Below are positions 1-41,888 of a DNA stretch of 41,888 nt, one piece after another (the stretch's first letter is position 1; each line of letters begins with the position of its first letter). A program made the position numbers and the translations under genes. A model generated the notes under the pieces. It was not told the DNA's origin. It made no database searches and saw only the letters and a list, made by a program, of their open reading frames with translations. Location: positions 1 to 41,888 of the forward strand of contig JAGMEA010000022.1 in assembly GCA_023128415.1 (NCBI GenBank), read 5' to 3'. Origin of the DNA: Candidatus Babeliales bacterium (GTDB lineage Bacteria > Babelota > Babeliae > Babelales > UBA12411).

Positions 1-2
1 AG

Positions 3-107
3 ACCACTTTGCCTTATATTTCAGCTTTTATGAAAAACATTAATTGGGAAACCGTAGAAGAAAGACTCTCCAATCTTTTGTCCAGTAAAATTAACAAACG
101 GTTTTAG
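3..107 (+). CDS. C-terminal fragment of an unidentified protein, cut by the window start
   Basis: Frame 3 is open from the edge to TAG: TTLPYISAFMKNINWETVEERLSNLLSSKINKRF*. Too short to assign. Confidence 0.45.
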   Translation, partial: TTLPYISAFMKNINWETVEERLSNLLSSKINKRF

Positions 108-199
108 ATTCTAAAAATTTTGTATATTTCTTGTCTTTTGTTTGATACTTATGGCTAACTCTTGAAAATTAAAACTTTTTTTAAATAATAAAGATAACC

Positions 200-931
200 A
201 TGAAAATTACTTTTTTAGGAACAAAAGGACACATCAAAACCAAAAGCCGCTTACACAAACGACATACATCTACTCTTATTTCTCATGAAAAAAAAAGAGT
301 AATGATAGATTGTGGTCAAGACTGGATAAAAAAAGTTTGGAAAATTAAACCTAATGCAATAATAATAACGCACACACATCCTGATCATGCCTTCGGTTTA
401 AAAAATGGGTCTCCTTGTGACGTATATGCAACAAAAGACAGTTGGAAAGATTTGAAAAACTTTCCCATTAAAAAGAATTTTAAGCATATTATGCCAATAA
501 GAAAAGCAAAAAGCATTGAGGGGATAACTTTTGAAGCTTTTAAGGTAGCTCACTCAATCACTTGTCCTGCTGTAGGTTATCGGATTACAATAAAAAAAAC
601 ATCCATCTTTTATGTTCCAGACCTAGTAGCAATAAGACAACAAAAGGCTGCCTTAAAAAATATAAAACTTTATATAGGTGACGGCGCAACAATTACAGGC
701 GGTCATCTAGTTAGAAAAAAAGGTGATAAATTATTTGGCCATACCTCTGTCAAAACACAGCTTGGTTGGTGCCAAAAGGAAAAAGTTTTAAAAATGATTG
801 TTACACATTGTGGTTCTGAGATAGTAAAAAATGATGGAAGAATTATAAGAGCCAAAATTAAAGCACTAGGGAAAGAACGCAATGTTGAAGTAGATGTTGC
901 CAAAGATGGTATGGAAATTATTTTTCGCTAG
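200..931 (+). CDS. Metallo-beta-lactamase fold hydrolase
   Basis: 243 aa with the MBL metal motif ITHTHPDHAFG (HxHxDH), later conserved His/Asp (FKVAHS, IGDGA, VTHCG). Confidence 0.85.
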   Translation: MKITFLGTKGHIKTKSRLHKRHTSTLISHEKKRVMIDCGQDWIKKVWKIKPNAIIITHTHPDHAFGLKNGSPCDVYATKDSWKDLKNFPIKKNFKHIMPIRKAKSIEGITFEAFKVAHSITCPAVGYRITIKKTSIFYVPDLVAIRQQKAALKNIKLYIGDGATITGGHLVRKKGDKLFGHTSVKTQLGWCQKEKVLKMIVTHCGSEIVKNDGRIIRAKIKALGKERNVEVDVAKDGMEIIFR

Positions 932-942
932 GGAGAAGTCAA

Positions 943-1446
943 ATGCCAGGACGAAAATTTGTAATTCACAAACATGATGCAACAAATTTACATTATGACT
1001 TTAGGCTTTCTATTGGAAATGTATTAAAATCCTGGGCTATTCCTAAAGGACCGTCTCTAAATCCTAAACATAAAAGACTGGCAATAGAAACAGAAGACCA
1101 TTCTTTACAATACGGATCCTTTGAAGGAGTTATTCCTGAAGGAAAATATGGCGCAGGAACTGTAATGCTTTGGGACAAAGGCACTTATAAAAATATTAAA
1201 AAAGAAAATGGAAAAACTGTTTCTTTAAAAAAATGCCTAAAAAATGGTCTCCTTGAAATTTGGCTCAACGGAGAAAAGCTAAAAGGGGGATTTGCTTTAA
1301 TAAAAATGAAAAGCAGAAAAAAACAATGGCTTCTAGTCAAAATGAAAGACGAAGAAGCCAATGCCAGAAAAAATATAATCAAATCTGAACCCAAATCTGT
1401 AAAAACAGGAAAAACAATGGCTCAAATCAAAAAGACTAAAAATTAA
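943..1446 (+). CDS. Stand-alone LigD-type 3'-phosphoesterase (PE) domain protein
   Basis: 167 aa: FVIHKHDATNLHYDFRLSIGNVLKSWAIPKGPS and YGSFEGVIPEGKYGAGTVMLWDKGTY match the LigD PE domain signature. Confidence 0.9.
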   Translation: MPGRKFVIHKHDATNLHYDFRLSIGNVLKSWAIPKGPSLNPKHKRLAIETEDHSLQYGSFEGVIPEGKYGAGTVMLWDKGTYKNIKKENGKTVSLKKCLKNGLLEIWLNGEKLKGGFALIKMKSRKKQWLLVKMKDEEANARKNIIKSEPKSVKTGKTMAQIKKTKN

Positions 1447-1448
1447 AT

Positions 1449-2150
1449 CTATCTGAAAGCGTATTCCCTTATTTTGCCTATAAGATCAGAATTTATAAAA
1501 CCAGATTTTTGAATTCGTTCAATACTCTCATTAATATATTCTGGAGAGAACTCACTCTTAACCACGGCCATTTCTCTTGCATTAAAAACGGCTTTAAATA
1601 AATCTTTTGTAAAATCACTTTGATTTCTCGCTTCTTCTACTGATTTTATAGCTGGAATTAAAGCATCAAATGACCTTGTACTTCTCCCAATGTCTATAGA
1701 AATATTGATTTGATTAATCGCAGCACTTAAATCATCCAATGCTAGTTTTAAAATGGCCAATTCACTCTTTGCATTAGCATCAAGTATTGCTCCCTGCATC
1801 TGAAGAACGCCTTGAGAAACTTCAAAAATCGCATTTATTGAATTTGCTTTATATGTATCAACATTTCTAAGTTCTTGGTTAAACTCTAATAATAATATTC
1901 CACCATTTAAAAGAAACTCTAAGCCTCCAACTCTCTTCACTCTATTATATCTATTATAAAGTCCTTTAAGATTTTGTAGCATACGTACAGTACCATTATA
2001 AGTTTCCCACGCCATACTTTTAGATGCTCCCCTACGAGAAAGAGCTCCCACAATGCGCTGAACCCCAGGAGTAGTAACATCAAAATCACAATATAAAAAA
2101 TTAAAAGTATTAAACACAAAAACTGATAAAAATATAACCTTACTTTTCAT
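1449..2150 (-). CDS. Hypothetical secreted protein
   Basis: Likely starts at internal MKSKVIFLSVFVFNTFNFLYC, which has a signal-peptide-like N terminus and an AGGGGG upstream. No family recognised. Confidence 0.7.
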   Translation of the reverse strand: MKSKVIFLSVFVFNTFNFLYCDFDVTTPGVQRIVGALSRRGASKSMAWETYNGTVRMLQNLKGLYNRYNRVKRVGGLEFLLNGGILLLEFNQELRNVDTYKANSINAIFEVSQGVLQMQGAILDANAKSELAILKLALDDLSAAINQINISIDIGRSTRSFDALIPAIKSVEEARNQSDFTKDLFKAVFNAREMAVVKSEFSPEYINESIERIQKSGFINSDLIGKIREYAFR

Positions 2151-2269
2151 ACATCCCCCTAAAACAAAATTCCACATAAATATTACAAAACGAAATAACC
2201 GCTTGTAAATAATTTGATATTCTTACCACCTTTTTTCTATATTAAATAACTAAAGATTAAGAGGAAGTT

Positions 2270-3178
2270 ATGAAAAAAATACGCTGTGGAAAACATACTA
2301 TAGAAATTTCTAATGAGGATAAAATCTTATTTACTGGAAAAAAAATAACTAAAGGTGACTTGGTTAATTATTATAAAAAAATTTCTAAATACATGCTCCC
2401 ATATTTAAAAAATCGTCCTATCTCTATGCATCGATTTCCAGATGGAATAACAAAAGAAGGCTTTTTTCAAAAAAAACCTGGCGATTATTTTCCAAAGTGG
2501 GTCAAAACAAAATCAATAAAGAAAAAAGAAGGCGGTAGCATTAAACAAGTAATTTGTAATGACACAGCAACACTGGTTTATCTTGCCGGACAAGCCACAA
2601 TAAGCTTACACACATGGTTGAGCAAGGAGGATAAGCTTGAATATCCAGATAAAATTATTTTTGACTTAGATTCACCTAAAAACAAATTTAAACTAGCCTG
2701 CAAAGTAGCAAAAGAATTAAAAAATTTATTAGACGAACTTAGATTAAAATCTTTTATAATGACTACAGGGTCAAAGGGATTACACGTTATTATTCCTTTA
2801 AAGAGAAATGAAAAATTTGACCAAGTGCGTGAATTTGCAAAAAATATTGCAACTATATTAATAAAAAAAGATCCTAAAAATATTACGCTAGAGCAAAGAA
2901 AAGAAAAACGAAAAAATAGATTATTTATAGATATACTAAGAAATGCTTATGCACAAACCTCTATAGCACCCTACTCAGTTAGAGCCTTGAAAGGTGCACC
3001 CGTAGCAACTCCACTAGCATGGAATGAACTAACAAATAGTTCTCTTAGGGCTGACAAATATAATATTAATAATATTTTTAAAAGGCTTAAAGAACAACCT
3101 AACCCTTGGAAAAGCTTTAACCGATCTGCTAAATCGTTAAAAGAAGCAAAAAAAAGACTGGAAAATTTAAAAAAATAA
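2270..3178 (+). CDS. Stand-alone LigD-type polymerase/primase (PolDom, AEP superfamily)
   Basis: 302 aa with IIFDLDSP (DxD), TTGSKGLHVIIPL, FIDILRNAYAQTSIAPYSVRALKGAPVATPLAWNEL, all characteristic of the LigD PolDom. Confidence 0.92.
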   Translation: MKKIRCGKHTIEISNEDKILFTGKKITKGDLVNYYKKISKYMLPYLKNRPISMHRFPDGITKEGFFQKKPGDYFPKWVKTKSIKKKEGGSIKQVICNDTATLVYLAGQATISLHTWLSKEDKLEYPDKIIFDLDSPKNKFKLACKVAKELKNLLDELRLKSFIMTTGSKGLHVIIPLKRNEKFDQVREFAKNIATILIKKDPKNITLEQRKEKRKNRLFIDILRNAYAQTSIAPYSVRALKGAPVATPLAWNELTNSSLRADKYNINNIFKRLKEQPNPWKSFNRSAKSLKEAKKRLENLKK

Positions 3179-3194
3179 AAAGATTAATTTTAAA

Positions 3195-4967
3195 TTACTT
3201 TTTGCTTCTTTTTTTAAACTGAATTTCAAAAAGGCTTTTAACTTCTTTTATTGTTGTAGCATCTTCAGATGATTTATCCCCACGATATTGCATGAAACGA
3301 GGAAATCTTAAAGCATATCCTAACTCAGATGAAGTTTTTCCTGCAGTATGTAATGGTGAGTGGGTAATCTCATCAGCTCTAACCGCACAAACTATCTCTG
3401 GAGAAATCCAAACATCTGGAACTAACCCTTTAGAACATTCGACATTTCTAGGTTTATTCTTAACCGCAACTTCATCACATTTTTTCTTTAATTCTTTCCA
3501 ACCAGAATCGGTTAAACCGGTACCTATTTTTGCTATAGTCTGAAATCCATCATCTTTTTTATTGTAAATACCAACTAGAAACGAACCTATTCCAAATGCA
3601 GTTCTTTTACCGTGACCCGAATAATAACCCAAAATTACACAGTCAATAGTGTCTGCTAATTCGCCACTCTCTTCTCTCTTTAACTTTATCCAATTAAAAT
3701 TTCTCTTTCCAGCCTTATACATGGCATCAGGTTTTTTTATAACAAGACCCTCTAAACCTGAAGAAACATTTTCTTCAAAATATTCTTCTAGTTCCTTGCT
3801 TGTTGTAATTTTTTTCTCTTCAATAGGATATATAATATCCCTTGCTTCTTTACCAAGAGATTTAAATAATTTTAAAAGCTCTTTACGACGTTCAGCATGG
3901 CTCATTTCAAAAAAAGTTTTTCCATTCAAATGAAGCAAATCAAAAAAATAAAGTTTTAATGGAAAATCAGTTACTGCTTTTTCTATTTTATGCTTCCTTT
4001 TTCTCTTAACGGTTTCCTGAAAAGGTAAAAACGTATCGGTTTCTTGATCATAGGCAATAGCCTCTCCTTCTGCCACCAACGTTTTAACTTTTAAACTGCA
4101 AACAGCTTTTTTCAAATCTGGAAACATTTCTGACATATCTTGTAAATTACGTGAATAAAAATGAACCTTAGGAGTTTTTGTGCGATTATCCAAATGAACC
4201 TGAAGTCTAAAACCATCAAGTTTAGGTTGAGCAACACATTCCCCTAACCGCTTAATAACCGCTGCAGCACTAGAAGCTCTCTCTGCAGCTGCTGGCCTCA
4301 AGGGAATCCCAACTTCTACCTTCATTTTCTCAATTGCACGAATACCTTCCTCCTTAAGAATGAAAACCAAATGTCCAATATCCGCAGAAACATTGTAAGC
4401 TTCTTCTAGGGATAAGCGAAGAGATTTGTCCCCCATTTTCATCCAAGAAAATGCGTCCAACAAAGTCATGTCAGAAAACCCTAACCTGAGTTTTCCTAAA
4501 ATAATGCGTACTATATACTTACCTGATAAAGGATCCAATTTTTTTAAAAGCTCAATTAATTTTGATTCTTTCTTTTCTTGTGAACCCGTTCCAGAAATAT
4601 CATGAATTTCATGAAGAAACTTGTTTACTTGAGTTAGTGATAGTTCTTCTACTAAACGATGTTTTGGACCTTCTTCAATTACCAGACCCAAATCGCCCTT
4701 TTGCTTTGCTCTTCTTTTAATATTTTCTAAACTTTCGCCAAACAATTTTGCTATCACAGTATAAAGACTTTTGTCTGCTATATTAAACTGGGTTCCTACA
4801 TAAACAGGACTTAGTTCCCCTAGAGAAAGATAGGAAATTAACGATGCTTCCCTAGAAGTAGCCTTCTTGAATAAATCAGCTAATAATTCAGTTATTTTGT
4901 TCCTTGAAGATACTGATTGAATCTCATTAAAAGCTTCTGCTACTTCATTAAACTTCATTCTTATCAA
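3195..4967 (-). CDS. ATP-dependent DNA ligase (archaeal/LigB-like, with N-terminal DNA-binding domain)
   Basis: 590 aa; motif I AQPKLDGFRLQVH (KxDG), LVAEGEAIAYD, SGLEGLVIKK, NWIKLKRE. N-terminal about 200 aa resemble the DNA_ligase_A_N domain. Confidence 0.93.
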   Translation of the reverse strand: MIRMKFNEVAEAFNEIQSVSSRNKITELLADLFKKATSREASLISYLSLGELSPVYVGTQFNIADKSLYTVIAKLFGESLENIKRRAKQKGDLGLVIEEGPKHRLVEELSLTQVNKFLHEIHDISGTGSQEKKESKLIELLKKLDPLSGKYIVRIILGKLRLGFSDMTLLDAFSWMKMGDKSLRLSLEEAYNVSADIGHLVFILKEEGIRAIEKMKVEVGIPLRPAAAERASSAAAVIKRLGECVAQPKLDGFRLQVHLDNRTKTPKVHFYSRNLQDMSEMFPDLKKAVCSLKVKTLVAEGEAIAYDQETDTFLPFQETVKRKRKHKIEKAVTDFPLKLYFFDLLHLNGKTFFEMSHAERRKELLKLFKSLGKEARDIIYPIEEKKITTSKELEEYFEENVSSGLEGLVIKKPDAMYKAGKRNFNWIKLKREESGELADTIDCVILGYYSGHGKRTAFGIGSFLVGIYNKKDDGFQTIAKIGTGLTDSGWKELKKKCDEVAVKNKPRNVECSKGLVPDVWISPEIVCAVRADEITHSPLHTAGKTSSELGYALRFPRFMQYRGDKSSEDATTIKEVKSLFEIQFKKRSKK

Positions 4968-5578
4968 CCTAAACTTAAAAAACTTTGATAAAATCCATTC
5001 AAATTATTTTTATGTCTAAAAAAAATCCAACAAGTTAAAAATATTAAAAAATAAAGAAAATCATATTGTATTGAGTCATGAAAGAAAAAATAAAATAATG
5101 TTGTCAATAATATTGCGGATAAAGAAGCAACATCAACACGTTTAGATAAAAATAGTAATATTATCCACAAAATTAAAAAACACATTATAACTTGATTAGA
5201 TGCTAGTACTAACAATAAACCGGCTGTTGTTGCAACTCCCTTTCCACCCCTAAAATTCAAAAAGATAGAACATGAATTGCCTATAAGAAAAACAACCGCT
5301 AAAAGTAATAAAACCAAGCAATCTATTTTCAAAAACTTACAAAATAATAAAAATAAACTTGCCTTAAACATATCCAAGAAAAAAATAATAAAAAAATATT
5401 TTTTCCCTAAAAATCTTGAAACATTCGTCGCCCCAATATTTTTAGAGCCTTGTTGTGTTATATCGATATTAAAAAAATACCTAGAAATCCAATATCCGCT
5501 AGGAATACTACCTACTACATAGGCACAAACAAATAAACCAATAAACAACAAAAGATTTGTTTCTAAGAATTCTATCAT
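4964..5578 (-). CDS. plsY: Glycerol-3-phosphate acyltransferase PlsY
   Basis: SIPSGYWISRYFFNIDITQQGSKNIGATNVSRFLG and NFRGGKGVATTAG motifs; multiple TM segments. Confidence 0.92.
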   Translation of the reverse strand: MIEFLETNLLLFIGLFVCAYVVGSIPSGYWISRYFFNIDITQQGSKNIGATNVSRFLGKKYFFIIFFLDMFKASLFLLFCKFLKIDCLVLLLLAVVFLIGNSCSIFLNFRGGKGVATTAGLLLVLASNQVIMCFLILWIILLFLSKRVDVASLSAILLTTLFYFFFHDSIQYDFLYFLIFLTCWIFFRHKNNLNGFYQSFLSLG

Positions 5579-5595
5579 TTTTTTAAAAGAAAATA

Positions 5596-5672
5596 TGGTA
5601 GCGACGCAGGGACTCGAACCCCGGACCTACGGATTATGATTCCGCCGCTCTAACCACCTGAGCTACGTCGCC
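5596..5672 (-). tRNA. tRNA-Met (CAT anticodon), CCA encoded
   Basis: Reverse complement ggcgacgtagctcaggtggttagagcggcggaatcataatccgtaggtccggggttcgagtccctgcgtcgctacca folds as a cloverleaf; loop ATCATAA gives CAT at 34-36. Elongator-type acceptor; tRNA-Ile2(CAU) not fully excluded. Confidence 0.9.
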
Positions 5673-5679
5673 AACTCAA

Positions 5680-7284
5680 TTAAAGCTTTATAGACTTAAA
5701 GTTAGTATTATCTAAAACAAAGTCAAATAAAGACTTTAAAAAGTATATTCCTGATATAATCGTGGCTACTATTCCTAACATCAAAGTAACTGCAAAACCT
5801 CTAATACTTGGACCACCAAAATAAAATAAAATCAAACCAGTTAGAAAAGTTGTAATGTTGGAATCCAAAATAACAGACATCGCTCCCTTAAACCCCCTAT
5901 CTACCGCACTTCTAAAGGCTACACCTTCAACTAGTTCTTCTTTAATTTTTTCATAAATCAGAATGGAAGCATCGATTGCCATACCAATAGTTAAAGTCAT
6001 ACCAGCGATGCCCGAAAGTGTCAAAGTGGCACCAAAATATGATAAAAACAATAAAATTATAAATAGATTGAACAACAAGGCCAACATTGCAAAAAGGCCA
6101 GCGACTTTGTAATAAAACAAGCTAAATATGAAGACTAAACTTAAACCTATTAGGCACGATATCAAACCTCTATTAATGGAGTCTTGACCCAAAGATGGTC
6201 CAATTCTACGTTCTTCTTGGTACTTAACCGGAGCCTGAAATGCTCCAGTTTTTAATACTATTGCCAAATCTTTAGCTGTTTCAAATCCTGCAGTTCGACC
6301 AAGCCTGATAGAACCTTCTCTACCAACTTCTGTATTTACTTCAGGAGCACTATAAACAACATTATCAATGATAATTCCAATTTGACGACCAATATTATTT
6401 CTAGTTAAATCCTTAAAAATTCTTCCTCCAGATCTATCTAACCTAAACCCAACCTCAGGACGTCCGAATTCGTCATAAATAACTTTGGATTCTTCTATGT
6501 GATCTCCTGTTAAATCTGGAAATGCTGATACCAAATACCATCTACCTTCAGTTTCGTCATCTTCATATTCTGAAGCACGCTCCCCGGCAAGAAGCATTTT
6601 ATCTGAAGGAAGATCTCCATCGAATTTATCCAAAATGCTTTCTTTGGATCCAACATCTTGTATTACCTTAAATTCAAGATGTGCTCTTTTAGTAATTAAA
6701 TTTTTAATACGTTCTGGATCATCTACGCCTGGGATTTGAACTACGATTTGACTGCTGCCATGTCGCTGAACAATAGGTCCTTCGACTCCCATATTGTTAA
6801 TACGATTACTTATAACTTGAACCGCTTGTTCTACAGAATCATTTCTAAGTCTAGTTTCTTCTGCTGGAGTTAATGGGGCAACAACACTGGTTCCCTTAAT
6901 ATTTGGCCTCAACAAAGAAGACTCTTTACGTACTAGATTGTAAGCCCTTTTTGCATCTTCTGAATCTTTAAAATTCATAACTATTGCTAAGTTTTTCTTG
7001 TCTATCTCTTTTTTAGAAGGCCTATAATTTGCTTCTTTGAATATGGCATCTAAATTTTTACTTTCTCCAGCTAAACGATTTTCAATAGCCTTTTCTATCT
7101 CTACACCTAAAGTGATATACGTACCACCCCTAAGATCTATTCCAAGTTTAACTTTAGATAATGCAAAACGATTTTTTGCTGATGGAACGAAAAGATTGGG
7201 TAATAAATAATATGACCCACCTAAAACCACAACAAACCACAACATAAATTTAGATAGAAAAAATTTTTTAGCTGAAAAAGTCAT
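5680..7284 (-). CDS. secD: Protein translocase subunit SecD
   Basis: LGIDLRGGTYITLGVE, VVQIPGVDDPERIKNLI, C-terminal TM domain with GMTLTIGMAIDASILIYEKIKEEL. Confidence 0.95.
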   Translation of the reverse strand: MTFSAKKFFLSKFMLWFVVVLGGSYYLLPNLFVPSAKNRFALSKVKLGIDLRGGTYITLGVEIEKAIENRLAGESKNLDAIFKEANYRPSKKEIDKKNLAIVMNFKDSEDAKRAYNLVRKESSLLRPNIKGTSVVAPLTPAEETRLRNDSVEQAVQVISNRINNMGVEGPIVQRHGSSQIVVQIPGVDDPERIKNLITKRAHLEFKVIQDVGSKESILDKFDGDLPSDKMLLAGERASEYEDDETEGRWYLVSAFPDLTGDHIEESKVIYDEFGRPEVGFRLDRSGGRIFKDLTRNNIGRQIGIIIDNVVYSAPEVNTEVGREGSIRLGRTAGFETAKDLAIVLKTGAFQAPVKYQEERRIGPSLGQDSINRGLISCLIGLSLVFIFSLFYYKVAGLFAMLALLFNLFIILLFLSYFGATLTLSGIAGMTLTIGMAIDASILIYEKIKEELVEGVAFRSAVDRGFKGAMSVILDSNITTFLTGLILFYFGGPSIRGFAVTLMLGIVATIISGIYFLKSLFDFVLDNTNFKSIKL

Positions 7285-7315
7285 CTAATCTCTCCGTGAC
7301 TATTTATTAAACATT

Positions 7316-7403
7316 TGGTGCCGAAGGGGGGACTCGAACCCCCACGAGTATAAAACCCGCCGCCCCCTTAAAGCGGTGCGTCTACCAATTCCGCCACCTC
7401 GGC
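7316..7403 (-). tRNA. tRNA-Leu, anticodon reads AAG, CCA encoded
   Basis: Reverse complement gccgaggtggcggaattggtagacgc-a-ccgct-ttAAGgg-ggcgg-cgggttttatactcgt-gggggttcgagtccccc-cttcggc-a-cca; class II long variable arm; anticodon stem ccgct/ggcgg. Confidence 0.9.
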
Positions 7404-7510
7404 GATATCACTAATAAAAGGCTGAACAAGCAAAATTTACCATATACTATTGATATTAGCAACAAGATTGGCCCACATAAAATTCAGTTTTTTTGGAAAA
7501 AAATAGCAAA

Positions 7511-9484
7511 TTATATTTCAGAAACAGGCTTTTCTGAAACCTCGGTCTTGGGAGGCTCTACTGAAATGGCTTTAACAGATGAACCTGGAATAGCCTCTTT
7601 TGTATCTTCACTAACTTCTTCGGTGGTCGGTTCAACTTTAGGAGGTTCCACTGAAAGAATCGCTTCTTCCTCCACTTTAACATCAACAAGGTCATCTTCA
7701 ACTTTTGCATCTTCAAGTTTAGGAGGCTCTACTGAAGTAGCCTTCACTATCGACTCTTCCTTAACAACAGGAACTTCAGGCATTTCTTCTTTCTCTACTA
7801 CGACCTCCTCTACAGGCTGAGACGGTTCGATGGCCACCTCTTCTTCTATTTTTCCAGATACTTCCACTGGAACCGATGGCTCAGTAGGAGCCAAAACTTC
7901 TTCTTTAGAAACCTCTATTTTTTCATCTTTAGCTTTTTCTGGTTCGGTAATAGATGTTTCTACCTTTTTAATTTTTGACTCTACAGCTTCGGATGCATAT
8001 TCAACACCACTAGAAATATATCCTACTAATTTATCTAGCGCGCCTTCCAATACTTGCCATGTTGCCGAAGCATAATGTAGTAAAGCATCTAAAAATCTAC
8101 TATACCAGGGAGCCTTTTCTTCTACTTGTTCTGTGACTTTTTCTGGTTTTTCTTCTACTAATTCGGATTTAGACTCTACTGCCTTTTCTTCTTCTACAAT
8201 TTTCAAACTCTTTTCAATTCCATTAAGTTCACTTTTAACTTTGTCAATTTGTCCGTTAGTTGTCATAACAGTAGAATCAAAATCTGTAGAAAACTCGTTT
8301 TGAAGATATTCTAAAATACTTTTTATCTTTCGATTGACTTCTTTAATTTGAAAAAAATTTTCCTTAGCCTTATTATGATCTATAATTTTCCAAATTTCAT
8401 TATATAGAATACGGGATTTTTGTGCGTCCTCTACAGCTATACCTATTTGTTCATCCAACTTATCCATTCGCTTAACAAGAGCACTATCTAACTCTTGGGT
8501 AGACTTAATCTCTTTATCTAGTCCAACTAAATCTTTCTTTAACTTATCAATTTTTTCTTCATAAGCTTCTTCGTCAAAAATTGAATCGATTCTGGTTTTA
8601 ACTTCTTGATCACTTAACGGCTTGTCTATAGTAATGCCTAACAATCTTTTAAAAAAGTTAAATATATTTTCTGTAAGATTTAAGATTCGACCATACCAAG
8701 ATAATTCTTCGGCTTTTGTTTGTTGATAATCAGATCTTGTAGCCTCTTCTAAAACTCTTTGTTTACTTGCTCTCTCTTCATATTCACTTTGAAGCTCTTT
8801 AATAATAGCTTGTCTTGCACCAATATCTTTATAAAAAAGATCTAATAAATCTTGAATGGCTTTAAATTTTTCCCAGAAAGATTTACGTACACCCTGAATC
8901 TCTGCAGCTCTTTCCTGAACTTTTTCATTTACCTCTCTAGCCTTAATCAACCATTCCCTTTTTTCATACCAATTTCCCTGTTCCCCAATTTTTTCTTCAG
9001 GAACAATGACATCTTCCTCTTCTATTTTTGCTTCGGCAACAGGCTTTTCTTCTAGTTCAGGCGCCATTTCTTCTTTTTGCTCAGGAGCCACTTCAGACTC
9101 TGCAGCAACCTCTGAAGAAGATAGCTTTTCTGGCTTTTCTTTTTCCATTATAGTCTTTGCTGGTTTTAACTCTTCCATCTTTTCGTTTCCAACAGAAGCC
9201 TCATCTTTAGTAGGGACAGAAGAAGACTCTTCGTTATTTTCTAAACTCTCTGACTCATCGTCATCTTCCTCAGAATCATCATCATCGTCTAATTCAACTT
9301 CTTCATTATCAGAAACTTTCTCTTGAACAGACATACTATTTTCTTCTAAATTTACACTAGAAACTTCTACTGATTCTTTATTTCCTAGATCCTTCGCTGT
9401 TTCTTGGGCTAAGGACTTATCCAAACATAAAGAAGAAAATAAAAAGACTAACAATGTCAGAACTTTAGTTAAACCCATACTCAT
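7511..9484 (-). CDS. Hypothetical secreted, highly acidic, coiled-coil protein with SVEPPK repeats
   Basis: 657 aa; signal peptide MGLTKVLTLLVFLFSSLCLDKSLAQ; low-complexity DDDDDSEEDDDESES; long helical middle; three SVEPPK motifs near the C terminus. Confidence 0.8.
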   Translation of the reverse strand: MSMGLTKVLTLLVFLFSSLCLDKSLAQETAKDLGNKESVEVSSVNLEENSMSVQEKVSDNEEVELDDDDDSEEDDDESESLENNEESSSVPTKDEASVGNEKMEELKPAKTIMEKEKPEKLSSSEVAAESEVAPEQKEEMAPELEEKPVAEAKIEEEDVIVPEEKIGEQGNWYEKREWLIKAREVNEKVQERAAEIQGVRKSFWEKFKAIQDLLDLFYKDIGARQAIIKELQSEYEERASKQRVLEEATRSDYQQTKAEELSWYGRILNLTENIFNFFKRLLGITIDKPLSDQEVKTRIDSIFDEEAYEEKIDKLKKDLVGLDKEIKSTQELDSALVKRMDKLDEQIGIAVEDAQKSRILYNEIWKIIDHNKAKENFFQIKEVNRKIKSILEYLQNEFSTDFDSTVMTTNGQIDKVKSELNGIEKSLKIVEEEKAVESKSELVEEKPEKVTEQVEEKAPWYSRFLDALLHYASATWQVLEGALDKLVGYISSGVEYASEAVESKIKKVETSITEPEKAKDEKIEVSKEEVLAPTEPSVPVEVSGKIEEEVAIEPSQPVEEVVVEKEEMPEVPVVKEESIVKATSVEPPKLEDAKVEDDLVDVKVEEEAILSVEPPKVEPTTEEVSEDTKEAIPGSSVKAISVEPPKTEVSEKPVSEI

Positions 9485-9534
9485 ATCTGCCCCTTGCTAA
9501 ACAACCATAATTTTTTTTAATAGTTAAACAAGGA

Positions 9535-9999
9535 CTATAATACTTTTGCAAGTTCTTTCAATTCCTTAAAAAGACTCTTTATTAATTCTTCTGCTTCAAT
9601 AGAGGTGTAACTCCATTTAACTCCTGAATCAATACGAGTCAAAATAGAACGATCGCACTTGATATCAATGATATCCATACGTACAACATTCATCATAGGA
9701 TGAACTTTAGAAGGAGCTCTAACAACTCCAGCTCTACCTAAAACGCTGTAAGCAACATTACCTTCGTCCATAAAACAAAGCATAACTTTTTTTTGCCAAA
9801 CCATATTTTTATAACCAACATGATCTTTATGGATGGTAATTAAAAGTCCCTCATCACCCTTAGGATAAATACACTGAATTGGTGTTGTATGAGGAAGGCC
9901 CCGTTCAGAAAAAGTTGATAAAATCGCTACAGTTTTTTCTTTATTTAAAACCTCGAGTAGATCTTCCGGTAATTTAACACCAACATGTTTAGCTGCCAT
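9535..9999 (-). CDS. Pyridoxamine 5'-phosphate oxidase-like (FMN-binding split barrel) protein
   Basis: Start likely at MAAKHVGVKLPEDLLEVLNKEKTVAILSTFSERGLPHTTPIQ; KKVMLCFMDEGNVAYSVLGRAGVVR; pattern of the PNPOx-like family. Confidence 0.65.
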   Translation of the reverse strand: MAAKHVGVKLPEDLLEVLNKEKTVAILSTFSERGLPHTTPIQCIYPKGDEGLLITIHKDHVGYKNMVWQKKVMLCFMDEGNVAYSVLGRAGVVRAPSKVHPMMNVVRMDIIDIKCDRSILTRIDSGVKWSYTSIEAEELIKSLFKELKELAKVL

Positions 10000-10044
10000 A
10001 AAACTCCCAATGACTAGAATATGTAATTGATACAACAAACCCGA

Positions 10045-11202
10045 CTAATTAGACAAAAGACTCAAAATGACTTCGTTTTCTAGCGCCATTCCTTTAAGAG
10101 CTAACCTAACCCGTCCATTTTCCACGACAATTAACCCTTGATTTTTAAGGTCATCAAGGCGGCCCGAAAGCCGTTCTTGTTCCCCCTCTTTAAATAAGTA
10201 TAACATGGCATGCAAGTCCATACCACTCGACTGCCTCAAACCCAGCATCAATTGCTCCATTCGAAGCTGTTCAGGCCCCAGTTTTTCTTGAAACGAATAT
10301 TTCAATTCTCCCTCCAGAAGGTAGATATCAAGATAGTGCATTAATTTTTTAAGATTAACAAATCTTGTATTGTCTTCAAACGATGCTGCGCTCAAACCAA
10401 ATCCACGATAAGGCCGATGATCCCAATAAGCTCTATTGTGTTCTGACTCAAATCCCGGAACCGCAAAATTAGAAAGCTCGTACTGCTTAAATCCGTGATA
10501 ATCTAAAAATTTTACTGTACCGTCATAAATATCAACAAACTCATCATCACTTAAAAGCTTTATATCACCCCTACTTAGTTTTAAGGATAATGGCGTACGA
10601 TCATGAACCATTAACATATACACAGAAATATGTTTTATTGGCCATTTAACTATTTGTTTCAAAGTATTGTTCCAAACTTCATCAGTAATTCCGGGCAAAC
10701 CCAAAATCAAGTCTACTGAAACATTATCAAAATATTTAAAGGCTTTTTCGATTAATGAATAAACATCTTTGTTTGTTTGAATACGATTTAAATTTGCTAG
10801 TATTTTATCATCTAGAACTTGTACCCCAATACTTAAACGATTAATACCTAGGAACCTCCAAGTTGATAATTGCTTTTCTGTAACTTCCTTGGGATTTACC
10901 TCTATTGTAATTTCTTCAGCATCTGACAAGTCAAAATTATTTTTTAAAACAACAAATAATTCCGTTAATAGATCTATAGGATATAAACTTGGAGTACCTC
11001 CCCCAAAAAATATTGTTTTTATTTTTCTAGGACCACTTAATTTAGAAACATAGCTTTTTATTTCTGTGCATAAAGCTTTATGATACTGCTGTTCATATTT
11101 CTCATGCTTTGCAAATGAAACAAAATCACAATAATGACATTTATTTTTACAAAATGGCCAATGAATGTATAAGTGCTGAGAACATTTATTTTGGATGCTC
11201 AT
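10045..11202 (-). CDS. hemW: Radical SAM protein HemW-like (coproporphyrinogen III oxidase-like)
   Basis: LYIHWPFCKNKCHYCDFVSF (CxxxCxxC), TIFFGGGTPSLY, EVNPKEVT, NRLSIGVQ, VDLILGLPG. Confidence 0.9.
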   Translation of the reverse strand: MSIQNKCSQHLYIHWPFCKNKCHYCDFVSFAKHEKYEQQYHKALCTEIKSYVSKLSGPRKIKTIFFGGGTPSLYPIDLLTELFVVLKNNFDLSDAEEITIEVNPKEVTEKQLSTWRFLGINRLSIGVQVLDDKILANLNRIQTNKDVYSLIEKAFKYFDNVSVDLILGLPGITDEVWNNTLKQIVKWPIKHISVYMLMVHDRTPLSLKLSRGDIKLLSDDEFVDIYDGTVKFLDYHGFKQYELSNFAVPGFESEHNRAYWDHRPYRGFGLSAASFEDNTRFVNLKKLMHYLDIYLLEGELKYSFQEKLGPEQLRMEQLMLGLRQSSGMDLHAMLYLFKEGEQERLSGRLDDLKNQGLIVVENGRVRLALKGMALENEVILSLLSN

Positions 11203-11695
11203 TATTTTCTACTGGTATCGTTCGCTTGATGATAGTTAATGCAAGTTCCCAGTCCTCCCGAGCTTTTGAGGGTAATGCTGTTTCATTGGCAAATTTAATA
11301 AATCTGGAGCCATGTAAAATTTCAACAAGATCGTTTGTTAAATTGAAATCAAATTTTTTTTCTTCTAAGTATCGCCTTATTTCTGCATCAGTTTTATTTT
11401 CTAGATCTAATTCAAAAAGTTTTGACAAATATTGTTTTAAAATTTTACCCAATTCAAAATAAAATTTTTTAAACTCTTCTTTTTCCATCAATAATCTAGG
11501 ATCTATTTTGTTAAGACGCATTTCGGCATCGATCCATATAGATAAGGGTTTAGTTTTTTTAAATAAAAAAATTAATTTATAAATAACAAAACTTAATAAT
11601 ATAAAAATGATGGTTAAAGATAATGCAAAAAACCACCAAGTTTTCCAAAATGGAACAAAATAAAAATCATAAATATCATAAAATTGGACATCCAT
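11186..11695 (-). CDS. Hypothetical membrane protein (DUF4381-like), partner of the DUF58 gene
   Basis: Single TM near the N terminus (WWFFALSLTIIFILLSFVIYKLIFLF) with a soluble helical tail; abuts the DUF58 gene. Confidence 0.55.
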   Translation of the reverse strand: MDVQFYDIYDFYFVPFWKTWWFFALSLTIIFILLSFVIYKLIFLFKKTKPLSIWIDAEMRLNKIDPRLLMEKEEFKKFYFELGKILKQYLSKLFELDLENKTDAEIRRYLEEKKFDFNLTNDLVEILHGSRFIKFANETALPSKAREDWELALTIIKRTIPVENNEHPK

Positions 11696-12567
11696 TAAAT
11701 GCTCCTACGAATACGTCTGTGGAAAAATCTTATTAATGGATTTATAAAATTCTGATTTGTCTTTAGATCAAGTAAATCTATTCTGTATTTACTAAATAAT
11801 TGATTAACCCTAACAATTCTATCATTTAAAAATTTTTTCAAATTTTTTGTGTCCAAAACAATCTGTTCCCCAGTCTCAGGATCCTCAACTTCAAGTAACC
11901 CTAGATCTGGAAATTCAGATTCAAATGCATCTAAAATTCTCATTCCAATAAAATCGTACTTGTATGAAATAAGCTTAAGGAATTTAGAGTAAGATGTATC
12001 GTCATCAATAAAATCAGATAGCATAAATACAATAGAATTTTGTTGTTTTAGGCGAATCAAAAATTTTAAAGCTTCTGATATATTTGTACCATTACCAGAA
12101 GGCGTTAATGTTAAAATCGCTTTCAAGATATTATGGATATGAGCTATTCCGCGTTTAGGAGGGAACCACTTTTCAATGGAATCAGAAAAAAAGGCTGCCC
12201 CTACTCTATCATTATTTTCATCAGCAATAAGAGCTAGAGAAGATGCTATGTTTGCAAGCAATTCTCTTTTAAGTTCTAAGTTAGATGCATAGTTATTTGA
12301 TTTAGAAATATCTATCATCAAAATAATTGTTCGATCGCGTTCTTCTATAAATTCTTTAATTTTTAAATTTTTAGATTTGACTGAACTATTCCAATCAATT
12401 AAACGAACATCATCTCCAACCTGATAATCCCGAAGCTGATGGAATTCCATACCTGAACCTTTGAAGGCTGATAGATAATCCCCTGATAGCGAAGAAGAAA
12501 CCAATCTTTTGGTAAAAATCTTAATACGTTTAATTTTTTCTCTTATTTCATCTTGCTTATTTACCAT
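11695..12567 (-). CDS. DUF58 domain protein with vWA-like region
   Basis: GSGMEFHQLRDYQVGDDVRLIDWNSSVKSKNLKIKEFIEERDRTIILMIDISKS is typical of DUF58. Confidence 0.9.
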   Translation of the reverse strand: MVNKQDEIREKIKRIKIFTKRLVSSSLSGDYLSAFKGSGMEFHQLRDYQVGDDVRLIDWNSSVKSKNLKIKEFIEERDRTIILMIDISKSNNYASNLELKRELLANIASSLALIADENNDRVGAAFFSDSIEKWFPPKRGIAHIHNILKAILTLTPSGNGTNISEALKFLIRLKQQNSIVFMLSDFIDDDTSYSKFLKLISYKYDFIGMRILDAFESEFPDLGLLEVEDPETGEQIVLDTKNLKKFLNDRIVRVNQLFSKYRIDLLDLKTNQNFINPLIRFFHRRIRRSI

Positions 12568-13802
12568 GTTTTATTAAGAATCTCCTGAATAGAAGAAGAA
12601 AATTCTATTTTTCCATCCTTGGTTTGATAATTCTCCATTATCGCAACCATTAATCTTGGTAAGGCTAATGAGGATGCATTAAGAGTGTGTACTAATCTTG
12701 GTTTGCTATTGGATTCTTCCCTATATCTTATAGAAGCCCTGCGCGCCTGAAAATCTGTGCAATTACTTACAGACGAAACTTCGTAATAACGTTCTTGGCT
12801 AGGTATCCAAACTTCGACATCGTAAGTTTTAGCAGAGGGAAATGAACAATCCTGAGCTGCCAATAAAGAAACTCTATAATGCAATCCTAACTCCTGCAAA
12901 ATTTCTTCAGCACAAGCAAGCATCTTTTTCTGCTCTTCTTCTGAATTTTGAGGTTCCGACAAAGTATATAGTTCAACCTTTTCAAACTGATGGATACGAA
13001 TCAATCCCCGTTCTTGTGAACCATAACCGCCAGCTTCCCTTCTAAAACAACTTGTCCAAGCACATAGATTTAATGGCAAATCTTCTTTGGATAAAATTTT
13101 GCCCGCATATAAATTTGTTAAACTAACTTCTGCTGTTGGAATAAGATACAAATCATCTTCTGGAAGCTTATACACATCTTCAGCAAACTTGGGAAGATTT
13201 CCAGAATTTATAAGTGACTGTTCAGTAACAAGCTCAGGAGGACTAATTAATTGAAAACCATGCTTTGTATTAATTCTAAGCATAAAATTTATCAAGGCAT
13301 ACATAAGACGAACCGCTTCACCTTTGTATAAGGCAAATTGTGAACCAGACATTGATGCAGCAGATTCAAAATCAAACCAACCTAAAGATTCACCTAGCTC
13401 CAAATGATTTTTTATTGGAAAATCATATTCTCTTTTTTCGTCAAAAACCTTTATAACCTGATTGCTTTCTTTTTTTCCTTCAGGAACATCATTCATAAGA
13501 ATATTCGGACAAGAAAGCCAAAGCTTTTTCAGTTCTACTTCTAAACGCCTTAAAGATTCCTCTTCTTTTTTTAGATTTTTCCCAATCTCAATAGACTTAT
13601 TTCTTAATTCATCCGTTATGCCTTTTCCGGCCTGCTTAGCTAAACTATTTTTTTCATTCCTAAGCTGTTCAACGGAACCCCTTAATGCCCTAGCATCTTG
13701 ATCTAGTCTAACTAATTGATCAAAGTCAAAATTTGGATCTTTTTTTAAAACAAGAGATTTAATATTTTTAGGATCTTCTCGTAAAAGAGATAAATCTATC
13801 AT
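12561..13802 (-). CDS. serS: Seryl-tRNA synthetase
   Basis: MIDLSLLREDPKNI..., LIPTAEVSLTNLYAG, CFRREAGGYGSQERGLIRIHQFEKVEL, TLNASSLALPRLMVAIMENYQ (class II motifs 2 and 3). Confidence 0.96.
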   Translation of the reverse strand: MIDLSLLREDPKNIKSLVLKKDPNFDFDQLVRLDQDARALRGSVEQLRNEKNSLAKQAGKGITDELRNKSIEIGKNLKKEEESLRRLEVELKKLWLSCPNILMNDVPEGKKESNQVIKVFDEKREYDFPIKNHLELGESLGWFDFESAASMSGSQFALYKGEAVRLMYALINFMLRINTKHGFQLISPPELVTEQSLINSGNLPKFAEDVYKLPEDDLYLIPTAEVSLTNLYAGKILSKEDLPLNLCAWTSCFRREAGGYGSQERGLIRIHQFEKVELYTLSEPQNSEEEQKKMLACAEEILQELGLHYRVSLLAAQDCSFPSAKTYDVEVWIPSQERYYEVSSVSNCTDFQARRASIRYREESNSKPRLVHTLNASSLALPRLMVAIMENYQTKDGKIEFSSSIQEILNKTW

Positions 13803-13866
13803 GATAACTTCCAAAAACTATATTTTAATAAAATTCAAGTCTAATTAGTATAGCATCCAGATACAA

Positions 13867-15366
13867 CTACGCAAAAGACGGCATAGCTTTCCTAAATCGC
13901 CATTGTATATCAATAGCTCTTAGTTTCTGAGACACAGGCAAGTCAAAATCTTTAATTTGTTCAATAATGAAAGTTATACGCATTCTGTCATCTCTAGACA
14001 CTGCATCAGCATTTGCTTCTTTTTGAAGTTTTTCCAGCCAAAAAATAAGAAGTCCCTCATCTAATTTGGTTATGGGTTTTTGATCTGCATACCTACTCAA
14101 AATCTGATCTATATGCAAAAAGCAATCATCAATAATGTTATAAACATTTTGCTTTAATTTACCTAATATTTTATTAACACCAAATCCAGCTACAACTGGA
14201 GGCACTAGCGATGCAAGTAAAATGCCTAGATTATCTAGCGTTTGTATCATCGGATCTAAACTTACAAGAAGCAACAAAAAATCTGCTACTAACACTTGAA
14301 ACAATAAAAGACTTGTCTGCCCTTGCTCAAAAAATGTACTTACAAAATGAATACCCGCCTCAAGCAAACCATCAACCCTCCATATACTAACTTGTTTTTC
14401 ATTTAAATTTTTTTTCGCTGCCTTACTATCGTCGTTTATTTTTTTTAAAGTACCATTTTCAGAATCTAAATACTTTTCTTCCCAATCATGAACTTTATTT
14501 CTCAGAGTTTCATGATCATCATTAGAAGTGATATTTTCTTTTAAGCCAGGAATATGTTCTAAAATTTTTCTCGCAACTCGCTCGATTCTATTAAAGTGAT
14601 CAGATCGGTCTTCTTTCTGTTTCCATCCAACAAGTTTTAAAAAACTATCATAACTTTCCTTCATAATTTTAAATGGAAGCATACCACCTTCATAAAGTTT
14701 TTCACCTACAACACGCGTATTTCCTGTTGCAACAATTCCTGCTGACAAAAGGGTCGTTACACAAATAGCAACAAGAAACTTTTCTCTATAAAGCTCTACA
14801 AATGTGGGAATATGTCGTTTTAATCTATTCTGTTTAAATCTAAATCTGAGCTTTTTAAGCATAACATCATAAACATTTAGCTGCTCTTTAACATTTCTAC
14901 AGACAGGACAAGTTATATCCCCAACTTGAGATATGCTTTCTCCTAAAAAAACAACAGCCAGCTTTAAATCTCGCTTAAATGCTTTTTCTGATTTCTGTCT
15001 AATATTATTTAAATGTATATTTAATTCTTGAAGAAGGAGTGCTAGTTCATTAATTAAATTCAAGCATTCATCCTTATGAACCTCTAATCTAAAAAAAGCC
15101 TCCTCCGGATCTTTTCCCAAACAATATTTGTCTATTACTTGGCCCCATTTACCAACTCTAGAAAACCGTGATCCCTTACACTCATTGTAATAATATATAT
15201 AAGCATAAAGTTGATCCAAAATTCCCATAACATTTTTATGCAATAGTTCAAGTTGGTTATAAACCTTATGCCTAACATTGTAATTAGCTACTGTATCAGC
15301 ACGACTAGAAGAAAAAAGAAATAGTAAAATTATAAATATCGCTTGTCTAAATCTCATAGTATCCAA
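13867..15366 (-). CDS. Hypothetical secreted/membrane protein
   Basis: 499 aa; signal-like N terminus RQAIFIILLFLFSSSRA, CPVC motif, internal hydrophobic segments. No family recognised. Confidence 0.7.
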   Translation of the reverse strand: MDTMRFRQAIFIILLFLFSSSRADTVANYNVRHKVYNQLELLHKNVMGILDQLYAYIYYYNECKGSRFSRVGKWGQVIDKYCLGKDPEEAFFRLEVHKDECLNLINELALLLQELNIHLNNIRQKSEKAFKRDLKLAVVFLGESISQVGDITCPVCRNVKEQLNVYDVMLKKLRFRFKQNRLKRHIPTFVELYREKFLVAICVTTLLSAGIVATGNTRVVGEKLYEGGMLPFKIMKESYDSFLKLVGWKQKEDRSDHFNRIERVARKILEHIPGLKENITSNDDHETLRNKVHDWEEKYLDSENGTLKKINDDSKAAKKNLNEKQVSIWRVDGLLEAGIHFVSTFFEQGQTSLLLFQVLVADFLLLLVSLDPMIQTLDNLGILLASLVPPVVAGFGVNKILGKLKQNVYNIIDDCFLHIDQILSRYADQKPITKLDEGLLIFWLEKLQKEANADAVSRDDRMRITFIIEQIKDFDLPVSQKLRAIDIQWRFRKAMPSFA

Positions 15367-15498
15367 AGTGTTTTGTCTATAGTTGGGTTAGTATATACAA
15401 AAAAATAAAAAAACAATCGCGTTAAAAATTTCACAAAATGTTTTTCTAAAATAAAATGTATTAAATCTAATCGCCCTAATTAAAAAATAGGAAGAATT

Positions 15499-16908
15499 AT
15501 GAACCAAAATATTTTTCGCGAATACGATATACGCGGAATCGTTGACAAAGAATTTGATATAGAAGAAACCTATTTATTAACCAAAGGAATTTTGTCATAT
15601 TTTTTACAAAAAAATCCCAAAACATCAAAAGTCATTCTGGGCTATGACGGAAGAATACATTCTCATGCAATTAAAGAAAATGCAATAAAAGCAATAACTG
15701 AACTAGGAATTAATGTTGTTGATATTGGATTATGTCCAACTCCGGTTTTTTACTACTCTCTCTTCAACAGCAGCGTAAATTCAGGAATTATGATTACAGC
15801 TTCGCACAACCCCAAAGAATACAATGGTATAAAAATTTGCTTGGATAAGAAAATGGTGTGGGGCAACCAGATACAAGAAGTCAAACAACTTATACAAAAC
15901 AAAAACTTTGCTCCAACATCCCACGCAAATGGCTCTGTATCCACGTTCGATGCAACATCAGAGTATATAAATTGGATTGAAAATAATTTTAAACACTTAA
16001 AAAATATTAAAGTAAATGCTGCAATCGATTGTGGAAATGCTGTTTCTAGCACTGTGGTTCCTAGACTAATTGAACAAATGGGATGGAAAAATATAAAAAT
16101 CCTTTGTGAAGAAATTGATGGAACTTTCCCAAATCATCAAGCAGATCCAACCACTCTTAAAAATATGCAATGTGTTCTTAACGAGTTAAAAAGCAACCCA
16201 TCCTTAAAATTAGGCCTAGGCTTAGATGGTGACGCAGATAGAATGAATCCGATGACGCAGTCCGGATACCTAGTTCCAGGCGATAAGTTATTATCTATAT
16301 ACAGTCAACAAGTTTTAGAAAAAAATCCTGGTGCAGCAGTTGTTTTTGATATTAAAAGCTCCCTGGGACTTATTGAAGCATTAAAGGCACTTGGTGCAAA
16401 AGGCTGCATTGCCCCATCTGGACATTCTCTTATTAAGGAAGCAATGGTAGAAAACAATGCCCTTTTGGCTGGCGAACTTAGCTGCCATTTCTTTTTTAAA
16501 GATAGATACTTTGGATATGATGATGGTATATATGCAATGGTAAGGCTTTTTGAAATTCTGCATACGACAAAAAAATCTTTAGAAGAATTATTAAAAGCGT
16601 TCCCTAAAAAAGTTAGTTCAAATGAAATACGTATTTCTTGTAAAGAGGAAGACAAAAAAGAGATTATTAATAGCGTAAAAAAGTTTTTTGCTTCAAAAAA
16701 ATGCAAAGAAATAATCACTATAGATGGGATTAGGGCTCAGATGGACTATGGTTGGGGCCTAGCACGCGCCTCTAACACACAATCAGTTATAAGCCTTCGT
16801 TTTGAATCAGATGATAAAAACAATTTAGAAAAGATAAAAGAAGATTTTCTACAGGCTCTAAAACCTTATTTTGATGAAATAAAACTAAAGAATGAATTTG
16901 AATTTTAA
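15499..16908 (+). CDS. Phosphomannomutase/phosphoglucomutase
   Basis: FREYDIRGIVDKEFD, GIMITASHNPKEYNGIKI (active-site Ser), LGLDGDADRMNP, LAGELSCHFFF. Confidence 0.92.
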   Translation: MNQNIFREYDIRGIVDKEFDIEETYLLTKGILSYFLQKNPKTSKVILGYDGRIHSHAIKENAIKAITELGINVVDIGLCPTPVFYYSLFNSSVNSGIMITASHNPKEYNGIKICLDKKMVWGNQIQEVKQLIQNKNFAPTSHANGSVSTFDATSEYINWIENNFKHLKNIKVNAAIDCGNAVSSTVVPRLIEQMGWKNIKILCEEIDGTFPNHQADPTTLKNMQCVLNELKSNPSLKLGLGLDGDADRMNPMTQSGYLVPGDKLLSIYSQQVLEKNPGAAVVFDIKSSLGLIEALKALGAKGCIAPSGHSLIKEAMVENNALLAGELSCHFFFKDRYFGYDDGIYAMVRLFEILHTTKKSLEELLKAFPKKVSSNEIRISCKEEDKKEIINSVKKFFASKKCKEIITIDGIRAQMDYGWGLARASNTQSVISLRFESDDKNNLEKIKEDFLQALKPYFDEIKLKNEFEF

Positions 16909-17728
16909 TAGAAACATAGGACTACACTATAGTATAAGAGAATCGTATAGTGAGGTTGCATTAAGGGCTTATAGTGCTGAAGCAAATATTTTTCAACTGT
17001 TTCCCATCGCTGAAAAACAACAAAAACACTTTCCTGTTCTCAAAGAAGATTTAAGTGACTTTTTAGATTTAAGAAAAAATTTTAACGATATTTATATTCA
17101 CAGTTCATTTAAAATAAATTTAGCAACAGAGATTGCAAAACAAAAAGAAATATCTTCCTACATATTTAGAAAAGAAATAGATATTGCAAATAAACTAGAA
17201 GCCAGCTACATAGTTATGCATCCTGGACATGCAACAAAAAGATCTAAAGTTTCTAGTTCAATTAAAAGATTAATAGATACTTTAGAAAGTATCTTATCGA
17301 CTGAAAATAATGTAAAATTGTTATTAGAAAACGTTGCGCACGGAAAAAATGCGATCGGCAATAATTTAGATCATTTTTCTATAATGAGAAAAATGATCTC
17401 GAAAACAGAGAAAATTAAATTTTGTGTAGACCTCTCACATGCCTTCTCATATGGCTATAACATTGCTAACACAGAAGATTTCATACAAACTCTTGATGCA
17501 ACTATGGGAATTGAAAATATACGGTTGATACATTTGAATGATACGAATGAAAGAAAAGGCAGTCGAATTGATGCTCATCTTCCACCCGGTCATGGAAAAA
17601 TAGGGAAATCAACCCTACAAAAACTTATTAATCACCCAAAATTAAAGACAATACCTATAATAATAGAGCTCCCAATCAACAAAGAATATGATGAAAAAGC
17701 TATTTTGGACGAAGTAAAAACCTGGTAA
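16892..17728 (+). CDS. nfo: Endonuclease IV-like (AP endonuclease, TIM barrel)
   Basis: IYIHSSFKINLAT, YIVMHPGHAT, KLLLENVAHG, KFCVDLSHAFSYGY, RLIHLNDTNERKGSRIDAHLPPGHGKIG match the Nfo metal-ligand pattern. Confidence 0.82.
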   Translation: MNLNFNRNIGLHYSIRESYSEVALRAYSAEANIFQLFPIAEKQQKHFPVLKEDLSDFLDLRKNFNDIYIHSSFKINLATEIAKQKEISSYIFRKEIDIANKLEASYIVMHPGHATKRSKVSSSIKRLIDTLESILSTENNVKLLLENVAHGKNAIGNNLDHFSIMRKMISKTEKIKFCVDLSHAFSYGYNIANTEDFIQTLDATMGIENIRLIHLNDTNERKGSRIDAHLPPGHGKIGKSTLQKLINHPKLKTIPIIIELPINKEYDEKAILDEVKTW

Positions 17729-17733
17729 ACATT

Positions 17734-20013
17734 GTGAAACATATCGACACCTTTATTAAAGAAGAACTAAATCCACAACAACAAAAAGCTGTAATACACG
17801 AAAATGGTTCGGTTCTTGTAATCGCTGGTGCTGGATCCGGAAAAACACGTGTAATAACAGCACGTATAGCTCATTTGATTGCAAATAAAAAGGTAGACCC
17901 TAACTCTATTATTGCATTAACATTTACAAATAAAGCTGCCGGTGAAATGAAGGAGAGAGTTGCTTCCTTTTTAGATGAAGACACCAAAATTCCATTTATC
18001 GGAACATTCCACTCATATTGTTTATTGCTTTTACGCAAAAATCCCAAAATCGCACCTTTTGAAAACTTTTCAATTTTAGATGAAGAAGATCAAAGGACAA
18101 TAGTAAAAAAAATTATTAAATATCATGGCTTAGAAAAGCAAATTCCAATACCCCAAGCTGTTAGTCAAATTTCTAATTTAAAAAATAAACTAGCTTTTTC
18201 TTTCGATGAAAAAAACTTTATAAAACCAGTTATAAGGGACATTTACACTGCATACGAAGTTGAGCGAAAAGCCGCTAGAAGCCTGGATTTTGATGACTTG
18301 TTGCTTGAAACATTAAAATTATTTTTTCAAAACTCAGATTTCAAAAAAAAGTTTCAAAGTAAAATTAATCATATACTTGTTGATGAATATCAAGATACAA
18401 ACTTAGTTCAACATGAATTATTAAAACAGATGACACTGGGTAATGACAACAAATCAAAATCCATATGTGCCGTTGGAGACGAAGACCAATCCATTTACTC
18501 TTGGAGAGGTGCTGTTGTTGCAAATATGCTTAAATTTGATGAAGATTTTGCACCTGTAACAAAAATCAAAATAGAGCAAAATTATAGATCCGTAATACCC
18601 ATATTAGAAGCTGCAAATGAAATAATTAAAAATAATAAATTACGTAATAAAAAAAATCTGTGGTCTACCCGCAAAGCTAAAAATAGAATTTTGAGCCTTT
18701 CAAATAAATCGGAATATCAAGAAGCTGATAATATTACGCAATTTATAAACACTCTGCCTAAATCTAAACGTAATAGCATTGCCATATTATATAGAACACA
18801 TTTTCAATCTCGTATTATTGAGGAAGCCTTAACCTCACGAGGTATCCCTTACAAGATAATAGGCGGAATCCAGTTTTATCAAAGAAAAGAAATCAAAGAT
18901 ATTATTGCCTATCTTAGACTGATAGCCAATCCATTCGATAGAGTCAGTTTTTTTAGAATATTAAATATACCATCTAGGGGAATAGGAAATAAATTTGAAA
19001 ACATAATAGTAGAAGAGTGGGAAAAACATCCCAACTTAAACGCCTTAGAGTTTTTGAATACATTAATAGAAGAGCAATCAAATGAACTAACAACACGCCG
19101 GATTGAGGCTCTAAAAAGTTTTCTAGATGTTTTTTACGGATTAGATAAAAGTAAAAGTACAAGTTTTTTAATAAAAATAATTTTAGAAAAAACCGCATAT
19201 GTAGGATATTTGAAAGATTCTTATGAAGAACAAGAATCAGAAGCAAAAATTGAAAACATAAGAGAACTACAACAATCCGTAAGCTATTATGAAAATAGTT
19301 CATCTAATGAGAATACAAAAACCCTAGAAAACTTTTTGCATAGCATTTCGTTAATGCAAGAACATTCTGATAAACCCAAAGAAAAAAGTATTCCTCCCGT
19401 GCTATTGATGACTTTGCACGCAGCCAAAGGTTTAGAATTTGACACAGTTATTATTTCGGGATTAGAAGAAGGAATCTTTCCAAGTTCACGATCTTTAAAC
19501 AATAATGAATCATTAGAAGAAGAAAGAAGACTTTTTTACGTAGGCATAACTAGGGCAAAGGAGCGCCTAATAATATCTCATGCCCTGGGCAGAAATACTT
19601 TTGGTCAATTCAACGAACAAACAGCATCTAGATTTTTGGATGAAATTCCATTTAATCTAATACAAGAAGTTAACGCTTCTTTTCTCCATTCATCCCAAAC
19701 TTCCCAAATGTTTAATCAATGGTTAGGAACAAAAAACCAAGAAAAGGAAATCATTTTTTTCGGAACAATACCATCTAAAGTTAAAACAAAAGCTGTAAAT
19801 AAAACTAAATTTTTAAAAGAGGCAAAAAAAATGACTAACCTTAATAATTTAAGCAATGGACCATGGAAAAGTAACCAAATAGTCTCTCATAAAAAGTTTG
19901 GTAGCGGTATTATCAAAAAAGTAGAAAAAAAAGACGGTAACGATTATTACATTACCGCCATTTTTAAATCTGGAATAAAAAAATTACTATCAAGCTATTT
20001 AAAAAGGGTTTAG
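17734..20013 (+). CDS. UvrD/PcrA-family ATP-dependent DNA helicase (GTG start)
   Basis: LNPQQQKAVIHENGSVLVIAGAGSGKTRVITARIAHL (Q motif, Walker A), DEYQDTN, VGDEDQSIYSWRGA, TLHAAKGLEF, GITRAKERL; C-terminal GSGIIKKVE motif. Confidence 0.95.
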   Translation: MKHIDTFIKEELNPQQQKAVIHENGSVLVIAGAGSGKTRVITARIAHLIANKKVDPNSIIALTFTNKAAGEMKERVASFLDEDTKIPFIGTFHSYCLLLLRKNPKIAPFENFSILDEEDQRTIVKKIIKYHGLEKQIPIPQAVSQISNLKNKLAFSFDEKNFIKPVIRDIYTAYEVERKAARSLDFDDLLLETLKLFFQNSDFKKKFQSKINHILVDEYQDTNLVQHELLKQMTLGNDNKSKSICAVGDEDQSIYSWRGAVVANMLKFDEDFAPVTKIKIEQNYRSVIPILEAANEIIKNNKLRNKKNLWSTRKAKNRILSLSNKSEYQEADNITQFINTLPKSKRNSIAILYRTHFQSRIIEEALTSRGIPYKIIGGIQFYQRKEIKDIIAYLRLIANPFDRVSFFRILNIPSRGIGNKFENIIVEEWEKHPNLNALEFLNTLIEEQSNELTTRRIEALKSFLDVFYGLDKSKSTSFLIKIILEKTAYVGYLKDSYEEQESEAKIENIRELQQSVSYYENSSSNENTKTLENFLHSISLMQEHSDKPKEKSIPPVLLMTLHAAKGLEFDTVIISGLEEGIFPSSRSLNNNESLEEERRLFYVGITRAKERLIISHALGRNTFGQFNEQTASRFLDEIPFNLIQEVNASFLHSSQTSQMFNQWLGTKNQEKEIIFFGTIPSKVKTKAVNKTKFLKEAKKMTNLNNLSNGPWKSNQIVSHKKFGSGIIKKVEKKDGNDYYITAIFKSGIKKLLSSYLKRV

Positions 20014-20465
20014 TCATTATCCTTTAAAATTCTGATAAGTTCTAAACCAAAAATAAGGGCCTCAGCCCCCCAAAACATTCTTTCTAACTGTGGATGAATC
20101 TCTCCACCTTTATATCCCAAAACAACAATGGGCGATAAAACTAAAGCCTCACGTAATAGCAGAGAAATTTCGGAAAAAAATCCTTTCCTTTTTGTTGCCT
20201 TAAGGCTATCTCTAAGCATAATTCCTATTGCATCTAGCTTTTCTTGCGTTTCTCGATCATCAAAAATTTCTGATACACGTTCCTCTAATTCACTTCTAGA
20301 CATTTTTTCTAATAAAGTAGGATTACGTTTAACCAACCAGTCTAAGAAAATCGTAACCCGTGTCTCTCTAGGAAGAATCCTAGTTGAATCATCAGGGCTT
20401 TCCAGTGCCAACACCCCAGAAGTAAACAAAGCAGCCACAAGCAAAAGCATCTTCAACTTACCCAT
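20010..20465 (-). CDS. Hypothetical secreted protein
   Basis: MGKLKMLLLVAALFTSGVLALES signal-like start; 151 aa; stop overlaps that of the convergent helicase gene. Confidence 0.65.
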   Translation of the reverse strand: MGKLKMLLLVAALFTSGVLALESPDDSTRILPRETRVTIFLDWLVKRNPTLLEKMSRSELEERVSEIFDDRETQEKLDAIGIMLRDSLKATKRKGFFSEISLLLREALVLSPIVVLGYKGGEIHPQLERMFWGAEALIFGLELIRILKDND

Positions 20466-20621
20466 ACTATCTCCTCATTATTTATTGTGATCTAAATCAA
20501 AAGGCTTTGCGTAATATATTACAATTTTCAAAAAACATAAATTAACCTAGTAAGAGCTTTTGACAGAGCCCAATATGAGCTATAAATTAATAAAATCCAA
20601 GTTACTTCAAGGATTTAACTA

Positions 20622-22220
20622 ATGAACTTAAAACAAAAACTTTTTATGTCCCTGCTTGTATTTATAACACCATTGAGTCAAGTGCTTTATTCTCAAACTG
20701 AAAATCCATCACAAGGTGTAGAAACAAATGAATTAATATTAAATGGAACAGAAGAATCTGACACCTTTTCGGAAGATATTGATGAAATTTCAATAAAGGT
20801 ACTAGAAAGTGATGAGGGACAGTTTGTATTGAATACTCTAATTCCAGAAATAATTAAACTCGGTCCCATCTCTGCAATAATAAGTTTAATACATAGAGGA
20901 GTATATAACTCCATCAAAACGACAACTGAAAGGGCCGGACAAACTACGATGGCTCAACTCGTTGACGGAAAATCAATTAAAATACCACTTGATTCAAAAA
21001 AATTATTTTTCGAAGCTGTTAAACATAGAAAAGGCGCATCTCTAAGCCTAACTGGATACCACCAATCATTAAAACTTTTAGTTGGTAACAAAAACTACAA
21101 TATATGTCTCCAAGAATATAAAGAAGAAATTCAAAAGTTTTTTATTAACTATTTAAAAAACAATGAGATAGATGAAGACTGGCCTATACAAGCTTTCAAC
21201 AAGTTTAAGCCTTCAGATCCCAACACAATAACAAACTTTGCGATTAACCAATTGGTATCTTTAAAAAACGTATACGCCTATCAAAACAAAAAAGAAACAA
21301 TAAATATAAAAGTTTTTAAACATGAATTAAATGCATGGATCACCGAAAACAAAGTATCTTTTGGAAAATTGCTATCCCCTCATCTAAATAAAAAAAAGCT
21401 TACAGCTATTTTATTTTCTGGGATATTAGCAAGCATCTCTACTAGTAAAATTTTAAATTACATGTCTTCAACCAAAACCCCTGAAAAAAGTAGCATGGAT
21501 CCTAATAACACCGATGGCAAAGAAATCAAAACAACAGAGACGGAAGAAACAGTTGAAAAGATCAAATCTATTATAAGCAAGGTGCTAATGCCTATTTGGA
21601 CAAATCCGGCAATGGCTTTTACTATAATAAATTCTATATTGCCATTAGAAGAAAGTAGCGCTGGAAGCCATATTTGGAAATATATTTTTAACACATCAGA
21701 AAATAATATTGCCAAACTTAGAACATTTTTAAGCATAGGTCTTTTATCAAATAAAATATACCAATTAAATCAAAATTTTCGTAACATTTGGTCCTTTAAA
21801 TATGAGCAGTACAAAATAATAAATATGCTCAGAAAAGGTGTTCCTGAAACAATTTCATTAGAAAATTTTAAACATGAAAGCAATATAAAAGAATTTATTG
21901 AAAAATTAAGCAAGAGGGATAACGAAGGCAACTTATGGTACAACGTGAGATTTGCTAAAAATGAAATAAGTTTAGGTTTTAAAATTGTAGCTTTAACAGC
22001 TATATCTTTATTTATTACCTGGGTAATAAAAGAACAAATCAAAGATCAACTTGAAAATATTTATGTACAATACAACTTAGACAAAAAGCTCAAATCTTTA
22101 TCTAAAAAGTTATCCAACCTAAAACAATGGCTAACAACAAAGCTTAATTTAAAGAAAGAAGACATTGAGGATCTGCTGGATTCTGAAGAAAATTGTGTAG
22201 AAACAATTTTGGCCGCTTAA
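20622..22220 (+). CDS. Hypothetical secreted/membrane protein
   Basis: 532 aa; signal MNLKQKLFMSLLVFITPLSQVLYSQ; later hydrophobic segments. No family recognised. Confidence 0.7.
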   Translation: MNLKQKLFMSLLVFITPLSQVLYSQTENPSQGVETNELILNGTEESDTFSEDIDEISIKVLESDEGQFVLNTLIPEIIKLGPISAIISLIHRGVYNSIKTTTERAGQTTMAQLVDGKSIKIPLDSKKLFFEAVKHRKGASLSLTGYHQSLKLLVGNKNYNICLQEYKEEIQKFFINYLKNNEIDEDWPIQAFNKFKPSDPNTITNFAINQLVSLKNVYAYQNKKETINIKVFKHELNAWITENKVSFGKLLSPHLNKKKLTAILFSGILASISTSKILNYMSSTKTPEKSSMDPNNTDGKEIKTTETEETVEKIKSIISKVLMPIWTNPAMAFTIINSILPLEESSAGSHIWKYIFNTSENNIAKLRTFLSIGLLSNKIYQLNQNFRNIWSFKYEQYKIINMLRKGVPETISLENFKHESNIKEFIEKLSKRDNEGNLWYNVRFAKNEISLGFKIVALTAISLFITWVIKEQIKDQLENIYVQYNLDKKLKSLSKKLSNLKQWLTTKLNLKKEDIEDLLDSEENCVETILAA

Positions 22221-22915
22221 ACTCCTATATCACCTGATGTGGTATTGTATGTATAAGGAACTGCTGTATTAAACTCCTTGATAGAAACATCTATTTTCTC
22301 AAGACGCTCTTTCTTTTTTGGCGCAAATTCCCAATCCCCTATAACAAACTCTAATCGTTTAGCAAAGATCATTTTTTGATAGTTAAGCTTGCCATCGTTC
22401 TGAAGCATTTCTTTAACGTTAACTTCCCTATCTATCTTAAAATCTTTACCTATAATTAAACCATTTGGCAATTGAACTCCATAACCAGGCACAATATAAT
22501 AGCCATCCTTTGCTCTAACAATCTCGTAAAATTTTCCACCTGCTGCAGGATTGTTATCTAAATACGGACCTCTCCATTGATCTGGGTGAGCTAGATTCAA
22601 GGGCCCAATTTCAGAGCCGGCAAACTCCTTAACCGTAAAGAAATTAACAGGATGACGTTCGCCACTAATTGAAAGAATATTGCATTCTTTATCTATTCGT
22701 TCCAAAATTTTAACAATTTTATCTATATCAGAAATTAAAAAATTAGACTTCATTAAAGGACGATGAAAAACAAAAACATATACCGTAAAAAACAACAATA
22801 CTAAGAAAAAAGTTATTGTAAAAAACGGAAACAGTTGCTTCTTTCCCAGGCGCAAAAATGATTTTTTAGGTATATCATCAACAAAAAAGTCTTTTATCTT
22901 ACCAATTTTTCCCAC
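22217..22915 (-). CDS. Hypothetical single-TM protein, weakly pseudopilin-like C-terminal region
   Basis: TM FFTITFFLVLLFFTVYVFVF after a charged N terminus; WRGPYLDNNPAAGGKFYEIVRAKDGYYIVPGYGV. Confidence 0.6.
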   Translation of the reverse strand: MGKIGKIKDFFVDDIPKKSFLRLGKKQLFPFFTITFFLVLLFFTVYVFVFHRPLMKSNFLISDIDKIVKILERIDKECNILSISGERHPVNFFTVKEFAGSEIGPLNLAHPDQWRGPYLDNNPAAGGKFYEIVRAKDGYYIVPGYGVQLPNGLIIGKDFKIDREVNVKEMLQNDGKLNYQKMIFAKRLEFVIGDWEFAPKKKERLEKIDVSIKEFNTAVPYTYNTTSGDIGV

Positions 22916-23034
22916 AACATTATCCCCCCAAAAAATAACGAAAGGACCAAACTCTTCGATATAAAAGTAAACTAATAAGACCTAATAAATAAAGAGTTTA
23001 TGGTTTTATATAACGATAATGGGAAAAAAGCAGG

Positions 23035-23679
23035 CTATAAAAGACCATAACGCTCTAGGCCTATAACAAAATCATATAGAAAATAAATACCGACAATCAT
23101 TAATAAAACACCCGTAAGCCTAGAAATACTTCTCAAACGTTTACCGGTAATGGCATTTTTCATACGACTTGCAAAAAAGCTTAAAAGGATAAAACAAGTT
23201 AAGGTTCCTAAAAACACCATAAATATTCCTATAGAACGGGCAAAAATCGTGCCATTCCTCAATCCTTCGGATACCTGAATACTCATGTAACCGAAATATA
23301 AAATGGCCCCTGGATTGAAAATGGTTATTAAGAAGGATTTTATAATAATTAATATGATATTTTCGCGAGCCTCAATCATAACCCTCTTAAAGGAAATACT
23401 TCTTTTAAAATAATAAGCCCCCATAAGAATCAGCATTACTCCACCAACCAAATCTAAAACTAAATGCAAACCGCTCGCCTCACCAACAAGTGATAAAAAT
23501 CCTGCAAAACCTAGACCAAACAATACAGCATCGGCTAATGATGATCCAAAAGCTGTAGCTGCTCCCCTCAAAAATCCATAAGTGGCTGCTCTATTGAATG
23601 TCAAAATAAAAATGGGACCTATGCCTATTGTTGATAATATCCCAACCCCATAACAAATAAAAAAGAACTTAGAACTCAT
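23035..23679 (-). CDS. LysE/RhtB-family translocator
   Basis: IGIGPIFILTFNRAATYGFLRGAATAFGSSLADAVLFGLGFAGF and multiple TM helices. Confidence 0.85.
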   Translation of the reverse strand: MSSKFFFICYGVGILSTIGIGPIFILTFNRAATYGFLRGAATAFGSSLADAVLFGLGFAGFLSLVGEASGLHLVLDLVGGVMLILMGAYYFKRSISFKRVMIEARENIILIIIKSFLITIFNPGAILYFGYMSIQVSEGLRNGTIFARSIGIFMVFLGTLTCFILLSFFASRMKNAITGKRLRSISRLTGVLLMIVGIYFLYDFVIGLERYGLL

Positions 23680-23748
23680 AATAATTACCCCCTAAAAAGC
23701 ATTGAACTGGCTAAAGCATATCAAGATTGCCTTACAGATCCAATAAAA

Positions 23749-25149
23749 TTGACGAACTTTTCGATTAAAACTAAAATTATTTCATCTAAGTTTTTAAAAA
23801 GAGTTCTAGCCAAGGATAAAAAATTGAAAAATAAAATTTCTTTCGGCACAGATGGAATACGTGGAGATTCAGACCAATTTCCATTTACAAAAGAAGCACT
23901 TATACAATTAGGTAAAGCCATATCAAAATGGGCCCTGCAAAAATACAATAACGAACCTAATGCACTAATAGTGTATGATACAAGATTTTCGTCGGATAGA
24001 ATTAAAAGAAATCTGTCTGATACCTTGGCATTAAATGGAATTACCGTTTGGGATGGCGGAGTTCTTCCAACGCCCGCTGTTCTCCAGCTTATGTTATCTG
24101 AAAACCAGATTAATTTTGGCATTATGATTTCAGCATCACATAATCCTTATCAAGATAATGGAATTAAGATCTTTGGCGGAAAAAACGGAAAACTAACAAG
24201 AAAAGATGAACTAGTTATAGAAAGTTTCTTTGAAAACCCCAAAATCTCAATCCTTTCTAACCCTAAGAACAAAACTGTTTGGTCTCAAGCACATAATGTT
24301 TATAAGAGTAAAATTTTATCGTTATTTAAACCAAATTATTTTAATGGAATTAAGGTTGTCCTGGACTGTGCAAATGGAGCAACATTTAAAATTGGTCCAG
24401 AAATTTTTGAAGCTCTAGGAGCAGAAGTAATTACTATTGCTAACAAACCTAACGGAAAAAACATTAATGAAAACTGTGGCGCCTTACATGTAAAAAATCT
24501 ACAAAAAAAGGTTGTTACTACTAATGCTGATGCGGGATTTGCCTTTGATGGTGATGGTGATAGAGTCATAGCAGTAAGTAAAGAGGGAATTATTAAGGAT
24601 GGCGATGATTTAATGGCACTACTTCTAACACATCCCAAATTAAAAAATACCTCTACTATTGTTGGCACGGTCATGACAAATTATGGATTTGATAAATACC
24701 TCCAAGACATGGATAAGATGTTAATTCGTACAAAGGTTGGAGATAAATATGTATCTGCCAAATTAGAAGAAAAAAATCTACTTATTGGCGGTGAAACATC
24801 CGGACATATTATAATAAGAGATTACCTGCCAACTGGGGATGGTATATTTGCAGCCCTATGCACATTGGAAAGCATTATCATAAATAAAAATTATTATATG
24901 GAAAGTTTTGCTAAATTCCCTCAGGTACTAATTAATGTACCTATAACAAAAAAGGATGATTTAACAAAAACGCTTTATTCAACTCTAATAAACGAACACC
25001 AAGAAAAAATGAAGCAAGGAAGAATTATTGTTAGATACTCAGGAACTGAAAATGTTTTAAGAGTAATGACCGAAGATCCAAGCATGCAAAATGCTCAAAG
25101 CATAGCAAAATCACTTGCTAATCAATTACAAAAAGCACTTTGCTTTTAA
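23749..25149 (+). CDS. glmM: Phosphoglucosamine mutase
   Basis: KISFGTDGIRGDSDQFPFT, FGIMISASHNPYQDNGIKIFG, AFDGDGDRVI, GGETSGHIIIRDYLPTGDGI, VRYSGTENVLRVM. Start uncertain (TTG). Confidence 0.95.
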   Translation: MTNFSIKTKIISSKFLKRVLAKDKKLKNKISFGTDGIRGDSDQFPFTKEALIQLGKAISKWALQKYNNEPNALIVYDTRFSSDRIKRNLSDTLALNGITVWDGGVLPTPAVLQLMLSENQINFGIMISASHNPYQDNGIKIFGGKNGKLTRKDELVIESFFENPKISILSNPKNKTVWSQAHNVYKSKILSLFKPNYFNGIKVVLDCANGATFKIGPEIFEALGAEVITIANKPNGKNINENCGALHVKNLQKKVVTTNADAGFAFDGDGDRVIAVSKEGIIKDGDDLMALLLTHPKLKNTSTIVGTVMTNYGFDKYLQDMDKMLIRTKVGDKYVSAKLEEKNLLIGGETSGHIIIRDYLPTGDGIFAALCTLESIIINKNYYMESFAKFPQVLINVPITKKDDLTKTLYSTLINEHQEKMKQGRIIVRYSGTENVLRVMTEDPSMQNAQSIAKSLANQLQKALCF

Positions 25150-25167
25150 AAAACTAAAGGAACAAAG

Positions 25168-25818
25168 ATGGAAAACAAAGGTTTTTTTTCTCGTCTATTT
25201 TCTGCTACAAAATCTCTTTTTCTCAACGGATTATTTGCTATCCTCCCATTTGCCGCAACAATTTTTTTTATAACATTTGCATATAATTTTATGACTAGGT
25301 GGCTAGCTCCACTAAGAAGATTAGAGCCCACAATTTTACAACAAATACCTGGTTCTGAGTTTATTTTATTTATTATATTTATAATGCTTGTCGGAATACT
25401 TCTGAGGTTTTTAATAATACATCCTATTATTCACTGGGGTGAAAAAATAATTAGAAAAATTCCAATAATTAATTCTGTTTATTCTGGAGCAAAAACATTA
25501 GTGGATTTCTTTAATTTCCCAGACGCAACTAATGTAGAAAGAAAAGTTGTTTTAATAAAATATCCTAAAAATGAATATTATAATATTGCCTTCTTATTAG
25601 GAACCGCTGCCAATACATTTGAACCGTTAATCCCAGAAGATCAAAGAAAACCGGAGGAATATTTTAAAGTTTTTATGCCAAACACACCAAATCCATCAAG
25701 CGGATACTTTTTTATTCTTCCAAAATCAGAATTAATTGAAACCAACATAAGCTTTGAAGAAGCAATTAAGACAATTGTATCATGCGGATTAATAGCACCG
25801 GAGAGTCTTAAACGTTGA
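25168..25818 (+). CDS. DUF502 family membrane protein
   Basis: FLNGLFAILPFAATIFFITFAYNFM, IPIINSVYSGAKTLVDFF, GYFFILPKSELIETNISFEEAIKTIVSCGLI. Confidence 0.87.
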   Translation: MENKGFFSRLFSATKSLFLNGLFAILPFAATIFFITFAYNFMTRWLAPLRRLEPTILQQIPGSEFILFIIFIMLVGILLRFLIIHPIIHWGEKIIRKIPIINSVYSGAKTLVDFFNFPDATNVERKVVLIKYPKNEYYNIAFLLGTAANTFEPLIPEDQRKPEEYFKVFMPNTPNPSSGYFFILPKSELIETNISFEEAIKTIVSCGLIAPESLKR

Positions 25819-26861
25819 TCATTGCTAGATATTTGAGAACAAAACTTTTAACATATTTTATTCTAATTAATGGCACATTAACAACGCTATATAGTTTAAT
25901 TGGATTTGTTGAAAAATTAATGCGTGAAAACTCTACAATTAAAAATATAGCTTTTTTTTCCTTATTAAACATACTTCCAACATTTTTTGAACTGATACCT
26001 CTTAGCTCCTGGCTAGCTACCTGTCTATTTATATGGGAACTTTACCAAACCTCAGAATGGGAAAGCTTAAGTATATTAAGTCTTAAGCCAAATAAAGTTA
26101 TAACAACTCTATCATTTATAGGAATTTTGTTAGCCTCAATAAGTTTTTTGGGAAAAGAAGTTTTAATATATCCAATTATCAAAAATGCAGAAGAATATAA
26201 AATCCACAGTATAAAAAATGAACCTGATAATAAGGTTTTTAATCAATGGATGTCTTTAGAAAACAATACTTTTTTACACTTTGATTTTTTAGATCTTAAA
26301 ACCTATAGTGGCTCTGAAATTACAATTTTTTACCTATCAGAAAATTTTGTAGCTAATAAAAAAATAAAAGCTTCAAATTTTATTTTAAATCCTGAAAAGC
26401 AAATAATTTTTCTAAAACAATGCACTATTTTAGACCTAAGTAATAATGACTCAACAATAAAGACTAATTATAAGTTACAAATGCCAGAATTATTCTTACA
26501 TCTTAAAATGTTTCAAGGAACAACTTCATTAAAAAAACAAATAAAAAATATCATTTTGGCTAGTGAACTTTCGTCCTCTTATCCCTTAAATCAAGAAGCT
26601 GGAAAGCTTTTAGCACGACTACTTTCCCATATACAACCATTTATTTATATTTTACTAACCCTATCATTGTTTTTTCTTTTCTATAATTATAACTGGGTTA
26701 AATGGATGATAATAACATTACCTTATCCATTTATATTAATTTCAAATGCATTCAGCGAATTCATGCTACAGCACAACACTTCTGCCATAATAGTTTTGGT
26801 TCCATATATGCTTTCTTTTTTATTTATTTACCTATGCTTATACAAATTAAAAAAAGTCTAA
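25815..26861 (+). CDS. LptF/LptG (YjgP/YjgQ) family permease
   Basis: N-terminal TM layout, LNILPTFFELIPLSSWLATCLFIWEL, GKLLARLLSHIQPFIYILLTLSLFFLFY at the C terminus; follows DUF502. Confidence 0.75.
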   Translation: MIIARYLRTKLLTYFILINGTLTTLYSLIGFVEKLMRENSTIKNIAFFSLLNILPTFFELIPLSSWLATCLFIWELYQTSEWESLSILSLKPNKVITTLSFIGILLASISFLGKEVLIYPIIKNAEEYKIHSIKNEPDNKVFNQWMSLENNTFLHFDFLDLKTYSGSEITIFYLSENFVANKKIKASNFILNPEKQIIFLKQCTILDLSNNDSTIKTNYKLQMPELFLHLKMFQGTTSLKKQIKNIILASELSSSYPLNQEAGKLLARLLSHIQPFIYILLTLSLFFLFYNYNWVKWMIITLPYPFILISNAFSEFMLQHNTSAIIVLVPYMLSFLFIYLCLYKLKKV

Positions 26862-26959
26862 GACCCCACTTGCAAAAAACTACCATCTTTTTATTATTAA
26901 GCCTCCAAAGGAATTGAGAAAAAGCACTTAACAATAATATCTTTTTGAAAGGAAAAAGC

Positions 26960-27949
26960 GTGACATCATTAAAAAAATCAACTTCCGCCATGCTCTTAGC
27001 ATCGTTAATATCTTTAGGCCTATATGCAGAAACTGTATCAATAGGATCACAATCCTTTACCAAAGGAGCTACTCCTTGCGCTTTTTTAAGCACAGTAAAA
27101 AATAATATATATTTTGAAACTCATGATCCAAGAGCGAATTTCAATACTCTTGTAAGATTAGACAAAGAAGGCAATGAAGATGGAAATTTTATTGTTGGTC
27201 GTGATATGTGGTGGAGATACAATGCAAATAAAAAGGCCGATAATAAATATTTATATGAAACTAAATTAGGCGAAATAGTAAGGAAAACATTTGAATTCTT
27301 GTACTTAAAGAACAAAGAAGAATATAAAGGAACACCAATAGTTGATGAGTACAACAAAAATATTCCTATGTACTGGTTCGTAGAAAATGTTGAAGCTTTC
27401 AGAAATATCGCAAAATATTTTGAAAAAAATACTTTAACTGCAAAAAAAGCTCCAAATAAAACTGTGCTGGTTCTTGACTTGGCTGATGATCCTAATTTAG
27501 TAACTCTAACTGAGCAAGATAGAATATTCTTAAATAGATATTTTATAATGCCATCAGGTGATACAAAAAATAAATTGGCTACATTCTTTGGTGAAAATAG
27601 AGAATATTTACGTGAAACAACAGGTAAAGTTGAGGGTGGAAAGCCTGAAGTAGTCCTTGGCACTCTTGATCCAAGAAAATATCTCTTTAATAATCTATTA
27701 CAAAAACCTACGGGTGATTTTAAGGCCGAAAAATATCTTCCTACAATACTTGAAAAGAGTTGGAACCTTACACAACCAGTAATCACTGCAATGATAGCAA
27801 TTTATTTGTACAATAAATATATAGACGTAAATAACTTAAGAGAGAAACAACCTAAAAAATATTACAGCTATTTTGAAGATCGTATTAAAGGAAAAAATCC
27901 AACATTCCTAAACTACGTTGGTCCTGCCCTTCTTGATGGAACCGAATAA
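26960..27949 (+). CDS. Hypothetical secreted protein (likely GTG start)
   Basis: Preceded by gaaaggaaaaagc; signal-like TSLKKSTSAMLLASLISLGLYAE. No family recognised. Confidence 0.7.
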   Translation: MTSLKKSTSAMLLASLISLGLYAETVSIGSQSFTKGATPCAFLSTVKNNIYFETHDPRANFNTLVRLDKEGNEDGNFIVGRDMWWRYNANKKADNKYLYETKLGEIVRKTFEFLYLKNKEEYKGTPIVDEYNKNIPMYWFVENVEAFRNIAKYFEKNTLTAKKAPNKTVLVLDLADDPNLVTLTEQDRIFLNRYFIMPSGDTKNKLATFFGENREYLRETTGKVEGGKPEVVLGTLDPRKYLFNNLLQKPTGDFKAEKYLPTILEKSWNLTQPVITAMIAIYLYNKYIDVNNLREKQPKKYYSYFEDRIKGKNPTFLNYVGPALLDGTE

Positions 27950-27991
27950 AATCCAGTTAGTTATTGCAAAAAAATTATCAATTGAGATTTT

Positions 27992-28025
27992 AAAAAACAC
28001 GAGGAAAGCTCTCCTCGTGTTTTTT
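27992..28025 (+). terminator. Rho-independent terminator downstream of 26960..27949
   Basis: aaaaaacacgagg-aaagctct-cctcgtgttttttag: GC-rich 8-bp stem with U tract. Confidence 0.9.
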
Positions 28026-28105
28026 AGTTAAATAATTCTTGAGCCAGAATAAATAAGCTGATATCTTACACTAGTTTTTATCCATTCATAATCAAAAAGG
28101 AAAAG

Positions 28106-28666
28106 ATGATGCAAAAAAAAACACTAATACTTAGAAAAATACTAATACTTAGTATGCTATTTAGTATGAGTGTTATATATTCAGATAGGTTAAGCATGCG
28201 AAATGTTGAAGGTTTTTTGACTAAAAGCGAATCAAAATTAATAAATTTTTCGATATTACTTATATTAAAAAATGAAAATTACGAAAATACAAAAATTTTA
28301 TATTCATTGATTCCTAATGATGCAATGATAAGCTTGAAAAGAAAAGCTAAATATTTGAAAGAAACCTCTTATCATTCAACCACAACTCTTTTCCTGAAAG
28401 ACGATCTTTCCACTGTATTAAAAGCATATTCTCGCCCGCTTTATGTAGCTATTGAAATAATAGATCAAGTTTTTGAAATCCTTGCTGAACAAGTACAAAA
28501 AGAAAAGAATTTTAGACTCGAAGATATTCCATATTTCCCTCCGTCTCTTTCTATTTATCGCGAAATGCTGCCAGTAATAGGCGATGCTCTAAGGGGATAT
28601 CTTTACGATATGGAATCAAAGTGTTCAAAAATTTTAGAATATTTAGAATTATTATCAGAAAATTAG
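28106..28666 (+). CDS. Hypothetical secreted protein
   Basis: 186 aa, signal-like N terminus LRKILILSMLFSMSVIYSD. No family recognised. Confidence 0.65.
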   Translation: MMQKKTLILRKILILSMLFSMSVIYSDRLSMRNVEGFLTKSESKLINFSILLILKNENYENTKILYSLIPNDAMISLKRKAKYLKETSYHSTTTLFLKDDLSTVLKAYSRPLYVAIEIIDQVFEILAEQVQKEKNFRLEDIPYFPPSLSIYREMLPVIGDALRGYLYDMESKCSKILEYLELLSEN

Positions 28667-28708
28667 AATTACAAAAAAATTTAATTAATAGTAGCCATGT
28701 TTTCACAT

Positions 28709-28753
28709 AATTTTAAAACCAGTTAATGTTTAATATTAGCTGGTTTTAAAATT
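28709..28753. terminator. Possible bidirectional terminator hairpin between convergent genes, overlapping the tlyA 3' end
   Basis: Perfect 14-bp inverted repeat aattttaaaaccag / ctggttttaaaatt with a 17-nt loop. Confidence 0.5.
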
Positions 28754-29476
28754 CTTCCACAAAGCTAAAAATTCAAGATTACCGCTTTTAGCTCCTCTTA
28801 CCGGAGACTCTGTAATTCCAACAAAGTTAAAATCAAATTCTTTCATGCCTTCTTTTAACTTTTCTATTACTCGCTCGTAAACACTTTCATCCTTAACCAC
28901 TCCTCCCCTTCTAATATCTTTTCGTTCAGCTTCAAACTGTGGCTTAATAAGCGTTATGATAGTGGAATCACTTTTCACCAACTTAGAAATCGCAGGCATC
29001 ACTTTTAAAATAGAAATAAAAGAAAGATCCAAAGTTACAAGGTCAACTTTTTCCGGCAAAAATTCTAAATGCCTCAAGTTTGTCTTTTCTAATAAAATAA
29101 CACGCTTGTCGTTACGAATCTTTTCATGAACCTGACCAATGCCAACATCAACGCCATAAATTTTTTTGGCACCAGCCTGTAATAAGCAATCTGTAAAGCC
29201 CCCAGTTGATATACCCGCATCTAAAACAACTAATCCTGTTACATCAAAATTAAAATATTTTAAGGCATGCTCTAATTTAAAACCAGCTCTACTTACATAC
29301 TTGGGTTTTTCAGCATCAACCTCTATTTTACTTTCTTCTTTAATCAATGTGCCTGCTTTATCTACAATTTTACCATCAACCTTAACTTTACGCTGGATAA
29401 TAAAGCTCTGTATTTCTCTTCGGGTTAAGTCAGTAAATCTTTCTAAAGCAAGCAAATCTAAACGTTTTTTAGACAT
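28736..29476 (-). CDS. tlyA: TlyA-family rRNA 2'-O-methyltransferase/haemolysin-like protein
   Basis: S4 domain KKRLDLLALERFTDLTRREIQSFIIQRKVKVDG, then VVLDAGISTGGFTDCLLQAGAKKIYGVDVGIGQ and LVTLDLSFISILKVMP. Confidence 0.93.
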   Translation of the reverse strand: MSKKRLDLLALERFTDLTRREIQSFIIQRKVKVDGKIVDKAGTLIKEESKIEVDAEKPKYVSRAGFKLEHALKYFNFDVTGLVVLDAGISTGGFTDCLLQAGAKKIYGVDVGIGQVHEKIRNDKRVILLEKTNLRHLEFLPEKVDLVTLDLSFISILKVMPAISKLVKSDSTIITLIKPQFEAERKDIRRGGVVKDESVYERVIEKLKEGMKEFDFNFVGITESPVRGAKSGNLEFLALWKNFKTS

Positions 29477-31100
29477 TTTTGACTTCTTTCAACTGTGTAA
29501 CTAAAGGGGATACTTTGTAGAAAAAACGACGTGATAGTTCATCTTCCTGATTAAGAACTTTATCTTTAGGCAAGACTAAAAAGATACTTTCAGAAGCAAC
29601 ATCATCTACTTTTAAAGTAATAAAGTTAGAATCTTTTCCTTTCAAGACAGCTTTTCTAAACTGGCCCAAAGTTCTTACCCTTTCACCATTTACCTCATCC
29701 AAAATTGCTCCTGCTGTGAAAATACGAGCTCTGTACGTTGCAGAATTTGGTAAAATATTTGTAACGATAAGATATGATTTATCCTGTGAACCAGGTTTTG
29801 CAAAACGCATTAAGTCCGGAGAATTTTGAATCATTCCTAAAACATGATTTAATGTTAAAGACATTACAACCATACCAGCAAAAACTTCATAATCAACTTT
29901 TTCAAACTCAGGAAATACCTTTCTTATCGGCATAATCTCACTTAACTTCAATTTAAACCTAAAGTCTTTTCTTTCACTGGCACGATAAACAACTAAATGA
30001 ATTTGATCACCGACAACATAACGATTAAGCAACGCTAAAACTGAAACTTTTTCTTCTGCCCAACCAACAGAAACGTCTCCAAATCGATCAACCCTATGTC
30101 CATTAATTTCGTAAATCATATCTCCTGATTTAACTCCAACCTTCTCGAGCAAACTATTGTGTAAAACTCTAGATACATACCATCCGCCCCCACTAGGATT
30201 TCCTAAATAGCTGATAATATCCTCTGTTGATGGAGTAAAAATACCACCCAATATTGGCCGTCTTAATAATTTAACTTTATACAAATCATTGATAGCACTT
30301 TTTACGTCACTTATTGGAATAATGTATCCAACATTTTGGGCACTAGGGATACCTGCATTATTAATACCAATAACCTTACCATCAGCATCTAGGGATGGGC
30401 CGCCAGAACTGCCTGGATTTATCGGCGCAGTTATTTGGATATAAGACTGCTCTCTTCCACTAACAATGCCTTGAGTACTTTTGAGAGATTGTTGAGCTAA
30501 AGGATAACCAAGAGCCAAAATTTCCTGAGTTCTAACAACTGAATCAGAATCCCCCAACTCTATATATGGAATATTACCTAAATTTTTCTTAACAATATTT
30601 TTAGACTCTTCAGTTAACCTCAAAAGAGCAATATCTCTATCTGGGCTAACACCTATGATTTCAACATCTAATTGTTGTTTTCCTAAAGAAGGAATTTGTA
30701 TTTGTAGACCACTAGAAGCTTCTACAACGTGATAATTTGTTAAAAGATCACCATTCTCATTTATAAAAAACCCACTACCAAATGCTTCAACTTGTCCTGG
30801 AGTTTTGTATGGCTCAAGCCAATTAAAATGAGTCATCTGATTAAAAACTTGAACAACTGCATCTTTAACTTTTTTTTGAATATCAATCCAATTTTTCTTG
30901 TCTGCATCAGGCATAACGGATACTTTATGATTTACAGACTCAAAATCTCTAGCAATCTGTGCTTCTCTGAGACTGTCTAACTCATTCTGAAATAAGTTTT
31001 GATTTTGATAAAATTTATAACCAATAAAGCTGGTTGCTGCCACTAACAAAATAATAAAAAATTTTAATCCGTGATTTGGTTGATGATACATAGATCTCAC
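29469..31100 (-). CDS. HtrA/Deg-family trypsin-like serine protease with PDZ domains
   Basis: Signal anchor; LLTNYHVVEA (His), DRDIALLRL (Asp), INPGSSGGPSLDADGKVIGINN (Ser); two PDZ-like regions. Confidence 0.92.
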   Translation of the reverse strand: MRSMYHQPNHGLKFFIILLVAATSFIGYKFYQNQNLFQNELDSLREAQIARDFESVNHKVSVMPDADKKNWIDIQKKVKDAVVQVFNQMTHFNWLEPYKTPGQVEAFGSGFFINENGDLLTNYHVVEASSGLQIQIPSLGKQQLDVEIIGVSPDRDIALLRLTEESKNIVKKNLGNIPYIELGDSDSVVRTQEILALGYPLAQQSLKSTQGIVSGREQSYIQITAPINPGSSGGPSLDADGKVIGINNAGIPSAQNVGYIIPISDVKSAINDLYKVKLLRRPILGGIFTPSTEDIISYLGNPSGGGWYVSRVLHNSLLEKVGVKSGDMIYEINGHRVDRFGDVSVGWAEEKVSVLALLNRYVVGDQIHLVVYRASERKDFRFKLKLSEIMPIRKVFPEFEKVDYEVFAGMVVMSLTLNHVLGMIQNSPDLMRFAKPGSQDKSYLIVTNILPNSATYRARIFTAGAILDEVNGERVRTLGQFRKAVLKGKDSNFITLKVDDVASESIFLVLPKDKVLNQEDELSRRFFYKVSPLVTQLKEVKNV

Positions 31101-31133
31101 AATCCTTCCTTATTAGTAAAAATATAATCAACA

Positions 31134-31913
31134 TTATTTATGCGATAAAGTTTCTCGTTCTTTTGATTTAGAAGAAAATACCAATATTATACCCCACAGA
31201 AAATAAACTATTAATCCAAAAAATAAAACTCTGCGAAATTTAAAAATAGCTATAATCGCAAAAGTTGTTGCAATCAAAGGTTTAAAATATTTTCTTAAAT
31301 TAGGAGCAGTTCCTTTAAACGCCGGAAAAGGTACAACACTTACCATCAGCCATGCCAAAACAAGCATTAGGGCAAAAATTAATACTGCAGCCTCTATACT
31401 ATACACAAAACTTTTGAAATTCAGAAAAAGAGCCGCTAAAAAACAAGCCGCAACTGTCGTTGGTAAACCTAAAAAATAAACATTTTGCTGATCAGAAATC
31501 AAATTAAATCTTGCTAGTCTAAATATTCCTGAAAGCATATAAACGGCACTTCCAATAATTCCAAATGGCCCTAATTTATCCAAAAAACAAAAATACATTA
31601 ATAATGACGGTGCAAGACAAAAGGAAACTGAATCACATAATGAATCAAGTTCTACACCTAAGGAAGAAGATGCATCAAAATAGCGAGCAATTCTACCATC
31701 TAAAGCATCCATAAGCACTGCCATTAAAATACATGAAGCTGCTGCTTGTCCTGATCCTCTTGCCGAAAAAATAATTGATAAAAAACCAAAAAACGCATTC
31801 CCTAGGCTAAATAAATGAGGCAAAAGAGTCACACCTTTAGCAAAAGACATTCGACGCTTTCTAAGAGCAATAAAAACTCTTTTTTTTATTTGCCTATTTT
31901 TTTTTATTCGCAT
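31134..31913 (-). CDS. pssA: CDP-diacylglycerol--serine O-phosphatidyltransferase
   Basis: CDP-alcohol phosphatidyltransferase motif DALDGRIARYFDASSSLGVELDSLCDSVSF (DGx2ARx8Gx3Dx3D); multiple TMs. Confidence 0.9.
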   Translation of the reverse strand: MRIKKNRQIKKRVFIALRKRRMSFAKGVTLLPHLFSLGNAFFGFLSIIFSARGSGQAAASCILMAVLMDALDGRIARYFDASSSLGVELDSLCDSVSFCLAPSLLMYFCFLDKLGPFGIIGSAVYMLSGIFRLARFNLISDQQNVYFLGLPTTVAACFLAALFLNFKSFVYSIEAAVLIFALMLVLAWLMVSVVPFPAFKGTAPNLRKYFKPLIATTFAIIAIFKFRRVLFFGLIVYFLWGIILVFSSKSKERETLSHK

Positions 31914-32410
31914 TATTTTGCAACACTAACTTTCGCATGACGAATAATTTCTTTCCCCAAAAGATACCCTGGAGATAAAACTGAAACTATTTCGCCTGAC
32001 TTGTGATCAGCTGAATCAACTTGCATCAATGCTTCATGTAAATTAGGATCAAATTTACCTGAACAATCTATTTCTTTAACACCTAAATCCGCCAATCTTT
32101 TTTTAAAATTTTTTTGAATCATCTTAAAACCATCAAGCCAAGTTTTTACGTCTTGAGAAAACTCTTGTTTTTCACTAGAACTTATAGCTAAATCAAATTC
32201 ATCTATTAAAGGAAGCAATGCTTCCATAACTTTAACTTGAGCAGTTGAAACCCATAATGAACGATCTTTTTCTATTCTTCTTTTGAAATTTTGCAAATCT
32301 GCATTAACTCGCAAAAATTGTTCTTTCCAATCAGTATTCTTTACTTCTTCTTTCTCTTCTGTTTCAACCTTTTCATTGTCTATTTTAATATCGTCTTTTT
32401 TGTTAGTCAT
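31913..32410 (-). CDS. grpE: Co-chaperone GrpE
   Basis: WKEQFLRVNADLQNFKRRIEKDRSLW...EALLPLIDEFDLAI..., C-terminal DPNLHEALMQVDS...VLSPGYLLGKEIIRHAKVSVAK. Confidence 0.92.
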   Translation of the reverse strand: MTNKKDDIKIDNEKVETEEKEEVKNTDWKEQFLRVNADLQNFKRRIEKDRSLWVSTAQVKVMEALLPLIDEFDLAISSSEKQEFSQDVKTWLDGFKMIQKNFKKRLADLGVKEIDCSGKFDPNLHEALMQVDSADHKSGEIVSVLSPGYLLGKEIIRHAKVSVAK

Positions 32411-32629
32411 GGAAAACTTCCCCCATATATTTAAGAATTTTCAGCAAATTACTTTGATTTTACCAAAAAAAAGCATTTCTAAAAAGTGGGGCCTATTTTT
32501 TAAAAAATTCATTTTCTTGAAAATAAACAGATTTGATAACTAGAATAATTCAAAGAATTTTTAAGTAGTAAAAACTGCAACTAATCAAAATATTTGAAGC
32601 TTAATTATTTATGGAAAATGAGTTTTTAA

Positions 32630-35527
32630 ATGAAAAAATTAAATAAATTATTCTCGGTAGCATTAACACTTATTTCTACAATCTATCCTGCTGATACTAT
32701 TTACAAAACAGGCACTGCTAACTTCAGTGGTGTTGTCACTTCAACAGCTAAAGCTTTAGATAGATACACAGGATCACTATATGTTGGTAGTAATGGTCAA
32801 GGCGGCGGAGACGGAAATTATGCCTTATCATATGCGGGTAGAAGCGATACATCATTTACAGCGTTAGCAACAGATACTGATGTTACAGGTTCAAGTATTA
32901 GAACAATTGCTCTTTTAAGAACTGGCGGAAATAACTCTGCCGCAACTCATGTAGCCTTTATTACAACAAACACAGCTCGAACGGTTCACTCACTAAACAT
33001 ATCGAATAAAACTATCCAAACGGCAAGCACGGATAGCAATCTTCACCTTACCGACGCCATTGGTGCGGTAGCAAATGGACTTACCTACATGACAACAAGC
33101 AGTAATCATATTTTCGTTCGAACAGTAGGCTCAATAGGATTCGAACATGATAATTTTGTTAATGGAATAGCAAATATTAGAAATAATCCATTTGCAACAA
33201 TACAAGGTGATTCAACAACTTCTTCCACCTTATTAAGTAGAATTTCTCCCCCAGTCTATGAAGCTGCAAGATTAAATTCTCTAACTGTTAGTGATATGTA
33301 CTGGGATCCAGATATAGAACGACTTTTTATAACATGTACTGTTGACGTTGCAACAGGAAATGTAGGCTATGCTCTTGTAAAAGGTTTTATAAATACTGAT
33401 ATCGCAAATCCTGATGATGACGACACAATTAAGCTAGAAAGAATCTTAGATGATGGAGTAACTGATGCAAGTGATACTACTGCACACTATTCACCCCGAG
33501 CAATAGATGACTCAACAATATTTGCTTATAACAATACAGGTGGAGCAGCTAGTACAAAAATTACTCTTCATAAAGTTCGCGTAATGACAACAAGCACAAA
33601 TCTTAAATATCTCATTGTTAATGGTGCGATAGCTAGTGGAGCCGACATAGGTGGAAATCAAGTTCATTCCTTAAGAATATCGTATACAGGAGAAGGTGAC
33701 ATTAGACCTGGTGATGTTATTAGACATGATACATATTATGAAACACATCTTACTAACAACTATAATAATGCAGACCACATTCTTTCCCTTACAGTTGGAT
33801 CAGCCGCAGCACCCTGGCCAAATACCCAGACCGTAACAGATATGGTTGTTATAGATGATGTTGTATACATTTCAAATGCAACCGGAAATAGAAGTGCAAC
33901 AAACGATCCTGGACTTTGGAAATCCCAAGCAATGTTCAACCACGAAGGAATAATAGTAGCCTGGACGCCGTGGGAACGAGTCTATCCGACAACTGGTTCA
34001 ACTTTCCCTCAAACATCTGAGGATCAAATTCCATTTTTTGAAGTAGATGCAAATACTGGAAAAATATGGTCAGGAGATGCAAACGGTACAACTATATCAA
34101 GATTGAAATGGAAACTTCCCGCTGATTTATCACCAACAACAGATGACGGAACATTGCAAAGACAACTCATACAGGAATTAGCACAAGGATGTTTTTGTGT
34201 CTTAGATCTTCCTAACGAAACTCCAGGCATGGGAAACGTTAACAACACAGATAATTCAATAGCCATTTTTGGAGGTTTGGAAAAAGTTATATTCGCAAGA
34301 GCATCACAAGGAAATTTAAATTATACAACACCTAATACAAGTTTTGATCTTGATGCAAATTTTAAGTCAACAGATGAAAATGATGGTCTTTTTGGAGTTG
34401 GTGCAATACGTGCTCTGGGATATTCTTATAATAAAACAAATTTAAAAGGATATTTTTTTGCAGGAACTGATATTGGATTATTTGCCTATGCTAAAGGCAC
34501 GGGCGCTGGTTTTAATGCTTCTACCGGTCTAGACACCCTTGCTTCTGGAGAACTTTTTGATTCGGCTGATGAATCAAAATGGTTTAGAGTTGCAGAGAGT
34601 ACGCTCACACCAACTACAGCAGTTAGTCAAATAATTACACCAACTTGGAATAAAATTTATGTATTAACTCATGATGTAACAAGTGTAAACGCAATACAGG
34701 ATAAACTTTATGAAATTGATATTCCAAATAATATAAATGGAGACGGTGCACAACCAAGAATAATTGCACAATCCGGCAGTGGAAACATCCCTACAAATTC
34801 TATTTTTTCTGGATGCGCAATATTAACAACAACTGATGCTTTAAAAAGTCTTGTTGATGAGGATAAAGGTTACTTTGGTGTTTTAAGTACAAACGAAGGT
34901 TTATATACATCAACATGTGATTTAAGACATCTTGTTTTATCTTCCGGAGAATGGGAAGCTGTTGTAACAACAACGGGAATACCTTTTCATTCCATACACA
35001 GAATCAAAGACAGAAGAGTATCCATATCTAATTCTGATTATATTCCATTTTTAAATACTTCATTTTTCGGAATACCAATTATTGATGATTCTAGAGACCT
35101 CGGCATTTTTGAAAACAGCACAATACTCCAGGCAGGACTAAGTAGCTCAGCCCTTAGTTATAATACAAATGCAAGCTTAACTACAGATGTCCAATCTGTT
35201 CAACCAAGACCATTAAATGTTGCCGAAGAAGAAAAAAATAGAAAATTTATATTGAATAAAAACTCTAGTGATTTCAGCTATCTTGAATTTGCAACAAACT
35301 TTTATACAGATGGAGGACGAAGATTTTTTACAAAATTCAATCCCAATACAACGGATGAATTTAGCATACTTAGAACATTGCCATACAATGCAGATGAATG
35401 GAATATGACGACTCCTACTTCAGACATAGACTTAAGCACAATAAACAGAATCTATTGGATAGAAAATATTTCAGGAACCGGGCAACTAATGGCTGGAATA
35501 GATAGCGGTGTAATAGTTTTAAATTAA
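32630..35527 (+). CDS. Large secreted hypothetical protein, paralog A
   Basis: 965 aa; signal KLNKLFSVALTLISTIYPAD; homologous end to end with 36987..39905. Confidence 0.88.
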   Translation: MKKLNKLFSVALTLISTIYPADTIYKTGTANFSGVVTSTAKALDRYTGSLYVGSNGQGGGDGNYALSYAGRSDTSFTALATDTDVTGSSIRTIALLRTGGNNSAATHVAFITTNTARTVHSLNISNKTIQTASTDSNLHLTDAIGAVANGLTYMTTSSNHIFVRTVGSIGFEHDNFVNGIANIRNNPFATIQGDSTTSSTLLSRISPPVYEAARLNSLTVSDMYWDPDIERLFITCTVDVATGNVGYALVKGFINTDIANPDDDDTIKLERILDDGVTDASDTTAHYSPRAIDDSTIFAYNNTGGAASTKITLHKVRVMTTSTNLKYLIVNGAIASGADIGGNQVHSLRISYTGEGDIRPGDVIRHDTYYETHLTNNYNNADHILSLTVGSAAAPWPNTQTVTDMVVIDDVVYISNATGNRSATNDPGLWKSQAMFNHEGIIVAWTPWERVYPTTGSTFPQTSEDQIPFFEVDANTGKIWSGDANGTTISRLKWKLPADLSPTTDDGTLQRQLIQELAQGCFCVLDLPNETPGMGNVNNTDNSIAIFGGLEKVIFARASQGNLNYTTPNTSFDLDANFKSTDENDGLFGVGAIRALGYSYNKTNLKGYFFAGTDIGLFAYAKGTGAGFNASTGLDTLASGELFDSADESKWFRVAESTLTPTTAVSQIITPTWNKIYVLTHDVTSVNAIQDKLYEIDIPNNINGDGAQPRIIAQSGSGNIPTNSIFSGCAILTTTDALKSLVDEDKGYFGVLSTNEGLYTSTCDLRHLVLSSGEWEAVVTTTGIPFHSIHRIKDRRVSISNSDYIPFLNTSFFGIPIIDDSRDLGIFENSTILQAGLSSSALSYNTNASLTTDVQSVQPRPLNVAEEEKNRKFILNKNSSDFSYLEFATNFYTDGGRRFFTKFNPNTTDEFSILRTLPYNADEWNMTTPTSDIDLSTINRIYWIENISGTGQLMAGIDSGVIVLN
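32704..33010 (+). repeat. Dispersed direct repeat, copy 1 (5' region of paralog A)
   Basis: Includes the 36-nt block gatacatcatttacagcgttagcaacagatactgat, identical in copy 2; flanking sequence is very similar. Confidence 0.85.
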
Positions 35528-35641
35528 AAATTTAATTTTCTTGAAAAAAGAAATTATTAATTTCTAGACTTGCTTAAAACATTATTATTAATCGAAAAAC
35601 CAAAAAGATTTATTTAAATACCAAATAAACAAGGAGAGGAT

Positions 35642-36949
35642 ATGATAATGCGCATTAAGAAGAAGCTCTTAGGGTTAACATTATGCTTCATTGCATGTCA
35701 ACCGGCATTAATAAGCTTAGACAATGGACATTTTTATAGGGCACCCAATTTTTATGGAATACAAAATCGAGATGTAAGTGACTGGTTCGGAAGATTTGAT
35801 GCCAACTATGCATATGGAAGCACTCGTTCAGGATACGATTTAAATGGACACAAAACACCTTTATTAAACATTCACGGTAATTCATATTTATTATATTTAG
35901 CTACCGGAGTACCAAAACTACCTAGCTCTTCAACATACACAACTCTTCTTACAAACCTACTTAACCAATCCCAAACTAACCCAACTACTGGTCCAACTTT
36001 TGGTAAATTAGAATTTAAAGGAAGATTTAGAACACATGAAGTGAATCTAGATTATAGACAAAATCTTGTTAAAGGATTTTTTGCAGAAGCACATCTTCCA
36101 ATAAGAAATGTTAAAATTAGTAACATAAGTTACGTTGACAAATCACCAACAACCGGTCCGTTTACTCAAAGTACTCCTCAATGGATTCAGGTAAAAAACA
36201 ATATAAATACTATTTTAAACTCTTATGGAATCAAAAATTATGGTGATTCATATGATAAGACATCTGTTGGTGATTTTAGTCTTCTTGCTGGATGGCAACA
36301 TACCGACACAGAAGAACCTGAGTTTTTAAAATATTACAGTGTCGCATTAAGACTTGGAATTCTTTTCCCTAGCGGTAAAAAAGATGATACGAGTTATGCA
36401 TTTTCTGTTCCAACAGGATATAACCAACATTGGGGAATTCCTGCAAGATTTGATCTTATAGTTGGTCCGACTGATTGGTTACAAATTGGCGGACATGCAG
36501 GAGTTTCATTCTTCTTTGATAAAACCTATAACAGAAGAATGAAAACCAACAGCAATCAAAGTGGCTTCATTATCCTGGGCGAAGGTAACGCTAAGGTTGA
36601 TAAAGGAACCCTTTGGGATTTAGGAACATATGTAAAATTTGAAAAGTTCATCAAAGGATTAAGCGGGTTTGTTGGATACTCTTATAGTAGAAACGAACAT
36701 GACGAACTTACCGCTCAAAATACATCTTTATTTTCAGATGACGTTGTAAATGGAGATAGTAAATATCAAGATTGGGATATGCACACAATCAATTTAATGT
36801 TGGAATATGATTTCAGCACGCATATGAATGATGAAAGTTTTGCTCCAAGAATCAATCTTCACTATAACATTCCAGTCGCTGGTAAACGTGTATTTACAAC
36901 AGACATGTTTGGCGGAGGATTTGGATTAGACATTAAATGGAATTTCTAA
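35642..36949 (+). CDS. Putative outer-membrane beta-barrel protein
   Basis: Signal peptide, alternating amphipathic strands, C-terminal GGGFGLDIKWNF ending in aromatic F as in OMP beta-signals; preceded by aaggagagg. Confidence 0.72.
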   Translation: MIMRIKKKLLGLTLCFIACQPALISLDNGHFYRAPNFYGIQNRDVSDWFGRFDANYAYGSTRSGYDLNGHKTPLLNIHGNSYLLYLATGVPKLPSSSTYTTLLTNLLNQSQTNPTTGPTFGKLEFKGRFRTHEVNLDYRQNLVKGFFAEAHLPIRNVKISNISYVDKSPTTGPFTQSTPQWIQVKNNINTILNSYGIKNYGDSYDKTSVGDFSLLAGWQHTDTEEPEFLKYYSVALRLGILFPSGKKDDTSYAFSVPTGYNQHWGIPARFDLIVGPTDWLQIGGHAGVSFFFDKTYNRRMKTNSNQSGFIILGEGNAKVDKGTLWDLGTYVKFEKFIKGLSGFVGYSYSRNEHDELTAQNTSLFSDDVVNGDSKYQDWDMHTINLMLEYDFSTHMNDESFAPRINLHYNIPVAGKRVFTTDMFGGGFGLDIKWNF

Positions 36950-36986
36950 AGATTAAATATAAACACCGTATAAAAAGGAAAGAATT

Positions 36987-39905
36987 ATGAAGTTAGCTAA
37001 ATTCAAAGGTATACTCGGTGCTACCGTGTTAATAGCATGTAGTAGTATGTATGCCGTGGAAAGCGTCTATAAAACTGGTGCTAACAATTTCAGTGGTGTT
37101 ATCACTTCAACAGCTAAAGCTTTGGATCGATATACAGGATCACTATATATTGGCAGTGATGGTGAAGGCGGAGGAGACGGAAACTACGCCCTAGCATATG
37201 CTGGCAGGAGTGATACATCATTTACAGCGTTAGCAACAGATACTGATCTTACAGGTTCAAGTATAAAAACAATTGCTCTTTTAAGAACAGGCGGAAACAA
37301 TACCGCTGCAACTCACGTAGCTTTTATTACAACCAATACGGGAAGAACTGTTCATTCATTAAATGTATCTGACAAAACCTTTCAACAAGCCGGTGTAAGT
37401 GGTGGTTATTATCTTACCGATAATCAGGGTGGAGTGGCAGATGAGCTTACATACATGACAACAAGTAGTAATCATGCTTTTGTTCGTGTAGTTGCAACTG
37501 GCGGTAATGAGCCTATTGCTAAATGGAATGGTTTGGCTAATGTTAGCAACAGCCCTTTCATGACTGTTCAAGGTGATGATACAACTTCTTCTACCTTATT
37601 AAGTAGAATATCTTTGGAAGTAGCCGAAACTGACAGCTTAAACGAGTTAACTGTAAGTGATATGGCTTGGGATCCAGATATAGAACGATTATTCATAACC
37701 TGTACGATTGTAGTTCCAAATGATAACACTGGATATGCTTTAGTAAAAGGTAAATTTAATACAACTGATACATCTTTAATTAATTTAGAAAAAATAATTA
37801 AAGAGAATTCAACAACTCACGTTGCCTATTATTCTCCAAGAACAAACGATGATACTGCAATTTTTGCATTTAGTCAGCCTGCTGGAAATGTAGCTACTCA
37901 AAAAATCATTCTTCATAAAGTTCGTGTAATGACAACAAGCACAGGACTTAAATACTTAATTTTGAATGGCTCAGTGAACAGTGGAAATGATGTAGAAGGA
38001 GATCGAATTTACTCTCTTAGAATATCATATACAGGAAGCGGAGACCTTAATCCTGGTGATATTATTAGACACGATATATATAATGAAACACACCTTCCAA
38101 ACGATTATAATAATACAGATCATGTTATTGGAGTAACTGTTGGTGGATCAGAAGCATTTTGGGATACTACGATATCTGTCAGTGATATGGAAGTAGTTGG
38201 AGATGCTGTTTATGTTTCTGTTGTCGGAAATCCTGGTAGAACAGGAAGTGCTGATACATTAGATTACTCTAATAAAATTGGTATTTTAAAATCTCAAGCT
38301 TTATTTGACCACGAAGGCAAAATAGTCGCTTGGACACCCTGGGAAAATGTCTTCCCTACAGGTATAGACAATACAACTGGAGATGATGTCCCATTTTTTG
38401 ATGTCGATGCAAAAACTGGAAAAATATGGCGTGGCAGTGGAGGAGATGACGCAGCAGGTGGGCTAGGTAAAGCAATAACTAGAACCAAATGGGATTTAGC
38501 TGATACCGCAGCAACTTCACTTCAATACCAACTAGCTAATAATCTTGGAAACGGCTGTTTCTGTTCTTTAGATTTAACCGTATCAACAACAGGAATAGCT
38601 GTTAACGATACACAGGGACATAATTCCTTCGTACTGTTTGGTGGAATAGAAAAAGTAGCCTTTGCTCGAACAACTCAAGGATTAATTGGAGCAACAACTA
38701 CCGACTTTAGCGCAGCAGCAGACTTTTTAGTAACCGGACCAGATGATATGGCTGGAGCAGGCGCCGTACGTACACTTGGATATTCATATAATGCAACACG
38801 AAACCAAGGATACTTTTTCGCTGGCACAGACAAAGGCCTATTCGCATATGCCAAAGGATCTGGAGCCGGATACAATGCAGATCTAGGACTAACAGCTCTA
38901 AATTCTGGAGAATTGTTCCAAGCCTCTGACAGTTCCGTGTGGCAGAGAGTAGCATCCAATGTATTAACAAGTACAGTAGCTATTTCACAAATAGTTACTA
39001 CTACAGCCGATGCTATCCATTTCATAGTTAAGGATACACAAACAATAAACGGAATTGATGACAGACTATATGAAATGCAGCTTGCGGATAGTATAACAAC
39101 AATGGTACCTAAAATTATTGCTCGTTCTGGACAAGGAGGATTACCAGATAATGCAGTTTTCTCTGGATGCGCTATAATAACAACAACCAATTATCTAAAA
39201 TCTCTTGATATCAGTACGAAGCCACTAATAGCAATTTTAAGTACAAATGACGGATTGTGGACATCAACTTGCGATGTAAGACATCTTGTTGGAGCTCAAG
39301 GAACAGGCGTTACAATATCTGGAACTGAGTGGCTACAAATCTCAGCAACCAACAATATTCCTATGCATTCGTTACATAACATTAAGAGAAATGATGTATT
39401 AGGAATGATTGAGGAGGGTGGAGATTACCAGCCATTTAGAAATACCTCGTTTTACGGACTACCATTTATAGATGACACAAGAGGCCTTGGGCTTTTTGAA
39501 AATAGTACTATTCTGCAAGCGGGATTAGATAGTGCAGCATTAGCAAACTTTGCTGATGCTGGAAACACACAACCAGTCCAAGCAAACCCTTCAACTACAA
39601 GCGAAGCTGCTTCTGCTAGAAGATTTGCTCTTAACAGTGATTCAACAAACTTTAGTAACATCGACTTCGCAGTCAATCTCTATAATGAAGGCGGACGAAG
39701 ATTCTTTGCAAGATTCAGCCCAACTGAGTCTGGAGTATATAGTTCTATAAGAATGCTTCCTTATAATGCTACAGAGTGGAATATGACTACACCTGCAGCA
39801 GATGGAGACCTAGGAACTGTTACAAGAGTTCACTTCATAGAAAACATTTCGGGACTAGGTAAAATTGTAGCTGGTACAGATTCAGGAGTGATTTTCTTAG
39901 AATAG
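36987..39905 (+). CDS. Large secreted hypothetical protein, paralog B
   Basis: 972 aa; signal KLAKFKGILGATVLIACSSMYAVE; homologous to 32630..35527 at N terminus, centre and C terminus. Confidence 0.88.
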   Translation: MKLAKFKGILGATVLIACSSMYAVESVYKTGANNFSGVITSTAKALDRYTGSLYIGSDGEGGGDGNYALAYAGRSDTSFTALATDTDLTGSSIKTIALLRTGGNNTAATHVAFITTNTGRTVHSLNVSDKTFQQAGVSGGYYLTDNQGGVADELTYMTTSSNHAFVRVVATGGNEPIAKWNGLANVSNSPFMTVQGDDTTSSTLLSRISLEVAETDSLNELTVSDMAWDPDIERLFITCTIVVPNDNTGYALVKGKFNTTDTSLINLEKIIKENSTTHVAYYSPRTNDDTAIFAFSQPAGNVATQKIILHKVRVMTTSTGLKYLILNGSVNSGNDVEGDRIYSLRISYTGSGDLNPGDIIRHDIYNETHLPNDYNNTDHVIGVTVGGSEAFWDTTISVSDMEVVGDAVYVSVVGNPGRTGSADTLDYSNKIGILKSQALFDHEGKIVAWTPWENVFPTGIDNTTGDDVPFFDVDAKTGKIWRGSGGDDAAGGLGKAITRTKWDLADTAATSLQYQLANNLGNGCFCSLDLTVSTTGIAVNDTQGHNSFVLFGGIEKVAFARTTQGLIGATTTDFSAAADFLVTGPDDMAGAGAVRTLGYSYNATRNQGYFFAGTDKGLFAYAKGSGAGYNADLGLTALNSGELFQASDSSVWQRVASNVLTSTVAISQIVTTTADAIHFIVKDTQTINGIDDRLYEMQLADSITTMVPKIIARSGQGGLPDNAVFSGCAIITTTNYLKSLDISTKPLIAILSTNDGLWTSTCDVRHLVGAQGTGVTISGTEWLQISATNNIPMHSLHNIKRNDVLGMIEEGGDYQPFRNTSFYGLPFIDDTRGLGLFENSTILQAGLDSAALANFADAGNTQPVQANPSTTSEAASARRFALNSDSTNFSNIDFAVNLYNEGGRRFFARFSPTESGVYSSIRMLPYNATEWNMTTPAADGDLGTVTRVHFIENISGLGKIVAGTDSGVIFLE
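37064..37370 (+). repeat. Dispersed direct repeat, copy 2 (5' region of paralog B)
   Basis: Near-identical to the region in paralog A, with mostly scattered substitutions. Confidence 0.85.
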
Positions 39906-39922
39906 AAAGAACATTTCGAGCA

Positions 39923-39958
39923 AAAGGGGTGTAGTTTAGACTATGCCCCTTTCTTTTT
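39923..39958 (+). terminator. Rho-independent terminator after paralog B
   Basis: aaaggggtgtagt-ttag-actatgccccttt followed by cttttt; 13-bp stem with two G-U wobbles. Confidence 0.9.
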
Positions 39959-39991
39959 ACAAATAGGCCTATTCAATCACAGTTTTTATGT

Positions 39992-40007
39992 TATAATAGG
40001 ATATAAT
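39992..40007 (+). promoter_or_regulatory. Candidate -10 region(s) for the RRM gene
   Basis: Two TATAAT hexamers (39992-39997 and 40002-40007) about 90-100 nt upstream of the ATG; implies a long 5' UTR. Confidence 0.4.
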
Positions 40008-40095
40008 TAGTGTTAACAAAGAACGAAAGGGGCAAATAGAAAAAATCGCGTTTTAATTATAGGTTGAAAATTTTATATATCGAGTTTTAGAAAAA

Positions 40096-40368
40096 ATGAA
40101 TATTTATATCGGAAATTTAGCTCCTTCAGTAAGTGAAGACAAATTAAGAGAATTATTTGAACAGTTTGGTGAGGTTACTACAGTAAAAATTATCCTTGAT
40201 AAGTTTACAAGAGCCCCTAGAGGTTTTGCTTTCGTAGAAATGTCAGATACATCTAGCGCAAATGAAGCTATAACAGAATTAAATGGTACAGATCTTGATG
40301 GACAATCTTTAAGAATAAATGAAGCTCGTCCACCAAAACCAAGACCAAGAAATAATAATCGTTATTAA
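40096..40368 (+). CDS. RNA recognition motif (RRM) RNA-binding protein
   Basis: MNIYIGNLAPSVSEDKLRELFEQFGEV (RNP2) and RGFAFVEM (RNP1); basic C-terminal tail PPKPRPRNNNRY. Confidence 0.95.
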   Translation: MNIYIGNLAPSVSEDKLRELFEQFGEVTTVKIILDKFTRAPRGFAFVEMSDTSSANEAITELNGTDLDGQSLRINEARPPKPRPRNNNRY

Positions 40369-40387
40369 AAAATAGCGACTAAAGCTT

Positions 40388-40416
40388 AAGCCCCTGTAAA
40401 TTTTACGGGGGCTTTC
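40388..40416 (+). terminator. Rho-independent terminator after the RRM gene
   Basis: aagcccctgtaaa/tttacgggggctt stem followed by tctt. Confidence 0.88.
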
Positions 40417-40550
40417 TTATTTAAAAATTATAATTCGCTATAAAGTCGAATAAAAACATTCAAATTTTCAAAAAAATTTACACCTCTTACCAAAAAATAC
40501 TAAATTATTACAGTTAAGCTAAAGCAGCTTTCTATTATTTTGGGGGGATT

Positions 40551-40578
40551 TTAGACGACTTATGAAACAGTCGTCTAA
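40551..40578 (+). promoter_or_regulatory. Perfect 10-bp inverted repeat upstream of the EamA gene
   Basis: ttagacgact-tatgaaac-agtcgtctaa; no U tract follows, so not an ordinary terminator. Confidence 0.6.
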
Positions 40579-40622
40579 GGTTATCAATTACTATTAATTT
40601 CATAAATAGGAGGAGTAAGACA

Positions 40623-41513
40623 ATTGTACTTCTAATATTAGTTTATGCATTATTTGCTAGCGCATTCTCATTTAACAAGGCTTTGCTCCAAATAAGCTCA
40701 CCAATATTTGCGGCTGGAGTTAGAACTTTAATTGGTGGACTAGTATTGACATGCTATTCATTTGGAACAAAAAAACAAGGTTTTGTTAATAAAAAAGATC
40801 TTTGGGTCTTATTTCAAATTGCCATTTTCAATGTTGTATTTAGCGCTATCTTTAAAAATCTAGCTCTTAAAAATATGACTTCCATTAAAGCTGGTTTTTT
40901 TGGAAACTTAGATCCATTCATGGCTGCTCTTTTTGCTTACGCAATTTTCTCAGAAAAATTAACAAAAAGAAGATGGTTTGGAATGTTTGTTGCCTTTTCT
41001 GGAGCTTTGGTATATTTGTTTTCAAGCTCTCCTACAGAAAAAGCTATAGGTGAAATAGCTTTTATTTCTTTGCCAGAACTCTCAATAATTTTTGCTCTAG
41101 CATCAGCAAGACTAGGATGGTTTAAGATCCAATATCTAGTTAGAGACAGATACTTCGAACCTACATTTATTGTTGGGGTATCTATGGCAAGTGGTGGATT
41201 ATTAACTCTACTTCTATCGTTTTTTCTAGAAAGTACCCCTAGAATATTAAATTTTAATTTATTTGCTCTTTATATGTCCTATATAGTTTTAAGTAGCAAT
41301 ATCATTGGATACGTATTATATGCTTATTTACATAAAATTCACTCTGGAACACTAATTGCACTTCTTGGCTTTTCTCAACCATTATTTGTAGCTTTATATG
41401 GAATAGTATTCCTTAAAGAACCAATTACTTGGCTTTATTTTATTTCAACAATTTTAGTATTCATTGGAGTCGGAATCTTTTATAAGGATGAACTTAATAG
41501 GCTTAAAAAATAA
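40623..41513 (+). CDS. EamA/DMT-family transporter, probable ATT start
   Basis: ORF track starts at TTG 40683, but in-frame upstream codons encode IVLLILVYALFASAFSFNKALLQISSP, completing TM1; AGGAGG at 40608-40613. Confidence 0.8.
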   Translation: MVLLILVYALFASAFSFNKALLQISSPIFAAGVRTLIGGLVLTCYSFGTKKQGFVNKKDLWVLFQIAIFNVVFSAIFKNLALKNMTSIKAGFFGNLDPFMAALFAYAIFSEKLTKRRWFGMFVAFSGALVYLFSSSPTEKAIGEIAFISLPELSIIFALASARLGWFKIQYLVRDRYFEPTFIVGVSMASGGLLTLLLSFFLESTPRILNFNLFALYMSYIVLSSNIIGYVLYAYLHKIHSGTLIALLGFSQPLFVALYGIVFLKEPITWLYFISTILVFIGVGIFYKDELNRLKK

Positions 41514-41598
41514 TTTTTGTTACCTTTAAAAGCTAAATATACTTAATTGATTTTCATTTATTTTTTAACAGTATTTTTTTAAAAGGAATACATGAACA

Positions 41599-41775
41599 AT
41601 AGGAACAAAGGGCAGAAAGCTTGTTGGAGAACATGCTAATAAAATTATAGAATCACTTAACAAAGCATTTGCAGACGAATGGCTTGCATATTATCAATAT
41701 TGGATTGGAGCACAAATAGTTGAAGGTCCTATGCAAGATTTTACGACAATAAACGGGAAAGCCCACGATCTTTAG
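41599..41775 (+). pseudogene. Truncated ferritin-like (DPS/bacterioferritin-type) gene interrupted by an IS200/IS605 end
   Basis: (ATA)GTKGRKLVGEHANKIIESLNKAFADEWLAYYQYWIGAQIVEGPMQ..., then loss of similarity and a stop within the IS hairpin. Confidence 0.75.
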
Positions 41776-41782
41776 TCGTGGG
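41762..41782. mobile_element. IS200/IS605-type terminal hairpin
   Basis: cccacga-tctttag-tcgtggg imperfect-palindrome end just downstream of the tnpA 3' end. Confidence 0.8.
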
Positions 41783-41792
41783 ATGAAAGTGT

Positions 41793-41888
41793 CTATCTAT
41801 TTTTTTGATTTTGAACATATTTTTTAATTGTATTTTTGTTAAGTTTTCCAACACTATCAATATAATATGATCTGGTCCATAGTGTTGG
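41793..41888 (-). CDS. tnpA: IS200/IS605 family transposase TnpA (Y1), C-terminal fragment cut by the window end
   Basis: Minus strand: PTLWTRSYYIDSVGKLNKNTIKKYVQNQKNR*, matching the W-x-x-SYY-x-x-S-x-G C terminus of IS200-type TnpA. Confidence 0.88.
   Translation of the reverse strand, partial: PTLWTRSYYIDSVGKLNKNTIKKYVQNQKNR

Follow-up and report, generated by a model that had tools for sequence, protein, structure and literature searches.

The nearest described counterparts of the locus analysed here include single outer-membrane barrels and two-gene secretion systems. FapF (PDB 5o65, 5o67 and 5o68), which exports the functional amyloid of Pseudomonas, is a 12-stranded barrel with an N-terminal periplasmic coiled coil and a helical plug. 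It carries two PTG motifs, its nearest structure is the COG4313 channel Pput2725, an importer, and its long coiled coil is required for FapC export (PMC5557850). Channels of the COG4313/Phenol_MetA_deg type (PF13557; PDB 4rl8) have the same fold and import small molecules. In two-partner secretion (type Vb), a secreted protein (TpsA) and an outer-membrane barrel (TpsB) are encoded by separate genes in one operon; in classical autotransporters (type Va), passenger and barrel (PF03797) form one polypeptide. In the phylum Babelota, B. massiliensis has been reported to secrete proteins whose domains include Cys-rich and beta-barrel or propeller types (PMC4378268).

We analysed a stretch of DNA of 41,888 nt (the window), which is an entire contig of a 0.95-Mb genome (49 contigs, 93% complete) that belongs to Candidatus Dependentiae/Babelota. 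Three intact ORFs lie on the forward strand: LONG1 (32630–35527, 965 aa), BARREL (35642–36949, 435 aa) and LONG2 (36987–39905, 972 aa). Both LONG proteins are predicted to be secreted and all-beta, while BARREL, judged by its ORF, its AF2 model and Foldseek, is an outer-membrane beta-barrel of FapF/COG4313-like fold. The intergenic gaps are 114 and 37 nt (about 115 and 38 nt in the preliminary description, which had correctly noted three same-strand genes with a strong terminator following the last of them). This Rho-independent terminator (39923–39952, + strand) closes the unit with a 13-bp stem containing five G-C pairs, a loop of 4 nt and a T-rich tail, read as a U tract in the RNA (−17.8 kcal/mol, z −3.94). 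On the other side, grpE (31913–32410, − strand; PF01025, E 3.2e-40) flanks the unit divergently and lies outside it. In a promoter scan of the LONG-BARREL-LONG region, promoter-like sites were no commoner than in shuffled sequences.

The G+C content over 32630–39905 was 0.34–0.39, compared with 0.29–0.37 in the remaining window; this may stem from codon adaptation or from the richness of LONG in A/T/G/S. Directly 3' of the terminator, 40096–40368 (+) encodes an RNA-recognition-motif (RRM) protein of 90 aa. Elsewhere in the window, a split LigD and a metallo-beta-lactamase-fold protein are encoded at 200–931 (+), 943–1446 (+), 2270–3178 (+) and 3195–4967 (−). The split LigD comprises a stand-alone 3'-phosphoesterase (PF13298), a stand-alone primase-polymerase (PF21686) and, adjoining these, an ATP-dependent DNA ligase of 590 aa with N-terminal, catalytic and C-terminal domains. 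These genes possibly represent a dispersed end-joining set.

The conserved unit, found phylum-wide in Babelota, is a two-gene pair of LONG (a secreted protein of ~950 aa) and BARREL, and not the paralog-barrel-paralog arrangement that the preliminary description had taken as the unit. The LONG profile had matches in 93 of the 101 genomes of the order and in 65 of the 68 good genomes; the corresponding numbers for the BARREL profile were 97/101 and 67/68. A BARREL match lay within 600 bp of 92 of the 136 LONG matches, always on the same strand (0 opposite), and many of the LONG matches with no BARREL nearby were truncated or stood on contigs that the first barrel profile had missed. When a sensitive barrel HMM was applied to the fetched loci, a same-strand BARREL directly adjoined 72 of 84 LONG genes; several of the other 12 were at contig ends or within LONG arrays. 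Where neighbours were visible, the two genes were nearly always adjacent; the gaps were mostly 0–45 bp, and the genes were usually separated by about 20 bp or overlapped, several pairs by 4 or 8 bp. Relatives of the source organism keep the genes linked. No LONG relatives were found in phage records or viral contigs. A scan of GTDB contigs with one short pattern retrieved named LONG relatives only as MAGs labelled candidate division TM6, Candidatus Dependentiae or Babeliales, together with one labelled 'bacterium', and confirmed no LONG locus from another named phylum.

Two clades of the pair, both ancient, were distinguished by their arrangement. In clade I, BARREL precedes LONG, and grpE was located upstream on the opposite strand in 16 of the 20 BARREL-LONG loci with enough context, which makes it a synteny anchor for this clade. 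In clade II, LONG precedes BARREL, either 3' of murJ or divergent from comM/acpS; in at least 13 loci, gspF and other type II secretion system (T2SS) genes follow immediately, with the same orientation. Among the 31 clade-II loci with enough context, gspF was on the same strand no more than four genes away in 10 and gspG in 6. In many genomes, the clade-II BARREL and gspF are separated by an oppositely oriented gene for a protein of ~341 aa with no Pfam match (L064, 7990–9021 (+), and relatives).

The LONG tree splits by arrangement (25 clade-I rows, support 100), and the BARREL tree shows the same two-way split. LONG and BARREL belonged to the same clade in all 67 pairs (45 II-II, 22 I-I, 0 mixed). 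Their tree distances were correlated (r 0.79 and 0.78; shuffle maxima 0.43 and 0.26), with shared species history also contributing to these values. Adjacency and shared strand have been kept in both clades despite opposite gene order and different neighbourhoods. The ratio of LONG to BARREL distances was 1.03–1.08, i.e. the two diverge at equal rates. Host arms-race hypervariability of LONG was therefore not supported, since LONG diverges no faster than BARREL.

The clade-specific gene orders, the LONG tree and the partner fidelity together indicated that the order in the window is a clade-I unit, with LONG2 in the conserved BARREL-LONG position, plus a local tandem LONG duplicate, and no conserved three-gene system. 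LONG1 and LONG2, rightly described before as full-length paralogs, are sisters within clade I (SH-aLRT 100) and align end to end with 59% amino acid identity. Their dN was 0.36 and their dS 1.27 (NG86; dN/dS about 0.29), indicating purifying selection on both. The first ~100 codons (32630–32930 and 36987–37290) share 75% amino acid identity with a dS of 0.62, compared with 51–64% and about 0.8–3 elsewhere; on the sequence, gene conversion or stronger constraint is perhaps the reason. Tandem LONG copies were also present in loci L052, L054 and L056. In families f11 and f5 (L140, L141, L121), LONG variants were greatly enlarged, at 1300–2118 aa, and genomes had several copies of LONG. In the source genome, a third LONG is paired with a clade-II BARREL of its own at C6:32031–36160, where T2SS genes and murJ are neighbours. 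At the grpE locus, several clade-I barrels stand with no LONG next to them, so BARREL can do without LONG.

The AF2 model of BARREL (13 homologues) is a beta-barrel with a pLDDT of 84.7 and a pTM of 0.83, in which we read 12 membrane strands and two long outer loops from the DSSP string. The best Foldseek matches were FapF (5o67, E 2.8e-14) and the COG4313 channel 4rl8 (E 4.6e-11, TM by target 0.75); over the three FapF structures, E ranged from 1e-14 to 1e-9 and TM by target length from 0.63 to 0.73. Given this fold-level match, BARREL is no new kind of barrel. The window protein ends in KWNF, and a final F, the usual outer-membrane assembly signature, was present in 76 of 88 family members, compared with 67 of 782 other locus proteins; the middle gene had already been described as a putative outer-membrane beta-barrel with this ending, which agrees with the model and the family. 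By a simple hydrophobicity rule, 80/88 members had signal-peptide-like N-termini. A BamA homologue was found in the source genome.

BARREL further resembles FapF in its paired P[ST]G...PxG motifs (48/87 members, 4/400 other proteins) and in the location of its gene beside that of a secreted partner, and it shares GD and PTG motifs with COG4313 channels. However, its sequence identity to FapF is only 11–14%, and its partner is an all-beta protein of ~950 aa, whereas that of FapF is a short amyloid repeat protein. About 28 residues separate the signal peptide from the first strand, leaving no room for a coiled coil of the FapF type; residues 1–26 had a pLDDT below 50, and a short plug is conceivable. 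No genes for FapD (C39 protease), FapB, FapC or FapE were seen among the neighbours in the loci examined. BARREL was therefore not assigned as FapF proper, because the coiled coil and the Fap partners are missing. Unlike COG4313 channels, BARREL is linked to LONG. The window BARREL and nearly all family members gave no match to PF13557, one member (G026:C35) scoring above the cut-off with 26.3 bits; profile-profile comparison of BARREL with three bona fide Babelota PF13557 proteins was not significant, and NCBIfam contained no credible match. In comparison with type Vb systems, Pfam scans of family members gave no POTRA/TpsB domains in BARREL and neither a TPS domain nor filamentous haemagglutinin repeats in LONG, and the barrel has 12 strands instead of the 16 of TpsB. 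The pair also differs from type Va autotransporters in its separate genes, and no PF03797 domain was found in the source genome.

LONG had no match in Pfam, NCBIfam or PDB sequences, in agreement with the preliminary description, which had recognised no domain; no family with an established function matched it confidently. The signal peptides noted there were seen as signal-peptide-like N-termini in 72/84 LONG proteins (simple hydrophobicity rule only). A lipobox-like pattern occurred in 5/84 and is thus not conserved (the window LONG2 has LIAC, LONG1 has none), which sets LONG apart from SusD-like surface lipoproteins. LONG proteins are acidic (median pI 4.95), rich in A, T, G, S and N, poor in K and E, and contain a median of 6 Cys; like the B. 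massiliensis proteins (PMC4378268), they are, by prediction, large secreted beta proteins of the same phylum, but they are not Cys-rich, and the text of that paper gives no pairing with a barrel gene. Conservation is highest at structural residues (W, G, Y, F), and no catalytic residue set was found among the conserved positions.

The AF2 model of LONG was all-beta and of low confidence (pLDDT 56.7, pTM 0.54). Its top Foldseek matches were double propellers (GH74 xyloglucanase, Lgl2, UTP, DPP8/9; E 4e-7 to 1e-4), with TM at most 0.25. The motifs AGTxxGLYxY and ATNxGLYxS recall propeller blades, but internal repeats were not significant in an hhalign self-comparison (best off-diagonal E 0.017). 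The best reading, in line with the earlier proposal of a propeller or other repetitive beta fold, is that LONG is probably a propeller-like, non-enzymatic protein.

There is good support for LONG and BARREL as cognate partners at the surface and in the outer membrane. We lean, tentatively, towards a mechanism in which LONG acts outside the cell and BARREL serves it as a passage or anchor in the outer membrane. LONG would pass the inner membrane by Sec and would act outside as a large binding or display protein of the tandem beta-propeller type, with no enzymatic activity. BARREL, as a dedicated 12-stranded channel of FapF/COG4313 fold, would be its cognate outer-membrane partner, most likely providing passage, a surface anchor or both, by a two-partner logic with a single-barrel transporter. 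The LONG duplication in the window would then give two surface variants for one barrel. In favour of this reading are the conservation across the phylum, the close linkage in both gene orders, the partner fidelity, the FapF-like fold and paired motifs of BARREL, the acidic composition of LONG with no catalytic set, and the presence of BamA but of no autotransporter domain in the genome. Several findings weigh against it: the LONG model is weak; LONG and BARREL diverge equally, unlike a host arms-race adhesin; BARREL has no FapF coiled coil, and no FapD-like gene was seen in the loci examined; barrels with no LONG exist at grpE loci; and the COG4313 channels, whose fold BARREL shares, import small molecules. 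The last two points, together with the three secretins in the source genome, fit the main rival, in which the T2SS exports folded LONG, which then docks on BARREL, a nutrient or solute channel, as a lid or ligand-capturing subunit (SusCD-like) and aids the import of host material in an auxotrophic parasite. The clade-II pair is indeed located just upstream of T2SS genes, and no secretion system other than the T2SS has been reported for B. massiliensis (PMC4378268). However, the clade-I locus, including that in the window, has no T2SS neighbour, and murJ, comM and acpS are also found at the clade-II locus, which makes T2SS proximity weak evidence; the unconserved lipobox is again unlike SusD. 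We consider this rival somewhat unlikely. Passage or anchoring by BARREL and docking after T2SS export would both place LONG at the surface.

The same Sec-type signal with no conserved lipobox, the strict pairing and co-inheritance with BARREL and the propeller-like matches in the fold search could also describe a periplasmic LONG, i.e. an assembly or gating factor resembling the BamB propeller that is never exposed. This is improbable, as the size of ~950 aa, the two LONG proteins per barrel in the window and the multi-LONG arrays suit display better, and barrels of the same family exist without LONG. Adjacency could finally reflect only shared transcription or genome inertia, with unrelated roles of the two proteins in the envelope. 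Conservation extends to housekeeping neighbours such as grpE, but the pair has stayed together in both gene orders, at different sites and with overlapping reading frames, and partners have not been exchanged, so we regard such an explanation as very improbable.

The new element is an undescribed protein family, LONG, whose partner is a divergent barrel of known fold; the pair is near-universal in Babelota, neither Pfam nor NCBIfam gives it a family name, and the non-subscription papers searched do not describe it. As for a surface or secretion system special to this lineage, the lineage restriction was observed and a role in surface display or export is likely, while the designation as a secretion system is one that we infer. 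Genomes that are putatively those of B. massiliensis (G051:C1), C. destructans SeV1 (G028:C1) and Noda2021 (G098:C1) carry the pair; LONG and BARREL overlap by 4 bp in the second, and pairs of both clades are present in the third. With the pair in genomes putatively of three cultured isolates, the surface composition of Dependentiae is directly testable.

Members of the Babelota occur widely as obligate parasites of protists, and to our knowledge essentially nothing is known of their host-contact machinery. The LONG-BARREL pair probably serves surface display or export, with which these parasites would meet their hosts. Its most specific form, an ancestral, phylum-specific export and display system in which a FapF-like single-barrel transporter serves a co-encoded beta-propeller protein of ~100 kDa for protist recognition or entry, is a rather unlikely reading. 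Export of LONG through BARREL, if true, would amount to a new two-partner route of secretion that has no sequence relationship to type Vb.
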